Source: Acidobacteriota bacterium
GTDB taxonomy: Bacteria > Acidobacteriota > Vicinamibacteria > Vicinamibacterales > UBA8438
DNA length: 64,000 bases
Assembly: GCA_009838525.1 (NCBI GenBank)
Contig: VXRJ01000038.1
Coordinates: 74,654 to 138,653, forward strand
Reading direction: 5' to 3'
The notes under the pieces are model-generated. The model was not told the DNA's origin. It saw only the letters and a list, made by a program, of their open reading frames with translations, and did no database searches. This document shows, in pieces, positions 1 to 64,000 of this stretch (positions are counted from its first letter, which is position 1; each line of letters begins with the position of its first letter). The position numbers and the translations under genes are program-made.

Positions 1-791
1 TCCTCCGCCAACTCCGGCAGTTGCGTGCGGAAGCCGAGAGCGGAGCTCAGCCCTTCGTAGCTCCCTCCCGTTATCTGTCCTATGTCCATGCCCCAACGCA
101 TCTGGTCGCCGCCCTGCTTGACCCCGGTGACCGACGTGAAGGTGTACATCCGCGTGTGGAGCGTGGCGCTGTTGTCCATTAGACGCTCCATCATCTCGCG
201 AAACGGTCTCTCGCGAACCCGCGAGCTCCCCTCGGGGCCGTTGGTTGCGACCATCACGATGACCGGAAAGTACTCCCCCTCCTCGTCCTCGTGCATCCGC
301 TCCGCTTCTTCGTACAGCGCATCGAGAAAGCTGGCCGCGCCGTCCATTTCAGGCGCTATCACGCCGATCGCGTTTTCCAGCTCCGTCCGGTCGGTGGTGT
401 GCTCGGACCAGAACTGCGGCCGACCGCCGATGGTCGCAATCGCCACCTCGATGTCCTGCGGAAGCGCCTCGAGGAAGAGCCGCAGGCCCTCGCGCATGTG
501 GTCCAGAACCGGTGGACTCGCCAGTCCGTTGTCGACGAACACGGTTACCCGCACCGGCCAGTTGATCGGCTCCAGGCTGAGAGTCTCGCTCCGCTCGCCG
601 TCGGTCTCCACGATCACCTCCTCCCGGGTCACGTCGGTAACCGGGACGCCGTTGGCGTCGGTGAAGCTGATGAAGAACGACTGGGTCTGGGCCGACGCGA
701 CCTGGCCGGTCCAGGGCGCGGCGACTGCGACTACGACGAGGGCGGCGAGTATGCCGGCGAAGGGCCGGCGCCGCGTGGATTCGGCAGCCAT
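1..791 (-). CDS. Secreted von Willebrand-like domain protein (3' end off window)
   Basis: The reading frame starts at an ATG at 791 and runs off the left edge, so the C-terminus is missing. The first ~35 residues form a signal peptide ending near VASAQ. A short beta-rich part follows (DANGVPVTDVTREEVIVETD), then a fold resembling the von Willebrand A-related proteins of Acidobacteria (VRVTVFVDNG, LRLFLEALPQDIEVAIATIGG). The metal-site DxSxS is degenerate (DNGLAS), so metal-dependent adhesion is doubtful. It lies 51 nt downstream of the TPR gene and is probably in the same transcript as the TonB receptor. Role unknown; an extracytoplasmic protein-interaction role is inferred. Confidence 0.75.
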   Translation of the reverse strand, partial: MAAESTRRRPFAGILAALVVVAVAAPWTGQVASAQTQSFFISFTDANGVPVTDVTREEVIVETDGERSETLSLEPINWPVRVTVFVDNGLASPPVLDHMREGLRLFLEALPQDIEVAIATIGGRPQFWSEHTTDRTELENAIGVIAPEMDGAASFLDALYEEAERMHEDEEGEYFPVIVMVATNGPEGSSRVRERPFREMMERLMDNSATLHTRMYTFTSVTGVKQGGDQMRWGMDIGQITGGSYEGLSSALGFRTQLPELAE

Positions 792-842
792 GTCAGGAAC
801 CTCCGTTGAGAACCGCCAACGCGTACCGATGCCCGATAGGCA

Positions 843-1868
843 TCAGGGGAGCGCTGCGAGCATCCCCTGGGCCTGCGCCCCTTCCGCTGAGTCCGGGGCA
901 AGGTCGACGACCTTCTGGAATAGTACCTTGGCGCCCTCGATGTCCCCCCGGTTCAACGCCAGCATGCCCAGCTTGAGCACGGGGGCCGGCCACTCGGGAT
1001 CGGCGGCGGCGGACTTTTCGTACCAGCCGGCGGCGGCGTCGACGTCACCGGCCTCGAACGCCACTTCCCCCAGGTTGTATAGATCCTCACGCGACGCGTC
1101 ACCCTCCGCCGCGGCAAGGTCTCCGGCGGCGTCGAGGTCGCCCATCAACAGCCTGGTCCGGGCGATCTTTCTCTCGATCGCCTCGTCGTCCGGTGTCGCC
1201 GCTTGATACCGCTCGTAGGCGGCGACCGCCGCGCCGAACTCCGCCATGGCCCGATGCGCGTCGCCGATGTCCTGATGCAGCGTGGTTATCTGCGGCCATC
1301 TCTCAAGCAGTTTCGTATAACCGTCGATGGCGGTCCGGTAGTCCTCGTTGTTGTAGGCGGCGTCGGCCGCGATGAGATCGGCCTTGGCCTGTTCGATTTC
1401 CGGATTCGCGGCATCCGCCAAACCGGCCAGGGCGCCCTCGACTTCCACCTCCGCGTCCACCTTGAGGGGCGCCATGTAGAACTCGATGGGCTGGAGGCAG
1501 TTCTGCATCTTGGTCGCCGTGCATGCGGCCGACCCGCGTTGCGTCACCTCGATCCGCATCAGGGAATCCTCGTAGCCCTCGGCCGACACCATCGTGTTCC
1601 AGATGCCGCTCTGCATCCAGGTCAGCGCGAAGCGTCCGTTCTCGTCCGTAAGCGTTTCGAGGGGATCGGCGGTCGTGAGCCGACTGCCGTCGGGCGAGAA
1701 GATCGGAGGGTCGGCCCGGACAAGGGCCCCCACGACCGGATCCCGCGTGCCTTCGATGTACACGCGGCCCTGAATCCGGCCCTCCTCCTGGGTAAGACCC
1801 TCTGACGGACCCAGCAGGAGGATCGCTGCGGCGGCGAGAAGGCAACGGCGCCGTCGGGAGACGCTCAT
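843..1868 (-). CDS. Exported carboxypeptidase-regulatory-like / TPR protein
   Basis: A 341-aa protein. The ATG at 1868 is chosen because it begins a signal peptide (MSVSRRRRCLLAAAAILLLG); the longer frame would overlap the TonB receptor gene. Residues about 29-125 resemble the carboxypeptidase regulatory-like beta-sandwich (GRIQGRVYIEGTRDPVVGA, TDENGRFALTWMQSG, VSAEGYED). Residues about 165-335 form four or five TPR units (AYNNEDYRTAIDGYTKLLERWP, AGWYEKSAAADPEWPAPVLK, AKVLFQKVVDLAPDS). It sits 83 nt after the TonB receptor, separated by a strong hairpin, and precedes the von Willebrand-like gene. It probably acts in the periplasm as a partner of the receptor; this is inferred from context only. 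Confidence 0.8.
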   Translation of the reverse strand: MSVSRRRRCLLAAAAILLLGPSEGLTQEEGRIQGRVYIEGTRDPVVGALVRADPPIFSPDGSRLTTADPLETLTDENGRFALTWMQSGIWNTMVSAEGYEDSLMRIEVTQRGSAACTATKMQNCLQPIEFYMAPLKVDAEVEVEGALAGLADAANPEIEQAKADLIAADAAYNNEDYRTAIDGYTKLLERWPQITTLHQDIGDAHRAMAEFGAAVAAYERYQAATPDDEAIERKIARTRLLMGDLDAAGDLAAAEGDASREDLYNLGEVAFEAGDVDAAAGWYEKSAAADPEWPAPVLKLGMLALNRGDIEGAKVLFQKVVDLAPDSAEGAQAQGMLAALP

Positions 1869-1891
1869 GGCAGCTTCGACGGGAATGCGGC

Positions 1892-1934
1892 GGGGGCGGT
1901 CACGCGCACGAACTGAATGCGCTTGACCGCCCCC
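1892..1934 (-). promoter_or_regulatory. Intercistronic hairpin between TonB receptor and TPR gene
   Basis: An 11-bp perfect inverted repeat (GGGGGCGGTCA at 1892-1902, TGACCGCCCCC at 1924-1934) continues inward, after one mismatch, for five more pairs around a 9-nt loop. It lies just after the receptor stop and 24 nt before the next start. There is no T-tract, so it looks more like an mRNA-stabilising or partially terminating element than a classical terminator. Confidence 0.6.
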
Positions 1935-1951
1935 AACCGAAAAGCTCCGCC

Positions 1952-4900
1952 CTAGAAGTACATCTGGACGCCCCACGTCAACTGGCGGCCATCGATGATG
2001 CTGATGATGCGGTTGAAGTCGGGATTCTTGATGCCTCCGCCGCCCCATCCCCGGTTGCGGTCCGTGACCCGGGCCCGGTTGAAGAGGTTGCTGGCGTCCA
2101 TGTAGACGCGCGTCCGAATATCGCCGGTGGTGAAGGTCTTCGAGAACCGGATGAGCAATTCCGTCGTGTAGTCCTCGAAAACGGTCCCCGGCTCGATCAA
2201 CTCCACACCCAGGGTGGGATTCGCGTCGTCGACGTCACCGACAATGAGACCGGGGAAGTCAGTCGTGTTGATGGTGTAGCTGGCGCTGATGGGCCTCCCC
2301 GGGAATATCTGGAGGAGTCCCGAGACCATGAAGTCGCCCGGCAGCGGCAGGGCTCCCGACAACTTGCCCATCGGCCGGTACGGCATCCGCGTCTCACAGA
2401 ATCGCATCCGGTTGGGATTCTCGAGTATCCCGTGCGCGCACCGGTGGTCTGTGGTCGTGCCCGCCGTGATGCTGCCGGTCATGAAGCCGCCGCGGGGAAG
2501 CTCCCCGTCGACAATCACCTCGAAACCGTTCCACGTTCGCCAGCGATGCGGATCGTTGGTCAGGCGGTCGTTGCCGGTCTGGATGTCGATGCCGGGGCGG
2601 GTGACATAGATCGGAATCCGGACGCCCTGGGCGTTCGGCGGCAGATCGGGGTCGGTCGGCCCGGTCCACGTTCCCGCCATCATCCAGTCGGCCACCGACG
2701 TGTTCAGGTTGTCCTCCCAATTGAAGTTGGCGTAGCTCCGGCGGTGGAACATCGCGCTCAGCGCCCAGCCGGCGCCCAGTTGGCGCTCGAGGCCGGCGGA
2801 GTACTCCCAGTTGGTGCCGCGCCGCAGCGTGTCGTCGTACTGGGTCTGGATGATCGACGTTCCATAGTTAGGGTTGTTCGAGGGGCCGACCTCGTTGACC
2901 TGCGGCGTTCCGTCAGGATTCAGCGCCGTGCCGTCGCCGTTGAGGTCCGTCCAGGGCCGCCAGTCCAGCATGTCGTAGGGGTAGATCGGATTGAACCCCT
3001 GGGTCAGGCCGGTCCCCTCGTTCGCCACGTAGCGCCCCGCAGAGGCCTTCACCGCCGTCGAGCCGTCACCGAACAGGTCGAACGCGAAGCCGAACCGCCC
3101 GCTGTAGTTCCGCCAGTTCGGGATGTTCTCCACGACGGGATCCGGCGTCGTGAGCTCCGGCGCGAAAAAGCCCGCTGCCCGGGTCCCTCCCGGCACCGAG
3201 TTCTGGAACCAGTCGAAGCGGAAGCCCGCGTTCACGGTCAGCCGCTCCATCGTCCAGGCATCCTGCACGTATACCCCGCAGTCGCAGTCCTGAATGATCC
3301 CCTGGCGCTCCGCCCCGTTGCCGCCCACGAGGATTCCGATGGGCCACCCGTTGAAGAAATAGCCCGCGAAGATGTCGCCCGGCGGCGAGTACGCAAGGGC
3401 CGTCCGGTTGTTCGCGAAGTTGATGCCCGCCTTGAAGTTATGCGAACCGGTCACGTACGAGATGGACGCGTTGATGCGCCGGTGGAAGTCGTGGTTGTGG
3501 TGGTTCTGGAACGAGCTGTTGTACTCGGTGTTCTGTGCGACATCGATTTTCGCCATGCGAGGCTCGCCATGATCCACCGGAGTGGTGTTGACGTCGGCCT
3601 GCATGAACGAACCATGCACCTCCACGAGCAGCCGGTTGGTTATCGGCGCCGTCCAGCGGCCGGTGGCCATTACTGTCGGATGCCCGTTGAAGGTGTACCA
3701 GGCCTCCGGACCGATCCGCCGCCCGCCTGTGTTGAACGCGGCGACCGACGACTTCGGCTCCTGGAAGTAGCTCCACGTCAGCTTGTTGCGCTGGGTGAGC
3801 TGGTGCGTTATCCGCACGTTGTAGTTGCCGTTGGCGCTCCCGGACCACGCCCGCAACTGCTCCGGCGAGCAGCTTCCGTCGCCGCACATCTCCCGGATGC
3901 TGTCCGGCGTAGACGGCTGGGCCGGATCCCAGAACTGGTCGAGGACGAAGCTCTTGTTCCGGTTTTCGATCATCGAGGCGAAGAACCAGAGCTTGTCCCG
4001 GATGATGGGACCGCCGGCCGCGGGGTTGAAGCTGTAGCGGTAGTCAACCGGCGCGAACTCGAAGCCGAGGTCCTTCAGCGCCTGGTTCTGGTTGTCCCAT
4101 TCGAATCTCCCCGTCGTGCCCTGCAGGAAGAGGTTGTAGGCGTACTCGTTGCCGCCCGCCTTCGGAACGATGTTCGTCCGCACGCCGCTCTGGGCATATT
4201 CCGCAGACTGCGAAGAAGTGTCGAAGACGATCTCCGTAACCATCGCCTCGTTCGTGACCGTTCCGACGCCGGCCGACCACTCGTTCCGCCCCTGGAGCTG
4301 TCCTCCGGTCTTGATGCCGTCGACGGCGGGCTGGCCGTCCAGCGGGTCGGATCCGTGCAGGCTCGGCAGGTTGCTGCGGTTGTTGTCGCCCTCGCCAAGA
4401 ACCGTTCCCGGCACGTAGGCGGCGGCGCTCCGGATGCCCGCCGCTCCCGGCAGCACGTTCACGCGCTCGGACGGCATCACCGATTGCTGCCGCGTGGTCC
4501 TCACGTCGACGAGCGGCGCCGTCCCGGCCACGGTCACGGTCTCTTCAACGCCGCCGACGTTCATCGAGGCGTCGACCTCGGCCACGAACGCGCCCGACAG
4601 GACAACGCCCTCGCGCACTATGGTGGAGAAGCCGGGAAGGGTGAAGGTCACCGAATAGGTGCCCGACGGCAGATTGATGAACTGGTAGTTCCCGGCGCCG
4701 TCCGAGAACACCGTGCGTACCTGCTCGATCAGCGCCGGGCTGCGCGCCTCGACGGTCACGCCGGGCAGGATGCCCCCGGTGTCGTCCTGGACGTTGCCGG
4801 CGATGCCCGCCTCGTCCTGCGCCAGGGCGACGGACGGGGCAAGCGCAAGGCTGACCAGGCAGACAAGAGTCAATGAAAGTAGCGATGCGCGGCTCTGCAT
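1952..4900 (-). CDS. TonB-dependent receptor, Oar-like, with carboxypeptidase-regulatory plug extension
   Basis: A 982-aa outer-membrane receptor starting at the ATG at 4900, preceded by GGGGGAG. The frame can extend 14 codons upstream, but the signal peptide begins MQSRASLLSLTLVCLVSLAL. Residues about 28-115 are the carboxypeptidase-regulatory-like domain (GIAGNVQDDTGGILPGVTVE, YQFINLPSGTYSVTFTLPGF). The plug follows (VEETVTVAGTAPLVDVRTTR), then a long beta-barrel ending in WGVQMYF with the terminal aromatic residue typical of BAM substrates. It would import a TonB-dependent substrate that cannot be named; acidobacterial paralogues are often tied to oligosaccharide or peptide uptake. It heads the operon running down to the left edge. 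Confidence 0.93.
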   Translation of the reverse strand: MQSRASLLSLTLVCLVSLALAPSVALAQDEAGIAGNVQDDTGGILPGVTVEARSPALIEQVRTVFSDGAGNYQFINLPSGTYSVTFTLPGFSTIVREGVVLSGAFVAEVDASMNVGGVEETVTVAGTAPLVDVRTTRQQSVMPSERVNVLPGAAGIRSAAAYVPGTVLGEGDNNRSNLPSLHGSDPLDGQPAVDGIKTGGQLQGRNEWSAGVGTVTNEAMVTEIVFDTSSQSAEYAQSGVRTNIVPKAGGNEYAYNLFLQGTTGRFEWDNQNQALKDLGFEFAPVDYRYSFNPAAGGPIIRDKLWFFASMIENRNKSFVLDQFWDPAQPSTPDSIREMCGDGSCSPEQLRAWSGSANGNYNVRITHQLTQRNKLTWSYFQEPKSSVAAFNTGGRRIGPEAWYTFNGHPTVMATGRWTAPITNRLLVEVHGSFMQADVNTTPVDHGEPRMAKIDVAQNTEYNSSFQNHHNHDFHRRINASISYVTGSHNFKAGINFANNRTALAYSPPGDIFAGYFFNGWPIGILVGGNGAERQGIIQDCDCGVYVQDAWTMERLTVNAGFRFDWFQNSVPGGTRAAGFFAPELTTPDPVVENIPNWRNYSGRFGFAFDLFGDGSTAVKASAGRYVANEGTGLTQGFNPIYPYDMLDWRPWTDLNGDGTALNPDGTPQVNEVGPSNNPNYGTSIIQTQYDDTLRRGTNWEYSAGLERQLGAGWALSAMFHRRSYANFNWEDNLNTSVADWMMAGTWTGPTDPDLPPNAQGVRIPIYVTRPGIDIQTGNDRLTNDPHRWRTWNGFEVIVDGELPRGGFMTGSITAGTTTDHRCAHGILENPNRMRFCETRMPYRPMGKLSGALPLPGDFMVSGLLQIFPGRPISASYTINTTDFPGLIVGDVDDANPTLGVELIEPGTVFEDYTTELLIRFSKTFTTGDIRTRVYMDASNLFNRARVTDRNRGWGGGGIKNPDFNRIISIIDGRQLTWGVQMYF

Positions 4901-5120
4901 GCTGTGCTCCCCCTCTAGTCGAAACTGAGCCGATGTAAGCAACTGCTCACTGCGACACTACGCCGACTATTCACGGGAGTCAAGCCCGTTGGAACCCGCC
5001 TTTACCACGCCGGGCCGGGCCGTGACGCTCACCCCGCGCACCTGGAGGCATCGCCGCGTCGCTGAGGCTGCTGGGTTGGTATCTCTTGGCACGAGCTTCG
5101 TGTTACACTGTTTTCGTGTC

Positions 5121-5369
5121 ATGAAGAACGTCACGGTGACCCTGCCGGAAGATGTCGCGCTCTGGCTCAGGATCCAGGCGGCCAAGCATGACCGCAGTGT
5201 CTCCAGCTGGCTGGCCGACCTGCTTGAAGGGATGAGGCGTCAGGAAGACGAGTACGACGTGGCGATGGAGCGCTTCCTGACGAGAGCGAGACAGCCGCGC
5301 ACGCTCAAGCGACCCGGCGACCGCTACCCGACACGGGACGAACTCCATGACCGCACCGGTCTTCGTTGA
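5121..5369 (+). CDS. vapB: Antitoxin, ribbon-helix-helix-like (VapB type)
   Basis: An 82-aa protein starting at the ATG at 5121. The N-terminus (KNVTVTLPEDVALWLRIQAA) has the beta-strand then helix pattern of ribbon-helix-helix antitoxins, followed by a charged tail expected to wrap the toxin. It overlaps the PIN toxin gene by 23 nt, the usual arrangement for translational coupling. No clear Shine-Dalgarno is visible; a TACACT hexamer lies 11 nt upstream of the ATG, suggesting a very short leader. It should neutralise the adjacent toxin and repress its own operon. Confidence 0.8.
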   Translation: MKNVTVTLPEDVALWLRIQAAKHDRSVSSWLADLLEGMRRQEDEYDVAMERFLTRARQPRTLKRPGDRYPTRDELHDRTGLR

Positions 5370-5811
5370 CACCAACGTCTTCGTCTACCAGCACGACGAC
5401 TCGGAGCCGGACAAGAAGCCCCGCGCCGATGACTGGATCGCGCTTCTCGTGCGCCACCGTGCCGGTCGGCTGAGCTTCCAGGTGTTGCAGGAGCTCTATG
5501 TAACGCTCACCCGCAAGCTGAAACCGGGCACACCCGCGGCGGAAGCTCAACTGATTGTCCGCGACCTCTACCTGTGGGAACCGGTCACCATCGATCGCGC
5601 CATCCTCGAGCGGGGCTGGCACTTGCAGGAGCGACACGCGCTGTCATGGTGGGACGCACTCATCGTGGCTGCCGCGCAATGGTCGGAGTGCCGTGTGCTT
5701 CTCAGCGAGGACATGCAGCACGGCCAGGTCTTCGGCTCCCTCCAGGTGATCGATCCGTTTGAGTCGCCGGACCGATCGCCGGCGGACATTCTCACCTTGC
5801 CGGATCGCTGA
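5347..5811 (+). CDS. vapC: PIN-domain ribonuclease toxin (VapC type)
   Basis: A 154-aa PIN-domain protein. The acidic active site is visible: D8 in VFVDTNVFVY, E49 in VLQELYV, D103 in SWWDALIVAAA, and E121/D122 in LLSEDMQHG. VapC toxins are magnesium-dependent endoribonucleases that cut tRNA or rRNA and are held inactive by their VapB partner. All catalytic acids are present, so it is probably functional. Its start lies inside the antitoxin gene. The next gene, on the other strand, ends 49 nt away. Confidence 0.88.
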   Translation: MTAPVFVDTNVFVYQHDDSEPDKKPRADDWIALLVRHRAGRLSFQVLQELYVTLTRKLKPGTPAAEAQLIVRDLYLWEPVTIDRAILERGWHLQERHALSWWDALIVAAAQWSECRVLLSEDMQHGQVFGSLQVIDPFESPDRSPADILTLPDR

Positions 5812-5859
5812 CCACAGATACGGCTCCCAGCGTCCGGCCGGTTTACCGCACGGCCCGGG

Positions 5860-7686
5860 CTACCAGGCCGGCAGTTCCGGCGCCGCGATCCCGGTCGGGC
5901 TGAACTCGAGGGGTTCGCCGCTCTCGGAGGCGAGCACGCTCACGAGGAACGGATAGATGGCTTCCATCCGGAATTCCGTCGTCGCGGCCGCATCCCACGG
6001 CGCGTCCGCCCCTGGCGTAAAGCCGGCCCACGCCAGCGGTTCGGGAAGCGCGGCAACGTCGGTGACGACGTGCAGGGCGACGTCATTGTCGCCCCTGCCT
6101 CCGGCGATGAACGGCGGTTGGTGATCGCCAAGAATCAGCGCGATGAACCCCGGTTCGATCCGGTTCCGGAACGTGTCGAGCAGCAGTTCCCATTCGTAGG
6201 CCACGGTTACGAAGAAGTCGCGCTTCTGACCCTGCGGAACGGTCAGCGCCAGTTCGACGTAGTCCGGCCGGGTCTCGAGAAAGGCCGGTTGCGGCTTTGC
6301 CAGGTCTGCGACGTCCTCCGTAATGCGCGGTGGCGCCTCCCAGGCATAGTGGGTGGCGGTGGCGACGAAGTGAAAGAGCCGGGGACGCGGGTGCCGGCTC
6401 CAGTAGTTGTTGAATGCGTAATCGAGCGCCCACTGATCCGGCACGTGGCCGAATCCGTAGTCGAAAGCGTCGTAAGAGAAATCTTCCCGGATGATCACGT
6501 CGTCGTAGCCGTACAAGTCCTCGTTCCATGTCGCGCCCGGCTGAACGGACAGTGTGTAGTAGCCGTGCCGCTCCAGATAGGCGATCAGGTGGGGGTACCG
6601 GTGCGCGATGCGCTTCCAGGCCCAGTACGTCGAGTGGTTCTCGATGCGGATCCCGCTCAGCGCCGACGCCGTGCTCATCCACGATCCGCCGCCATAGACC
6701 GGCGACGTAACGAAGCGCGTGAATGTGGGCAGTTCAAGTTCGTCCAGCCCGTCCTGCACGCGACGCATCAGGCCCTGTCTCGCGGAGCGGTAGTCGTCGT
6801 CCGCCCACAGCGCCGCGCCGTACGACTCGATCGAGAACAGATAGACGTCGGGTTGTCGCACGGGAGCGGTGTCGTCGAGGCGGGCCGCGTCCGGCACGAC
6901 GCTGCCGCTCAGCGCGTCAACGGTTTCCAGTACCGCCTGTGACCGCTGCAGGTTGAAAACTGCGTGTTTCGCCTGAAGCTGGACGAGCGGATCGTCCCGC
7001 TCCACCCCGAACCACGTGAGCGACAGCAGGCAGTACGCGTTGACGAGCACCCAGCCCGCCGCCACGTGCCGTGGTGGAAGGGTAGCTCCCCAGTGCCACG
7101 CCGCCTGGAGATAGCGCGCGACGAGCAGGCCCAGTCCGGTTGCCGCGGCCAGCAGGACGGCGGCATACAGGAAGTCCGTCAACCCCCAGGCGTCGCGCAC
7201 GACAATCCAGGCGCTTTCGAGCATGAGGACATCGTCGAGCAACGTGCCGGGTCGGTCGAACAGGTAGTGGACAAAGCCGCTGTACGCCATGAACGCCAGG
7301 AGCCCCGCGTACGCGATTCCCGCGAGCGGTACCACCGCCCTGCGCCAGTTGCTCGCGAACCGGCTCACGAGAACGAGCGACGACACGATGAATACCCAGT
7401 CCGCGCTCACTCGGAAGATGTCCTTGTTGTGGCGTCGGACGAAGAGCTGCATGACGTACTCGTAGGTGCTGCGCCCGATGCCGGGCCATCCCCAGTCGTA
7501 GTCGCCCCGAGGATGTCCCAGGGGGAAAAAGGGCCAGAAGTTGTTTTCCTGGGAAAGGAGGAGATAGATCGGGACGAACAGCAGCAGATTGAACGCTGCG
7601 AACCCCGCCGCAAGGTAAGCGCCGGTAGGGAGTGACCGCGGGTCCAGCCACGCCGGAACCCGGAGCGTCAGGCGGACTTCAGGAAT
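5860..7686 (-). CDS. Membrane-anchored sulfatase / LTA-synthase-like hydrolase
   Basis: An alkaline-phosphatase-superfamily protein with four or five N-terminal transmembrane segments (e.g. YLAAGFAAFNLLLFVPIYLLL, FLYAAVLLAAATGLGLLVARYL) and an extracytoplasmic catalytic domain. VYLFSIESYGAALW is the first metal motif, GGGSWMSTASALSG carries the likely nucleophile Ser, and LILGDHQPP is the C-terminal Asp-His metal motif. The layout resembles phosphoglycerol or phosphoethanolamine transferases acting on envelope polymers; the substrate is unknown. The start is unclear: the open frame continues to 7932, but that would overlap the divergent gene. No ATG or GTG lies in the plausible range, only ATT at 7686 (behind GGGAGG) or CTG at 7671. 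Function is well supported, the 5' end is not. Confidence 0.78.
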   Translation of the reverse strand: MPEVRLTLRVPAWLDPRSLPTGAYLAAGFAAFNLLLFVPIYLLLSQENNFWPFFPLGHPRGDYDWGWPGIGRSTYEYVMQLFVRRHNKDIFRVSADWVFIVSSLVLVSRFASNWRRAVVPLAGIAYAGLLAFMAYSGFVHYLFDRPGTLLDDVLMLESAWIVVRDAWGLTDFLYAAVLLAAATGLGLLVARYLQAAWHWGATLPPRHVAAGWVLVNAYCLLSLTWFGVERDDPLVQLQAKHAVFNLQRSQAVLETVDALSGSVVPDAARLDDTAPVRQPDVYLFSIESYGAALWADDDYRSARQGLMRRVQDGLDELELPTFTRFVTSPVYGGGSWMSTASALSGIRIENHSTYWAWKRIAHRYPHLIAYLERHGYYTLSVQPGATWNEDLYGYDDVIIREDFSYDAFDYGFGHVPDQWALDYAFNNYWSRHPRPRLFHFVATATHYAWEAPPRITEDVADLAKPQPAFLETRPDYVELALTVPQGQKRDFFVTVAYEWELLLDTFRNRIEPGFIALILGDHQPPFIAGGRGDNDVALHVVTDVAALPEPLAWAGFTPGADAPWDAAATTEFRMEAIYPFLVSVLASESGEPLEFSPTGIAAPELPAW

Positions 7687-7852
7687 GATGGGCCTCCCGA
7701 GGGTGCAGCGTCGGACGGGGCCGACGCACTTCCGATGATCATAGACCGGCGAGGCGCGGCGAGCGGGGAACGCGCTGATCGCAAGGAGGATCGAGTTGGA
7801 CGATAATGGGAGACGCCCAGTGTCTGTCCGGACGTCAACGGAGGTGGGACAG

Positions 7853-8614
7853 ATGACACGTATTCTCGCCGTCGTCACCGGGTGGTCGGTCCTGGCGTGC
7901 GCGACGGCCGCCGCCCAGCCGCCAGCGACCACTGCCTCCGATTCTGCTCCGCCTTCCGTTCAGGCCGGTCCCCCTGATGCCCCGACAGCGCCCGTCACCG
8001 GACCGCTACGCTTCGAGGTCGGCCCGAAGTTCCTGACGGGGATTCCGGTAGGCACTTTCGGCGACCGGGTAGGCACTAGCCCGGGCGCTGCCGTCGACGT
8101 GACGGCCAGGGTCGGGCAGACTCCCTTCTTCGTGGGCGTGGCCGTCGACTACCTGCTCTACGGCACGGAGACTCGCCGCCTGGCGTTTACACCGTCCGTA
8201 CCCGAGGTGCTGACCGACGTCGACACCACGAACAACGTCTTCCGGACGCACGCGATCGTGCGTGTCCGTCCGTCCGGCGGCCGGGTCAGGCCGTACGCCG
8301 AGGGCCTCCTCGGGTTCAGCTACGTGTTCACGCGAACGTCGATCGACCTGGGCTACGACAGTGGCGCGGCCACCACGCATCTCGGCGATTTCGCGCCGAG
8401 CGCCGGCGCGGGCGGCGGAGTCACGATCGAACTGCTCTCGCGACCCGAGGGCCGCCTGGGTCTCGACATCGGGTTGCGGTATCTCACGAGTGGAAACGTC
8501 GACTACCTGACGCGGGGGGATCTCCAGCGCAACGAGACCGGCGTGACATTCGAGCCGACGCGTTCGCCGGCCAGCCTGTTGGGGCTGCAGATCGGGATCG
8601 CGGTTGATTTCTAG
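7853..8614 (+). CDS. Outer-membrane beta-barrel protein
   Basis: A 253-aa protein starting at the ATG at 7853 behind GGAGGTGGGACAG. Residues 1-22 form a signal peptide (MTRILAVVTGWSVLACATAAAQ), followed by a Pro/Ala-rich linker to about residue 50. The rest alternates short amphipathic strands (FEVGPKFLTGIPVGTFGDRV, VGVAVDYLLYG, AIVRVRPSGGRVRPYAEGLL) and ends LGLQIGIAVDF, a terminal Phe as in outer-membrane barrels of the OmpA/opacity-like size class. It is divergent from the sulfatase-like gene. Structural or porin-like role; no substrate can be inferred. Confidence 0.7.
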   Translation: MTRILAVVTGWSVLACATAAAQPPATTASDSAPPSVQAGPPDAPTAPVTGPLRFEVGPKFLTGIPVGTFGDRVGTSPGAAVDVTARVGQTPFFVGVAVDYLLYGTETRRLAFTPSVPEVLTDVDTTNNVFRTHAIVRVRPSGGRVRPYAEGLLGFSYVFTRTSIDLGYDSGAATTHLGDFAPSAGAGGGVTIELLSRPEGRLGLDIGLRYLTSGNVDYLTRGDLQRNETGVTFEPTRSPASLLGLQIGIAVDF

Positions 8615-8657
8615 CCGCCCGTGAGCGCGTGGCCCGGGGAAGCCAGTCGACGGGCTG

Positions 8658-10586
8658 CTAGTTGCTTCCCGCGGCCCGCGCCCGCTCGACGATGGCCTCC
8701 GCGTCATCCGGTAGCAGCAGCCGGCTCTCCACGAGCGCCCGGGCCGCCGCGGAAACGGCATCCACGTAAGCCGCGTGATCGGCGTACCGCGCTTCGAGCG
8801 ACGGTCGTGGATCGCCCGCCGTCTCCCGGTCCGCTTCGGTGGCCGCGAACGGGATGAACGAGCCGGTCCCGCCGCACTGCGCCCCTTCCGCGAACCCGTC
8901 GCGCCGCAGGTTCCAGCCGGTGAAGGTTCCGACCGGCGCGGCCAGGCTGGGGTGTCGCACGCCGTCCACCATGTTGCCGTCCGCGTCGACGCGTCCGACG
9001 AGCACGGTGTAGGCGTCGCCGTACATCGGCGGCAGTGAGCGGTGGTCCGCCAGTCGTAGCGGATTGTAGGACCCGGAGTAGGTTACCCCGGGGATCTCGG
9101 GAAATCCGAGGCCGTCCGCCGGCACCAGGCCGCCGCCGCGAAGGGTTGGGAACTGGCTCGGCGGCGGCTCGACCCCGTTAGCCACCCACTCGTACAGGGC
9201 CACGCTCAGGGCGGCCCGAGTCTGCGCCATGGCCAGGGGATTGCTCAGGTTCTGGCACATTCCGCGGCTCGGCGGACGGGTGTGGACGCCCGGCCCGCCG
9301 CCGTGCTGGGTGCCGGACAGCAGATAGACGCGGACGTTATCGGGCAGTTCGATGTGATTGCCCTTCGGGTCCGTGACGATCAGCGACGCGCGCGCCTGCC
9401 ACAGTTCGGCCTCACCATCGCTGTGCACGATCCTGGGACAGGTGTTCGAGGCGCGGCACCGCTCCTGGAGGCCGTCCGTCCGTCCGCTCAGCGGATCGGT
9501 CAGCGTGGCGTAGGTAAAGGGGAACTGATCGCCGGGGTACACGTGGTCTTCGTGCTGTTTCTGCCAGCGCCCGGGCTGACCGAACGGATAGTTGGTGAAC
9601 GTCTTGCGCGATCCGGCGATGTTCGGGTGGATCCCGTCGAAGACGATCCGGCCCGAGACGTCCTCGTTGAACCCCTGGTAGAGGAAGTCCCGCAGCATCC
9701 GGCCGCTCTGGGAGATGCCGAGCGAGAGGGTGGTCGTCGCCAGCCCGCTCTCCGGGCCGAGGGGGTTCGCGTTGCCTGCCGCGTCGGCGGTCTCGTAGCG
9801 GAGGAACGAGATGGCGTCGCGCATCGCGACGAATCCGAGCCCGAGCACCAACGGGTCCTTCGCCTGGTAGATGAATTCGTAGATCGCCCCGCCGTCGAAG
9901 CCGGCCGGGCGTTCGATCGCGATTTCCCGGTCGCTGACGTAGCGCCACCGCAGGTCCGGCGGCGCCTCGCGCTTGCCGTTCTGCATCGCGCGGACCGAGA
10001 GCATCCCGCCGGCGGAGTCGAGTGAGGCGGCCGGATAGGTCAGCCGGCCCGACGACCGGGTCTCCCCATCGTTGAAGATGAACTCCTCGAGGGCCGGCCC
10101 GGCGATCGGCGAGCCGTCGGGTTCCGTCGCGACCGGCAGGTAGGCAACGATGTTGGAGTCGGTCGGTGTCAGGTCGCCCTGCCATCCCACCCGGACAAAG
10201 GCGAACCCGCGCTCCAGCAGCGCCGGTTCGGCTGCGCCCGCGCCGCCCCGGTTCGAGACGGTGTGGAAGATCGCCCGGTTCCACCGGCTCATGTCGACCG
10301 GGCGGTAGATCTCCACCGTGGCGCGATACGCCACGCGGCCCGCCGCGTTGCGCGGTGCGCGATCGAGGTTGACGATGTGCAGGTGCCGCCGGTCGGCGGG
10401 GTCGACCTCGCCCGCAACGATGCCCCGGAGCAGCTCGTACTGGCCGACGTCGCCAAAGCGCCGGCCGTCGAGGGCCGGCGACTCGACCACCGCCAGGTCG
10501 AATTCGGTGATCTGCGCCAGCCCGGGCGACGCCGCGAACAGGGCGATGGCTGCCGCAAGGAAGAATGTGCGAAATCGTCTATCCAT
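8658..10586 (-). CDS. Secreted alpha/beta hydrolase-domain protein
   Basis: A 642-aa protein. The ATG at 10586 is chosen because it begins a signal peptide (MDRRFRTFFLAAAIALFAASPGLAQ); the frame runs 45 codons further with no exported character. It matches the large secreted alpha/beta-hydrolase-domain family found in Acidobacteria and Proteobacteria. The nucleophile elbow is GISQSGRMLRDFLYQGFN, and late conserved parts include YLLSGTQHGGG and MCQNLSNPL. It is probably an esterase or amidase acting outside the cytoplasm; the natural substrate is unknown. It is convergent with the barrel gene and divergent from the GlcG-like gene. Confidence 0.8.
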   Translation of the reverse strand: MDRRFRTFFLAAAIALFAASPGLAQITEFDLAVVESPALDGRRFGDVGQYELLRGIVAGEVDPADRRHLHIVNLDRAPRNAAGRVAYRATVEIYRPVDMSRWNRAIFHTVSNRGGAGAAEPALLERGFAFVRVGWQGDLTPTDSNIVAYLPVATEPDGSPIAGPALEEFIFNDGETRSSGRLTYPAASLDSAGGMLSVRAMQNGKREAPPDLRWRYVSDREIAIERPAGFDGGAIYEFIYQAKDPLVLGLGFVAMRDAISFLRYETADAAGNANPLGPESGLATTTLSLGISQSGRMLRDFLYQGFNEDVSGRIVFDGIHPNIAGSRKTFTNYPFGQPGRWQKQHEDHVYPGDQFPFTYATLTDPLSGRTDGLQERCRASNTCPRIVHSDGEAELWQARASLIVTDPKGNHIELPDNVRVYLLSGTQHGGGPGVHTRPPSRGMCQNLSNPLAMAQTRAALSVALYEWVANGVEPPPSQFPTLRGGGLVPADGLGFPEIPGVTYSGSYNPLRLADHRSLPPMYGDAYTVLVGRVDADGNMVDGVRHPSLAAPVGTFTGWNLRRDGFAEGAQCGGTGSFIPFAATEADRETAGDPRPSLEARYADHAAYVDAVSAAARALVESRLLLPDDAEAIVERARAAGSN

Positions 10587-10771
10587 GGCGTCTCCGGAAA
10601 GTGGCCATGATAGCCCGCCCGGGGGGGCGTTACAGCTATAATTGGCCCAGCCCGCCATGGCCCGGCCAGTTCGTGAAGAGCCGGCCGACTCGTGACGGGT
10701 CTGGCTAGTGCCGAGCCGCACGCACGATGTGCCGCGCTCGCGACGTACCGCGTTAACCTGGGAGGTTGATC

Positions 10772-11269
10772 ATGTTCGTTCGATGTCTGCTCGCCGCCGT
10801 CACCGTTGTCGCTCTGACCGTTGCGCTCGCCCCGGGAGCCGAGGCGGCGGAAGATCGGCCAATCCTGACTGCTTCAGCCGCCATGAAGATGGTGCACGGC
10901 TGCCTCGCCAGGGCGGAGGCGGAAGGATGGCTGATGCATATCGCGATCATGGACAATCACGGCAACCTGAAGGCCTACCACCGGATGGACGATGCGCAGT
11001 TCCTGTCGCAGGAGATTGCGATGGGAAAGGCGCGCAGTTCCGCCGTCAGCCCGCGCTCGACGAAGCAGTGGGGCGATATGGCGTTTGCGGGCGGCAACCC
11101 CGGCGCGGCGGCGTTCGTCCCCGGCATCATCTACTTTGAGGGCGGCCTGCCGATCATGACGGCTGACGGCTATCACGTCGGCGGCATCGGGGTCAGCGGC
11201 GACACCGGCGCGAACGACGCGATCTGTGGGCAGGCGGGCATCGACGCCGCCGCGGAAGACCTGCAGTAG
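10772..11269 (+). CDS. Exported GlcG/HbpS-family protein
   Basis: A 165-aa protein starting at the ATG at 10772, six nt after GGGAGG. Residues 1-26 are a signal peptide. The remainder is a GlcG/HbpS (DUF336) domain: a long helix (ILTASAAMKMVHGCLARAEAEGW), a beta-strand (MHIAIMDNHGNLKAYHRMD), and the family signature GGLPI...YHVGGIGVSGDTGANDAICG. Family members include the haem-binding HbpS and GlcG of the glycolate locus, with small-ligand or haem-degrading roles. The ligand here is unknown. The following esterase gene starts 88 nt downstream behind its own promoter-like sequence. Confidence 0.85.
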   Translation: MFVRCLLAAVTVVALTVALAPGAEAAEDRPILTASAAMKMVHGCLARAEAEGWLMHIAIMDNHGNLKAYHRMDDAQFLSQEIAMGKARSSAVSPRSTKQWGDMAFAGGNPGAAAFVPGIIYFEGGLPIMTADGYHVGGIGVSGDTGANDAICGQAGIDAAAEDLQ

Positions 11270-11315
11270 AGTTGACGGCGCGCCCCGGCGGGCGTGGGAT
11301 CGGCGCTAGCTGTTC

Positions 11316-11343
11316 TATACTCTGCGGACAATCCGTCCGCAGA
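11316..11343 (+). promoter_or_regulatory. Promoter -10-like hexamer with adjacent inverted repeat
   Basis: TATACT at 11316-11321 is followed directly by a 9-bp perfect inverted repeat (TCTGCGGAC, 5-nt loop, GTCCGCAGA; 11321-11343), 14 nt before the esterase ATG. No good -35 is visible. The repeat would overlap the transcription start, as an operator does, or form a 5' hairpin in the leader. There is no T-tract, so a terminator for the upstream gene is less likely. Confidence 0.4.
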
Positions 11344-11357
11344 GAAAGGGAAGGGCC

Positions 11358-12296
11358 ATGACCAGTCGATCTCTCGTCGTCGCCTGCGTGCTTGCCGTCG
11401 TCGCCCTGGCGGGAGCGCCATCCGACGCGGACGCCCAGCTCGGGCAGACCGAAACCTGGGCATCTCACGTTTCCAACGAGTACCGGGTGGTGCCGAACGT
11501 GACGTACCACGTCGCGAACGGCTTCGAGAACCGCGTCGATCTCTACCTCCCGCGCAACAGCCCGGGCCCGTCGCCGGTCCTGATGTACATCCATGGCGGC
11601 GGCTGGGTGGGCGGCAGCAAGGAGGCGAACGTGCTCCGGCTGCTTCCCTGGCTCGAGATGGGCTGGGCGGTGGTCAACGTGCAGTACCGCCTCGGCCGGG
11701 TCTCGCGCGCGCCGGCTGCCGTGGAGGACTGCCTCTGCGCCCTCCACTGGGTGAAGGCGAACGCTGACGACTACGGCTTCGACGCCAACCGCATCGTCGT
11801 CACCGGCAACTCGGCCGGCGGACACCTGGCGCTCACCACCGGGATGATTCCCGGTTCATCGGGTCTCGACCTGGAGTGCCAGCCGCGCGGCGAACTCGGC
11901 GTGGCCGCCATCATCAACTGGTATGGCATCACCGACGTGGGCGACCTCCTGGCCGGCGCCAACGAGAAGTCGTACGCCGTGCGCTGGATGGGAAGCCTCG
12001 CCGACCGGATGGACGTGGCGGAACGGGTTTCGCCGCTCTCCTATGTCCGTTCCGGCCTTCCGCCAACGCTGACGATCCACGGGGACGCCGACGGGATCGT
12101 TCCGCACCAGCATGCGGTTCGGCTGCACGAGGCACTGTCGGGCGCCGGCGTCTCGAACGAGCTGCATACCGTTCCGGGCGGCGGGCACGGCGGATTCAGC
12201 CGTGACGAGACTATCGCCATCTTCGAGACGATCCATCGCTTCCTGGGCCAGCATGGCCTGGGTGGCGCGCAGGCAACGACTGAAGGCCAGCCGTGA
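11358..12296 (+). CDS. Secreted alpha/beta-hydrolase, HGGGW esterase/lipase type
   Basis: A 312-aa protein with a signal peptide (residues 1-27) and the full machinery of the hormone-sensitive-lipase/BD-FAE-like esterases. Oxyanion motif HGGGW is at 79-83, nucleophile Ser152 in GNSAGG, acid Asp245 in HGDADGIVPH, and His277 in GGGHGGF. It should hydrolyse small acyl or carbohydrate esters in the periplasm or outside the cell. Its stop overlaps the GTG start of the next hydrolase (GTGA), so the two are translationally coupled and may act on the same substrate. Confidence 0.88.
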   Translation: MTSRSLVVACVLAVVALAGAPSDADAQLGQTETWASHVSNEYRVVPNVTYHVANGFENRVDLYLPRNSPGPSPVLMYIHGGGWVGGSKEANVLRLLPWLEMGWAVVNVQYRLGRVSRAPAAVEDCLCALHWVKANADDYGFDANRIVVTGNSAGGHLALTTGMIPGSSGLDLECQPRGELGVAAIINWYGITDVGDLLAGANEKSYAVRWMGSLADRMDVAERVSPLSYVRSGLPPTLTIHGDADGIVPHQHAVRLHEALSGAGVSNELHTVPGGGHGGFSRDETIAIFETIHRFLGQHGLGGAQATTEGQP

Positions 12297-13978
12297 CCCG
12301 GGTGACGCGCGTCGCGGTTGCGACGCGCGTGCGGCCTGCGCTCACTGTCGGGCGCGCCGGCGCCAGGCTTCTGGCGCTGGTCACCGGCGCGGCGGCAGTG
12401 TTCTGGCTGGCTGCCGTTCCCGTCGCGCTGGCCGGACAGTCGTCGAACGACAATGAGGCCCTGGACGCCGCGGTAGAGCGGTTCTGGGCGTCAGCGACCG
12501 ACGCGGAGTTCGCTGCCGCGTCGTCCGGCATCTTTGCCCTCGATCCGGACATCGAGTCGGTCTGGCCCCGCCTCCGCGCCGGCCGCACCTACCGCGACGA
12601 TGTCCCGACCGGCCGGCAACTGCTGGCCCGCGCCAACCGCGATGGGGTGGAGCACCCGTACATCGTCCGCGTGCCGGACAGCTACGACCCGGCGGTCCGC
12701 TACCCGCTGGTCGTCTACCTCCATGGAGGTGTGTCACGGCCGAAGCGGGACGACGGAAGCTGGTGGCGCCGGGAGGAGCGCCTGGCGCGCGACGACGCCA
12801 TCGTCGTGGCGCCGCTCTCATGGGCGGAGTCGCTCTGGTGGGAGGGGAGCCAGGTCGAGAACCTGATCGGCGTCGTGCACGACCTGAAGCGGACCTACAA
12901 CATCGACGAGAACCGGGTCCATATGATCGGCGTCTCGGACGGGGCGACGGGCGGCTACTACCAGGCGATGACGGCGACCACGCCATGGGCCGGCTTCATC
13001 CTGCTGATTGGCCATCCGGTAGTTCTCGCCAACCCCGCCTCCGAGGTGGATGCGGACCTGCACGTCACGAACCTCCGCAACAAGCCGCTCTTCGTCGTCA
13101 ACGGCGGCCGCGACCGCCTCTATCCGGCGGCGACGGTCATTCCCTTCATGCGGCTTTTTCAGGATGCGGGAGTTTTTCTGGACTTCCGCGCCCGGCCAGA
13201 GGCAGGCCACAACACCGACTGGTGGGACGACGAGGCGGAGGCCATGACGGCGTTCATGGCCGAGCAGACGCGCCGCTCGCTGCCGCCACGGGTCTCCTGG
13301 GAGACGGGCTCGACGGACCGTTTCAACCGGGCCCACTGGCTGGTGATCGACGAGCTGGGCGGGGTAGACGGGGAGCCGGAACTCGACCCGTACAACACGA
13401 TCCTGGATCCGAACCAGGGGATGCAGCTCGGCATCAACATGATCGGCGAGTTGCAGGACGGCACTGGCCTGCGCGTCCTGGAGGTGGGCGAGGATTCCAT
13501 CGCGTCGGCCGGCGGGATGGTGGACAACGACACCATCGTCGCCGTCGACGGCCAGTTCAACCCGTCGGTCGACGACCTGAAGGAGGCGCTCATCGGCTTC
13601 GCGCCAGGGCAGCGGATCCCTCTCGTCATCGAGCGGTCGGGGGAGCGGCTCGACGTCGCGCTGGTCTATCCCGCCGATGCCGCTCCGCAGGGCCGGCAGG
13701 CGTTCCCGAGACGCAACCCGGCCGGCCGCGTCGAGCTGGATCAGCGCGGTAACCGGGTCAACGTCTACACCCGCGGCGTTCGCCGCTTCACCCTGCTGCT
13801 GTCGCCCGAGCAGTTCGACTTCACGCAGCCGATCATGGTCAGCGTCAATGGCGTGACCGCGTTCGACGGCATGGTCGAGCCGGATGTGGAGGCCCTGCTG
13901 CGCTGGGCCGCCATCGATCAGGATCGGACCGCCATGTTCGGCGCCGAGTTGCCGATCGACGTGCCGCCGGCGCCGTAG
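12293..13978 (+). CDS. Exported esterase/peptidase-like hydrolase fused to a PDZ domain
   Basis: A 561-aa protein with a GTG start overlapping the previous stop. A signal or anchor segment lies at about 22-48 (ARLLALVTGAAAVFWLAAVPVALA). An alpha/beta-hydrolase of the dienelactone-hydrolase/PHB-depolymerase-like type follows (YPLVVYLHGGV, nucleophile GVSDGATGGYY, PLFVVNGGRDRLYP, RPEAGHNTDWW). A PDZ-like module sits near 390-455 (GLRVLEVGEDSIASAGGMVDN, DDLKEALIGFAPGQRIPLVI), then a C-terminal beta-rich part. The PDZ may tether the enzyme to a partner or substrate. Coupling to the HGGGW esterase suggests a joint role. Confidence 0.8.
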   Translation: MTRVTRVAVATRVRPALTVGRAGARLLALVTGAAAVFWLAAVPVALAGQSSNDNEALDAAVERFWASATDAEFAAASSGIFALDPDIESVWPRLRAGRTYRDDVPTGRQLLARANRDGVEHPYIVRVPDSYDPAVRYPLVVYLHGGVSRPKRDDGSWWRREERLARDDAIVVAPLSWAESLWWEGSQVENLIGVVHDLKRTYNIDENRVHMIGVSDGATGGYYQAMTATTPWAGFILLIGHPVVLANPASEVDADLHVTNLRNKPLFVVNGGRDRLYPAATVIPFMRLFQDAGVFLDFRARPEAGHNTDWWDDEAEAMTAFMAEQTRRSLPPRVSWETGSTDRFNRAHWLVIDELGGVDGEPELDPYNTILDPNQGMQLGINMIGELQDGTGLRVLEVGEDSIASAGGMVDNDTIVAVDGQFNPSVDDLKEALIGFAPGQRIPLVIERSGERLDVALVYPADAAPQGRQAFPRRNPAGRVELDQRGNRVNVYTRGVRRFTLLLSPEQFDFTQPIMVSVNGVTAFDGMVEPDVEALLRWAAIDQDRTAMFGAELPIDVPPAP

Positions 13979-14009
13979 TCTCGGGGGGGGCGCGCACACC
14001 GGATCCTGG

Positions 14010-14348
14010 ATGTCGGACCTCCGGAAGATCTACGTCGCCGATGATCAGGGCGACGCCCACCTGCTGCGCGGTCTGCTCGAGCGCGAGGGGATTGACGTCG
14101 TGATTCGCGGCGCCGACTTCGTGCCGCTCCAGGGCGGAACCCTCTTCGGCATGGAGACCCGTCCCTCGCTCTGGGTGCTCGCGGACGATGCGGTGCTCTA
14201 CGCCCGCGCCGTCGAGATCGCCGAGGAGTACGCCGCCTCCAAGGGCGCGCCCGCCCCCACGGAGGCTGAGACGTGGCGTTGCCGCAGGTGCGGCGAGGAG
14301 ATAGAAGCGCAGTTCACCGCGTGCTGGAGCTGCGGGGCGGAACGCTAG
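14010..14348 (+). CDS. DUF2007-like protein with C-terminal zinc ribbon
   Basis: A 112-aa cytoplasmic protein. The ATG at 14010 is chosen because the DUF2007-type domain starts at once (RKIYVADDQGDAHLLRGLLE, EGIDVVIRG, PSLWVLADDAVLYARAVEIAEEY). This ferredoxin-like fold resembles PII-like putative signal-transducing proteins. A short linker leads to a zinc ribbon with C91/C94 and C105/C108. It is separated from the hydrolase gene by 31 nt and convergent with the cation exchanger, with an 18-bp palindrome in between. Partner and signal are unknown. Confidence 0.82.
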   Translation: MSDLRKIYVADDQGDAHLLRGLLEREGIDVVIRGADFVPLQGGTLFGMETRPSLWVLADDAVLYARAVEIAEEYAASKGAPAPTEAETWRCRRCGEEIEAQFTACWSCGAER

Positions 14349-14361
14349 CTCTGGCCGGTGC

Positions 14362-14379
14362 GCCGGCCTCCAGGCCGGC
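14362..14379. repeat. 18-bp palindromic repeat, copy R1
   Basis: GCCGGCCTCCAGGCCGGC: 8-bp arms around a 2-nt centre, preceded by GGTGC. It lies between two convergent genes, where a hairpin could end transcription from both sides. Copies R2-R4 lie at 16256, 18638 and 20117. Confidence 0.8.
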
Positions 14380-14410
14380 AAGAACGGTGCGCCGTGTCTG
14401 GCGCGCGGCC

Positions 14411-15385
14411 TCAGCCGGCCGGAATCGACACCATCCCGAGCGCGATGCCGACGCCTATGCCGACCGCGTAGAGCGTGTAGAGGGAGAGCAGCACGATTCC
14501 CGCCGGCCGCCGAACGACGCCGTACTTCAGCACCACGGCGATCACCGTCAGGAAAAAGAGCGCCATCCAGGGCAGGCCGTAGCGCTGACTGAAGAGGTCG
14601 AGGTTGAGCGGCTCGATCGCGCCCGACATGCCGACGATCAGGAACAGGTTCAGGACATTCGCGCCGATGATGTTGCCGAGCGACAGGTCGGGCACGCCCT
14701 TGCGGGCCGCCGTCACGCCCGTGACCAGCTCAGGCACCGACGTGCCTATCGCGATGACCGTGAAGCCGATCACCGACGACGGAATGCCCGCCGCCAACGC
14801 AAGGTTCTGCCCGGAGGTAACAAGGAAGTAGCTGCCGGCGAGGACGCACCCGCCACCGATCGAGAACCAGCCGACAGCCCCGGACAGCCCCGCCCGGTCC
14901 TCGGCCGTGGCTTCCGACGCCCCGCCGTTGCGCTGCGACCGCAGGATGCCGAGCAGGTCCCAGCCGAGGTAGCCGAATGCTCCGGCCAGCAACAGGCCGC
15001 CGAAGACCCGTTCCATCGACAGGTCCCAGGAGAAAGCGATCACCAGCAGACCGCCCGACACCATCCACGTCGCCCGCCGGATGAAGTCGGATCGGTCGAC
15101 GTCGACCGGCATGATCAGCGCCACCGCGCCGACAATCAGGCCGATGTTGCAGATGCAGGAGCCGACGGCGTTTCCGAGAGCCATTCCCGGATCGCCGCGC
15201 AACGCGGCGGTCGCCGATACGACCAGCTCCGGCGCCGTGGTCGCCAGGCTTACGAGGGTGCCGCCGATGACGATCCGCGGAACCCTGAGCGCCTTGCCGA
15301 TCTTGATGCTCGAATCGACGAAAAGGTCGCCTCCCTTGGCGACCAGCGCAAACCCGACAGCGATGAGCAGGAGGTCAATCAGCAT
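14411..15385 (-). CDS. Sodium/calcium exchanger-family antiporter (CaCA, YrbG-like)
   Basis: A 324-aa inner-membrane protein starting at the ATG at 15385 (MLIDLLLIAVGFALVAKGGD). It has about ten transmembrane segments and the two inverted alpha-repeats of the CaCA superfamily: GGTLVSLATTAPELVVS with GNAVGSCICNIGLIVG, and GFTVIAIGTSVPELVTG with GNIIGANVLNLFLIVG. The acidic ion-binding Glu is present in both repeats. It probably exchanges Ca2+ or another divalent cation for Na+ or H+. It starts 4 nt after the stop of the UreH-like transporter on the same strand, so the two form a metal-transport operon. Confidence 0.92.
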   Translation of the reverse strand: MLIDLLLIAVGFALVAKGGDLFVDSSIKIGKALRVPRIVIGGTLVSLATTAPELVVSATAALRGDPGMALGNAVGSCICNIGLIVGAVALIMPVDVDRSDFIRRATWMVSGGLLVIAFSWDLSMERVFGGLLLAGAFGYLGWDLLGILRSQRNGGASEATAEDRAGLSGAVGWFSIGGGCVLAGSYFLVTSGQNLALAAGIPSSVIGFTVIAIGTSVPELVTGVTAARKGVPDLSLGNIIGANVLNLFLIVGMSGAIEPLNLDLFSQRYGLPWMALFFLTVIAVVLKYGVVRRPAGIVLLSLYTLYAVGIGVGIALGMVSIPAG

Positions 15386-15389
15386 GGAA

Positions 15390-16076
15390 CTAGATGCCGA
15401 GCACCAGCACCGCGGCGCCGCTGGCGGCAACGACCAGGCCGGCGGCCACATCCGCGTGGCGTTGAAGCAGACCGATCCCGCCCCGTCCCGGCCCGACGAG
15501 TGGCGCGGCGGCGAGCCAGCGGGCGCCGGAGTAGCCCGCCGCCACCGCGGCCAGCATCACCGCCACCGTGAGCAGGCCGAACACCGCCACGACGGCCAGC
15601 AGCGCGGCCCAGTCAGCGGCCATTCCGGGGACCATCATCAGCGGGATCAGCGGCTCGCAGGGACCGAGGAGGAAGACGACGAACAAAGCGCCCGGCGTGA
15701 CCTGGCCGTCCGCGCCGGCGTGCCGGTGAGCGCCGCCCACGCCCCGGAAGCGGCGCCAGACGGCCCATGCCGCGTAAGCCAGGCCGAAACCGATCAGCAG
15801 GGCGGCGGCCAACTCGCCGCGCGCCGACTCGATCCACAGCAGGCGGTCGGTCGCCACGCCCAGGCCGACGCCGAACGCGCCGATGACGACCGAAGAAGCG
15901 ACATGCCCGGCGCCGCATAGCGCGGTGATCGTGAGGGTCCGGCCGAGCGTCCAGCCCCGGGCGCGGGCCAGTGCCACGAACGGCAGCGAATGATCGATGC
16001 CGAGCAGGGTGTGGAGAATCGCCAGCGACGCGGCAGTGCCGAGCAGCAGCGTCGTGGTCTGAATCGGTTCGGGCAT
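15390..16076 (-). CDS. UreH/SafE-like membrane transporter, possible nickel permease
   Basis: A 228-aa protein with six predicted membrane segments. The ATG at 16076 starts just before the first segment; the longer frame overlaps the larE promoter region. The N-terminal motif HTLLGIDHSLPF followed by GRTLTITALCGAGHVASS matches the UreH-type proteins of the NiCoT/RcnA-related group, in which the His-Asp-His cluster handles nickel. A second conserved part is FLLGPCEPLIPLMM. It forms an operon with the CaCA exchanger and is divergent from larE, whose product takes part in nickel-cofactor synthesis. Nickel uptake is therefore a reasonable inference but unproven. Confidence 0.72.
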   Translation of the reverse strand: MPEPIQTTTLLLGTAASLAILHTLLGIDHSLPFVALARARGWTLGRTLTITALCGAGHVASSVVIGAFGVGLGVATDRLLWIESARGELAAALLIGFGLAYAAWAVWRRFRGVGGAHRHAGADGQVTPGALFVVFLLGPCEPLIPLMMVPGMAADWAALLAVVAVFGLLTVAVMLAAVAAGYSGARWLAAAPLVGPGRGGIGLLQRHADVAAGLVVAASGAAVLVLGI

Positions 16077-16162
16077 GGTAGAGCCGTGCGGTGGATTCCC
16101 GGGCCGGGAGCTTGGCGCCGGCGCGTCCGACATGGCGCGCGGCCGCCGCAAACGTGAAACGC

Positions 16163-16168
16163 TACACT
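16163..16168 (+). promoter_or_regulatory. -10-like element placed for a leaderless larE mRNA
   Basis: TACACT ends 6 nt before the larE ATG at 16175, so initiation at the usual distance would begin at or next to the start codon. No Shine-Dalgarno precedes this ATG. The same hexamer lies 11 nt before the vapB start at 5121. No convincing -35 was found. Confidence 0.35.
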
Positions 16169-16174
16169 ATTTTC

Positions 16175-17089
16175 ATGGCGCTGGTTGAGAATGCGGTACC
16201 CCGAGACACCTCCCGGAACGCCGGTCAGACCGCCGGTGCGGGTGCCGATTGGTGCGCCGGTCTCCAGACCGGCACCCTCGACGATCGCGTTGCCAGCCTC
16301 CGGCGGCTTCTGCGCGAGTTGAACCGTGTCGTCGTCTGCTTCTCCGGCGGCGTCGACTCCGGCTACCTGCTCGCCGAAGCGGTCGGCGTGCTGGGTGACC
16401 GGGCGGTTGCACTTACGGCCGTTTCCCCCAGCCTCGCCCCGGAGGAAGGCGCCGCCGCCCGCGAGCTGGCTGAGCAGCTCGGCGCGCGCCACCTGCTGAT
16501 CGAGACGGCGGAGGTGGACGACCCCCGGTACGCGGCCAACCCCGTGAATCGCTGCTACTTCTGCAAAACCGAGGTGTACGGCCACGCGGTGGAGGAAGCG
16601 CAACGCCTGGGCATCCCCCGTGTCATCGACGGATTTAATGTCGACGACCGGGGCGACGTCCGTCCGGGGCGCCGCGCCGCGCAGGAGCTGGGCGTCCGCT
16701 CTCCTCTCGACGAGACCGGTTTCACCAAGGCGGATATCCGTGAGGCGGCACGGCGGATCGGCCTGCCGGTCTGGGACAAACCGGCCCTCGCGTGTCTGTC
16801 CAGCCGCTTTCCGTACGGAACGGAGATAACGCCCGAGCGCCTGACGCGCGTCGCCGAATGCGAACGCGTGCTGCGCGAGCACGGGTTCCGCGTTTGCCGG
16901 GTGCGCTACTTCGGCGAGCTGGCGCGCGTCGAGGTGGCGCCCGAAGAGGTGGCAAGACTCACCGAAGACGCGGCCCTGCTGCGCGACGTCACGGCCGGGT
17001 TCCGCGCCGCCGGGTTCGCGCGGGTGGAAGTCGACCCTGACGGCTACCGCTCCGGCGCCATGAACGAGCTACTGCAGTTGGCCCGCTAG
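16175..17089 (+). CDS. larE: ATP-dependent sulfur transferase LarE
   Basis: A 304-aa PP-loop enzyme that adenylates and sulfurates the pyridinium dithio-precursor of the nickel-pincer cofactor of LarA-type racemases. The ATP loop SGGVDS is at 57-62. Three cysteines are placed as in iron-sulfur LarE: C127 and C130 in NRCYFCK and C207 in ACLSSRFPYG, 150 residues after the loop, the spacing of the sulfur-donating Cys in the single-Cys enzyme. This suggests a cluster-binding, catalytic form rather than a sacrificial one. ATG 16175 is the last possible start before the loop, so palindrome R2 (encoding about CAGLQTG) is part of the protein. No larA, larB or larC is in the window. Confidence 0.92.
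   Translation: MALVENAVPRDTSRNAGQTAGAGADWCAGLQTGTLDDRVASLRRLLRELNRVVVCFSGGVDSGYLLAEAVGVLGDRAVALTAVSPSLAPEEGAAARELAEQLGARHLLIETAEVDDPRYAANPVNRCYFCKTEVYGHAVEEAQRLGIPRVIDGFNVDDRGDVRPGRRAAQELGVRSPLDETGFTKADIREAARRIGLPVWDKPALACLSSRFPYGTEITPERLTRVAECERVLREHGFRVCRVRYFGELARVEVAPEEVARLTEDAALLRDVTAGFRAAGFARVEVDPDGYRSGAMNELLQLAR
16256..16273. repeat. 18-bp palindromic repeat, copy R2, inside larE
   Basis: GCCGGTCTCCAGACCGGC, with flanking GGTGC and ACC extending the symmetry. It falls within codons 28-33 of larE, in a 40-residue extension before the conserved domain. Confidence 0.8.
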
Positions 17090-17096
17090 TCTGGCG

Positions 17097-18712
17097 TCAG
17101 AGCGCGCCGACGGTGCGGAACATCTCGTCGACGGGAACGATGCGTGTGCGCTCCGTCGTGAACGGCAGCTCGAAGACCTCGATTTCGGCGTCCTCGGCGC
17201 GGATTGCCTCGGTCACGTCGGCGTTGTAGGTCGGAGGCGACGGCGTGTTCGAGAGCACGGCGTCCCGGAACGTCTCGGCGTCACGCGTGACGACGGCAAC
17301 GGCCAGGTTGTCCGCCTGCAGGTGGCGGCTGATGGCGCCGTTGACGTCCTCCAGGGTCAGCGCCGGTAGTCGCGCGGCGATTTCCTCGATGAAGTCGCCG
17401 ATGCCGTAGGCGGCGGAGTCCATCCGGTAGCCGAGCCGCCGGCCGGTGGTCTGGACGTAGAGGCGTGAGTAGTTCAGCAGGAACTCCCGCGTCGCCTCGA
17501 AGTCTTCCTGGCTGAGCCCGTCGTCCACCAGGCGGCGTAGCTCGCGAATCGCCTGGCGGAGCGCGAAGTGTGCGTTGTGGTGCGGCACGGGGCGGATCCA
17601 GATGCTGAAGAACTGGCGGCTGCGCGGGATGTTCGGGACCGGCAGGCGCGAGCCGCCGTCCTGGATGAAGTTCTCGATGTAGGAATAGTCGCCGTAGTTC
17701 AGCCCGCGAGCGCCGCGCATCACGTTCATCAACAGGCCGTTGAACGTCCGGTGCTCGCCGAAGTAGGAGTTCGCCACCATCAGCGCGAAGAAGTCGTCAT
17801 CGGCGCGCGTGATGTCGATCGGAAAGCCGATCGATATGGCGGTGGCGATGGCCTCCTTCTCGACGATGAGTAGCTCGTAGCCGTTCGGGGTGGCGGGTGC
17901 GGCGATGGCCGCGCGCGGCCCCTCTCCCACCGGCAGTGCGTCGAGAATCTCCTCCCGCACGCGATCGGCAAACCCGTCGGGATAGCCGCCGCCGATGCCG
18001 ACCAGCGCCCGGTCACGGGTGTAGTGCGACGCATGAAACGCGCGAACGTCATCAAGGGTGAGTGAGCCGAGCCCTTCCTCGGTGCCGATGGAGGGCGCCT
18101 CGTAGGCGTGCCCGGCATGCATCAGGGCGTTCAGCGCCTGTTTTCCCAGTTCCTCGTCGTTGCTGCCGCGGAGGCCGGCGGTGACGCTGTTCACGAGGAA
18201 GTCGCGGTTCCGGTCGAAGTCGGCCTGATCGAAGCGCGGGGCCGTCGCGAGGTCGCGCACGATGGCAAAGAACGGCTCCAGGTGATCGACGTGCACTTCA
18301 CCGACGAGCACGGTCATTTCCTTGTCGGACTGCGCGCGGATGGCCGCGGACCAGGGGTACAGCGCCTCGGTGATTTCCTCGAAGGTCATCGACGAGGTGC
18401 CGCCGCGGCCGATCATGAGCGCGGTGAGGGCATTCAGCCCGTTCTTGCCGGGCGGGTCGTCCACCGAGCCGGTCTGGAACCCGATCCGGAAGGTGACGAG
18501 GGGCGAGTTCGCCACCGGCAGCTCGACGATGGCGGGGTCGCCGCCGGTGGAGTCGCTGCCGCTACCGGGGTCCGACGGACCGCACGCGGCAAGGGCGCCG
18601 GTCAGGAAGAGCGCCGCGACGATCGCCAGCGCCGGATGCCGGTCTGGAGACCGGCGCACCGGCCGGCGCACCGGCCGGCGTAGCATATGCTGCCGTGCCG
18701 TCCGGGCCGCGG

Positions 18713-18716
<4 letters not shown>
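17097..18716 (-). CDS. M16-family peptidase-like lipoprotein without zinc motif
   Basis: A 539-aa protein of the insulinase (M16) fold lacking HxxEH, so probably the non-catalytic partner of the next gene, as in PqqL/mitochondrial-processing-type pairs. A GTG start at 18716 overlaps the upstream stop by 4 nt; ATG 18686 is an alternative. The N-terminus is odd: an Arg/Pro-rich stretch (RRPVRRPVRRSPDRHP) encoded by palindrome R3 precedes a lipoprotein signal (ALAIVAALFLTGALAAC). Later family features are YTRDRALVGIGGGYPDGFADRV, LMNVMRGARGLNYGDYSYIE and TTGRRLGYRMDSAAYGIGDF. It is expected to be tethered to a membrane, facing the periplasm. Confidence 0.85.
18638..18679. repeat. Palindromic repeat, copy R3, with tandem 12-mers, inside M16 gene
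   Basis: GCCGGTCTGGAGACCGGC (18638-18655) is followed by two exact copies of GCACCGGCCGGC (18656-18667 and 18668-18679). The block is translated as the Arg/Pro-rich N-terminus of the lipoprotein gene. Confidence 0.8.
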
Positions 18717-20080
<1,364 letters not shown>

Positions 20081-20116
20081 CACCTGCTCCCTCCGTGCGC
20101 TGCGCGTTCCGGAAAT

Positions 20117-20134
20117 GCCGGCCTGGAGGCCGGC
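20117..20134. repeat. 18-bp palindromic repeat, copy R4
   Basis: GCCGGCCTGGAGGCCGGC, in the 94-nt gap between the beta-lactamase-like gene and the M16 peptidase gene. It is the reverse-centre form (GG) of copy R1. Confidence 0.8.
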
Positions 20135-20174
20135 GGACCAAGCTCCGTGCGCGCGCGGCGCGATCCGCCTCGCG

Positions 20175-21530
20175 TCAGTGCGGTGTCGGTCGCCCCATGA
20201 TCTTCGGCTTCTGATCCGCCAGGCTGTCGATGACCGCCTGCGACACCACGTTCGAGAACATCGGGCGGATGTTCAGGTGGTTGTAGGGCCGGATCTGGAT
20301 CATCAACAGGCCGATCAGGTCCTCCACCGGGTCGGCCCAGTAGAGCGTCCCGTAGGCGCCGCCCCAAGTGTAGCTGCCGATCGACAGCGCGTCGGTCGCC
20401 CGCGCCGAATCGGTGAGGACGCCGAAGCCGAGTCCGAACCCGTAGCCGGGGCCGCGGACGTAGACGTCCTTGCCGGAACCGATGTGGTTGCTGATCATGT
20501 TGTCGACGGTCATCCGGCCGAGCAGCCGCACGCCGTTCAACTCGCCACCGTTCGCGATCATCTGCGCGAACTGGTAGTAGTCCGTGGTGGTGCCGGCAAG
20601 CCCCGCCACGCCCCGGAACATCGGCCGCGGCTCGACGTACTCCGGCTGCACCATCAGCTCGATCTTGCCGTCGGCGTCCGGCCGGTAGACCGAAGGCATG
20701 CGTTCCACCTTCTCCTGCGGCACGTAGTAGTAGGTGTCCGTCATGCCGAGCGGCTCGAAGATCCGCTCGCGCAGGAATTGATCGAGCGTCTGCCCGGAGA
20801 TCTTCTCGACGAGAACGCCGACATAGTCGGTGGAGTCGCCGTACTGCCACTCGTCGCCCGGATGGAACGCGCCCGGGATGATGGCGGCCGCGGCGACCCG
20901 CTCGGCGAGCGTCGGCCAACCCTTGCCGTCGTTCGTCACCTTCGCGATCTGCGCGTCGGTCAGCCCCTTGCCGGCCGGGTTCATCGTCAGGCCCGACGTG
21001 TGGGTCAGGACATGCCGTATCGTGACGGGCCGTGTCTCCGGCACGGTGACCGGGCGGACGCCGTCGGCGTTGATCCGGACGCTATGGTTCTCGTACTCCG
21101 GGATCCACTTGGCGATCGGATCATCGAGCAGGAACTTTCCTTCCTCGAACAGCATCATCAGCGCCGACGAGACAACGGGCTTCGTCATCGACATCAGCAC
21201 GAAGATGTCGTCCGTCGTCATCGGGATCTGGTTCGCCGCGTCGCGCCAGCCCTGCGCCTCGAAGTGGACCACCCTTCCCTTGCGCGCCACCAGGGTCACC
21301 GCCCCCGCGATCTGGTCGCTGTCGATGTACTCCTGAATGAATGTGTTGATCCGCTTCAGCCGCTCGGACGACATGCCGACCGACTCCGCCTCGGCCACGA
21401 CGATGTCTTCCGCCGCGCCTGCGGCGAACGGCGCGGCCCCGTACCCGCCCGATGCCAGCAACGCCGCCGCCAGTACGCCCGCCGCCGCCATGGCCGGCCA
21501 GCGCCGGCCCCAGATCGTTCTGCTCTTCAT
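20175..21530 (-). CDS. Serine beta-lactamase-like hydrolase (class C / esterase EstB type)
   Basis: A 451-aa exported protein with an N-terminal hydrophobic segment (MAAAGVLAAALLASGGYGAA). The catalytic SxxK is S114-M-T-K117, the YxN-like motif is Y230-G-D-S, and a conserved HTSGL follows RHVLTH. Relatives include penicillin-binding-protein-like carboxypeptidases and esterases as well as class C beta-lactamases, so antibiotic resistance should not be assumed. It ends 94 nt before the M16 peptidase on the same strand and lies downstream of the PQQ-like propeller gene. Confidence 0.88.
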   Translation of the reverse strand: MKSRTIWGRRWPAMAAAGVLAAALLASGGYGAAPFAAGAAEDIVVAEAESVGMSSERLKRINTFIQEYIDSDQIAGAVTLVARKGRVVHFEAQGWRDAANQIPMTTDDIFVLMSMTKPVVSSALMMLFEEGKFLLDDPIAKWIPEYENHSVRINADGVRPVTVPETRPVTIRHVLTHTSGLTMNPAGKGLTDAQIAKVTNDGKGWPTLAERVAAAAIIPGAFHPGDEWQYGDSTDYVGVLVEKISGQTLDQFLRERIFEPLGMTDTYYYVPQEKVERMPSVYRPDADGKIELMVQPEYVEPRPMFRGVAGLAGTTTDYYQFAQMIANGGELNGVRLLGRMTVDNMISNHIGSGKDVYVRGPGYGFGLGFGVLTDSARATDALSIGSYTWGGAYGTLYWADPVEDLIGLLMIQIRPYNHLNIRPMFSNVVSQAVIDSLADQKPKIMGRPTPH

Positions 21531-21581
21531 CGCATTGCCCTCCGCGAATTGCCCGCGTTCCTGCCCTCGCTCCTGCCCGCG

Positions 21582-22961
21582 TTACTGGTAATCCTCAGCC
21601 GCCAGCGAGACGCGGATGATCTCCTCGTCGTTCCGCGTCACGAGATGGCGATTGGCATACGCCGGGTGCGTCCAGTTGACTCCCCGATCCTCGAAGCGCC
21701 GTGGCCCGTAGCCGGCCTGCGAGGTCGCCTCAATCAGCCTCGTCCGATCGATCTCGACGTAGCCCTCCGGCGTGAACTGCGCGATGATCAGGTCGCCGGC
21801 GTCGTTGTTCACGAAGTACCGGTCGCCGTGGCGCACCATGAAGGCGGCGCCCCACCGGCGCTGCACGGTCATCTCGTCCGACGTCCAGAGCCGGTCCCCG
21901 GTCCGCGCGTCGAGGCCGCGCAGCTCGCCGTAGCTGTCGACCCCGTAGATGTAGTCGCCATCGACAATCGGTGTCGTGATGAGCGAATGGAGGGCCAGGG
22001 TGTCCTCCGGCATCTCGCTCGTGCCGTTGATCTGCCAGGCGAGCTCGGCGGCGGGGCGGTCCGTGGCCAGGCGGAGCATCATCGAACCGCCGTAGAACTG
22101 CGTCACGAAGAGCTGGTTGCCGCTACGCACCGGCGTCGTCACCGTCATGCTGGAGCGGACGTCCCACGGCTCGGACCAGTAGATCGCACCGGTCTCCGGA
22201 TTGAGCGAGCTGAGCGCGGTGGGGTGCCAGACGATCAACTGGCGGACGCCGCCGGCCTCGTAGATGACCGGCTGGCCGTAGCCCATCTCGTTCGTCACGT
22301 TGATGGCGCGCCAGACTTCCTCGCCGGTCATCTTGTCGAACGCCATCACCAGGCCGTCCGGCTCGGCGCCGACGACGTGGATCAGCAGATCGCCGTCGAC
22401 GAGAGGCGAGCTGGCCGTCCCCCAGACCGGTACGGTCGTGTCGTACTCGTTCACCGTGTCGTGCTGCCAGACCACTTCGCCCGTCTCGGCCTGCAGGCAG
22501 AGCAGCATGCCGGCTCCGCCGGCGACGTAGACCCGGTCGTCGTCGACGGTCGGTGTCGCGCGCGGTCCCGTCGCGTACGAAAGCTGCAGATTGCGGTACG
22601 CCGTCGGCCACTCGTACGTCCACAGGATGTCGCCCGTTTCCTCATCGAGGGCGAGCACGCGCTCCGTGCCATCCATCACCCGAGTTTCCGGCAGGAACTC
22701 GAAGTCGACGACGAACACGCGTCCGTCGGCCACCGCCGGCCCGGCGAAACCCCCGTTGATCGGCCTGCGCCAGGTGACATCCAGCCCGTCGGCCGGGAAG
22801 CGGTCGATGATGCCATCTTCGGTCCAGACCGCCTGACGGCCGGAGCCGCGCCATTCCGGCCAGTCGACCGCGTTGAGTCCCGGCGCCACGAGCGCCAGCC
22901 CGAGCGCGGTTGCAATCCATCCCCCTACCGTCCGTTCACTCCGTCGCTGTGCAGTTCGCAT
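21582..22961 (-). CDS. Secreted PQQ-like beta-propeller protein
   Basis: A 459-aa protein. ATG 22961 is selected because it begins a signal peptide (WIATALGLALVAPGLNA) just before the propeller; the longer frame adds about 100 unrelated residues. Repeated blades carry the tryptophan-docking-like pattern (LALDEETGDILWTYEWPTAY, LCLQAETGEVVWQHDTV, AFDKMTGEEVWRAINV, RGLDARTGDRLWTSDE). The starting DWPEWRGSGR is typical of secreted outer-membrane PQQ-like proteins in Planctomycetes and Acidobacteria. Whether it binds PQQ or is only structural cannot be told. It ends 51 nt before the serine-hydrolase start. Confidence 0.87.
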   Translation of the reverse strand: MRTAQRRSERTVGGWIATALGLALVAPGLNAVDWPEWRGSGRQAVWTEDGIIDRFPADGLDVTWRRPINGGFAGPAVADGRVFVVDFEFLPETRVMDGTERVLALDEETGDILWTYEWPTAYRNLQLSYATGPRATPTVDDDRVYVAGGAGMLLCLQAETGEVVWQHDTVNEYDTTVPVWGTASSPLVDGDLLIHVVGAEPDGLVMAFDKMTGEEVWRAINVTNEMGYGQPVIYEAGGVRQLIVWHPTALSSLNPETGAIYWSEPWDVRSSMTVTTPVRSGNQLFVTQFYGGSMMLRLATDRPAAELAWQINGTSEMPEDTLALHSLITTPIVDGDYIYGVDSYGELRGLDARTGDRLWTSDEMTVQRRWGAAFMVRHGDRYFVNNDAGDLIIAQFTPEGYVEIDRTRLIEATSQAGYGPRRFEDRGVNWTHPAYANRHLVTRNDEEIIRVSLAAEDYQ

Positions 22962-23291
22962 CAAGAATCTCTCCGTTATCGGGAAGCGGTCCGACTGCCG
23001 CCCGCGCGGCCTGGATGTGCAGCGCCTATTGTCGCGTAATTCCGGCAGCGGGCAAAGCGCGCACGGCTGACATCGACGGAATAACTGCCCGTACCCTGTC
23101 GAGGACAGGTTCGTCCGCTCCAGAGGCAGATGGTTACGCCGTCGGCAGATCGACATCTTCACGGAAGCCCCGTTTCCAGCGCTCCAAGGCTTGGCAGTTA
23201 AGTTGGCATGCCGTATGCATGCATCTCGATCGTGCGTGCTCGATTCCCGGATTGGGACTACGGTAATCAAAGAGCACGGAGGAGATGGACC
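22962..23291. other. Intergenic region between divergent genes
   Basis: 330 nt between the divergent propeller and PEGA genes. No coding sequence is supported. A sigma-54-like promoter (23203-23220) faces the PEGA gene; nothing else was recognised. Confidence 0.6.
23203..23220 (+). promoter_or_regulatory. Sigma-54-type promoter candidate
   Basis: TTGGCATGCCGTATGCAT matches the -24/-12 consensus TGGCACG-N4-TTGCW, with GG and GC 12 bp apart and two mismatches. It lies about 72 nt before the ATG of the PEGA-domain gene, leaving a leader of roughly 60 nt. If correct, an enhancer-binding activator controls that operon. Confidence 0.4.
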
Positions 23292-24725
23292 ATGTCACGC
23301 CTCATGCCGCGCTTCACGTCGTCCTTGTCGACGGCGCTTCTGGTGTTAGTGCTCGGCGCGCCCGTCGTCGCGATTTCGGCCGAGACAGCGGAGGCGCAGC
23401 GGGCGCGTCCCCGCGGCGGCCGGCAGGCGTCGCCTCCTGCCCGGTCCGCGCCGCCGCCCCGCGCTCAGGCGCCGCGCCGGAGTGCGCCCAGCGCGCAGGC
23501 TCCATCCCGACGCGCACCCCGCGCCCAGGCGCCGTCTCGACGCGCACCGGCGGCACGGCCCTCGGCGCCACGCGCCCAGGCGCCCCGTACCCGTGCGCCA
23601 CGGCCTCGTGCCCAGGCGCCACGCGCGCAGGCTCCGTCGCAGCGCACGCCGCGTGCGCAGGCGCCGTCCCGGCGGGCGCCGGCCGCCCGTCCTTCAGCGC
23701 CGCGAGCACAGGCCCCGTCGCGGCGCGCACCGGAGGCTGCCGCACCGTCGGCGCCACCGCCGAGCCGTCCCGGCCGGACGGGTGAGGCGCGGCCGAACCG
23801 TCCGTCTGCGCCTGCTCCCGGGGTAGATGCCCCTCGCCCTGGTCGCCCCGATGGCGGAACGCGCACCGCGCAGCCGCGCCAGCGCGCGCCGGAGGTGGCC
23901 GGCCGGGGCCGCGCGACGCCACGCCGTGCTCCGGGGGCGGCACCCGCGCCTGACCGTCCCGGCCGAACCGGCGGTGTTCGGTCCGGTCGTCCGGCGGCGC
24001 CCTCCCCGGGGATCGACACCAGCCGTACCGGTCGCCGCGGCGGAGGCTCACGCACCGCCACGCCGCGGCAGCGCGCGCCGCAGGTCGTCGACCGGGGCCG
24101 CGCCGTACCACGGGTTGGTGGCGGCCGGGGCCGCGGCGGCGGTCGCGGCGTCATCGACACGAGCCGGCCCCGACTCCGGGGCGACCGCCACGACAATCGA
24201 GGCGGCCGACGCGGCTACCGCTACGGCTACAACTACAGGACCGGCTACGGCTATTACCGTCCGTGGCGGTCCCCCGTGCGGTACCGCTACGTGCCGCTTC
24301 ACGGTTACCGGTGGCCGCGGGTCCATGGCTCCTGGTTCTACTTCCCCGGCTTCCACCTTGGCGTGCACGTCGGCCACCGTCCCTACGGCGGTGGCGTCTG
24401 GTCCACCGTCTACGATCCGTACGGGGGTTGGTACGACCCCTACGGGTACGGCGGATACGGTTACGGCTATCGCTACAACTACAGCGACTTCTACACCGGC
24501 TTCCTGCGTCTGAAAGTGCGGCCACGCGACGCGCAGGTATACGTTGACGGTTACTTCGTCGGTCTCGTCGACGACTTCGACGGGTTCTTCCAGCGGGTGC
24601 GTCTCGAGGAAGGGCCACACACGGTCGAAGTGCGCCACCCGTACTACGAGACGCTCACGCTCGACGTGCTGATCGTTGCGGGTGAGAAGGTAACCTACGA
24701 GGGCGACCTGATCCCCCGGCCATGA
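23292..24725 (+). CDS. Exported low-complexity protein with C-terminal PEGA domain
   Basis: A 477-aa protein starting at ATG 23292 after GGAGATGGACC. It has a signal peptide (about 1-39), then about 250 residues of Ala/Pro/Arg/Gln repeats built from units such as RAPRAQAPSR and RAPAARPSAP. A Tyr/Gly-rich section follows (GYRYGYNYRTGYGYYRPW, YDPYGYGGYGYGYRYNY). The last ~75 residues form a PEGA-type beta domain (LRLKVRPRDAQVYVDGYFVG, VRLEEGPHTVEVRHPYYE). PEGA domains occur in surface proteins and are thought to bind carbohydrate or mediate assembly. The basic disordered segment suggests binding to polyanionic envelope material. It is probably co-transcribed with the next two genes. Confidence 0.8.
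   Translation: MSRLMPRFTSSLSTALLVLVLGAPVVAISAETAEAQRARPRGGRQASPPARSAPPPRAQAPRRSAPSAQAPSRRAPRAQAPSRRAPAARPSAPRAQAPRTRAPRPRAQAPRAQAPSQRTPRAQAPSRRAPAARPSAPRAQAPSRRAPEAAAPSAPPPSRPGRTGEARPNRPSAPAPGVDAPRPGRPDGGTRTAQPRQRAPEVAGRGRATPRRAPGAAPAPDRPGRTGGVRSGRPAAPSPGIDTSRTGRRGGGSRTATPRQRAPQVVDRGRAVPRVGGGRGRGGGRGVIDTSRPRLRGDRHDNRGGRRGYRYGYNYRTGYGYYRPWRSPVRYRYVPLHGYRWPRVHGSWFYFPGFHLGVHVGHRPYGGGVWSTVYDPYGGWYDPYGYGGYGYGYRYNYSDFYTGFLRLKVRPRDAQVYVDGYFVGLVDDFDGFFQRVRLEEGPHTVEVRHPYYETLTLDVLIVAGEKVTYEGDLIPRP
23460..23760 (+). repeat. Degenerate tandem repeat coding Ala/Pro/Arg-rich segment
   Basis: Imperfect repeats of units like CAGGCGCCGTCCCGACGCG, translated as QAPSRRAPxAQAP, encode the disordered part of the PEGA protein. 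Copies differ mainly at third codon positions. Such regions often vary in length between strains. Confidence 0.65.
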
Positions 24726-24773
24726 CCGTGCGCTCCATGGCCGGGGGCAGCAAGGCTGGATGAACCGCTTCCG

Positions 24774-26267
24774 ATGAACCTGACGCGTGCGACGCGAGGC
24801 CGGTCCGCCGCCGCGGCCGGCATGGCGCTGGCGATTGCGCTGTGGCTGGGGTCCGTCGCCGCGCCACGCGCCGGCCAGCAGGAGACCGACAACGAGCTCG
24901 ACCGCTTCATGGAGCGGGTCCTGGAGAAGCGGGAGGAGAACGCCGCGGCGCGCCTGCAGTACATCCTCGACGAGACGGCCGAGGGCCAGTTGAGCGGACC
25001 CGGCGGCGTTTCGCTCTGGGGGAGGCGCGGCGATTACACGTGGTACGAGCGCGATGGCATCTTCGTCCGCAGCCCGGTTCGGATCGATGGCGTCACTATC
25101 GGTGAGGCCGCGCGGCGTGAGTACGAGGCGGACTGGTTGCGGCAGGAGGAGCGGCGCTCGCGGCGCCGGCTGCGCGAACGGGAGTCCCCGGCGCGCTGGT
25201 CGCGCCGGACGGCGCGCGAGAATGTCCGCATCGCGATCGAAAGGGAGTGGGGCGGCAGCGTCGACTTCGAGTTGCTCGACACGATCGCGCGACAGGCGCG
25301 TGACTGGAACGACGGCCAGGCCGCGATGATCGGCGCGGCGGATTGGATCCTGGAGGAGCGCGGGGGCGTTGACTCGGTCGGATTCGGCCGCGCGGTCGCC
25401 AAGGTTCGGGACGGCTTTTCGATGCTGGAAGCGGACCGCCTGATGCGCGACGAGCTGCGGGCGATGCTCGACGGGGCGCTTCCGCAGATCGCGCCCGCCG
25501 CGGGGTCGGCCACCGACGAGGAGTTCGCACAGTTTCTCGAGTTGTTCGAGCTGGCGGTGCGTGACGGCGTGCGGATCGCGCCGGTGGATGCCGCGGTGGT
25601 GGACGGGGTCGAAGCGGCGCCGGCGGACGGCGTAGACGGTCGCCAGCGGGCCGAGAGGTTGCGGGAGGCGAACCGCGCGCTGCTCGCCCTGCCTGAGGTG
25701 TCCGACACCGGTGGCCCGGCAGCCGGTTCGGATCGTGTCATGGACGGGTTGGAGCCGGGCTTCGTCTCCGACTCCTTCTTCCTTGACTTCCAGTTCGAAC
25801 CGGGGCGCTACTACCTGGTGGGGCGCGAGACGCTCGACGGCCATGAGGTCGTCCGAATCGAGTACTACCCGGAACAGATGTTCAGCGACGACGACGCCGG
25901 CCCGTCCGATGCCGAGGACCGGGACGATGACGAAAGGGCGCGCGAGATCGAGAGCGACCTCGACAAGACGGCGCTGGTCACCCTCTGGATCGATCCCAAC
26001 GAGCATCAGATCGTCCGGTACACGTTCGACAATCTCGGCTTCGAGTTCCTGCCTGGACGCTGGCTGTTCCGGGTCGAAGAGCTCACGGCCTCGATGACCA
26101 TGCAGCAGCCGTTCGCCGGCGTCTGGTTGCCGTCGGAGGTGGAGATGCGGGCCGCGTTCTCACTCGCCACCGGCCGGTACGAGGCGCACAACATCCGCCG
26201 GTACACCAACTACCGCGAGGCGGAGAGCGGCGGCCGGATCCGTTCGTTCGGTCCACCCGTGCGATGA
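24774..26267 (+). CDS. Exported protein of unknown function upstream of Omp85-like gene
   Basis: A 497-aa protein not recognised by family. A signal peptide is visible (AAAAGMALAIALWLGSVAAPRAG). A charged helical middle contains RREYEADWLRQEERRSRRRLRERE. The C-terminal third alternates beta-strands (GRYYLVGRETLDGHEVVRIEYYP, ALVTLWIDPNEHQIVRYTFD, RWLFRVEELTASMTMQQP) in the manner of LolA/LolB-like outer-membrane lipoprotein-carrier folds. Its stop overlaps the next start (ATGA), linking it to the Omp85-like protein, so a role in the outer membrane or secretion is inferred. A 652-aa open frame on the opposite strand is a shadow. Confidence 0.7.
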   Translation: MNLTRATRGRSAAAAGMALAIALWLGSVAAPRAGQQETDNELDRFMERVLEKREENAAARLQYILDETAEGQLSGPGGVSLWGRRGDYTWYERDGIFVRSPVRIDGVTIGEAARREYEADWLRQEERRSRRRLRERESPARWSRRTARENVRIAIEREWGGSVDFELLDTIARQARDWNDGQAAMIGAADWILEERGGVDSVGFGRAVAKVRDGFSMLEADRLMRDELRAMLDGALPQIAPAAGSATDEEFAQFLELFELAVRDGVRIAPVDAAVVDGVEAAPADGVDGRQRAERLREANRALLALPEVSDTGGPAAGSDRVMDGLEPGFVSDSFFLDFQFEPGRYYLVGRETLDGHEVVRIEYYPEQMFSDDDAGPSDAEDRDDDERAREIESDLDKTALVTLWIDPNEHQIVRYTFDNLGFEFLPGRWLFRVEELTASMTMQQPFAGVWLPSEVEMRAAFSLATGRYEAHNIRRYTNYREAESGGRIRSFGPPVR

Positions 26268-27538
26268 GTTCGCGCCGCCTTGGGGGCATCCTCGTCGCGC
26301 TAGCGGCGGCCCTGGCTCTCCCGCCAGCAGTGGCGGCGCAGCCGCAGTCGCCACCGACCACAGAGACGGTCGCCGAAGTGCGCGTCCACGGCAACCACTC
26401 GATTCCGGATGCCGAAATGCTGGAGTTGGTGGGAGTCGCTCTCGGTGACGCGGTCACGCCAGACCTGCTCGAGACGGTGACGGATCGCCTGCTCGCCAGT
26501 GGCCGGTTCGCCACGGTGGAAGTGCGGAAGCGGTACCGATCGCTAACCGCCACGGACCGCGTCGCGCTGGTCATCGTCGTCCGCGAAGAGCCGGCTGCAT
26601 CGGTGCGGAACGACCTGCTGCGCGCCCTGACCCGTCTCGCCGGTCAGCCGATGTTCATGCCGGTCCTGCGCTACGAGGAAGGCTACGGCCTGACCTACGG
26701 TGCGCGGTTCAGCCTGCTGGACGTCGCGGGGGAGGGGAGCCGCGTGTCGGTCCCGGCCACCTGGGGCGGTGAGCGGGGGGTAGAGATGGAGCTGGACGTT
26801 CCACTGCCCGGTCGCATCGTCGATCGCCTGCTGGCTGGCGGGTCGCGCGCCCGTCGGCAGCATCCCGCGCTCGGACTGGTGGACGACCGCACCCGCGTCC
26901 GCGTGGGCGCCGACCGCCGCTTCTCGTCCGGTGTGCGGTTTCACGCCGCACTGACGCGGGACGAGGTGCGGTTCGGGGGTGGCGTCGACCGGCTGACGCG
27001 CACCGAGGTGGGAGTGGATTACCGCCCGGCCGCGGCCGCGAGCTTCCCGCGCAACACGGCGGGGCTGGCGGCGTCGGTCGAACGGATCGCCATTGATGGC
27101 CGTGGGCCAATTGTGCGGCCGCGGCTCGACGCGCGGGCATTCGTCGGCGTGACCGGGCAGTCCGTCGTTGCCGCGCGGCTGTCGTACGAAGGCGCGTCCG
27201 GCCCCCTTCCGCTCTACGAACAGCCACTTCTGGGGGGCGGCGCGACACTTCGCGGCTGGCCGGTCGGCGTGCGGATGGGCGACCGCCTGCTCGCCGGCTC
27301 GCTCGAATGGCGGGTGCCGGTGACCTCACCGCTGTCGGTCGGCAGTGCCGGCTTGCGCTTCTTCTATGACCGCGCCGCGGTCTGGGACGCCGGCCAACCG
27401 CTCCGGGGCGCGGAGTTCCTCGACGGGGCCGGCGTCGGCGTCTTCTTCGCCCCGCAGTTCTTCCAGGTCCATGTCGATGTCGCGCACGATCTCGTCGGGT
27501 CGGTGCGCGTCCACGTTGGCGCTGGGATTCAGTTCTGA
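26264..27538 (+). CDS. Omp85-family outer-membrane protein with POTRA domain
   Basis: A 424-aa protein with a signal peptide (1-26). One POTRA-like domain covers about 32-105 (VAEVRVHGNHSIPDAEMLELV, LLASGRFATVEVRKRYR). A 16-strand-type barrel follows, carrying the family motif GGGATLRGWPVG and ending VHVGAGIQF. Its single POTRA and short length place it with the small BamA/TamA/FhaC relatives rather than BamA itself. It probably inserts or exports a protein; the two preceding exported proteins, translationally or transcriptionally linked, are candidate clients. A strong hairpin follows the gene. Confidence 0.88.
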   Translation: MSSRRLGGILVALAAALALPPAVAAQPQSPPTTETVAEVRVHGNHSIPDAEMLELVGVALGDAVTPDLLETVTDRLLASGRFATVEVRKRYRSLTATDRVALVIVVREEPAASVRNDLLRALTRLAGQPMFMPVLRYEEGYGLTYGARFSLLDVAGEGSRVSVPATWGGERGVEMELDVPLPGRIVDRLLAGGSRARRQHPALGLVDDRTRVRVGADRRFSSGVRFHAALTRDEVRFGGGVDRLTRTEVGVDYRPAAAASFPRNTAGLAASVERIAIDGRGPIVRPRLDARAFVGVTGQSVVAARLSYEGASGPLPLYEQPLLGGGATLRGWPVGVRMGDRLLAGSLEWRVPVTSPLSVGSAGLRFFYDRAAVWDAGQPLRGAEFLDGAGVGVFFAPQFFQVHVDVAHDLVGSVRVHVGAGIQF

Positions 27539-27564
27539 TTGCCGGCGCACCCATGTCCGCCCCC

Positions 27565-27583
27565 GCCCGGCATGGCGCCGGGC
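27565..27583. terminator. GC hairpin after the Omp85-like gene
   Basis: GCCCGGC, 5-nt loop, GCCGGGC: a perfect 7-bp stem 27 nt after the stop. There is no T-tract, so it may be a weak terminator or an mRNA 3'-end stabiliser. Confidence 0.35.
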
Positions 27584-27645
27584 ATGTCGGTTGAGGGAAA
27601 TCCAGAGGCGCTAAACTACCGGGAGACACGAGGCGAAGAACTCCG

Positions 27646-30129
27646 ATGCTCACGCTCTCGACCACGCGGCTGGCAACGCTGATTCTCGTGCTCGCGACGC
27701 TAACCGCGCCCGGCGCCGCGGCCGCCCAGACGTTCGCAGCCGACGTCGCGCCGCTCGTCGAGTCGTCCTGCCTTCAGTGTCACAGCGCGCGCACCGTCAC
27801 GCCGCTCAATCTCGAACGCCTCGGGTTTGACCTGACCGACCCGGAGACCCTCAAGGTCTGGGAGCGGGTCTACGAGCGGCTAGAGAAAGGCGAGATGCCG
27901 CCGGCCGCGGCCCCACGACCCGACGCGGCCGTGGTCGCGACCGCCCTCGGGTCGTTGAAGCAGGCGCTGGTCGACGCGAGCCGGGCCGCCCGCGGCGAGC
28001 AGCGGACCCCGCTTCGCCGGCTCACGCGACTCGAGTACGCGTACACGATGCAGGACCTGCTGGGAATCGACGAGGTGGTCGCCTCCAACCTGATTCCGCT
28101 GCTGCCGGCGGAGGCCGATTCCGGGGGATTCGACACGGTCGCGGCGTACCAGAGCATGTCGCCCATTCACGTGCGGAGCTACCTGGAGGCGGCCGACCGG
28201 GCGCTCGATGGGGTTCTTCTTGTCGGGCCCGCTCCCGAGACCGACACCTACGTCATCGAGTACGCGAAGTCGGAGTATCTCCACCGCGTCGCCAACAACA
28301 CGGGACTGGGGCAGGGGATCGTCAAGCAACTCGACGATGCCTACGTTGCCTTCATCGACGCCGCATCCACCTACACCGTCAACAGCCAGAGCGAGGGGCA
28401 CCGGGTTACCGTCCCCGGCCGGTACCGGGTCGCGGTGGAGGCCTATCCCCACCAGGCGGTCAGCCCCGTGACGCTGTCCCTTTACCGGGGGCACCGGTCG
28501 GGGGGCGGAGTCCCGGCGCTGGAAGAGCTGCTGGGCGAGTTCGACCTGATTGGCGAGGGGATCCGGACCGTTGAGGTCACGCCGTATCTCCGCCCCGGTG
28601 ACCTCATCGCGCCCGTGCCCGCGGATCTCGACGGCCCGCGACCCACGCACGCGGTTCCTGGGGACCCGCACAGCGGGTTCGGTGGGCTGAAGCACCATCC
28701 GGGTGAAGGCGTCGCGCTCAAGACGATGACGATCGAGGGGCCGCTCCTGACGGATGGCGTATGGCCTCCCCGGAGCACGCGGCGGCTGTTGACCGGCGTC
28801 GAGTTCGACGCGGACGGCGAGATCCGGCTGACGAAGGACCCCTACGGTCACATCGTCGACATCGTCGCGGCCCTTGCCCCGCGCGCGTTCCGGCGACCGC
28901 TGGCCGACGGGGAGATCGAGGCTTACGCGAGTCTGGCCCGTCCGCTGCTCGACGACGGCCAGCCGTTTCTGGACGCGGTCCGTCTGCCGCTTCGGGCGAT
29001 CCTGAGCGCGCCGGCGTTTCTGTATCACGCCAGTTCGTCCGATCCCAACGTCGCCGCTTCCACCCTGGATGGCTTCGGCCTGGCCACGCGCCTGTCGTAC
29101 TTCCTCTGGCGCAGCATGCCGGACGCCGAGCTTCTCGACCTTGCGGGCGAAGGAAGGCTGTCCGCCCCCGACGTGCTCGCACGGCAGGTCGACCGGCTGC
29201 TCGACGATCCGAAGCGCGAGCGCTTCGTCAAGGACTTCGTCGGGCAGGCGTTCCGGCTCAACGAGCTGAAGGCGACCACTCCCGATCGGGGCATGTACCC
29301 CGAGTTCGACGATCGGCTGGGGCAGGCGATGGTGCGAGAGACCGAGCTCTTCCTGGCCGAGTTGATCGCCGGGGACCTCAGCGCGGGGTCGCTCGTCGAC
29401 GCCGACTTCACCTTCGTGAACCGCCAGCTCGCCGGGCACTACGGCATCCCCGGCATTACGGGCGAACACATGCGAAAGGTGATGCTGCCGGCCGACAGCC
29501 CGCGCGGCGGGCTGCTCACGCAGGCCAGCATTCACAAGGTCACGGCGAACGGGACGACGACGTCGCCGATTCCCCGGGGGAACTTCGTGCTCGCGAACCT
29601 CCTGGGCCGGCCGGCGCCACCGCCGCCCGCCGAAGTCGGCGCTCTCGAGCCCGACACCCGCGGCACGACGACCGTTCGGGAACAACTCGAGGCGCATCGC
29701 TCCAGCCCCGTGTGCGCCAATTGCCACCGTGTGATCGATCCACCGGGATTCGCGATGGAGTCGTTCGATCCCATCGGCGGCTTCCGGACGCGGTACCGCC
29801 TGTCGGGCGGCGAGATCGACGTCGGCGGCGGCCTGCGCTACCCGGCCCCGTACACCGAGGGACCGGCGGTCGACCCGAGCGGGGTGACGCCGGAGGGCGA
29901 GGCGTTTGCCGACATCCGGGACTACAAGCGGCTTCTGCTCGAGCAGGAGCTCGACCAGGTCGCGCGTCACCTCGCGTCGAACCTGCTGGTCTTCTCGACC
30001 GGCGCCGAGATCGAGTTCGCGGATCGTGACGCGGTCGAGCAGATTGTCGAACGAGGACGAAGCGACGGACATCCCGTCCGCCAGATGATTCACCGGGTCG
30101 TGCAGAGCGACCTGTTCAGAACGCGCTAG
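27646..30129 (+). CDS. Secreted DUF1592/DUF1588-type c-type cytochrome
   Basis: An 827-aa protein with a signal peptide (1-28) and a haem-binding CLQCH at 42-46. It has the planctomycete-type cytochrome domain set (DUF1587, DUF1592, DUF1588, DUF1585 region): FRRPLADGEIEAY, ATRLSYFLWRSMPDAELLDLA, HYGIPGITGEHMRKVML, and a second Cys motif CANCHRVIDPPGFAMESFDPIGGFRT near the C-terminus. The roles of these proteins are unknown, although haem attachment and export are clear. Unlike the two others at 57.7-62.3 kb, it has no DUF1552 gene next to it; an MGMT gene follows after 25 nt. Confidence 0.88.
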   Translation: MLTLSTTRLATLILVLATLTAPGAAAAQTFAADVAPLVESSCLQCHSARTVTPLNLERLGFDLTDPETLKVWERVYERLEKGEMPPAAAPRPDAAVVATALGSLKQALVDASRAARGEQRTPLRRLTRLEYAYTMQDLLGIDEVVASNLIPLLPAEADSGGFDTVAAYQSMSPIHVRSYLEAADRALDGVLLVGPAPETDTYVIEYAKSEYLHRVANNTGLGQGIVKQLDDAYVAFIDAASTYTVNSQSEGHRVTVPGRYRVAVEAYPHQAVSPVTLSLYRGHRSGGGVPALEELLGEFDLIGEGIRTVEVTPYLRPGDLIAPVPADLDGPRPTHAVPGDPHSGFGGLKHHPGEGVALKTMTIEGPLLTDGVWPPRSTRRLLTGVEFDADGEIRLTKDPYGHIVDIVAALAPRAFRRPLADGEIEAYASLARPLLDDGQPFLDAVRLPLRAILSAPAFLYHASSSDPNVAASTLDGFGLATRLSYFLWRSMPDAELLDLAGEGRLSAPDVLARQVDRLLDDPKRERFVKDFVGQAFRLNELKATTPDRGMYPEFDDRLGQAMVRETELFLAELIAGDLSAGSLVDADFTFVNRQLAGHYGIPGITGEHMRKVMLPADSPRGGLLTQASIHKVTANGTTTSPIPRGNFVLANLLGRPAPPPPAEVGALEPDTRGTTTVREQLEAHRSSPVCANCHRVIDPPGFAMESFDPIGGFRTRYRLSGGEIDVGGGLRYPAPYTEGPAVDPSGVTPEGEAFADIRDYKRLLLEQELDQVARHLASNLLVFSTGAEIEFADRDAVEQIVERGRSDGHPVRQMIHRVVQSDLFRTR

Positions 30130-30154
30130 CAACAGGACGAAGGAGGATCACACG

Positions 30155-30673
30155 TTGCCGAACGCCAGCACGCCACCTGCCGCCAAGCTGTACCACGACT
30201 TCCCGACGCCGATCGGCACGATGCGCATCGTTGGAGACGACACGCAGATCGATCAGGTGAACCTCCCGAAGGAGGCGTCAAACGCGCCCGACCCGGCCTG
30301 GTGCTGCTGTAACGACGATCTGCCGGCCCCCATCGCCCAGGCGAAGGAGCAGTTGGCGGAGTACTTCGCCGGCGCCCGTTCGACGTTCGACCTGCCCCTC
30401 GGACTGAATGTCGGCACGCCGTTCCGGCGCCGGGTGTGGCGGGAGCTGCAGCGGATCCCGTACGGCGAGACCATCTCCTACGGCGAGCTGGCGCGTCGTA
30501 TCGGAAAGCCCACTGCGTCACGCGCCGTCGGCGGCGCCAACCACCACAACCCGATTGCCATCATCGTCCCGTGCCACCGCGTGATCGGGGCCGACGGAAC
30601 GCTCGTGGGGTACGGGGGCGGCCTGCCGACCAAGGAACGGCTGCTGGCGCACGAACGGAGCCACGCAACCTAG
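30155..30673 (+). CDS. ogt: Methylated-DNA-protein-cysteine methyltransferase
   Basis: A 172-aa suicide DNA-repair enzyme that moves the alkyl group from O6-alkylguanine to its own cysteine. Acceptor C140 lies in IIVPCHRVIG. The helix-turn-helix FRRRVWRELQRIPYGETISYGELARRIGKP and the Asn-hinge GGANHHNP are intact. A TTG start at 30155 is chosen because GAAGGAGG lies 8 nt upstream and the family's N-terminal strand (YHDFPTPIGTMRIVGDD) begins soon after; ATG 30221 would remove part of it. The CC pair around residue 50-52 is unusual but not catalytic. It may be read with the preceding cytochrome gene. Confidence 0.93.
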   Translation: MPNASTPPAAKLYHDFPTPIGTMRIVGDDTQIDQVNLPKEASNAPDPAWCCCNDDLPAPIAQAKEQLAEYFAGARSTFDLPLGLNVGTPFRRRVWRELQRIPYGETISYGELARRIGKPTASRAVGGANHHNPIAIIVPCHRVIGADGTLVGYGGGLPTKERLLAHERSHAT

Positions 30674-30826
30674 ACCGGCATTCGAGCGACCACCGGCCAG
30701 TCGCTCTTGGGGACAAGCTCGCTCGCAACAGTTGTTCACGCTCCCGTGTCTGTGGTTTCGAGGCCGTTGCACGGAAAGTGATTGCACGCAATCATGGAGC
30801 TGGCGCGGTCGTTGGAGGAATCTGTC

Positions 30827-31069
30827 GTGGCTAGCATCACGATTCGCAACCTGTCGGCAGAGTCAAAGGAGCGGCTTCGACAACACGCCGAACAGCGCGG
30901 GTGCAGCCTCGAAGCGCTGGCGCGAATGGTCCTGGATCAGGCTGCCGAGGAATCCGTGTCGTCGACAGAATTCCCACACGATCTGATCGCGGTCGTCGAG
31001 CCGGGTGCAGATATCGAACCGTTCCTCCGCGACCATGATCAGCGTCAAGCGCCCGTCGACCTACCGTGA
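30827..31069 (+). CDS. FitA-like ribbon-helix-helix antitoxin
   Basis: An 80-aa protein with a GTG start at 30827 behind GGAGG. The N-terminus ASITIRNLSAESKERLRQHAEQRGCSLEALARMVL matches FitA-type antitoxins (RNL then the helix-loop-helix with EALAR). The C-terminal tail is toxin-binding in the family. The toxin gene that should follow is decayed, so this antitoxin is orphaned. It could still repress its promoter or neutralise a related toxin elsewhere in the genome. Confidence 0.78.
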   Translation: MASITIRNLSAESKERLRQHAEQRGCSLEALARMVLDQAAEESVSSTEFPHDLIAVVEPGADIEPFLRDHDQRQAPVDLP

Positions 31070-31220
31070 ACGTGCCGCCGCGGTCTACGGAGACGTGGCG
31101 GCCAGGGCCGAACAGGACGGCGCGCGGCTCAACGTCGCCGACGGGCAGATAGCCGCTATTGCTCTCGTCCAAGGCATGCGAGTCGCAACGCGCGACATCG
31201 GGGACTTCAAGGTATCGGGC
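31038..31220 (+). pseudogene. VapC/FitB toxin remnant lacking its N-terminal half
   Basis: A frame overlapping the antitoxin end encodes RERAAAVYGDVAARAEQDG, then LNVADGQIAAIALVQGMRVA and TRDIGDFKVSGV. This is the C-terminal third of a FitB-type PIN domain, with its third acid (VADGQIAA) and final TRDIGDF. About 85 N-terminal residues carrying the first Asp and the Glu are missing, so it cannot be catalytically competent. The frame then runs into the IS481 remnant. Confidence 0.72.
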
Positions 31221-31667
31221 GTATCGGCGCGGGCGGAGCCCATTCGAGCGCGGCGAGTCGATGAAGGCCCGCCCGGCGCAGGACGCGGCTGACGGTGGCG
31301 GGTGAGACGCCCACGGTCCGGGCAATCTGGACGCCCGTCTGCCGCTGGCGTCGCAGCGCCGTGATGCGGGAGACGATGGCTGCCGGCGTGGCTCGGGGCT
31401 GTCGATGGGGCCGCGAACTGCGGTCCGCCAAGCCCTCTCGGCCTTCGGCCGGGTACCGGGCGACCCACTTGCGCACGGTGCGGGGACAGACGCCCGCCGC
31501 CGCCGCGACGAGGCTCACGGGCAGGTGGTCGTCGAGCACGCGAGCCACCAGTTCGGCTCGACTCGCAGGGGTGGTTCTGGCATTCTGATGGATGTCTACT
31601 CGGCCCTCTGGGGTGAGACTTTGGTTTTCTTCACCCATCAGTCTCGCCTATGGGGGTCGAGCGGACA
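31207..31667 (-). mobile_element. IS481-family insertion-sequence remnant (N-terminal transposase fragment)
   Basis: The minus frame 31207-31638 (143 aa) encodes the two helix-turn-helix domains of IS481-type transposases: NARTTPASRAELVARVLDD, VRKWVARYPAEGREGLADRS, IARTVGVSPATVSRVLRRAG and LHRLAALE. It stops before the DDE catalytic core, so the catalytic half and one end are lost. The remaining end may lie near 31667, where the minus strand reads TGTCCGCTCGACC. It is fused to the decayed vapC, marking a deletion junction near 31215-31230. Confidence 0.78.
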
Positions 31668-32032
31668 ACCTGCTGAAAGGTCACAGTTCGTAACGGAAAT
31701 GCTGCAAGCTATTCACAATTAATGCCTTACTGCTAGCGTGCCGACCACGCTTGCCTCGTTGATTCCCACTTTCTAACCAGCACTCGACCCGACACTCGAA
31801 GCCAGACGTAGACCGTACTGGCTTCATCGTCAATTCTGCGTTCGAGGCCCAAGTGGACCGCGACTGCCCCGCAAAAGACACCCCGGTTGGCTTGGAAGCG
31901 TCGGGAAGTGGCAAGAGGCCGAGCGGCGTGAGCGGAGCCAGGCGGGGTTTCAGGATCGCACGGACCGACCACCGTGGAGTTCAACCGCGTGCCGCGCGGG
32001 GCCAATGCGCCCAGGCTCCTGCAAGCGCGCCC
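31668..32032. other. Gene-free stretch between IS remnant and ADOP permease
   Basis: 365 nt with no supportable gene. Short frames on both strands show no recognisable family or upstream signals. The sequence is less GC-rich by eye than the flanking core genes and is probably decayed accessory DNA. Confidence 0.5.
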
Positions 32033-34585
32033 TTACGTGTTCTCACGTAAGGCCTCGATCGGTCGAATACGGGCAGCCTGCCGCGCTGGCAACCAGCAGG
32101 CAAACAGCGCCACCGCAATGAGGACCGTCATCCCTGCGGCCAGGGTCAGCGGATCCAGAGGGGTCACCCCGAACAGCACGCTCTCGATCAGATGCGTCGT
32201 TGCGACGGTGCCGCACAGGCCCAGGACAGCCCCGACGGCCACGAGTGCAGTTCCCTCCCGCACGACCAACCGGAGCACATCACCGCGTGTGGCTCCCAAC
32301 GCCCTCCGGACACCGATTTCGCGTTGGCGCTGAGAGAAGGCATAGCTTAGTGCGCCATAGAGCCCGAACGCGGCCAACAGCAAAGCCACCGCCCCGAAGA
32401 TCAGGGCGCACATAGCGAAAAAGCGCGGCTGCGCGGCGCGTGCCGCGAGCTGCGTTTCAAGCGTTCCCATGGTGATCCTTCCTCTCGGATCGACGTCAGC
32501 GACGACCTCACGTAGGAAGGGAACGACGGGTTCCGGGTCGTCGGCGGTACGCACAACAATGGTCGGCGTCCCTAGGGCAGGCAGTCGGTTCATACTTGGC
32601 TGGAGAATGGATGAGTAGACCACGCTGCTGGACGCTTCGGCGAGCGCTGACCCCGGCGGACCTGTCACGTCAGCCACTACGCCAACGACCTCCCACGTCT
32701 CGTCTGTGCGCGCGCCGTCACCGGGCGCGAATCCCGGGAATCCGAGCCCCGCTGTCGCCAACCGCTGACCGACCGCTGGCTCGCCACCGAACGCTTGTCG
32801 GGCAAACGACTCACTGACGACCGCCACGAGCGGGCTGCCAGCCGTATCCCGATCGGTAAAGAACCGGCCGGCTTGCACCCGAAGTCGCATCACCTCGGCA
32901 TATTCGGCGCTCACGGTTCGCGTAGAAGCCAGTAGTTGGTCCCGTGCGTCGATCGGTGGAGGTTGGCCCGCAACCACTATCGCCTGGGTCGAATTTGCAG
33001 GAGACATCGGCGCGCTGGAGGCTAAGGCCACAGCGTTCACCTGCGGCAGGCCGGCGACACGGTCCATCCGCAGAAGAAGCCTCTCCGCGGTACTCCGTAG
33101 CGCGACGTCCATCTCGGCGAATGCCTCCGGTCCGATCTGACCCCCGGCGCCACTGAAGACGCGGTCCACCGCTTGTGTGTGCACCTGCGCTACAACGACA
33201 TTCGTCGGATCGAAACCGAGATCGAGCGTGACGCGCGCCACAAAACTACGCAGTAGCAAACCGGCAGTGCTCACTACCACTAACGCCAACGCCACCTGCA
33301 CGACAGCCAACCCGGCCTGCACCCGACTCGGCCGGAAACGGCCGAAGCCACCGACAGCCAACAGGCTGCCGCGACCGAGAGTCTGCCACGGATCGACGCG
33401 TGAGCAGACCATCGCCGGCGCTGCTCCGGACAGCCCACCCGCCACCAGCGAGAGACCGGCCGCGAATGTCAGCATTAAACCGTCGAGTCCGATTTCCGCG
33501 AGCCCGGGAATATGGCTTGGTGACAGTGCCGGAACGGCGCGGACAAGACCTGCCGCCACGGCTAGACCGAGCGCGCCGCCAGCGACGCTCAGAACGACAC
33601 TCTCGACGAGCAAGAGACGAACGATCCTGCCCCGCCCCGCGCCGAGTGCATCCCGGATGGCGAGTTCCCTCCGCCGCACGATGCCGCGGGCGAGCAACAG
33701 GCCACCGACATTGGCGCAGGCCATCAGCAACACGAGGGCAGTCGCCAAGGCGAACATCAAGAGTGCTCGCCGATACGGACGCACTTGTTCTTCGCGGAAC
33801 GGAACAACGCGCGTCTCGAATTGGACGCCCGGCATCAGCGGGAGGCTGGCGTCCGGCCTATCGAGAATGGTGCTCACCTCCGTCTCAGCTCGCTCTGCTG
33901 ACACGCCCTCCCGCAAGCGTCCAACTCCGATGTACGTGCTGTGAATGGTCGCGCTGCCAACCGGTGGTTCATCCGCCCGCACGACAAGCGGCTTCCAGAA
34001 GTCCACATCACGTTCGAAGAAGTCGAAACTCTCAGGAAGCACTGCGATCACTACGTGTGGTTCGCCATTCAACGAAATCGGTGCGCCGAGAATCGCTTGA
34101 TCCGAACCGAACCGTCTCGTCCAAATCTGGTGGCTCAACGCTACGACCCGGTCCGCCCCTTCGACCGCGTGCCGCTCAGTGAAGAGCGTGCCCAGCGACG
34201 GCGATGTTCGCAAGAGCGTGAACAACGAGGGAGTAACAACGGCGCCATAGAGTGGAACGGGACCATCCGGACTCTCCCAGACGACGCCAAGCGAGGTGAA
34301 GGCGCCAAGCTGCTCGAACGAGTGCGCGCCGTCCCACAACCGTTGCAACGCAACGCTCGACACACTCGGAGGGGCGGAACGGTCTGGAGACCACTGCCCC
34401 ACGCTGACGATCCGCTGTGCTTCCGGGTAGGGTAGTGGTCGCGCCAGCAAGCCGTTGACAACGCTGAAGATCGCCGTATTTGCGCCGATGGCGAGTGCGA
34501 GAACGAGTAGCGTTGCCAGCGTGAAGCGGGGACGTGCGACAAGTTGGCGCACAACCCCAGCTAAGTCACTGAAGAGCGACTCCAT
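32033..34585 (-). CDS. ADOP-type ABC transporter permease (MacB/FtsX family)
   Basis: An 850-aa inner-membrane protein with the duplicated permease layout typical of Acidobacteria. The first transmembrane helix follows an amphipathic start (VRQLVARPRFTLATLLVLALAIGANTAIFSVVNGLL), then a MacB-like periplasmic domain and a first FtsX block (LMACANVGGLLLARGIVRRRELAIRDALGAGRGRIVR). A second periplasmic domain leads to a second FtsX block (YALSYAFSQRQREIGVRRALGATRGDVLRLVV). No ATPase gene is adjacent, as is usual for this orphan family, which is thought to drive mechanical export or efflux. Codon use looks less GC-rich than the neighbours, in line with an acquired segment. Confidence 0.92.
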   Translation of the reverse strand: MESLFSDLAGVVRQLVARPRFTLATLLVLALAIGANTAIFSVVNGLLARPLPYPEAQRIVSVGQWSPDRSAPPSVSSVALQRLWDGAHSFEQLGAFTSLGVVWESPDGPVPLYGAVVTPSLFTLLRTSPSLGTLFTERHAVEGADRVVALSHQIWTRRFGSDQAILGAPISLNGEPHVVIAVLPESFDFFERDVDFWKPLVVRADEPPVGSATIHSTYIGVGRLREGVSAERAETEVSTILDRPDASLPLMPGVQFETRVVPFREEQVRPYRRALLMFALATALVLLMACANVGGLLLARGIVRRRELAIRDALGAGRGRIVRLLLVESVVLSVAGGALGLAVAAGLVRAVPALSPSHIPGLAEIGLDGLMLTFAAGLSLVAGGLSGAAPAMVCSRVDPWQTLGRGSLLAVGGFGRFRPSRVQAGLAVVQVALALVVVSTAGLLLRSFVARVTLDLGFDPTNVVVAQVHTQAVDRVFSGAGGQIGPEAFAEMDVALRSTAERLLLRMDRVAGLPQVNAVALASSAPMSPANSTQAIVVAGQPPPIDARDQLLASTRTVSAEYAEVMRLRVQAGRFFTDRDTAGSPLVAVVSESFARQAFGGEPAVGQRLATAGLGFPGFAPGDGARTDETWEVVGVVADVTGPPGSALAEASSSVVYSSILQPSMNRLPALGTPTIVVRTADDPEPVVPFLREVVADVDPRGRITMGTLETQLAARAAQPRFFAMCALIFGAVALLLAAFGLYGALSYAFSQRQREIGVRRALGATRGDVLRLVVREGTALVAVGAVLGLCGTVATTHLIESVLFGVTPLDPLTLAAGMTVLIAVALFACWLPARQAARIRPIEALRENT

Positions 34586-34693
34586 ATCCCAAATTTCATG
34601 CTATTCCGTTTCTCCCGGCAGCCGCGAGAGTATAGCCGAGCATGCGGCGTACGCGGTTCTCACGGGCCACCCGAGACCGTGCCAAGGGCGAGA

Positions 34694-35212
34694 CTACCGT
34701 TCCTGGTCGCGTGCCGGAAGTTGGGGCAGGCGCGGGTGGCGGGCGCGCCCCGGCTCGCGGAGATAGTCGCGGAAGCTGCGTAGCCGCGGCAGGGTTTCGC
34801 GATCCTTGGCACGGTTGGAGGCCCGCTTGCTCGCAATGATGTCGTCTATCGAGCAGACCGGGTAGCCGTCGATGTCGGCGCCGCGGCGCCAGGCGTCCTC
34901 GAACCGTTCAATGCCGTCCGGCGCAAAGACCAGGTCAACGTCGAAGGGTCCGTTCTTTAGTTGCACAAAGTCCTTGCCGCGCCGGATCTCGGCGATCTGT
35001 TGGGGGGTCAACTCGAAGCCGAGTTCCTGGAGGGCGTTGACGGCGGCCTGGCCGTTGCGGGCGGTCTTGTGCACGAACACATCTGCGTCCTGCGTGGTAT
35101 CGGGAAAGCCGTGGAGGAGGGCTCCCGTCTTGCCGATGAAGAGGTACTGCACGCTGTGGCGCTGGAGGGCGTCGCGCAGTTCCTCGACCTGGCTGTGGCT
35201 AATCGGTCCCAT
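34694..35212 (-). CDS. Nucleotidyltransferase-fold protein, possible toxin-antitoxin component
   Basis: A 172-aa protein from the ATG at 35212 (the longer frame overlaps the upstream small gene). The nucleotidyltransferase core is visible: IGKTGALLHGFPDTTQDADVFV holds the Gly-rich loop and DxD pair, and the third acid is in PFDVDLVFAPDG. The fold resembles AbiEii/MNT-type and DUF6036-like transferases that modify RNA or proteins with nucleotides. Its start overlaps the end of a 70-aa gene by 14 nt, a toxin-antitoxin-like arrangement. No HEPN partner is seen. Target unknown. Confidence 0.75.
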   Translation of the reverse strand: MGPISHSQVEELRDALQRHSVQYLFIGKTGALLHGFPDTTQDADVFVHKTARNGQAAVNALQELGFELTPQQIAEIRRGKDFVQLKNGPFDVDLVFAPDGIERFEDAWRRGADIDGYPVCSIDDIIASKRASNRAKDRETLPRLRSFRDYLREPGRARHPRLPQLPARDQER

Positions 35213-35411
35213 AGCCCAACCAGTCCGGCAGGTTCTCGTTGCACCAGCGCCGGTATTCCGCCGTGCTCTCCCAGGAGCGGTACGGCTCGTCATCCATTAC
35301 CGGCTTGTAAGTGTGGACGAACGCGTACCGGAGGCGGAGGCGGAGCGGCCGCGCGGCCGCGGCGTCAAACTCCTCTCGCCATTCCTTCGGGATAGGCGGT
35401 CGGTCGTCCAT
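35199..35411 (-). CDS. Small conserved-looking protein coupled to nucleotidyltransferase
   Basis: A 70-aa protein from the ATG at 35411, rich in Arg, Glu and aromatics (WREEFDAAAARPLRLRLRYA, YRSWESTAEYRRWCNENLPD). It is hidden in a much longer open frame that is otherwise antisense to the quinoprotein gene. The 14-nt overlap with the nucleotidyltransferase start points to translational coupling, so it is probably its antitoxin or regulatory partner. Family assignment is by pattern only. Confidence 0.6.
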   Translation of the reverse strand: MDDRPPIPKEWREEFDAAAARPLRLRLRYAFVHTYKPVMDDEPYRSWESTAEYRRWCNENLPDWLGYGTD

Positions 35412-35428
35412 GGTGATGGACGCCGCGG

Positions 35429-37408
35429 TTACGGCAGACTGAGCGCGACCCACTGGCCGGGAACGTCCAGGCCGCCGATCGGCACCACGATGTACTGCTT
35501 GCCCTCGTGCAGGTAGGTCATCGGCACGCCGGTGGTCCCCGCTTCGAGCTCCGTCTCCCAGACGAGGTCGCCGGTCTGCTTGTCGTAGGCCCGGAACCAC
35601 GGCTCGCCGTAGTTCGTGACGATCGAGTGCGGCATTCCCTCCGGAACGCGGCCGCCGGTCCGGATGCCGACGTTCGACCCTTCGCCCAAGAAGAACAGCG
35701 TTTTCGTCAGCAGCGGTCCGGGACGGCCCGGACTGCCGAGGCGGTCGAGGTTGAGATGGCGGATCGCCGGATGGTTGCGCGGCCCGTGGCCGTTCGGGAC
35801 CTGCCAGACGATCTCGCCGCGGTTCATGTCGATCGCCGTGACCCGGCCGTAGGGTGGCTTGAAGAGCGGCAGGCCGCGCGGCCCCCCGATCCACTCGCGC
35901 GTTCCCTTGATGAACGCCAGGTTGGTCCGGTCCGGGTTCCCCTCCAGGATGTCGGCGACGAAGGGCGACGTGATCGACGGGATGTAGAGGATGTTGGTCT
36001 CCGGATCGAACGACGCGCCCTGTATATCGGCGCCCCCCTGCGATCCGGGCAACTGAATCGTCCCCTGGTTGTCGTTCGGCCCGGACCCGCGCACCGTCGG
36101 CGGCGTGAACATCGGGCCGATGGTGTAGCGCTCCACGATGTCCAGCGCCTCTTCGCGCAGCTCCGGCGTGAAGTCGATCAGGTTCTCGACCGTCGCGCCC
36201 TGCCGGTCGAATGCCGGCGGCTTTGTCGGGAACGGTTGCGTCGGCGCCGTAACCTCACCCGGCGTGGTCGACTGCGGGACCGGGCGTTCCTCGATCGGCC
36301 AGACCGGCTCGCCCGTCACCCGGTCAAAAACGAATGCGAACGCCTGCTTCGTGATCTGGATGACGGCCGGGATGTCGCGGCCGTCCACCGTGATGTCGGC
36401 CAGGATCGGCGCGGCCGGGATGTCGTAGTCCCACAGCCCGTGGTGGACGAGCTGATAGTGCCAGACCCGCTCGCCGGTCTCCGCGTCGACGCAGACGATC
36501 GACTGCGTGTAGAGGTTGTCGCCCGGCCGGTGGCCACCGTACATGTCGTTCGTCGACGACGACGTCGGCATGTAGACGTAGCCCAGCTTCTCGTCCGCCG
36601 CGAAGAGCGACCAGACCGGCGCGTGACCGGTGAACTCCCAGGCGCCATCGGTCCAGCTCTCCGTCGCCGGGTCGCCGGCCTGCGGAATGGTGTGGAAGAC
36701 CCAGCGGAGCTCGCCGGTCCGGACATCGAACGCGCGCACGTCGCCCCGCAGGTCTTCCTTCGTGACGAACGTGTCGGCCATGGACTGGCCCATGACGATG
36801 ACGTCACGCACGACGGTCGGCGCGCCGCCCCAGCGATACCGGGCGCCCTCCTGCAGGCCGGTTGTCAGATTGACCCGGCCGTCGTCGCCGAAGCCCGGGA
36901 TCTTGTCGCCGGTGGCCAGATCGAGCGCATAAAGCCACTCGCCCCGGTGCGCGATCAGGCGGCGTTCGTTGCCGTCGGTCCAGTAGGCGATGCCGCGGTG
37001 GCCAGCGCCGCGGTAGCCGGCGGGCGTTTCCTCGTCGGGGCGCTGCACCCAGATGGTCTCGCCGGTTGCGGGATTCCACGCTTCGACCAGGCCGACCGCG
37101 TTCGGGGCATAGAGAACGCCGTCGATCATCAGCGGCGTCGCCCGGTTGGCGTTGCCGTAGCCCAGATCCGGGACCACATCGAGGATCGACTGATCGACGG
37201 TTGGCCGCGACCAGGCCACGCGCAGCCGATCAACGTTGCTTGCGTCGATCTGATCGAGCGGCGAGTACTTCGTCGCGCCGTCGTCGGCGCCGTACGCATG
37301 CCACTCGCCATCCACCGCCCCCTGCTGGGCGGTGGCGGGCAGGGCAGTCGCCAGCACGGCGACGATGCAGACCGTAAGCCGAGCCGACAGATCTCGATGC
37401 AGCTTCAT
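35429..37408 (-). CDS. PQQ-dependent dehydrogenase, quinoprotein type
   Basis: A 659-aa exported enzyme, ATG 37408 behind GGAGGAACGAG, signal peptide 1-27. It starts with the typical GEWHAYGADDGATKYSPLDQIDASNVDRLRVAW and has eight tryptophan-docking blades (VEAWNPATGETIWVQ, YALDLATGDKIPGFG, VRAFDVRTGELRWVFHT, AFVFDRVTGEPVWPI, AYDKQTGDLVWETEL). No CxxCH is present, so there is no attached haem and electrons must pass to a separate acceptor or quinone. It oxidises an alcohol or sugar in the periplasm; the closest described enzymes are membrane glucose/quinate-type dehydrogenases. Confidence 0.9.
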   Translation of the reverse strand: MKLHRDLSARLTVCIVAVLATALPATAQQGAVDGEWHAYGADDGATKYSPLDQIDASNVDRLRVAWSRPTVDQSILDVVPDLGYGNANRATPLMIDGVLYAPNAVGLVEAWNPATGETIWVQRPDEETPAGYRGAGHRGIAYWTDGNERRLIAHRGEWLYALDLATGDKIPGFGDDGRVNLTTGLQEGARYRWGGAPTVVRDVIVMGQSMADTFVTKEDLRGDVRAFDVRTGELRWVFHTIPQAGDPATESWTDGAWEFTGHAPVWSLFAADEKLGYVYMPTSSSTNDMYGGHRPGDNLYTQSIVCVDAETGERVWHYQLVHHGLWDYDIPAAPILADITVDGRDIPAVIQITKQAFAFVFDRVTGEPVWPIEERPVPQSTTPGEVTAPTQPFPTKPPAFDRQGATVENLIDFTPELREEALDIVERYTIGPMFTPPTVRGSGPNDNQGTIQLPGSQGGADIQGASFDPETNILYIPSITSPFVADILEGNPDRTNLAFIKGTREWIGGPRGLPLFKPPYGRVTAIDMNRGEIVWQVPNGHGPRNHPAIRHLNLDRLGSPGRPGPLLTKTLFFLGEGSNVGIRTGGRVPEGMPHSIVTNYGEPWFRAYDKQTGDLVWETELEAGTTGVPMTYLHEGKQYIVVPIGGLDVPGQWVALSLP

Positions 37409-37445
37409 CTCGTTCCTCCGTAACGCCACGCGCGGCAAGGGGCGA

Positions 37446-37901
37446 TTATAGCGACCCGGCGGCGGTTTCCGGCCGCGCGCCGGGCAGTCGCCGGACGATG
37501 GCGCTGTAACTCAGCAGCACGCGGTCGCCTTCCCATATCTCGCCCCGGACGAATGCCAGCGTGCGGGTTCGGCGGACCACCTCGCCGGACGCCTCGATGA
37601 CTGCTCCCGGGGTTCCCGGCGCGACGAAGTGGCAGTCGCACGAAACCGTCACGCATTTCTCGCCGGGTTGATCCCAGACCGCAGCCAGACAGAGCGCGTA
37701 GTCCGCGAACGTCATCAGCATGCCGCCGTGGAGCGTGCCGCCGGTGTTGGCGTGCCGGCCGTCCGACTGGAAGGCCAGGCGGATGCCGTCGCCTTCCAGC
37801 CGGTAACCGAACGGTCCGACATAGTCCTCGAACGGATCCTCGTAGGGGAACGGTCGGAACCCGTCCGGCAACCGAGGTGCGTCTGCTGTGTCGATAGCCA
37901 T
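37446..37901 (-). CDS. PaaI-type thioesterase
   Basis: A 151-aa hotdog-fold protein from the ATG at 37901; the open frame upstream lacks family similarity. The hotdog helix has HANTGGTLHGGMLMTFADYAL, with the HGG and following acidic residue of PaaI/YdiI-type acyl-CoA thioesterases, then CVTVSCDCHFVAPG. It should hydrolyse a small acyl- or aryl-acyl-CoA in the cytoplasm. It lies 37 nt after the quinoprotein start on the same strand with no shared function apparent. Confidence 0.85.
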   Translation of the reverse strand: MAIDTADAPRLPDGFRPFPYEDPFEDYVGPFGYRLEGDGIRLAFQSDGRHANTGGTLHGGMLMTFADYALCLAAVWDQPGEKCVTVSCDCHFVAPGTPGAVIEASGEVVRRTRTLAFVRGEIWEGDRVLLSYSAIVRRLPGARPETAAGSL

Positions 37902-38060
37902 AGCGGCAGATCGTAGCGGACGGACGCGTGGGATGGTGCGATGCGAAGCAGTGACGCTGGCGGGGTTCTCCCTGGGCTCCCGTTCTGACGTGGATTCAAT
38001 GCGCGGAACAACCTCGCCCCGGATGGCAAGCCAGGTGGCCAGTAGTTGGTGGGCCTGCGT

Positions 38061-38075
38061 TGCGTGCCATTGACG
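38061..38075 (+). repeat. Left arm of inverted repeat flanking the HNH gene
   Basis: TGCGTGCCATTGACG, exactly repeated in inverse orientation at 39908-39922. Similarity continues weakly for about 15 bp into each flank, and both arms would translate to CVPLTxAxHAxxR. Confidence 0.6.
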
Positions 38076-38198
38076 GTGGCGGCCCATGCCCGGCGGGCAT
38101 TTCGGAAGCGCCATAACCGGTTGCGCCTTGAAGGCAGTCGCGAACGTTCGGCCATCGAGGTCGGCACGCCGGTCGCGGCGCCACCGCAACCGATGCGG

Positions 38199-39629
38199 TC
38201 ACGCAGTCTCCTCCGCGCCCGGAGTATCCCCCGGCCTCCACGCGACGCCGATCACGTAGGGCAGGTCCAGCCGTTCGCCGTACCAGTGGGGAATCGACGT
38301 GCCGGAGTCGATCTCGATTCCGTCCTCGGCCAGCTTCGCGTCGGTCGGTGCGAGCGGAACGCCCGTCCAGACGGGAGGCGCCGGCGCCGTCGGCAGGGGC
38401 GCACCGTCCGGCTGCGTGAACCGCGGCCGGCCCTCCGCGTCGAGCGTGAGGCCGAAACCCTCCTCGTGCACCGCGCGATGATGCCGCCGGCAGAGCAGCA
38501 CGAGGTTGTCCAGCTTCGTCGCGCCCCCGTCCGCCCAGTGCTTCACATGGTGGGCGTCGCAGCGCCGCGCCTCGCAGCCCGGGAAGCGGCAGTGTTGGTC
38601 GCGTGAGGCCAGCGCCCGGCGGAGGGCGGGAGGAATCGTCCGGGTCTTGCGGCCGACGTCCAGCACCTTGCCGGCGGTATCGTGGCCCATCACCACCTTG
38701 CCGGCGTCGCAGGCAAGCCGCCGCGACGTTTCCGCGGAAACGCGGATGCCGCCCGCTTCCTCCAGGGCCGCCTGCCCGGCACGTGGCGACGCTTCGACCG
38801 AGACACTCTCGCCCGCACCGTCGGTAGCGTGTGACGTTTCCGCGGAAACGTCGTCCCGCAGCGTCTCCGGATCCACATGCACGACCACCTGGTAGCGGTC
38901 GCCCGCCGTTCCCGTGTCGAGCTTCGCGGCGAGCGCGCTCTCCGCAATCAGCCCCAGCGCATCCGCCCGCCGGCAGGCCGACGATTCCGCCTCGACGTGC
39001 TTCGGCTCCGCGTCCTTGGCTTCCTGGTGGAGCTGTTCGGACGCCGCCTCGATGGCCCGGCGCACCACCGCGCCCACCTCCGGCGTCAGCAGGCCCCGGA
39101 CGACGAACATGCCGTCGATGTCGGGATAGATGCTGAGACCCTGGTTCCGCCGCCGCTTCCGATCCTCCCGCCCCTCGTGCTGGCGGTCGCACCGCCGCCA
39201 CGCCCGGACGATACGCTCGAGGTCGGCCGCCGTCGCCTGGCGGGCGAGATGCAGCAGGCGGTCCTCGGTCGCCGGCGTCGCGACCCGGGTGATGGCGCGG
39301 ACCTTCGAGTAGGAGACGCGGCCCCGCCGCAGGGCGTCGGAGGTTTTCGGCAACTTGGCCAGGGCATGCGCGACGCGCACGTACTCCCGCGCGGTGCCGG
39401 GGGCCAGGCTGGCCCGCCAGCTCAGCCACTGGGGGTAGGACGTGGCGCCGGACCAGCCTCCCAGTTCATCGAAGCGTCGGATGCGGACGAGCAGCTCGTA
39501 GACGGCGGCGTCGATGCGAGCGGAGAGTTCGGCGATCTCGTTTTCGAGCCGGTTGCGCTCTTCGCGGTTGCGGCGGAGTTCGTCGGGAGAAGGAAACGGA
39601 TTGGTATCGGAAGTCGTGGGCGTGTCCAT
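38199..39629 (-). CDS. DUF222-HNH endonuclease (13E12-repeat type)
   Basis: A 476-aa protein from the ATG at 39629. The N-terminal DUF222 helical domain (RIDAAVYELLVRIRRFDELGG, SWRASLAPGTAREYVRVAHAL, GRVSYSKVRAITRVA) leads to a linker that repeats VSAETS. The C-terminal HNH nuclease (DQHCRFPGCEARRCDAHHVK, NLVLLCRRHHRAVHEEGF) has its His-Asn-His metal site and Cys pairs intact. Such genes are often multicopy and in mycobacteria form the REP13E12 repeat element. Here a 15-bp inverted repeat flanks the gene. Cleavage target unknown. Confidence 0.9.
   Translation of the reverse strand: MDTPTTSDTNPFPSPDELRRNREERNRLENEIAELSARIDAAVYELLVRIRRFDELGGWSGATSYPQWLSWRASLAPGTAREYVRVAHALAKLPKTSDALRRGRVSYSKVRAITRVATPATEDRLLHLARQATAADLERIVRAWRRCDRQHEGREDRKRRRNQGLSIYPDIDGMFVVRGLLTPEVGAVVRRAIEAASEQLHQEAKDAEPKHVEAESSACRRADALGLIAESALAAKLDTGTAGDRYQVVVHVDPETLRDDVSAETSHATDGAGESVSVEASPRAGQAALEEAGGIRVSAETSRRLACDAGKVVMGHDTAGKVLDVGRKTRTIPPALRRALASRDQHCRFPGCEARRCDAHHVKHWADGGATKLDNLVLLCRRHHRAVHEEGFGLTLDAEGRPRFTQPDGAPLPTAPAPPVWTGVPLAPTDAKLAEDGIEIDSGTSIPHWYGERLDLPYVIGVAWRPGDTPGAEETA
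38727..38742. repeat. Palindrome with GTTTCCGCGGAAAC core in HNH linker, copy 1
   Basis: CGTTTCCGCGGAAACG, a perfect 16-bp palindrome that encodes VSAET in the HNH gene. Copy 2 lies 109 bp away. Confidence 0.75.
38833..38852. repeat. 20-bp perfect palindrome in HNH linker, copy 2
   Basis: GACGTTTCCGCGGAAACGTC, perfectly self-complementary over 20 bp, encoding DVSAETS in the same frame as copy 1. Confidence 0.8.
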
Positions 39630-40060
39630 ACTTCGATGGTAAACCCCCACATTTCGACCCTTCAGGTGGGGCTGTGCCGCCCTCCGCGCCGTCCATATGA
39701 AGGTTTTCGTCGGAAAGTCCGGCGACGTGGCTGACCGGCCCAGCGGGGTCGCTGGAACGGCGGGTTCGCGGGCCGGTTGGGAAGTTCCGCAGGGGGGTGT
39801 GGAAAAACGTGTCAAGCAGAATTTTTCATTGACGCGCCTGTTCCGGTGCGAGCGCCGCATCGGCGACGTCGGGACACCGCGCGGCGAAGTGTGGCGTGGT
39901 CTGCTGACGTCAATGGCACGCAGTGCGGCGTCGACTGGCAGATGAAGGACGACAATGCGTAGCGACCGAAGACCTTTGCTGTCACGGGAACGGGAGCGAT
40001 CCTCTGTTTCCAGGTGCCGCCGAGCACTCGACTTCGGCTCCTAGCGGCATTCTACCTGGC
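39630..40060. other. Gene-free stretch upstream of the GTPase-helicase operon
   Basis: 431 nt with no supportable gene or RNA. It contains the right arm of the inverted repeat flanking the HNH gene (39908-39922). The operator-promoter block follows immediately. Confidence 0.55.
39908..39922 (-). repeat. Right arm of inverted repeat flanking the HNH gene
   Basis: CGTCAATGGCACGCA, the exact reverse complement of 38061-38075. The pair encloses the DUF222-HNH gene with about 280 bp of extra sequence upstream of its start. Confidence 0.6.
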
Positions 40061-40079
40061 GTTGTTCCTGTGTTGTTCC
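40061..40079 (+). promoter_or_regulatory. Left operator-like arm, two GTTGTTCC repeats
   Basis: GTTGTTCC occurs at 40061-40068 and again at 40072-40079, 11 bp apart, one helical turn. The 19-bp arm is the inverse of 40123-40141 with one mismatch. It lies just upstream of the -35 element. Confidence 0.75.
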
Positions 40080-40087
40080 GGAAATGC

Positions 40088-40117
40088 TTGACAAGCCCCG
40101 ACGGCACCGCGTATCCT
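40088..40117 (+). promoter_or_regulatory. Promoter of the GTPase-helicase operon
   Basis: TTGACA at 40088-40093, 18-bp spacer, TATCCT at 40112-40117. This is the closest match to a sigma-70 consensus seen in the window. It lies exactly between the two operator-like arms, and transcription would start about 28 nt before the GTPase ATG, inside the right arm. Confidence 0.75.
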
Positions 40118-40122
40118 GCTTG

Positions 40123-40141
40123 GGAACAACGCAGGAACAAC
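40123..40141 (-). promoter_or_regulatory. Right operator-like arm, two GGAACAAC repeats
   Basis: GGAACAAC at 40123-40130 and 40134-40141, again 11 bp apart, overlapping the expected transcription start and abutting the GGAGG ribosome-binding site (40142-40146). A protein bound here would block initiation. Confidence 0.75.
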
Positions 40142-40151
40142 GGAGGTGGGT

Positions 40152-42425
40152 ATGGTAGATCGTAAGTACTCGGCGAGTCTCAGCCAGACCCAAGGCCGGT
40201 CGGGATTCTCGGTTATCTTCAGGCACCCGGCAAGGCGGGATGATGCGACCGGCAAGCTAGGCGTTCGTGTGCGGCGCGGCCTTGGTACACGGGACGAGGC
40301 GGAGGCGATGCGGCTGCGGGACGAACTGAATGGCCTTCTGGGTGACACAAAGTACCACGATCCGGGCGCTCGAAATGAGGCCGAGCGGCGATTTGATCCC
40401 CGCGTCGTCGACATCTTCTTCGACAAGATGGTGCCCGAGGAGACAGACTTCGCGGCGCTACGCGAGGACGCCATCGCGTTGCCCGAGTCGGAACCGGACG
40501 GCTATCGGCGGGTGCTCTTTCTTGGGACGACGGGGGCTGGCAAGACGACGCTTGTGCGCCAACTGATCGGGACGGATCCACTGACGGAGCGCTTTCCCTC
40601 GACCTCGACGGCCAAGACGACCATTCACGACACCGAGATCATTCTCGCCCAAGGTGGCTGGCGAGCGGTCGTGACTTTCGTCCCGAGCGATGAAGTGCGC
40701 GAGTACCTGAACGAGTGCATCTCTGCAGCGGTGCTGGCCGCCGCCAAGGGTGCGGAGGCCGAGGTGCTCCGGCGCCTCCTGAACCATGTCAATCAACGTT
40801 TTCGCTTCAGCTACGTGCTTGGCAATGGCCCGACCGTCATGCCGAGCAGTTCCGACTTTGACGATGACGAGGAGGAAGCGGACGAGTTGGATCTCCTCTC
40901 CGGAGAGGAGCGCGATGTGATCGACATGGCGAGTACGGTGAAGCTGCTTGAACAGACGGTTGCAACGCTGCGCGAGCTCGCTCGCCGTCTCGGTGACAAG
41001 CTGCACACCGAACTCGATGTTCGAGGGGATGACGACGAGCGTGTGGCCGACGAGCTCTTTGAGGAGGAACTGGACAATCTGGTGCGGGACGAGGAGGAGT
41101 TCCACCGAGTAGCCGATGCACTAATGGAGGAGATCGAAAAGCGCTTCGACCTGCTGCCACTAGGCGAAGTCCGGAAGACGCGGCAGGGCTGGCCTCTGAC
41201 TTGGAGCGGAGAGTGGCCGGTTGAGGAGCGCGCCGCGTTTCTTCGGGCGATTTCTCGGTTTTCCAGCAACTACGCCCCCCTCTTCGGGCGGCTACTGACA
41301 CCCCTCGTGAACGGCGTGCGCGTCGCCGGTCCCTTCACACCGACCTGGAACGGAAGTGAAGTTCCCAAGCTCGTGCTTCTCGACGGCGAGGGGCTCGGCC
41401 ACACGCCCAAGTCGTCATCAGCGGTCTCGACCGCAGTGAGTCGCCGCATCGAGGCCGCAGATGCGGTACTTCTTGTGGACAGCGCCACCCAGCCGATGCA
41501 AGCGGCACCGCTCGCCGCCATGCGGGAGGTCGTGGCGACCGGGAACTCTCGCAAGCTAGTCATTGCATTTACGCACTTCGACGAGGTCAAGGGTGACAAC
41601 CTGCCGAACGCGTCTGCGAAGGCGCAGCACGTTCTAGCATCTGCGGAGAACGTGCTGGCGGCCTTCGGAGAGGATCTCGGACCGTACGCCGAGCGGGCAT
41701 TGCGCCAGCGACTGGATAGCGCTCGCTTCTTCTTGGAGAAAATCCACGAACCGCTGAGCGAGGGCACCGCATCGGGAAAGCGCACGGTCTTGCAGATCCG
41801 TAAGCTCCTTACTGCAATCGATGCAGTGATCGAGCGGCCGGAACCTCCAGAGGCGCACCCGGTCTACGACCGGATGAACTTGGTGCTCGCGATTCGCGCC
41901 GCGGCCGACGCCTTCCATGAGGCGTGGCGACCGCGCCTCGGCCTTGAGTTCAAGCCGGGTTTCGCGAAAGAGCACTGGACGCGGGTGAGGGCCCTGAGCC
42001 GACGTCTCGCAGAGGGATGGGACGACGAGTACGACACGTTGCGTCCGATCGCTGACCTGCGCAAGGAGCTGGTGGAGCGCATCTACGTGTTCGTGCAGAA
42101 ACCCCTTGGATGGGAGGAGTTCCAACCGGCCGACGACCAGAAACAGGCCTGCTTCGACGCTCTGGCCGACAACCTCGGTCCGCGGCTGCTACAGGTGTGC
42201 ACTCGCAGGATGTGGCACGAACGTGCGGAGCAGTGGCGGGACGCATACGTCAAGCACGGAACCGGTTCGACGTTCGTACGTGCCCGGATCATCGGTGATG
42301 AGATTTACGAGCCGGCGGCGCCGATTCCTGACGTCACGCCCTCTCCCGAGCGAAACAAGTTCATGCACGAGATCATCACCGAGGTCGAGAAGGCAGCCGA
42401 CGAGACGGGCTCCGTACTCAAATAG
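40152..42425 (+). CDS. P-loop GTPase-like protein with integrase-arm-like N-terminus
   Basis: A 757-aa protein. ATG 40152 is used because GGAGG ends 5 nt upstream. Residues about 4-66 (KYSASLSQTQGRSGFSVIFR, VRRGLGTRDEAEAMRLRDEL) resemble the small arm DNA-binding domain of tyrosine recombinases. Walker A is GTTGAGKTT (125-133), a switch-like STSTAKTT is at 150-157, a DxxG is D411-G414 (LLDGEGLGHT), and an altered G4 motif THFD is at 474-477 where NKxD is expected. Between them are long helices with acidic runs (DFDDDEEEADE near 235-245). No membrane segment is seen. It could be a dynamin-like or signalling GTPase that senses DNA or controls the helicase encoded 18 nt downstream. Not matched to a named family. 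Confidence 0.8.
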   Translation: MVDRKYSASLSQTQGRSGFSVIFRHPARRDDATGKLGVRVRRGLGTRDEAEAMRLRDELNGLLGDTKYHDPGARNEAERRFDPRVVDIFFDKMVPEETDFAALREDAIALPESEPDGYRRVLFLGTTGAGKTTLVRQLIGTDPLTERFPSTSTAKTTIHDTEIILAQGGWRAVVTFVPSDEVREYLNECISAAVLAAAKGAEAEVLRRLLNHVNQRFRFSYVLGNGPTVMPSSSDFDDDEEEADELDLLSGEERDVIDMASTVKLLEQTVATLRELARRLGDKLHTELDVRGDDDERVADELFEEELDNLVRDEEEFHRVADALMEEIEKRFDLLPLGEVRKTRQGWPLTWSGEWPVEERAAFLRAISRFSSNYAPLFGRLLTPLVNGVRVAGPFTPTWNGSEVPKLVLLDGEGLGHTPKSSSAVSTAVSRRIEAADAVLLVDSATQPMQAAPLAAMREVVATGNSRKLVIAFTHFDEVKGDNLPNASAKAQHVLASAENVLAAFGEDLGPYAERALRQRLDSARFFLEKIHEPLSEGTASGKRTVLQIRKLLTAIDAVIERPEPPEAHPVYDRMNLVLAIRAAADAFHEAWRPRLGLEFKPGFAKEHWTRVRALSRRLAEGWDDEYDTLRPIADLRKELVERIYVFVQKPLGWEEFQPADDQKQACFDALADNLGPRLLQVCTRRMWHERAEQWRDAYVKHGTGSTFVRARIIGDEIYEPAAPIPDVTPSPERNKFMHEIITEVEKAADETGSVLK

Positions 42426-42443
42426 GCGGTAGAGAATACTGCG

Positions 42444-45400
42444 ATGAATGCCGTTTCTGCTGACGCCCGCCGCTTGCCGCTCCATCACGTCACCGTCCGT
42501 GTCCCGTGGCACGACGGAGGTTGGACGGGAAGCGTTTGTGCCCGCCCCCTCGACAACACGAGCTGCCTCATTCTGCCCCGCATCGGCGAGGGGCGGCGCG
42601 ACGAAGTGGAAGCACGTTGCGCCGGCCAAAGGCTTGATGAGCTTGGCCCCGCCGATCTCCCGCCCTGTGTGAGTGAACGCGTTTCGATCATGGCGCCGTT
42701 CGCGCTCACACGGACAATCACGCACCCGTACACGGAGTTATTCCCGGAGACCCACGGCCACTTCGCACCCACGCGCTTCGTACAACCTGCGTACTCCGCT
42801 GCCTGCGTGCCCTACCGCTGGATGCTGCGCGAGAAGGTCGAGGGGAACGCGAAGGATGGCGAGATCGGGCTCGCCGAGCGTCTGAAGATTGGCTGGGTAC
42901 CAGACCGCGAGCCCGACATCCGCAATCACCAGGGCAAGCAGATCGAGACGGATTGGGTTCAGGAGCGCGAGAACCAACTTGCTCTGCTCGACACCTTCTT
43001 CAGTGGGCTCCGGCCGAATGAGTCCCTCTGCTTCTTCTACGCCAAGCGCACCCCGCTCTCCGAGCAGTCGCGGCGCGTGATCGTCGGCGTGGGCCGCGTG
43101 CTTTCCGTGGGCGAAGCCACCGAGTATGCGCACAGGGGCCAGAACCCGTCGCTTCGTTGCGTGCTCTGGGAACGCAACGTAGGCCATTCGGTCCGGCCTG
43201 GATTCGCGGACGGCTTCCTCTTTCCCTACCGGGAGGCACTGGCGCTCGCAGAGAGCGAGGGCGTCGCCCCAGAGGAGTTCGTGGCCTTCGCTCCCGACGA
43301 GCACTTCGACGCCTACTCCTATGGCTCGGAGCTGTTGAGCCACGATGGCGCTGTGGCCTCCCTTGTGGCCTGTGCCGCGGCGCTGCACCGGATCCGCGGT
43401 CGTATTGAGGGACCGTGGGAACAGGCGCTCGCCTGGATCGACACGCAGCTCAACCGCCTGTGGAAGGCGCGGGGCGCGTTCCCCGGCCTCGGCTCGGCGC
43501 TCTCCGCGTTCGGCTACGAGTGGGGTTTCCAGCACGGAAGCCTGCTCGCCTACGAGATCGAACTGCTGCGCGAGCGCGAAGGCGGTGGCGATCCGTGGTC
43601 GCTCGTGGACACCGTGATGGACAATCCCGCCAAGCTCGGCGGGCCCTTGGCGAAGCTCCTCACGGACGGACTGCGCAAGGGTTGGAAGCGCCTCGCTGAC
43701 GATCGTCGAGCCCTGCTCTGGCTCCTCGGCCGCTGTGCTGTCTCGGAGGATCAGGCGTTCCGTATGTACGACACCACGGCGCGGATGGAGGCAAGTATCG
43801 AAGCGACCGACGCGGAGCTGCTGCGCAATCCGTACCTGCTTTTCGAGCGCGACCGCCGCGCCGTCGCCCCGATCGCCTTCGGCGCGGTGGACCGGGGCCT
43901 GTTCCCGGACGAGGCAGTGCGGGAAGAGTTCCCCGTGCCGGAACCGAGCCTTATTGAGGATCCGGCGGACCCTCGGCGCGTGCGCGCATTGGTCGTGGAT
44001 CTGCTCGAGGAGGCGGCGAATGAAGGGCACACGTTGCTTCCCCGGAGCTGGGTCATCCGCAGGGCGCGGGAGCGCTCGCTCCAGCCCCCGTGCCCGCTCG
44101 GCGAGAATGTGCTCGATGCCTGCCAGGAGAGCTTCACGCCGGTCGTCGCGGGGGCGGTGACCCGTGCGGGCGAGCCTGCCTACCAAGTGGACCGGCTCAG
44201 CGAATGCCGCAGGATCATCCGCCGCGAGGTACTCGGCCGAAAGAAGGGCAGGCCGCACGTGGCCGAGTTCGACTGGCGCGGCCGCGTGGACGCGGGAATC
44301 GACGAGGCGCTGCCTCCCGATCCGGAAGAGCGCGAGTTGGAGGAGCGGGCGCGGCGTGAGAAGGCGGCGGCGCTTGAGCAGCTCTTTCGGTCGCGGCTCT
44401 CCGTGCTGATCGGCCCCGCCGGCACGGGCAAGACGACCCTGTTGCGGATGCTGTGCGCGCTGCCCGCTCTCGCCGAGAAAGGGCTGCTTCTCCTCGCACC
44501 CACGGGCAAGGCCCGTGTGCGCCTGGAGGAGCAAACCAAGATGCGTGGTGCCGGGCAGACGCTCGCGCAGTTCCTCATCCGGCAGCAGCGCTACGATGGG
44601 GCGACCGGCGCCTACTTTCCCAAACCCAGGGCGCCTCGCTGTGGCGACTACCGGACGGTGATCGTGGACGAGTGCTCGATGCTGACCGACGAGCAACTCG
44701 CGGCGCTGATCGACTCGCTCAGCAACGTCGAGCGGCTCGTGCTCGTCGGGGACCCGCGCCAGCTCCCGCCGATAGGGGCCGGTCGTCCGTTCGTGGACAT
44801 CGTTCGGGAGCTCGAACCCGAGAACGTCGAAACGCTCCCCTTGCGTTGCAGGCCGGGCTATGCCGAGCTCACGATCCCGCGACGCCAGCAGGGGGAGGCC
44901 CGGGCCGACCTGCTTCTGGCATCGCACTTCAGCGGCCGGCCGCTCGACCCCGGAGCGGACGCCCTGCTGGACGAGACTGAGGAAGTGAAGGACGGACGCC
45001 TTCGTCGCATCCGGTGGGACCACCCGCAGGAGCTTCAGGAGAAGCTCGTCGCGGAACTCGTCGAGGCGCTCGAACTCGCCGGACCCGACGACGAACTGGG
45101 CTTCGAGGAATCCCTGGGCGGCGCGCGGCACGGGGACATCCCATGGGCCTTCTTCTGGAACCGTTTCGGTGACAAGCCGGGGGCAGCCAAGCGGGCAGAA
45201 ATGTGGCAGATGCTCTCGCCCGTGCGCGCCGGGCTCGTGGGCGTGGACGCGCTGAACCGCATGGTCCAGGCGCGGTTCCGGGCGAAGGTGCGCGAGCTTG
45301 CCGAGGCGGAGGGCTGGAGCCGCAAGGTGCCGCGTCCCATCGGCCGGCAGACGCTCCTGTACGGCGACAAGGTCATCAACGTCATCAACCAACGCCGACG

Positions 45401-46265
45401 CGACGTCTGGCCGAAGCCCGACGGCGAGGCCTACCTCGCCAACGGCGACATCGGCATCGTCGTCGGACAGTACAAGGGCAAGAAGAGCAAGTTCAAGGGC
45501 ATGCCCTGGAAGCTCGAGGTCGAGTTCGCGGGGCAACTCGGCCCCAAGTACGGGTTCTACCCAGGCGAGTTCGGCGACGAAGGCCGAAATCCACTCGAGC
45601 TGGCCTACTGCCTCACTGTGCACAAGACCCAAGGCAGCGAGTTCGGCGTCACCTTGGTCGTGCTCACCAACCCTTGCTGGCTGCTATCCCGGGAGCTCTT
45701 GTACACGGCGCTGACCCGCCATCAGGACCGGCTGGTCATCCTGCACCAGGGCCCGCTTGTCGAGTATCGCCACTATGCAGGCGACGAGCACTCGGAGATC
45801 GCACGGCGCATGACGAACCTTTTTGTGGATCCATTGCCGTGCGAAGTAACCGTTAACACCCAGCAACGCTTCCTCGAAGAGGGGCTCATTCATCGAACCG
45901 AGCGCGGTGACCTCGTACGTTCGAAGTCGGAGGTGGTAATCGCCGACAAGCTTTACGCCCGCGGGATCGACTACGCCTACGAGCAGCCTCTCGTACTGCC
46001 CAATGGTCGCACCCGCTATCCTGATTTCACGATCGCGGATCACGCACGGGGGGTGACCTTCTACTGGGAGCATCTCGGCATGCTCCACGATCCGACGTAC
46101 AGAACCCGATGGGAAAGGAAGCGCGCGGAGTACGTGGAGTGCGGGATCGGGCCTCATGAGGACGGCGGAGGCTTGGAAGGAACACTGATCGAGACTCGCG
46201 ACGAGCCGGACGGGGGGCTGGATGCAGCCGCGTTAGCATCGTTGATCGATGAAGTCCTGGGTTGA
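42444..46265 (+). CDS. RecD-like SF1 helicase with C-terminal PD-(D/E)XK-like domain
   Basis: A 1273-aa protein. Residues 1-600 form a large unrecognised region (e.g. HHVTVRVPWHDGGWTGSVCA, ESLCFFYAKRTPLSE). The helicase core follows: Walker A GPAGTGKTT (657-665), Walker B VDECS (741-745), motif III GDPRQLPP (769-776), motif V VHKTQGSE (1059-1066) and motif VI YTALTRHQDRL (about 1092-1102). The last ~150 residues look like a PD-(D/E)XK nuclease: SKSE with E1163, YPDF with D1194, and YWEHLG with E1209, the usual Lys being replaced. It would unwind and perhaps cut DNA. The large N-terminal region separates it from RecD2. It is probably the effector of the operon and co-transcribed with the GTPase. 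Confidence 0.85.
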   Translation: MNAVSADARRLPLHHVTVRVPWHDGGWTGSVCARPLDNTSCLILPRIGEGRRDEVEARCAGQRLDELGPADLPPCVSERVSIMAPFALTRTITHPYTELFPETHGHFAPTRFVQPAYSAACVPYRWMLREKVEGNAKDGEIGLAERLKIGWVPDREPDIRNHQGKQIETDWVQERENQLALLDTFFSGLRPNESLCFFYAKRTPLSEQSRRVIVGVGRVLSVGEATEYAHRGQNPSLRCVLWERNVGHSVRPGFADGFLFPYREALALAESEGVAPEEFVAFAPDEHFDAYSYGSELLSHDGAVASLVACAAALHRIRGRIEGPWEQALAWIDTQLNRLWKARGAFPGLGSALSAFGYEWGFQHGSLLAYEIELLREREGGGDPWSLVDTVMDNPAKLGGPLAKLLTDGLRKGWKRLADDRRALLWLLGRCAVSEDQAFRMYDTTARMEASIEATDAELLRNPYLLFERDRRAVAPIAFGAVDRGLFPDEAVREEFPVPEPSLIEDPADPRRVRALVVDLLEEAANEGHTLLPRSWVIRRARERSLQPPCPLGENVLDACQESFTPVVAGAVTRAGEPAYQVDRLSECRRIIRREVLGRKKGRPHVAEFDWRGRVDAGIDEALPPDPEERELEERARREKAAALEQLFRSRLSVLIGPAGTGKTTLLRMLCALPALAEKGLLLLAPTGKARVRLEEQTKMRGAGQTLAQFLIRQQRYDGATGAYFPKPRAPRCGDYRTVIVDECSMLTDEQLAALIDSLSNVERLVLVGDPRQLPPIGAGRPFVDIVRELEPENVETLPLRCRPGYAELTIPRRQQGEARADLLLASHFSGRPLDPGADALLDETEEVKDGRLRRIRWDHPQELQEKLVAELVEALELAGPDDELGFEESLGGARHGDIPWAFFWNRFGDKPGAAKRAEMWQMLSPVRAGLVGVDALNRMVQARFRAKVRELAEAEGWSRKVPRPIGRQTLLYGDKVINVINQRRRDVWPKPDGEAYLANGDIGIVVGQYKGKKSKFKGMPWKLEVEFAGQLGPKYGFYPGEFGDEGRNPLELAYCLTVHKTQGSEFGVTLVVLTNPCWLLSRELLYTALTRHQDRLVILHQGPLVEYRHYAGDEHSEIARRMTNLFVDPLPCEVTVNTQQRFLEEGLIHRTERGDLVRSKSEVVIADKLYARGIDYAYEQPLVLPNGRTRYPDFTIADHARGVTFYWEHLGMLHDPTYRTRWERKRAEYVECGIGPHEDGGGLEGTLIETRDEPDGGLDAAALASLIDEVLG

Positions 46266-46300
46266 CCGCCGTTCGCCAAGCCGCCGAACAGGGTGATCAC

Positions 46301-46423
46301 ATGACGCCTGACATGCTGGACGCCCGTCTTGCAGCGCTTGAGCTGCGGTTGATCAAGTGGACCGTCGGGACAGGGATCGCCGTCGCTGGCATCGTGGTCG
46401 CCTTCCTGCGCCTCGTGGGCTGA
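46301..46423 (+). CDS. 40-aa single-pass membrane microprotein
   Basis: A 40-codon frame, ATG at 46301, stop TGA at 46421-46423. It encodes a short charged helix (MTPDMLDARLAALELRLIKW) followed by a transmembrane segment (TVGTGIAVAGIVVAFLRLVG). It lies 35 nt after the helicase stop on the same strand, with no promoter between, so it is probably the third gene of the operon. The shape, a coiled or amphipathic stem plus one membrane helix, recalls small CCDC90/DUF1640-like proteins and tiny membrane effectors. It could anchor or depolarise the membrane; function is not shown by sequence. Confidence 0.6.
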   Translation: MTPDMLDARLAALELRLIKWTVGTGIAVAGIVVAFLRLVG

Positions 46424-46481
46424 ACCTGCGGCCCGCACCTGGGCGAGAAAGACTTGTGACGGGTCGCGCGTAGCCGGGCGC

Positions 46482-47687
46482 TCACGCCGTCGTCGCGCAG
46501 ACGGCATCGGCCGGCGCGGGGGCTCCGGCGCCGGCGCCCAGCAAGGCCCGCAACTCGTTGGCGTGCGCGGCGGCGTCGCGTTCACCCAGTTCGAGGAGTT
46601 GCTCCAGGTACTCCGGGTGGAACGCCAGCAGGCTCAGCAGGTCGGGCGAGCGGACCTCCCGCGAGCCGAGCCCGCGCAGCAGGTATCGGAAGGTCTTGGG
46701 GAGCACGGGCTCGAACTTCGCCGACAGCCGGCCGACGTCGGCGGAAGGGCGCACGACGAGCAGGTCGACCTCGCGCAGGCCGCGCCGCTTCTCGGGTGGG
46801 AGTTCGCGCAGCAGGCGGTTCACGCGCTGCAGCTCCCGCGCGTCGCGGTCGAGGTCGTCCAGGAAGATCGCGTTCATGAGCTGGCCGCCGATCTGGAGCG
46901 GCGGGGGATAGGGCGAGCCGTCGGGCGTCTCCTCGGATGGGCTGGATCCCGTGAATCGGGTGGAAATCGCCAGGATCCGGTTCGCCCCGAAACGGAGCGC
47001 GGGTGAGAAGGGGTCCGTGAGGCGGATCCCGCCGTCGCCATGCCAGCCATCGTCGAGACGGATGGCGGGGAAGAAGAAGGGCAGGGCGGCCGACGCGAGG
47101 ACGTGTTCGACGTTGAGGCGCGTATTGCGGCTCCGCCGTTCCGGGCGGCGCCATTCCGGAAGGTCGCGCCCCTGGGTCCAGATGACCGACTGGCCGCTGG
47201 CGTAGTGACTGGTGATCAGGGCGAGAGCCCAGAGCCTCCCGTCGGCGATGTTCTCGCGAAGGCCCCCGATAGTCCCGTCCGGCTCCAGCTCGAGGAGGCC
47301 GTCGAGCGTACCGCGTAGTGGCGAGGCGTCGAGCAGGCCGCGCACGGGCCGCGAGAACCTGGCGCCGCCGCCGAGCAGTCGGCCCGCCCATCGCGCGACA
47401 TGGCCGGCAAGCGATCCGCGGTCCGTCCGGAAGACTTCGTCGACGGTCAGGCGCCGCCAGCGTTCGTGAAGCCCGGCGATCGTCTCGGCGTGGGTGCCGC
47501 GGCTGGCCGCAAGGCAGGCGGCGTTGATCGCGCCGGCCGAGACGCCGGTGACGATCGGGAAGTGGATCTCCGGAAACGCCCGCGCGATCCAGTGCAGGAA
47601 GCCGACCTGGTAGGCGGCGCGGGCCCCGCCGCCGGTCAACACGATCGCCAGGTCGTCGGGGCCCCGTTTCGGAACGGGACTGCTCAC
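46482..47687 (-). CDS. Patatin-like phospholipase
   Basis: A 401-aa protein with a GTG start at 47687 behind GGAGGGAGGCACC; longer frames would cross the divergent gene. The catalytic features are complete: oxyanion GGGARAAY near residue 19, nucleophile Ser50 in GVSAGA, and the dyad Asp in WHGDGGIRLTDP. Patatins hydrolyse acyl chains from phospholipids. No signal peptide is seen, so it acts in the cytoplasm or is delivered by other means. Phospholipases of this type serve lipid turnover or, in CBASS and related systems, defence. It is convergent with the GTPase-helicase operon, so a link is possible but not supported by operon structure. Confidence 0.9.
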   Translation of the reverse strand: MSSPVPKRGPDDLAIVLTGGGARAAYQVGFLHWIARAFPEIHFPIVTGVSAGAINAACLAASRGTHAETIAGLHERWRRLTVDEVFRTDRGSLAGHVARWAGRLLGGGARFSRPVRGLLDASPLRGTLDGLLELEPDGTIGGLRENIADGRLWALALITSHYASGQSVIWTQGRDLPEWRRPERRSRNTRLNVEHVLASAALPFFFPAIRLDDGWHGDGGIRLTDPFSPALRFGANRILAISTRFTGSSPSEETPDGSPYPPPLQIGGQLMNAIFLDDLDRDARELQRVNRLLRELPPEKRRGLREVDLLVVRPSADVGRLSAKFEPVLPKTFRYLLRGLGSREVRSPDLLSLLAFHPEYLEQLLELGERDAAAHANELRALLGAGAGAPAPADAVCATTA

Positions 47688-47725
47688 GGTGCCTCCCTCC
47701 TCAGTATAGTCGTCGCGGCCAGACC

Positions 47726-48727
47726 ATGACGGATGCTTCCCGCGACCTCTCGATGGCACTGCGCGGTGCGATCGACCGGCTGCTGCAGGGCGTGCCGATG
47801 GCGGCGCTGCAGCGGGCGGCTGGCCGCCTGACGGGCGCGTATCGGGATGGCGGCGCCGGTGCGGCCATGGCCGAAGACATCGACCGGCTGGCCTATGCCG
47901 CGGTCCGCGCGCCCGCTACGTTCGCTGCGATGCGCGCCGTCCTCGCCGAGCTGTGCCGCCGTGCGCCCGGCTTCGATCCGCGCAGCCTGCTGGACCTGGG
48001 CTCGGGACCGGGGACGGCGCTCTGGTCGACCTGGGAGACGTGCGAAGGGCTGGAGGCCGCGACGCATGTCGATCGTGACGCTGCGATGGGACATCTCGGG
48101 GAGCGTCTGCTGGAGGGATCGACGGTGGCTCGGCAGGTCCGGTCCACATGGCGGACCCTCGACCTCGGTGCGCGCGGCGCCAAGACGCAGCTTGGCGCCC
48201 TGGGCGCCCACGATCTCGTGCTCTTCGGCTACGTGCTGGGCGAACTCCCGGAGGAGCGTCGCGCGGAAACGGTCGATGCGGCGTGGGACGTCACGGCCGG
48301 TGCGCTGGTGATCGTCGAACCGGGCACGCCGGCCGGCACGGCGCGCGTCCTTTCCGCACGCGAGCAACTGCTGGCGCGTGGCGCAATGGTCGCGGCGCCC
48401 TGCCCGCACGGCGCGGACTGTCCGCTTCCGGCCGGCGACTGGTGCCACTTCGGCGCGCGGCTGAACCGCTCGGCGGTGCAGCGGCGGCTCAAGGGGGCAT
48501 CGCTCGGCTACGAGGACGAGAAGTACGCGTACGTCGCGCTCACGCGGGAGGCGGCGGACCCGTGCGCGGCGCGCGTGCTGCGCCGGCCACGCATCGAGAA
48601 GGGACACGTCAGACTCCACCTGTGCGAGCGCGACGGACTGCGGACCACTGTTGTCGCGCGGCGCGACCGCGAAGGCTTCCGGGCGGCGCGGAAGGTCGGG
48701 TGGGGCGGCGCGTGGAGCCCTACCTGA
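47726..48727 (+). CDS. Rsm22-family methyltransferase-like protein
   Basis: A 333-aa protein with an SAM-binding loop DLGSGPGTALW (90-100). The Rsm22-type C-terminal cysteine cluster is C226, C232 and C240 (APCPHGADCPLPAGDWCHF) followed by RLNRSAVQRRLKGASLGYEDEKYAY. Rsm22/METTL17 proteins bind the small ribosomal subunit and help its assembly, carrying an iron-sulfur cluster in the mitochondrial forms. It is divergent from the patatin gene and ends 8 nt inside the convergent NHL gene. A TATAGT hexamer at 47703-47708 is a possible -10. Confidence 0.85.
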   Translation: MTDASRDLSMALRGAIDRLLQGVPMAALQRAAGRLTGAYRDGGAGAAMAEDIDRLAYAAVRAPATFAAMRAVLAELCRRAPGFDPRSLLDLGSGPGTALWSTWETCEGLEAATHVDRDAAMGHLGERLLEGSTVARQVRSTWRTLDLGARGAKTQLGALGAHDLVLFGYVLGELPEERRAETVDAAWDVTAGALVIVEPGTPAGTARVLSAREQLLARGAMVAAPCPHGADCPLPAGDWCHFGARLNRSAVQRRLKGASLGYEDEKYAYVALTREAADPCAARVLRRPRIEKGHVRLHLCERDGLRTTVVARRDREGFRAARKVGWGGAWSPT

Positions 48728-50255
48728 GGATCCGGATCCGGTGCGCTTCGCTGTCGCCGACGTAGAGGGCGCCGGCCTCGTCGGTCCAGATGCCGTGCGG
48801 GCGGTTCATCCGGCACCGGCGCGGTTCCGGCTCCGGCCCGTCGCCCCGCTCGCCGGTGCCGATCGCGGTGGAGATGACGCCCGTCGTGACGTTGAGCCGG
48901 CGGATGACGTGGTTCTCGGTATCGGCGATATAGAGGGTGCCGCCGGCCGCGTAGGCCAGGCCCTTGGGGCCGGCCAGCGTCGCCTCGCGGGCCGGTCCGC
49001 CGTCACCGGTGTAGCCCTGCTCGCCGGTGCCGGCGACATGGTGGATGGTCTCGGCGGCCAGATCGATCCGGTAGATGGCGTTCCCCTCGCGCAGGGCCAG
49101 ATAGAGGTTGCCGTCCGGATCGAGCGCCATCGCCCGCGGACCGTTGAGCGGCGTCCCGGCCAGCGGGGCGCCGTCCGGGGTCGGCTCGCGCTCGCCGGTG
49201 CCGGCCCAGGTCTCGATCACGCCGGTCGCGGGATCGACCCGGCGGATCCGGTGGTTGCCGATGTCGCAGATCAGGAGTTGGCCGTCCGGCGTGAAGACGA
49301 TGCTGTGCGGGGCTCGCAGCAGCGCCTGGTTGGCCGGCCCGCCGTCGCCCGAGAAGCCCGCCTCGCCGGTGCCGGCGACGGTGGTGATGACGCCGGTTTG
49401 CATGTCTACTTTGCGGACCGCGTGGTTGTCGCGCTCGACGATGTAGAGGTCGCCGCGCGCATCGAACTGGATCTCGTGCGGCATGTTCAGCATGGCGTCG
49501 GTGGCGGGACCGCCGTCGCCACCGTAGCCGCGCTCGCCGTTCCCCGCGATCGTCTCGGTCGCGCCGGTCGCGAGATCGAGCCGCCGGATGAGCTGGTTGT
49601 CGAGATCGCAGAAGTAGAGGAGGCCGTCCGGACCGATGACGACGCCGTACGGGTTGTTCACCTGCGTTTCGGAGAGCCCCGGCGTTCCGTCACCGATGAC
49701 CGTGGTGACGGTTCCGAAGAGCTCGATTTCCTGCTCGAGCGTGAGTGTGATCCCGGCCACTTCCTCGCGCACGACGGCGCGGACCAGGTAGCGGCCGAGC
49801 GGGTCGTCGTCGCCGACCTCAATCTCCGCGTAGCCGACGGCGAGCCCGAGCGTCCCCTCGGCCGGTGTCGGCTTCCGCTCCCACAGCTCCAGATCCGGAG
49901 TGCGGAACAGCGTCGTTCCGTCCGGCTTGATCACTTCGAGATCGAAACGGGCATGGCATCCGCCCCGATCGTCCTCCTGACAGCCGATGAAGAGGATGAA
50001 CGGCGCGAGCGGTTCGCCGCGGCGGGCGATTCGCGTGGTGCTGATCCGGACCCCTGGCGTCCGTTGCACCCAATTGTCGAGGAACTCGTCCGGTTCGTTC
50101 GACAGGAGCAGCATCGCGCCGAAGTTGCCCTCGGACTTGCTCCAGGATTGATCCGGGGCGCGGACGCCGTCACGGAACCACTGTGCGTCGGCGGGCGGCG
50201 GGACCGCAATCGCGATGGCCGCGGCGAGCGCCAGTGTCGTCGTTTTCACGTGCAC
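48720..50255 (-). CDS. Secreted NHL-repeat beta-propeller protein
   Basis: A 511-aa protein, GTG start at 50255 (a second GTG at 50249 is possible), signal peptide ending PPADAQ near residue 25. After a beta-rich N-terminal domain (about 30-200) come six or more NHL repeats of the form GDGGPATDAMLNMPHEIQFD, DLYIVERDNHAVRKVDMQTG, and ETIAGNGERGYGGDGGPA. NHL propellers bind protein, RNA or carbohydrate; the exported location makes a structural or ligand-binding role likely. It follows the cyclase-family lipoprotein gene by 9 nt and is probably co-transcribed. Confidence 0.87.
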   Translation of the reverse strand: MHVKTTTLALAAAIAIAVPPPADAQWFRDGVRAPDQSWSKSEGNFGAMLLLSNEPDEFLDNWVQRTPGVRISTTRIARRGEPLAPFILFIGCQEDDRGGCHARFDLEVIKPDGTTLFRTPDLELWERKPTPAEGTLGLAVGYAEIEVGDDDPLGRYLVRAVVREEVAGITLTLEQEIELFGTVTTVIGDGTPGLSETQVNNPYGVVIGPDGLLYFCDLDNQLIRRLDLATGATETIAGNGERGYGGDGGPATDAMLNMPHEIQFDARGDLYIVERDNHAVRKVDMQTGVITTVAGTGEAGFSGDGGPANQALLRAPHSIVFTPDGQLLICDIGNHRIRRVDPATGVIETWAGTGEREPTPDGAPLAGTPLNGPRAMALDPDGNLYLALREGNAIYRIDLAAETIHHVAGTGEQGYTGDGGPAREATLAGPKGLAYAAGGTLYIADTENHVIRRLNVTTGVISTAIGTGERGDGPEPEPRRCRMNRPHGIWTDEAGALYVGDSEAHRIRILR

Positions 50256-50264
50256 CGCGGATTC

Positions 50265-51290
50265 CTAGAACGTCGCGATCGGGTTGAGCGGCGAGCCCAT
50301 CCCTTTCTCGATCCGGAGCGGCGCCGCGGTGAAGAGGAACTCGTAGCGGCCCAGCTCGCGCGCGGTGGCGGCCACGCCGTCGAGATCGAGGTTGTCGAAG
50401 ATGCTGACGCCGAGCGAAACGAGCGCGAGGCGGTGGATGGGCAGCCGGACCGCATCCGAGAACTCGTGCGGGAAAGCGTCGTTCCACATGTCGGCGCCGA
50501 TGAACGACACGCCGCGGTCCTTCAGGAAGTAGGCGACGTCGGCATGGTAACCGGCGACTCCCTCCTCGTTGGGATCCCATGGCCCGAGCGCGGCGCGGCG
50601 CGCCCACCGTCCGGTGTGCAGCAGGATGACGTCGCCTTCCTCGACGGTGACGCCCTGGATCCGCTCCAGCTCCTCCAGGTCGGCGTAGCGGATCGCCGTG
50701 CCCGGTTCCACCCAGCCGTTGCCGTCCTCGTCGAGACCGGGGAGCAGCGTCGCGTCGAACAGCACGCCGCGGGTGAAGATCCCGTCACGCAGCTCGTGGA
50801 TGCTTCCCTGCGGGCAGCCATCGGCCGCCTTGACGTCCTCGGCGGTGATGCCGTTGTAGCCCACGCCCTCGAACATGACGTGGCAGGCGACCGAATCGAG
50901 GTGGCTGTGGATGACGCCGTGGTAGGTGCCCGTGTACTGGAGCCGGTCCGATGCTCCGGTCTCGCTGACATTCACGACCTGGCGGTCGAGGTACCACTGG
51001 CCCTCGAGGGCCGGCTCCTGAATGATGTCGTGCGCGAGGGAGACGCTGATTCCCTCCGTGACCAGGGCGGCTGCCGCCTTCCGCTTGGCGGGCGTGATGA
51101 AGTTGGCGGCGCCCAGGCCATCGCCCTCGCCCCAGCGCCCGTGGTTGGAGAGCTGCTCCATCGCGTGCAGGAAGTCCTCCTCGGTCGTCATGGCGCGGCG
51201 CGTCTGGCTGTCGACGGAGGTCATGCCGCACCCGGCGGCGGCAAGCAACAGCGCGGTCCCGGCAACGGCGGCGGTCAGCGTGCGTGTCAT
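50265..51290 (-). CDS. Cyclase-family (kynurenine-formamidase-like) lipoprotein
   Basis: A 341-aa protein from the ATG at 51290. A lipoprotein signal is visible (AVAGTALLLAAAGC), so it is probably membrane-anchored and periplasmic. The core resembles the cyclase/KynB family of metal-dependent amide hydrolases; the metal-binding HxxxDxxxH appears as HSHLDSVACH. Other conserved parts are GDVILLHTGRW and SFIGADMWNDAF. Substrate unknown. It lies one base after the stop of the PQQ sugar dehydrogenase and 9 nt before the NHL gene, forming a three-gene operon. Confidence 0.82.
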   Translation of the reverse strand: MTRTLTAAVAGTALLLAAAGCGMTSVDSQTRRAMTTEEDFLHAMEQLSNHGRWGEGDGLGAANFITPAKRKAAAALVTEGISVSLAHDIIQEPALEGQWYLDRQVVNVSETGASDRLQYTGTYHGVIHSHLDSVACHVMFEGVGYNGITAEDVKAADGCPQGSIHELRDGIFTRGVLFDATLLPGLDEDGNGWVEPGTAIRYADLEELERIQGVTVEEGDVILLHTGRWARRAALGPWDPNEEGVAGYHADVAYFLKDRGVSFIGADMWNDAFPHEFSDAVRLPIHRLALVSLGVSIFDNLDLDGVAATARELGRYEFLFTAAPLRIEKGMGSPLNPIATF

Positions 51291-51291
51291 G

Positions 51292-53700
51292 TCAGTAGCC
51301 CTCCAGAACCGGGAAGCGCTCGTCGTCGTCGAGCGGCTGCACACCGAAGGCGTTGAGCGACAGTGAGACCATCCGGTAGCGCGCGGCGGTCACCGCCACG
51401 CTCATCATCTGGTGCGTGTCGTACTGCCCGGACAGCGCGGCCCACGTCTCGTCCGAGATCATCGAATCCCGGAACATCTCGTTGGCGGCATCGATCAGGG
51501 CGAGCTCGTGCGCATTCCAGCCCGACTGGTCGCGTCCCTGGGCAATCCAGAGGGGTTCGAGCCCGTGGTCGCGCGCCCGGCCGACGCTGCCCACGTGCTT
51601 CGCCCATTCGTAGACGGCCTCCGAGTTCCAGCCCATCCGCAGGATCACGAGCTCCCGATCGTGCGGGGTCAGGCGCGACTGCTCCGGGTCGAGGATGTAG
51701 CGCGCATACCGGCTGCGCGCCTCGACCATGTCGGGGCTGCGCGCGAAGGTCCGCGAGACGCGGAGGCCGTCGCCGTCCAGCGGCTCGATCCGGGGCGTCG
51801 TGAGGGGCGGCTCCGGATCCGGCACGACGACGCTGTAGCCGACGTCGTTCGTCGGCATGAGGGCGTCGTCCGGCGCGTCGGCGTCCGGCTGCATGCCAAG
51901 CGAGTTGTACAGAATCGCGGCCTGCACCGTGTCGCCCACGGTGATCACGGCATCGATCAACTGCGGGATGTCATAGCGCGCGGCCAACGCTTCCCACGTG
52001 CCGTCGGTGACGGATGCGTTCCGGAACAGTTGATCCGCCAGCCCGACGAGGATTGCCTCGAACTCGCTCCATTGGTCGCCCGGTCCCTGCGCGACGCGCC
52101 GCACTTCCTCCGGACTCAGGCCGGCGTCGGCGGCCCGGCGCGCGACGTTCGCCCAGATGTTCCCGCTCTGGGTCAGCCAGGCCGTCCGCAGCATCAGGAT
52201 GGCGCGGTCCCGTTCCGGGAGCGTCGATCGGTTGGCGACGTAATCTCGCAAGGGAAAGACGCGATCGGCCATTGCCGGGATCCGCGCGAGCGTGCGGAGC
52301 GCATTCTCCGAGTGCCCCTGGTCCGCGTAGCGGTCGACGATGACCCGCTGCGCATCGGTCAGCTCGTCATCGGTGAGTGGGGCGACGCGCGCTTCGGCGG
52401 CCCGGACCGCCGGAATGATGGTGCCCGGCGCCTCGGTGATGGCGCGCGCCGGCTCGATCCGGAGCAGGGCGCCGTTGTCCTCCTCGGTCAGGACGTAGAG
52501 GTACCCATCCGGTCCCTGCTGCACGTCGCGGACCCGCTGCTTCAGCTCCATCAGCAGCCACTCGCGGCGGATTTCCTGACCCTGGCGGTTGAAGACGATC
52601 CGCTCCAGGTGGCCTGTGTGCTGCATCCGGCCCACCATCATCGAGCCGACGAAGAGGTTGCCGCGCCAGGCGGGGAAGTGCTCGCCGGTGTAGAACGTCA
52701 GGCCCGACGGGGCAATCGACGGCCACCACATCACCTCGGGCCCGGTGAACTCCGCGCTCCACGGCGTGTCAGTGATCGGCCGGCCGCCGTACGTGCGGCT
52801 GTAGGAGGCGAGCGGCCAGCCGTAGTTGCCGCCCGGCTGAATGATGTTCGCTTCGTCGCCTCCCTGGACGCCATGTTCGGTGGCCCAGAGTTCGCCCGTC
52901 TCGGGATGGAAGGCGAGGCCGATCTGGTTGCGGTGGCCCATCGACCAGATCTCGGGGTGGTAGTCCGCCTGGCCGACGAACGGATTGTCGTCGGGAGCCG
53001 TGCCGTCGTCGTTCAGCCGGAGCAGCTTCCCGAAGTGGGTGGAGCCGTCCTGCGCGTACTCGCCAGTGCCGGCGAACTCGAACGCGCCTCCGACCGTCAT
53101 GAAGAGCTTGTTGTCAGACCCCCAGTGCAGCCGCGAGGCCGCGATCCCGCCGCCCCAGCCGTCCGCCACGAAGATGTCGCGCACTTCGGTCAGCGCGCCG
53201 GCCCCCGCATCGAGCCGGCCGCGGGCCAGCGCGACGGTCGCTCCCTGCCGGCCATCGCGCTCCTCACCCTTGGAATAGGTGAGATAGACCAGCGTGTCGT
53301 CCTCCGGGTGGACGACGACGTCCATCAGTCCCGCGAGCCGGACGCCGGTGAACACCTCCGGCACTCCCGGAATGTCATCGTCGAGCAGTTGCCCGTTACG
53401 GATGACGCGCAGCGTGCCGCGATCGCGCTCCGTCACCAGGATGTCGCCATTGCGCCGGAACGCCATGCCCCACGGGTGGTCGAGGCCGGTGACGATCGGC
53501 ACCACGCGGATGCGGGGCTGCTCGGCCGTGTAGAGCACCACCGGGCGCTCGGGCGGCGGGAGCGCCGGGACACCGCGCAGGGAGGAAGCGCCGGCGCGGT
53601 TCTGCGCCGTGACGCCGGCATGAAGTCCGAGGGCGACGGCCCCGGTGACGAGAAGGAGGCCGACGCCGGCGCTCCGGTGAAACGGGCGGATCCAACCCAT
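51292..53700 (-). CDS. PQQ sugar dehydrogenase fused to two carboxymuconolactone-decarboxylase-like domains
   Basis: An 802-aa exported fusion with a good ribosome-binding site (GGGAGGTAGCA) and a signal peptide (1-32). Residues about 45-405 are a soluble PQQ glucose/sorbosone dehydrogenase (GLDHPWGMAFRRNGDILVTE, GHRNQIGLAFHPETGELWATE, GGDEANIIQPGGNYGWPLAS). Two domains of the AhpD/CMD type follow (LPERDRAILMLRTAWLTQSG, and RELVILRMGWNSEAVYEWAKHV). Both lack the CxxC pair of AhpD, so a reductase role is unlikely and a decarboxylase- or lactonase-like role is possible. A sugar oxidised to its lactone could be passed to the second part. Heads the operon with cyclase and NHL genes. Confidence 0.88.
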   Translation of the reverse strand: MGWIRPFHRSAGVGLLLVTGAVALGLHAGVTAQNRAGASSLRGVPALPPPERPVVLYTAEQPRIRVVPIVTGLDHPWGMAFRRNGDILVTERDRGTLRVIRNGQLLDDDIPGVPEVFTGVRLAGLMDVVVHPEDDTLVYLTYSKGEERDGRQGATVALARGRLDAGAGALTEVRDIFVADGWGGGIAASRLHWGSDNKLFMTVGGAFEFAGTGEYAQDGSTHFGKLLRLNDDGTAPDDNPFVGQADYHPEIWSMGHRNQIGLAFHPETGELWATEHGVQGGDEANIIQPGGNYGWPLASYSRTYGGRPITDTPWSAEFTGPEVMWWPSIAPSGLTFYTGEHFPAWRGNLFVGSMMVGRMQHTGHLERIVFNRQGQEIRREWLLMELKQRVRDVQQGPDGYLYVLTEEDNGALLRIEPARAITEAPGTIIPAVRAAEARVAPLTDDELTDAQRVIVDRYADQGHSENALRTLARIPAMADRVFPLRDYVANRSTLPERDRAILMLRTAWLTQSGNIWANVARRAADAGLSPEEVRRVAQGPGDQWSEFEAILVGLADQLFRNASVTDGTWEALAARYDIPQLIDAVITVGDTVQAAILYNSLGMQPDADAPDDALMPTNDVGYSVVVPDPEPPLTTPRIEPLDGDGLRVSRTFARSPDMVEARSRYARYILDPEQSRLTPHDRELVILRMGWNSEAVYEWAKHVGSVGRARDHGLEPLWIAQGRDQSGWNAHELALIDAANEMFRDSMISDETWAALSGQYDTHQMMSVAVTAARYRMVSLSLNAFGVQPLDDDERFPVLEGY

Positions 53701-53793
53701 TGCTACCTCCCGGATGATGCGTCACAACTCTATCGGAACGAACCGGGGCGACGCTAGGAAGGCGCCTCGAGAAGTAAAGACGAGCAGCCTGGA

Positions 53794-53816
53794 TGGTGTA
53801 TATTGTTGGTGTATAT
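53794..53816 (+). promoter_or_regulatory. Direct-repeat operator of the second vapBC module
   Basis: TGGTGTATAT occurs at 53794-53803 and again at 53807-53816, 13 bp apart, 20 nt before the antitoxin ATG. Ribbon-helix-helix antitoxins bind short tandem repeats of this kind to repress their own promoter; the TATAT cores may also serve as the -10 region. Confidence 0.5.
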
Positions 53817-53835
53817 CTCAGTCTGGAATGCCGAC

Positions 53836-54069
53836 ATGGTAAGAACGCAGATTTACCTCACCGAGGACCAGCGCGCCGAGATCGCCACCATCGCCAACCG
53901 GAGCGGCAAGCGTCGCAGCGAGGTAATCCGCGAGGCTCTCGATCGCTTCATCGAGCAGAAGAGCCGTCACCGACGCGAGGCGGTCCTCCGGGAGGCAGCC
54001 GGGATCTGGCGCGGCCGAACGGACCTTCCTGACCTCGACGCACTTCGCCGTGAATGGGATCGGTCCTGA
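53836..54069 (+). CDS. vapB: Ribbon-helix-helix antitoxin (VapB type)
   Basis: A 77-aa protein from the ATG at 53836. VRTQIYLTEDQRAEIATIANRSGKRRSEVIREALDRFIEQ is a clear ribbon-helix-helix DNA-binding unit, followed by a toxin-binding tail (LREAAGIWRGRTDLPDLDAL). It is 3 nt before the PIN toxin gene. It should neutralise that toxin and repress the operon through the tandem repeats just upstream. Confidence 0.88.
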   Translation: MVRTQIYLTEDQRAEIATIANRSGKRRSEVIREALDRFIEQKSRHRREAVLREAAGIWRGRTDLPDLDALRREWDRS

Positions 54070-54072
54070 GCG

Positions 54073-54465
54073 GTGTCAAGGCCGATCCTGGTTGATACGG
54101 ACGTACTGATCGACTTCCTGCGCGGCTACGAAGAGGCGATGTCGCTGGTTTCCGTGAACTCGGAGAGCATCGTCGTATCGACGATCAATGTCGCGGAGCT
54201 CTACGCGGGCGTGAGGGGCGGCGCGGACGGCGCTGAGCAGAGCGCGCTGGACAGGCTTCTGGCGCTGTTCCGCGTGATTCCCGTCGGCAGCGGCATCGCG
54301 CGGCTCGGCGGGCTCTACAAGCGTGACTACGGCAGGTCGCACGGCGTGGGTCTGGCCGACGCCATTGTTGCGGCTACCGCAACCGTAGAGGACGCGGCGC
54401 TGATGACCATCAACGTGAAGCACTATCCGATGTTCAGCGGTATCCAACCCGCGTACCGGAAATGA
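54073..54465 (+). CDS. vapC: PIN-domain ribonuclease toxin (VapC type)
   Basis: A 130-aa protein with a GTG start. The acids are D8 (LVDTDVLIDF), E42 (NVAELYAG) and D96 (GLADAIVAA); the fourth position reads MTINVKHY, where Asp is replaced by Asn, a common VapC variant. It should cut RNA when free of antitoxin. Its stop overlaps the start of the SDR gene by 4 nt, so translation of an ordinary enzyme may be coupled to this module. Confidence 0.87.
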   Translation: MSRPILVDTDVLIDFLRGYEEAMSLVSVNSESIVVSTINVAELYAGVRGGADGAEQSALDRLLALFRVIPVGSGIARLGGLYKRDYGRSHGVGLADAIVAATATVEDAALMTINVKHYPMFSGIQPAYRK

Positions 54466-55376
54466 CGGTGAGCTCCTGGACGGCTGACCGCGTTCCCGAC
54501 CAGACCGGCGCTGCGGTCTTCATAACCGGGGCCACCGGCGGCATCGGCTTCGAGGCGGCGAAACTGCTGGCGGCGAAGGGAGCCCGCGTACTGCTCGGTT
54601 GCCGGTCGCGCGCGAAGGGTGAGGCGGCCGCGGCCCGGATCCGCGACACGCACGCCGAGGCGGATCTGGATCTCGTTGAAATGGACCTTGGGATCCTCGC
54701 CTCGGTGCGCCGCGCCGCGGAGCGGGTCGCAAAGGAACCGCGTCTCGACCGGTTGATCAACAACGCGGGCATTCTGTGTCCTCGCAGGACGTTGACGGCG
54801 GATGGTTTCGAGTCGCAGTTCGGCGTGAATCACCTGGGCCACTTCGCGCTGACGGGGCACCTGCTCCCGAAGCTGCTCGCAACGCCGGGGGCCCGGGTGG
54901 TGACGGTGAGCAGTCTCGCGCACCGGTCGGGCCGTATCGCGTTCGACGATCTCGACGCCTCAGGGCACTACGGCCGCATGGACCGCTACGCGATGAGCAA
55001 GCTCGCCAACCTGCTGTTCACGTATGAGTTGCAGAGGCGGCTGGCGGCGTCGGCCGCCGACACCATCGCCGTCGCCTGCCACCCGGGTGTCACACCGACC
55101 GACATAGGCCGGAACTTCCCGTGGTGGTTGATGGGCCTTTTCATGCTGGCCATCAGTTGGAGGACCCATCCGCCCTCGTCGGGCGCACTCCCGACCGTCC
55201 GCGCCGCGACCGATCCCGAAGTCGCCGGCGGCGACTACTACGGCCCGTCCAGCCGCAGCGAGTATGCCGGTCCCCCCGTCCTCGTCCAGTCGACGGCGGC
55301 GAGCCATGACGAGGAGGTCGCCGGGCGGCTCTGGAGCGTCTCCGAGGAACTCACCGGCGTTCGCTACGCCTTGTAG
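54462..55376 (+). CDS. Short-chain dehydrogenase/reductase, retinol-dehydrogenase-like
   Basis: A 304-aa cytoplasmic oxidoreductase. The dinucleotide loop TGATGGIG, the CRSR after strand 2 (NADP preference likely), the NNAG motif, Ser in VVTVSSLAHRSG and the catalytic YAMSK are all present. The C-terminus matches retinol-dehydrogenase/WW-domain oxidoreductase-like SDRs (VACHPGVTPTDIGRN). Substrate unknown. The ATGA overlap with vapC suggests co-translation. The end overlaps a small convergent gene by 13 nt. Confidence 0.9.
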   Translation: MTVSSWTADRVPDQTGAAVFITGATGGIGFEAAKLLAAKGARVLLGCRSRAKGEAAAARIRDTHAEADLDLVEMDLGILASVRRAAERVAKEPRLDRLINNAGILCPRRTLTADGFESQFGVNHLGHFALTGHLLPKLLATPGARVVTVSSLAHRSGRIAFDDLDASGHYGRMDRYAMSKLANLLFTYELQRRLAASAADTIAVACHPGVTPTDIGRNFPWWLMGLFMLAISWRTHPPSSGALPTVRAATDPEVAGGDYYGPSSRSEYAGPPVLVQSTAASHDEEVAGRLWSVSEELTGVRYAL

Positions 55377-55564
55377 GCATCGCCGGCAGGCCGCTGGCGG
55401 CGAGCCTCTCTTGCTGCATCGATCTCCGTGTTGATCTCGTCGCGGGTCAGGCGATCGGTGCCGGCCGCCAGCGAGGCTCGCTGCATCAGCGAAACCGCGA
55501 GCTGTGCACGCATGCGCCGGAGGATCTTCAGCAATTCCTCAAGCGGTCGGCGGTCATTATTCAT
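55364..55564 (-). CDS. Small protein, possible antitoxin
   Basis: A 66-aa, highly charged protein (RRPLEELLKILRRMRAQLAV, DRLTRDEINTEIDAAREARR). The DEINTEIDAAR pattern recalls C-terminal tails of small VapB-type antitoxins, but no toxin follows it. It is convergent with the SDR gene (13-nt overlap) and divergent from the third vapBC module. Reality as a gene is likely but not certain. Confidence 0.5.
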   Translation of the reverse strand: MNNDRRPLEELLKILRRMRAQLAVSLMQRASLAAGTDRLTRDEINTEIDAAREARRQRPAGDAYKA

Positions 55565-55595
55565 GGTAGGTGCTCACGCACGCGTACGGATATTC

Positions 55596-55622
55596 TATAC
55601 TCACCTTGTTGGGAATTTTCCC
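55596..55622 (+). promoter_or_regulatory. -10-like hexamer and small palindrome upstream of third vapBC
   Basis: TATACT at 55596-55601 and, 10 bp downstream, GGGAATTTTCCC (55611-55622) with 5-bp complementary arms. The palindrome lies in the leader of the antitoxin gene and is a candidate VapB operator. No good -35 is visible. Confidence 0.4.
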
Positions 55623-55639
55623 GCCATAGAGATGGAAGC

Positions 55640-55843
55640 ATGAAAACGACCGTAGATATTCCCCAAGACGAACTGAAAGATGCCATGCGGTTTACGCAGG
55701 CCCGTACCAAGCGGGAAGCCGTCGTGGCCGCCATCGTGGACTTCAACCAGCGACGCCGGATGGCGGAGCTATTGAAGCACGCGGGAACGTGTACGGACCT
55801 CTTCACGGTGGACGAACTGCAGGAGCAGCGTCGCCGCGGATGA
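55640..55843 (+). CDS. vapB: Antitoxin, VapB type II (DUF2191-like)
   Basis: A 67-aa protein. MKTTVDIPQDELKDAMRFTQARTKREAVVAAIVDFNQRRRMAELLK is the typical short VapB helix pattern, with a C-terminal toxin-binding tail (FTVDELQEQRRR). Its stop lies 6 nt before the PIN toxin start. Expected to repress its own promoter and neutralise the toxin. Confidence 0.88.
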   Translation: MKTTVDIPQDELKDAMRFTQARTKREAVVAAIVDFNQRRRMAELLKHAGTCTDLFTVDELQEQRRRG

Positions 55844-55849
55844 CGACCG

Positions 55850-56224
55850 TTGATCCTCGTTGACACGTCGTCGTGGATCCACCTGCTCCGCGACGACGGC
55901 GATCCGGTTGTTCGCGCTCGGGTTGAGGCAGCTCTGCGTTCGGGCGAAGCATGCTGGTGTCCGATCGTTCAGCTCGAGTTGTGGAATGGAGCGCGGGGCT
56001 CCCGGGAGAAGCGTGCCCTGGAGGACTTCAGGCGCGTCTTGCCGACTTTGGCGATTGACGATTCGGTGTGGCGTGATGCGTACGAGATTGCTCGCCGAGC
56101 ACGTCGGAGCGGCATCACTATTCCCTCCACGGACATAGTGATCGCGGCTTGTGCGAGGCGGCACGGAGCTCTTATGGAATCCGCGGACTCTGACTTCCAA
56201 CTGCTCCGGTCGGTTGTGGGCTGA
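55850..56224 (+). CDS. vapC: PIN-domain ribonuclease toxin (VapC type)
   Basis: A 124-aa protein with a TTG start at 55850. The acids are D5 (LVDTSSWIHLL), E43 (VQLELWNGARG), D95 (PSTDIVIAACARRHG) and D113/D115 (SADSDFQLL), so the active site is complete. Downstream is the convergent DUF1552 gene 44 nt away. This is the third intact vapBC module of the window. Confidence 0.9.
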   Translation: MILVDTSSWIHLLRDDGDPVVRARVEAALRSGEACWCPIVQLELWNGARGSREKRALEDFRRVLPTLAIDDSVWRDAYEIARRARRSGITIPSTDIVIAACARRHGALMESADSDFQLLRSVVG

Positions 56225-56268
56225 TAGCCCGCTCCAGAACCGGTTGATTCGAGCCGCCGAGCCGCGAA

Positions 56269-57633
56269 TCAGGCGTCGATCTCGTGCATCGGCGTGGAGC
56301 TGTTGCCGAAGCGTTCGGTGTCGACGCCCATGCGGTGCAGGAGCGAGAGGTGCAGGTTGGCGAGGTCGGTCTGCTCCGCGAAACCGATGGCGCGGCCTGA
56401 CGCGATGGTGCCTCCGCCGCGGCCCGCGAGCAGGGTCGGGAGATCTTCCGGATCGTGCTCGTTCCCGTCGCCCAGCGCGGCGCCGTAGACGATCATGCTG
56501 TTGTCGAGCAGGGAGCGGCCGTCGGGCTCCTCGATCGACCGTAGGCGGCCGAGCAGGTAGGCGACCTGCCGGTGGTGCCAGCGGACCACTTCCGAGTACA
56601 TCCGCTGCTTCTCCTCCGGCGAGCTCCAGCTCGTGACCCCGTCGTCATCCTCGGTCTTGCCGGAGGCGTTCCGGTAGTGCGACAGGGCGTGCCAGGTTCC
56701 CGTCACCCCCGGGATGAAGTTGAAGTAGCGGTTCGACTGGCCATGGTCGAGCATGAACGTGACGACGCGCGTCGCATCCGACTGGAACGCCGCCACCATC
56801 AGGTCCAGCATCAGCCGGACGTACTCCTGATGGTCGGCCGGGATGCCCGGCTCGGGCGGCGCCAGCGTGTCGGTCAGCGCGCGGTCGCTCTTCAGGGCCT
56901 GGCTGCGCGCCTCGGAGAACTCGATGCGGCGCTCCAGAGCGCGGATCGACTCGAAGTACTCGTCCAGGCGAACCTGGTCGGTCGAGCTCGCGGTTCGGCG
57001 CAGCGCCTTCGCATCCTCCAGCACCGCATCCATTACCGAGCGGTTGGTGGCGCCGCCGGAAGGCGGACGGAACATCCGGTCGAAGACGGCGCGCGGCTCC
57101 ACCTCGCGCGGCAGCGGCCGGTCCGGTGCGGACCAGGAGATGCTGTTGCGCGGCAGCGAGTTCGAGAAGAAGCCCTCGCCCTTGGTGGAAAGCTCCAGCG
57201 AGGGCAGCAGCGTCTCCTGACCGGTGCGGCGCGCGACGATCTGGTCGACCGACATCCCTCCCGCGCTCACCGCCTGCCGGTCGTAGTCGAACCCGGTCAG
57301 CCAGGTCGGGGTGCCTCCGACGTGACCGTTGCCGAGCGGCGTCCAGACGTTCTCGGGGATGATCAGGTCATCCTTGAACGGCTCGAGCGGGCTCATCCAC
57401 TCGTTAAGCTGCAGCAGCCGGCCGTCCGCGCCGATCTTCGCGGGATGCCACGACCCGCGCGCGATGCCGTTCGGGAAGTAGAGGTACGCCAGCCGCCGGG
57501 CGCTTGCCGCGGCGCCTGCCGCCTGCGTGGCCGCCCCGGCGGCCACCGGGCGCATCACGTCGAGCAACGGCAGGGCGATCGTCGCGCCGAGTCCGCGCAG
57601 CAGGGTCCGTCGGAAAATGCGGCGTGCCGTCAT
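56269..57633 (-). CDS. DUF1552 (HxxSHH-family) Tat-exported protein, HxxSHY variant
   Basis: A 454-aa protein from the ATG at 57633; a much longer open frame merely runs on into the upstream gene. The N-terminus RRIFRRTLLRGLGATIALPLLD is a twin-arginine signal. Family parts include YFPNGIARGSWHPAKIG, PENVWTPLGNGHVGG and FMLDHGQSNRYFNFIPGVTG. The signature usually written HxxSHH reads WHALSHYRN here, with Tyr at the last position. It follows the DUF1592 cytochrome gene by 41 nt, and the two are almost always adjacent. The pair's biochemical role is unknown; an extracytoplasmic redox or hydrolytic complex is inferred. Confidence 0.9.
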   Translation of the reverse strand: MTARRIFRRTLLRGLGATIALPLLDVMRPVAAGAATQAAGAAASARRLAYLYFPNGIARGSWHPAKIGADGRLLQLNEWMSPLEPFKDDLIIPENVWTPLGNGHVGGTPTWLTGFDYDRQAVSAGGMSVDQIVARRTGQETLLPSLELSTKGEGFFSNSLPRNSISWSAPDRPLPREVEPRAVFDRMFRPPSGGATNRSVMDAVLEDAKALRRTASSTDQVRLDEYFESIRALERRIEFSEARSQALKSDRALTDTLAPPEPGIPADHQEYVRLMLDLMVAAFQSDATRVVTFMLDHGQSNRYFNFIPGVTGTWHALSHYRNASGKTEDDDGVTSWSSPEEKQRMYSEVVRWHHRQVAYLLGRLRSIEEPDGRSLLDNSMIVYGAALGDGNEHDPEDLPTLLAGRGGGTIASGRAIGFAEQTDLANLHLSLLHRMGVDTERFGNSSTPMHEIDA

Positions 57634-57674
57634 GAGCCTGGGTTTCTTCTGTTGCTGCGATCGTATCCCCGATG

Positions 57675-59747
57675 TCAATTTGCCAGCGACGCCGGCTGCC
57701 GCTTGTACTGGAACGGGTAGCTGGCGACGATCTCGTGGATCAGCGTCCGGAAGCGGAAGTCGTCCGCTTCGAGCGCGGCGATGATCTTCCGGACGGCCGG
57801 CTCGTCGTAGTACTCGAGCTGCCGGCCGAGGGCGTAGGCGAGCATCTTCGACGCCGTCTGCCGGACCAGATCGTCGTGACGCTCCGCCAACAGGGCGCGC
57901 TTCAATCCGACGGGGCCTTCGAACGACGGGCCGTCGGGCAGCGATCCGGCGGTATTTATCGGCGTGTAGGTGTTCCGGTAGAAGCGCCGTTCCTCGAAGA
58001 CGTTCGTGTCCTCGACGACGCGGATCTCGTCCGCTTCTTCCTCGGTCTCCACCCGTTCCCGGAAGTGGTACGCGTCGCGCCACCGGCCGAAGTAATCGAA
58101 GGTCTCGAGGCTGAAGCCGATCGGATCGATCCGGCTGTGGCAGGCGCGGCAGGTCTCGTTGCTCGAGTGCATCTCCAGCTTCTCGCGGAAGCTGAGCTTG
58201 CGGAGATCGGCCACGTCTTCCGAGAGCACGCCGGCTCCGGGCGGCGGGGGAGGGGGCGGCGTGCCGAGCAGGACGTCCAGGATGTAGTGGCCCCGCTTCA
58301 CGGGACTCGTGTCCTTGTAGTTCGACGTGACCGCGAGGATGCTGCCGTGGCCCAGGATGCCGCCGCGGTTCGGGTCGGTCACCGGGACGCGCCGCATCTC
58401 GTCGCCGGTGATTCCCTCCATGCCGTAGAGCGTCGTCGCCAGCTCCTGGTTGACGAACGTGTAGTCGGCGTCGATCAGCGTGCGGATCGGCCGGTTGTCG
58501 CGGATGAGCGACATGAAGAACATCGACGATTCGTCGCGCATCGCCGTCATCAGCGTGGCCGTGCACCACGGGTTGTCGATAGGGTCGAGCCAGATACGCG
58601 TGCCGACGTGCTGGAAGCCGAGCCACTGCGCCGCGAAGCTGGTGCCGAGGGCGTCGGCGCGCGGGTCCGCCAGCATCCGGTCCACCTGCCCGGCCAGCGC
58701 GTCCGGGTCGCGCAGCTCGCCGCGCCGGGCGAGGTCGCGCAGCTCGTCGTCGGGCATGGACGACCAGAGGAAGTACGAGAGGCGCGAGGCGAGGTCCCAG
58801 TCGCTGATGCGGTACGGCCCGGTGGCGTCGCCGGCCGCGCCGGACGGCGCCGGCGCCTCGATCCGGAGCAGGAAGTTGGGAGAAATGAGGGCGGACTGAA
58901 GCGCCGCCTTTACCGAAACCTCGAACCCGGCGTTCGACCGGCGCGCTTCGCGGTACTGATCGAAAGTCCGCTCCAGTTCCTCCGCCGTCGGGGGGCGCCG
59001 CCAGGCACGCTCCAGGAAGCGGCGCAGCACCTGCTCGGCCGCCTCCTCGTCGCTCACGCTGCCGCCGGGCTCGGCGACGAAGACCAGTTCATGGGCGCGC
59101 CGCTCCGCCTCGGTCGCCGGCGCGTCCGGCAGCGTCAGCTCGACCACGCGTTCGGCCGCCGCGATGTAGCGCTCCATCAGGGTCGACTCAAGGAAGAGCG
59201 TGTTCGCGGAGTTGTCGAAGCCGCTGGCGCCGGTCAGTTCCGCGGGGAAGCGCTCGGTGACCGGGAAGGTGGCGCCCAGCAGATCGCGCAGCGTGAGATC
59301 GAGCTCGCGGTGGGTCAGGCGGCGGACCGGCTCGAAACCGGGGTTGTCGACCGTCGAATAGTCGAAGTTGTCAATCGAGTCGGTGAGCAGGGCAGTCAGC
59401 GCCGCCCGGTCGGCGTCGGTGGGCTGCGGCGCGCCGGCGGGCGGCATCTTGCCCACCTCGAGCGCGTCGATGACGCGAGTCCACGTCTCGCGGTTGCGGA
59501 CGAGCGGCTGCTGTCCGGCGAGCGAGGTCAGGTTGAGCCCTGCCGTCTGGGTCTGCGGTCCGTGGCAGCCGGCGCAGTAACGATCGATGAGCGGCGCGGC
59601 GGGATGCGGTTCGTCCGTCTCGGCGCCGGCCGCGCGCGGCGCCTGCACTGCCTGGGCTGACATGCCGGTGGTCCCCGGGCCGGCCACCCCGACGGCGACC
59701 GCGATCACCGGTGCGAAGAGCAGGAGTCTTGAGCCTGGTAGGCGCAA
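57675..59747 (-). CDS. Secreted DUF1592/DUF1588-type c-type cytochrome
   Basis: A 690-aa protein with a TTG start at 59747 behind AGGTCAG, and a signal peptide (1-36). Haem motif CAGCH is at 58-62. The domain run DUF1587, DUF1592, DUF1588, DUF1585 is visible: RRLTHRELDLTLRDLLGATF, LASRLSYFLWSSMPDDELRDLA, MEGITGDEMRRVPV, and CRACHSRIDPIGFSLETFDYFGRWRD near the end. It pairs with the downstream DUF1552 gene and is divergent from a second such pair, with 124 nt between the starts. Confidence 0.9.
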   Translation of the reverse strand: MRLPGSRLLLFAPVIAVAVGVAGPGTTGMSAQAVQAPRAAGAETDEPHPAAPLIDRYCAGCHGPQTQTAGLNLTSLAGQQPLVRNRETWTRVIDALEVGKMPPAGAPQPTDADRAALTALLTDSIDNFDYSTVDNPGFEPVRRLTHRELDLTLRDLLGATFPVTERFPAELTGASGFDNSANTLFLESTLMERYIAAAERVVELTLPDAPATEAERRAHELVFVAEPGGSVSDEEAAEQVLRRFLERAWRRPPTAEELERTFDQYREARRSNAGFEVSVKAALQSALISPNFLLRIEAPAPSGAAGDATGPYRISDWDLASRLSYFLWSSMPDDELRDLARRGELRDPDALAGQVDRMLADPRADALGTSFAAQWLGFQHVGTRIWLDPIDNPWCTATLMTAMRDESSMFFMSLIRDNRPIRTLIDADYTFVNQELATTLYGMEGITGDEMRRVPVTDPNRGGILGHGSILAVTSNYKDTSPVKRGHYILDVLLGTPPPPPPPGAGVLSEDVADLRKLSFREKLEMHSSNETCRACHSRIDPIGFSLETFDYFGRWRDAYHFRERVETEEEADEIRVVEDTNVFEERRFYRNTYTPINTAGSLPDGPSFEGPVGLKRALLAERHDDLVRQTASKMLAYALGRQLEYYDEPAVRKIIAALEADDFRFRTLIHEIVASYPFQYKRQPASLAN

Positions 59748-59788
59748 TTTTCTGACCTGTCGGATGGCTCCAATACCGTAGCACAGCG

Positions 59789-59817
59789 TTGCGGACAGGT
59801 AACGTCACGTGTAGAAT
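59789..59817 (+). promoter_or_regulatory. Promoter of the second cytochrome-DUF1552 pair
   Basis: TTGCGG (59789-59794), 17-bp spacer, TAGAAT (59812-59817). Transcription would start about 50 nt before the cytochrome ATG. The divergent pair's start is 42 nt upstream, so the two promoters are back to back. Confidence 0.5.
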
Positions 59818-59844
59818 GTGCTGGAACAGATCCGCCGTAAAAAC

Positions 59845-59858
59845 GGGGCTTCAGCCCC
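59845..59858. repeat. GGGGCTTCAGCCCC hairpin in the leader
   Basis: Six-bp perfect arms around TC, following GTAAAAAC, 13 nt before the cytochrome ATG. It could hide the weak ribosome-binding region and so modulate translation, or be a dispersed REP-like repeat. Confidence 0.5.
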
Positions 59859-59871
59859 AGGGGCCCGGAAC

Positions 59872-62271
59872 ATGACGACGCGTCGTCGGCCAGTGCGCTG
59901 GACCGCATATTTCGCGTTCGTGCTGCTCGGCACGCTCGCAGCCGGGACCGCCTCCGCCCAGGGGGGTGGTCAGGACCCGGAAACGCAGCAGGCTCTTCTG
60001 GATCGCTACTGCGTGACCTGCCACAACGACCGGCTCCAGACAGGCAATCTCTCGCTCGAAGGCGTGGATGTCGTAAATCCGGAAACGGACCCGGCGCTCT
60101 GGGAGGCGGTGCTCCGCAAGCTGCGCGCCGGCGCCATGCCGCCCCAGCCGCGCCCGCGGCCTGACGCCGCCGGTTACGCCGGGCTGATCGGCTACCTGGA
60201 GGGGGCGCTCGATCGCGCCGCCGACGCTTCGCCCGACCCGGGACGTACGCCTACGTTCCGCCGGCTCAGCCGGACCGATTACCAGAACGCCATCCGTGAC
60301 CTGATTGATCTCGACGTCGACGTCACGGCGCTCCTGCCGCGCGACGACGTGACGTTCGGGTTCGACAACGTGAACGCCGGCGGGCTGTCGCCGACGCTCA
60401 TGGAACGCTATCTCGCCGCCGCGCAGAAGGTGAGCGAGCTGGCGGTGGGGAGTCGGCTGCCGGCGCCCGGCAGCCGCGTGGTGATAATCCCGCCCGACCG
60501 GACGCAGGAACGGCACGTCGACGGTCTTCCTTTCGGAACGCGCGGCGGCACGATCGTCGACCACACGTTCCCGGCGGACGGGGAGTACGAGATTCAGGTG
60601 CGGCTGCAGCGCAACCGCAACGAGAACGTCGAGGGCCTGACCGAACCCCACGACATGGAGATCACGCTTGACGGCGTGCGGCTCGACCTCTTCACCATGC
60701 ACCCGAGCGAGAACATGGTGATGCAGGCGAACGCGGCGTACTACGCGGACGTCGGCATAGACAACCACCTGAACGTGCGCCTGGCCGTTACGGCGGGGCC
60801 GCACGAGGTCGGGGCGGCGTTCATCCAGAAGAACTCGGCCCTGATGGAGACGACGCGGCAACCCTACGACGCCGCGTTCAACATGGACCGGCACCCGCGC
60901 CAGCAGCCGGCCGTCCGATCGATTTCGATCGTCGGGCCGTTCGATGCGACGGGAGTGGGAGAGACGCCGAGCCGCGACCGGATCTTCGCGTGCCGCCCCG
61001 AGACCGCCGACGCGGCCGAGGCGGAGGAATGCGCCACGTCGATCATCGCGACGCTCGCGCGCCGCGCCTACCGGCGCCCCGTTACGGTGAACGATCTCGA
61101 TCAGCTCGTCTCGTTCTATCAGGAGGGTTACGCGTCGGACGGTTTCGAGGCAGGCGTCGAGAGGGCGCTCCGCGCGCTGCTGGCCAGCCCGGAGTTCCTG
61201 TTCCGGATCGAGCGTGATCCGGCCGGAGTCGACCCGGAGACACCGTACCGAGTCAGTGACCTCGAGCTGGCGTCGCGACTGTCGTTCTTCCTCTGGAGCA
61301 GCGTTCCTGACGAGGAGCTCCTGGCGGCGGCCGAGACGGGGCAGTTGAGCGATCGCGAGACCCTTCACGCCCAGGTCCGCCGCATGCTGGCCGATCCGCG
61401 CGCCGAGATGCTCACCACGAACTTCGCGGGGCAGTGGCTGCATCTCCGGAACCTGGACGCCGTCCGGCCCGACGCGCGGCTGTTCCCCGACTTCGACGAC
61501 AACCTGCGGCAAGGCTTCCGCCGCGAGACCGAGCTGCTCTTCCAGAGCGTTCTGCAGGAGAACCGGAGCGTTGTCGACCTGCTGACGGCTGACTACACGT
61601 TCGTCAACGAGCGCGTGGCGCGGCACTACGGCTTCCCCGGCATTTACGGCGACCACTTCCGGCGAATCGACTTGCCGGAGGGCAGCCCGCGCGCGGGCCT
61701 GCTGGGCCATGGAAGTATCCTGACGGTCACTTCCTACGCCACGCGCACGTCACCGGTGCTGCGCGGCAAGTGGGTCCTCGAGACGCTGCTCGGCACGCCG
61801 CCGCCGCCGCCGCCGCCGAACGTGCCGCCCCTCGACGAGACCCGGTCCAACACGCGGGTGGTCTCCATGCGGGAGAAGATGGCGGCGCACCGGCAGAACC
61901 CGCAGTGCGCGGTCTGCCACCAGATCATGGATCCGGCCGGCCTCTCGATGGAGAACTTCGACGCGATCGGGCGCTGGCGCGACGCCGAGGGAGGCGCTCC
62001 GATCGACGCCGCGGGCAGCCTGCCGGGCGGGGAAGACTTCGATGGCGTCGCCGGCCTTCGCGCCGCGCTGCTCGAGCGCCCCGAGCTCTTTGCCAGCGTT
62101 GCGGTGGAGAAGCTGCTCACGTATGCGCTCGGCCGTTCCGTCGATCCCGGCGACCAGCCGGCCGTCCGGGCCATCGTCCGATCGGCGGAGGCGGACGGTT
62201 ATCGCCTTTCGTCCCTGATTCTTGGTATTGTTGACAGTCCTGCGTTCCAGATGAGGAGAGCCCAGTCATGA
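59872..62271 (+). CDS. Secreted DUF1587/DUF1592-type c-type cytochrome
   Basis: A 799-aa protein from the ATG at 59872 (signal peptide MTTRRRPVRWTAYFAFVLLG to SAQ at 30). Haem motif CVTCH is at 47-51. Domains in order: haem region, DUF1587 (FRRLSRTDYQNAIRDLIDLD), a beta-sandwich insert (GEYEIQVRLQRNRNENVEG), DUF1592 (LASRLSFFLWSSVPDEELLA), DUF1588 (HYGFPGIYGDHFRRIDLP), and a C-terminal CAVCHQIMDPAGLSMENFD. A run of eight prolines (TPPPPPPPP region) precedes the last domain. Its stop overlaps the DUF1552 start by 4 nt. Confidence 0.92.
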   Translation: MTTRRRPVRWTAYFAFVLLGTLAAGTASAQGGGQDPETQQALLDRYCVTCHNDRLQTGNLSLEGVDVVNPETDPALWEAVLRKLRAGAMPPQPRPRPDAAGYAGLIGYLEGALDRAADASPDPGRTPTFRRLSRTDYQNAIRDLIDLDVDVTALLPRDDVTFGFDNVNAGGLSPTLMERYLAAAQKVSELAVGSRLPAPGSRVVIIPPDRTQERHVDGLPFGTRGGTIVDHTFPADGEYEIQVRLQRNRNENVEGLTEPHDMEITLDGVRLDLFTMHPSENMVMQANAAYYADVGIDNHLNVRLAVTAGPHEVGAAFIQKNSALMETTRQPYDAAFNMDRHPRQQPAVRSISIVGPFDATGVGETPSRDRIFACRPETADAAEAEECATSIIATLARRAYRRPVTVNDLDQLVSFYQEGYASDGFEAGVERALRALLASPEFLFRIERDPAGVDPETPYRVSDLELASRLSFFLWSSVPDEELLAAAETGQLSDRETLHAQVRRMLADPRAEMLTTNFAGQWLHLRNLDAVRPDARLFPDFDDNLRQGFRRETELLFQSVLQENRSVVDLLTADYTFVNERVARHYGFPGIYGDHFRRIDLPEGSPRAGLLGHGSILTVTSYATRTSPVLRGKWVLETLLGTPPPPPPPNVPPLDETRSNTRVVSMREKMAAHRQNPQCAVCHQIMDPAGLSMENFDAIGRWRDAEGGAPIDAAGSLPGGEDFDGVAGLRAALLERPELFASVAVEKLLTYALGRSVDPGDQPAVRAIVRSAEADGYRLSSLILGIVDSPAFQMRRAQS

Positions 62272-63614
62272 TGATCACGAAGATGGCGCTTCCCCGGCGG
62301 ACGTTCCTGCGCGGCGTTGGCGCCACCCTGGCCCTGCCGCTGCTCGACGCGATGGTCCCGGCCGCCTCCGCGATGACCAGGACCGCCGCTGCCGCGCCCC
62401 GGCGTTTCGGCGTGGTCTACATGCCGATGGGGAAGCATCCGGATCCGTGGATCCCAGCCGAAGTGGGACGGATGACCGGACTCTCCGAGTCGCTCGCGCC
62501 GCTGGCGCCGCACATCGATGACATCACGGTAGTGACGAATCTGGAGATCAGCGAGGCGCACACCACGGGGAACCACGCGTCGGCGAACTCGTCGTTCCTG
62601 ACCTGCGTGAAGCCGAAGCGGACCGAGGGCAGCGACTACGTCAACAGCATCTCGGTCGACCAGGTCGCAGCCAAGCAGATTGGTGGCGACACGCCGCTCC
62701 CGTCGCTCGAAATCGGCACCGACCTCATTGCGCAGGTGGGCAACTGCGACAACGGCTACGCCTGCGTCTACATGAACAGCCTGTCGTGGGCGTCGCCCAC
62801 CGCGCCGAATCCGACCGAAGCGGACCCGCGGATCGTCTTCGAGCGGCTGTTCGGGGACGGCGGGACGCCGGAGCAGCGCAAGGCCCAGCTTCGGCAGAAC
62901 CGGAGCATTCTCGACTGGGTGCTCGACGACATGGCGAGCCTGCAGAAGCAGCTCGGCGGAGGCGACAAGCTTCGCGTCGACGAGTATCTCGACACCGTGC
63001 GTGAAGTGGAGCGTCGCATCCAGCGCGCGGAGACGGCGGCGGCGCAGTCTCCGCTCAGCGACCTGAACCGGCCGACGAGCGTCCCCGACGAGTGGGAAGA
63101 GCACGTCAAGCTGATGTACGACCTGCAGGTGCTGGCGCTGCGCGCCGACCTGACCCGCGTGATCACGTTCCAGATGGCGCGCGAGGCGAGCACGCGGACC
63201 TACCCGCAGATCGGCGTGCCGGAGCCGCACCACCCGGTGTCCCATCACACGGACGATCCGGAGAAGCTGGCCAAGCTGGCAAAGATCAACCAGTACCACG
63301 TCTCGCTCTTCGCCTACCTGGTGGATCAGCTGAAGTCGACCGAGGACGGCGACGGGACGCTGCTCGACCACACGACGTACCTGCTCGGCAGCGGCCTGGG
63401 CAACCCGAACGTCCACGATCACCGCGACCTGCCGATCGTGATCGCGCGTGGCGCCGGGTCGAAGATCGCGGGCGGGCAGCACGTCAAGTACGACGAGATG
63501 ACGCCGCTGGCGAACCTCCACCTGACGCTGCTCGACGACGTGGGCGTCCGGCTCGAGGAGTTTGCCGACAGCACCGGCCACGCCGGCGAGGTGTTGGAGC
63601 CGCTCTCGCTCTGA
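62268..63614 (+). CDS. DUF1552 (HxxSHH-family) Tat-exported protein
   Basis: A 448-aa protein with a canonical twin-arginine signal (PRRTFLRGVGATLALPLLDAM, Arg pair at 10-11). The family signature is intact: HHPVSHHTDD. Other conserved parts are YMPMGKHPDPWIPAEVG, TTGNHASANSSFLTC and LLGSGLGNPNVHDHRDLPIV. The ATGA overlap with the cytochrome gene shows tight coupling. Compared with the first DUF1552 protein it keeps the final His of the signature, so the two pairs may differ in activity. Confidence 0.93.
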   Translation: MMITKMALPRRTFLRGVGATLALPLLDAMVPAASAMTRTAAAAPRRFGVVYMPMGKHPDPWIPAEVGRMTGLSESLAPLAPHIDDITVVTNLEISEAHTTGNHASANSSFLTCVKPKRTEGSDYVNSISVDQVAAKQIGGDTPLPSLEIGTDLIAQVGNCDNGYACVYMNSLSWASPTAPNPTEADPRIVFERLFGDGGTPEQRKAQLRQNRSILDWVLDDMASLQKQLGGGDKLRVDEYLDTVREVERRIQRAETAAAQSPLSDLNRPTSVPDEWEEHVKLMYDLQVLALRADLTRVITFQMAREASTRTYPQIGVPEPHHPVSHHTDDPEKLAKLAKINQYHVSLFAYLVDQLKSTEDGDGTLLDHTTYLLGSGLGNPNVHDHRDLPIVIARGAGSKIAGGQHVKYDEMTPLANLHLTLLDDVGVRLEEFADSTGHAGEVLEPLSL

Positions 63615-63688
63615 TCACCTGGTCGCGCGACGGTTCGGATGTCGCTCGCAACGGGGGCGTGCGCGGTGCTCGCCCCGGGGAGTCACCG

Positions 63689-64000
63689 ATGCAGACCCTG
63701 CGTGAAGTGATCAGATGGTCCGCCGCGGGCTTGGCGGCGGTTGCCTGTCTGGCTGCGCTTCCGGGCGCCGGACAGGCGGCGGAAGCGGACGCTGGCCTGA
63801 TCGACGCCATCAAGGCGGTCGATGTCGATGGCGTCCGCGCGGCGCTCGCGCGCGGCGCCGACGTCACGGCGGCGGAGGCGGACGGTACGACGCCGCTCCA
63901 TTGGGCCGCCTACACCAACGAGTCGGCGATCGTGGAGTCGCTGCTCGAGGCCGGAGCCGATGCGTCGGCCGTCAACCGCTACGGCGTGCGCCCCATTTCA
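63689..64000 (+). CDS. Exported ankyrin-repeat protein (5' part only)
   Basis: The first 104 codons are present; the rest lies beyond the window. The start at ATG 63689 gives a signal peptide (IRWSAAGLAAVACLAALPGAGQAAEA). Ankyrin repeats begin at once (LIDAIKAVDVDGVRAALARG, DGTTPLHWAAYTNESAIVES). Ankyrin repeats mediate protein contacts; exported forms occur in Acidobacteria near cytochrome clusters. It follows the DUF1552 gene by 74 nt. Confidence 0.8.
   Translation, partial: MQTLREVIRWSAAGLAAVACLAALPGAGQAAEADAGLIDAIKAVDVDGVRAALARGADVTAAEADGTTPLHWAAYTNESAIVESLLEAGADASAVNRYGVRPIS

Follow-up and report, generated by a model that had tools for sequence, protein, structure and literature searches.

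A promoter enclosed by two facing pairs of the octamer GTTGTTCC precedes a gene for a dynamin-like GTPase in the 64,000-nucleotide stretch of DNA analyzed here (the window), and these octamers probably form an operator for autoregulation, with the N-terminal domain of the GTPase itself as the reader, as judged from comparative sequence data. The upstream pair consists of an outer and an inner GTTGTTCC copy on the forward strand (positions 40061 to 40068 and 40072 to 40079), followed after 8 nt by the −35 element TTGACA (40088 to 40093, forward) and, across an 18-bp spacer, by the −10 element TATCCT (40112 to 40117, forward). The downstream pair faces the first, with its inner (40123 to 40130) and outer (40134 to 40141) octamers on the reverse strand, reading GGAACAAC on the forward strand; the inner copy covers the predicted transcription start. 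All four octamers have counterparts in homologues, and a ribosome-binding site, GGAGG (40142 to 40146, forward), was recognized by inspection. Within each pair the octamer period is 11 bp, and the two resulting 19-bp arms match each other in inverse orientation at all but one position, separated by a 43-bp interior that holds TTGACA-18-TATCCT. An earlier note on this DNA had described the repeats, their one-turn spacing, the facing arms, and the enclosed promoter, all of which lie exactly where it placed them. The arrangement is not due to chance. GTTGTTCC occurs seven times in the window against 1.17 expected, with four of the seven copies inside these 81 bp, and a search of the whole 4.29-Mb genome for the paired site returned no second occurrence.

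A search with the downstream protein yielded a homologue set of 46 loci, and upstream regions were compared where sequence was available. The earlier note had proposed looking for the same repeats upstream of homologous operons, and they were found there: a pair of octamers with at most 2 mismatches in 16 positions precedes each of the non-redundant homologous genes (45/45), whereas none of 450 control blocks taken from these loci contains one, 3 mismatches being the best value there. That the same sites are kept before homologous genes also bears out the reading of a cooperative type of operator. The layout consists of an octamer pair, TTGAC, the −10 element, and then the facing octamer pair, and this architecture is retained with the GTPase gene at 38 to 81% protein identity and across many phyla. 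In 44 of 47 homologous promoters, the upstream pair is followed after 7 to 9 nt by TTGAC, the −35 element, and the −10 element usually lies 4 to 9 nt ahead of the downstream pair. Position-by-position comparison revealed GTTGTTC as near-invariant in all four half-sites, with the flanking bases far less so. The starts of the inner octamers are 47 to 56 bp apart (mode, 52) in the homologous promoters. Looping across the promoter, as the earlier note had suggested, may take place, but the geometry of the promoter is enough to account for this distance. Arm spacing differs among loci, and the arms of Bacillus, L017, L014, and L232 are incomplete. Three Bacillus loci (L034, L035, and L046) retain only upstream copies, with no downstream pair; TGTCATAA follows their upstream octamers where TTGACA is usual, and L046 carries three upstream copies. 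Paired octamers repeat at 11 bp in most relatives of at least 55% identity, whereas a 10-bp period is seen in the remaining relatives (L025 departs from this rule). Nearly half of the GTPase family has the 10-bp spacing. The length of the N-terminal hairpin was considered as the cause of the 10- versus 11-bp spacing and was discarded, since the spacing type switches just one or two times along the tree; L265, with a short hairpin yet 11-bp spacing, further contradicts the idea.

The octamers are also restricted to this gene. In 32 other whole genomes carrying it, paired octamers in intergenic DNA are confined to promoters of the GTPase family, and the few remaining paired hits lie in coding sequence at near the chance rate; other genes of the same genomes were thus rejected as regulon members because the checked sites fall in coding sequence. 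The only other site outside coding sequence lies ahead of an additional copy of the GTPase gene. This copy (L232, 708 to 2996; G169 contig 1 near 3158000) belongs to the Vicinamibacterales genome of L026 and has the downstream octamer pair only. When viral contigs were scanned for octamer pairs that face each other, 28 stretches emerged, 15 of them ahead of this GTPase gene and the rest mainly from one enterobacterial contig family.

The GTPase gene (40152 to 42425, forward; ATG start; 757 aa) was defined from the open reading frame, a structural model, and Foldseek searches. The product is dynamin-like, as judged by its G1 (GTTGAGKT, residues 125 to 132; consensus GxxxxGKS/T) and G3 (DGEG, residues 411 to 414; consensus DxxG) motifs, both conserved among homologues, and by its modeled fold. 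An AlphaFold2 model built from 47 homologues (pLDDT 85) has SynDLP, IniA, a bacterial dynamin pair, Mx, and BDLP as its top Foldseek matches; that to SynDLP has an E value of 3e-7 and a probability of 1.00, but a low whole-chain TM score of 0.26. The match to Pfam Dynamin_N fell under the cut-off of that family. Residues 6 to 64 (40167 to 40343, forward), the proposed reader of the octamers, form an N-terminal domain with a putative, remote likeness to the N-terminus of integrases. In the AlphaFold2 model it folds as three successive strands and a helix, which is the arrangement of integrase arm-binding and AP2 domains. Matches to DUF6538, which we take to be an integrase N-terminal domain, were obtained in 10 of 32 members (best E value, 4e-4), and hhalign aligned 60 columns of the domain with DUF6538 at a probability of 41%. 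PDB searches with the domain alone gave no confident match, VIA-align placed unrelated folds first and a plant AP2 domain at Z 3.9, and PF20172 was not found in near relatives. Collectively, the model and these profiles suggest that the domain is remotely like the N-termini of tyrosine integrases. A literature search for DUF6538, and for the PDC-S68 helicase discussed below, returned no matches.

The identity of the reader can be approached through what accompanies the octamers. No neighboring gene is conserved beside the GTPase gene across homologous loci, which leaves the GTPase itself or a host factor as the reader. Homologues from Bradyrhizobium, Caballeronia, and Azospirillum, at only 38 to 41% identity, carry octamers as well as the domain, the operator of Azospirillum preceding an extra first gene. 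Four Rhodococcus plasmid GTPases (670 to 683 aa; about 45% identity outside the N-terminal domain) have neither this domain nor the octamers, and the same is true of three more homologues from two genomes of actinobacterial classes; the seven domain-less loci are L240, L241, L242, L247, L266, L267, and L270. Octamers thus accompany 45 of 45 genes with the domain and 0 of 7 without it (Fisher P = 7e-9, but relatedness reduces the contrast to one or two events); a one-clade test gave P = 0.18. In a tree of the remaining protein, the Rhodococcus homologues are sister to L025 and L265, both with domain and operator (support 98/96), and this nested position indicates that domain and operator were lost together. 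Persistence of the GTPase body in Rhodococcus without the DNA-binding part indicates that its work is separable from regulation. The diverged domains of Rhizobium L246 and viral L260 are accompanied by operators of the same layout, with an outer half-site like GATGTTCC and inner half-sites of the GGTG/AGTG type; these variants may reflect a specificity switch together with the N-terminal domain. Within the reach of sequence data, the plasmid homologues decide this choice in favor of the GTPase. The proposal that its N-terminus is a candidate autoregulator is strengthened accordingly by three observations, namely that the sites follow the gene, that no other neighbor is conserved, and that loss of the domain accompanies loss of the sites.

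In the mechanism that we favor, the integrase-like domain would bind the four octamers before its own gene. The upstream pair abuts the −35 element and the downstream pair lies over the transcription start, so that joint occupancy would exclude RNA polymerase, which makes negative autoregulation the likeliest sign. The GTPase would thereby keep expression low, both of itself and of cargo transcribed with it (here the PDC-S68 helicase), until released by nucleotide state, oligomerization, or an infection signal. Dynamin relatives oligomerize, and their assembly is nucleotide dependent, which makes cooperative filling of the four sites and release by GTP state an attractive possibility. The three Bacillus homologues devoid of the downstream pair imply that repression through this pair would not be general. 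They also favor the opposite sign, in which GTPase bound at the upstream pair would recruit RNA polymerase and the downstream pair would limit activation; the upstream pair is in an activator-like place, and it is the only one in these Bacillus homologues, once with three copies. We regard positive autoregulation as unlikely, given that the promoters have a good −35 and an acceptable −10 element, that the second pair covers the transcription start in most loci, and that the sole pair in the paralogue L232 is the downstream one.

It is improbable that the octamers serve as a DNA dock, on which the GTPase would park or assemble at its own gene for defense or DNA sensing and touch transcription only incidentally. 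The oligomerization of dynamin relatives, the defense-gene neighborhoods, and the similar octamer clusters beside the integrase gene of enterobacterial prophages all fit such a role, but the strict fit around the −35 and −10 elements in nearly all homologues points to the promoter as the target. The prophage contigs carry several GTTGTTCC/GGAACAAC copies each (L104, at 1473 to 1556, and L051, L063, L107, L111, L116, L117, L138, L166, and L181), and those of L104 and L166 encode a tyrosine integrase with an Arm-DNA-bind_3-type domain. These clusters look like arm-type sites of attP, and the sharing of the octamer with them may be a coincidence. We did not retain them as proof of the specificity of the domain, since they represent one related family and one or two families are expected by chance by our estimate; profile comparison of the GTPase N-terminal domain with the enterobacterial integrase arm domain returned nothing. 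Further GTTGTTCC clusters occur just downstream of VapE/primase-like genes in the viral contigs L145 (545 to 625) and L174 (10306 to 10384), where they are possibly replication iterons or chance occurrences.

Binding of the sites by a host regulator such as LexA is more doubtful still. Each pair with 11-bp spacing contains GTTCN7GTTC, which resembles the alphaproteobacterial LexA box, and the neighboring helicase would suit an SOS gene. Nonetheless, no such site lies upstream of the genome's own lexA, the spacing is 10 bp in nearly half of the family, and the whole octamer tracks the gene through lineages, being absent in Rhodococcus, where the GTPase has no N-terminal domain; LexA boxes differ among the lineages that carry the octamers. 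Finally, the promoter lies between arms that form inverted repeats, which had led to the suggestion of an invertible, phase-variable promoter flanked by recombination sites, but we consider this extremely unlikely: in nearly all homologues TTGAC points toward the gene from an equivalent position, and it was never seen reversed, the interior (43 bp here, 39 to 48 bp among homologues) is short for inversion, the arms are variable and, in Bacillus, L017, L014, and L232, incomplete, no recombinase is conserved nearby, and the integrase-like domain has no catalytic part.

Returning to autoregulation by the GTPase, its closest functional analogue among known systems would be RptR, a repressor of restriction-modification defense islands encoded at the head of the defense operon (PMC12255303). 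RptR represses its own promoter via short repeated sites, with regulator and sites conserved together; it is a small dimer of alpha-helical fold, and its site is a 6-bp palindrome (PMC12255303). Likewise, the repeated sites described here overlap the promoter of the putative regulator's own gene, and sites and putative DNA-binding domain are inherited and lost together; unlike RptR, the putative reader is a β-sheet domain that forms part of a 757-aa dynamin-like GTPase, and the octamers lack palindromic symmetry. The arm-type sites of tyrosine integrases such as those of lambda and Tn916 are, like the octamers within each pair here, short direct repeats spaced by roughly one turn of the helix. 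The GTPase N-terminal domain shares three strands and a helix with their arm-binding domains, but the protein has no recombinase catalytic domain, the sites flank a promoter, and sequence similarity is remote. The bacterial dynamin-like proteins SynDLP, IniA, BDLP, and LeoA have in common with it the GTPase domain and long helices, although the LeoA profile hit is weak; the GTPase differs from them in its DNA-binding-like domain and in a G4 motif, THFD. To our knowledge, a DNA-binding-like domain is unreported in SynDLP, IniA, BDLP, and LeoA.

The GTPase gene is rare, being present in 3 of 396 genomes of the phylum, and it crosses phyla; many records are metagenome bins, and it is also found in isolates of Solimonas, Mizugakiibacter, and Bacillus and on plasmids. 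The operator lies in defense islands, and many neighbors of the GTPase gene are restriction or DISARM-like genes. PADLOC matches were obtained in 8 of 10 downstream neighbors, which were picked by size, so that this share is not a rate; among these ten neighbors are restriction enzymes of types I and IIG, along with DrmD, Orf5, and HKD-Snf2 helicases. In the window, an SF1 helicase gene, the PADLOC candidate PDC-S68 (42444 to 46265, forward), starts 18 bp downstream of the GTPase gene. The helicase was rejected as an obligatory partner, since it is found beside the GTPase only in the window and in L026 and since stand-alone S68 helicases occur without octamers in L206 and L207; it is probably co-transcribed cargo rather than a conserved partner. 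In L206, the helicase gene (3589 to 7404) follows a probable VapBC-like pair (2930 to 3588). More tentatively, this family might represent a new class of switch, in which a dynamin-family GTPase with a captured integrase-type domain would assemble on its promoter or leave it in response to GTP state or a phage signal and so control a changing anti-phage cargo in mobile defense islands.

How anti-phage islands are switched on is little understood, and the octamer-flanked promoter offers a compact case that is the same across distant bacteria and comes with a predicted reader. If autoregulation holds, a dynamin-like GTPase, from a family known for membrane work, would also regulate by binding DNA, and this GTPase family and the neighboring defense genes could be located in raw sequence through the octamer signature.
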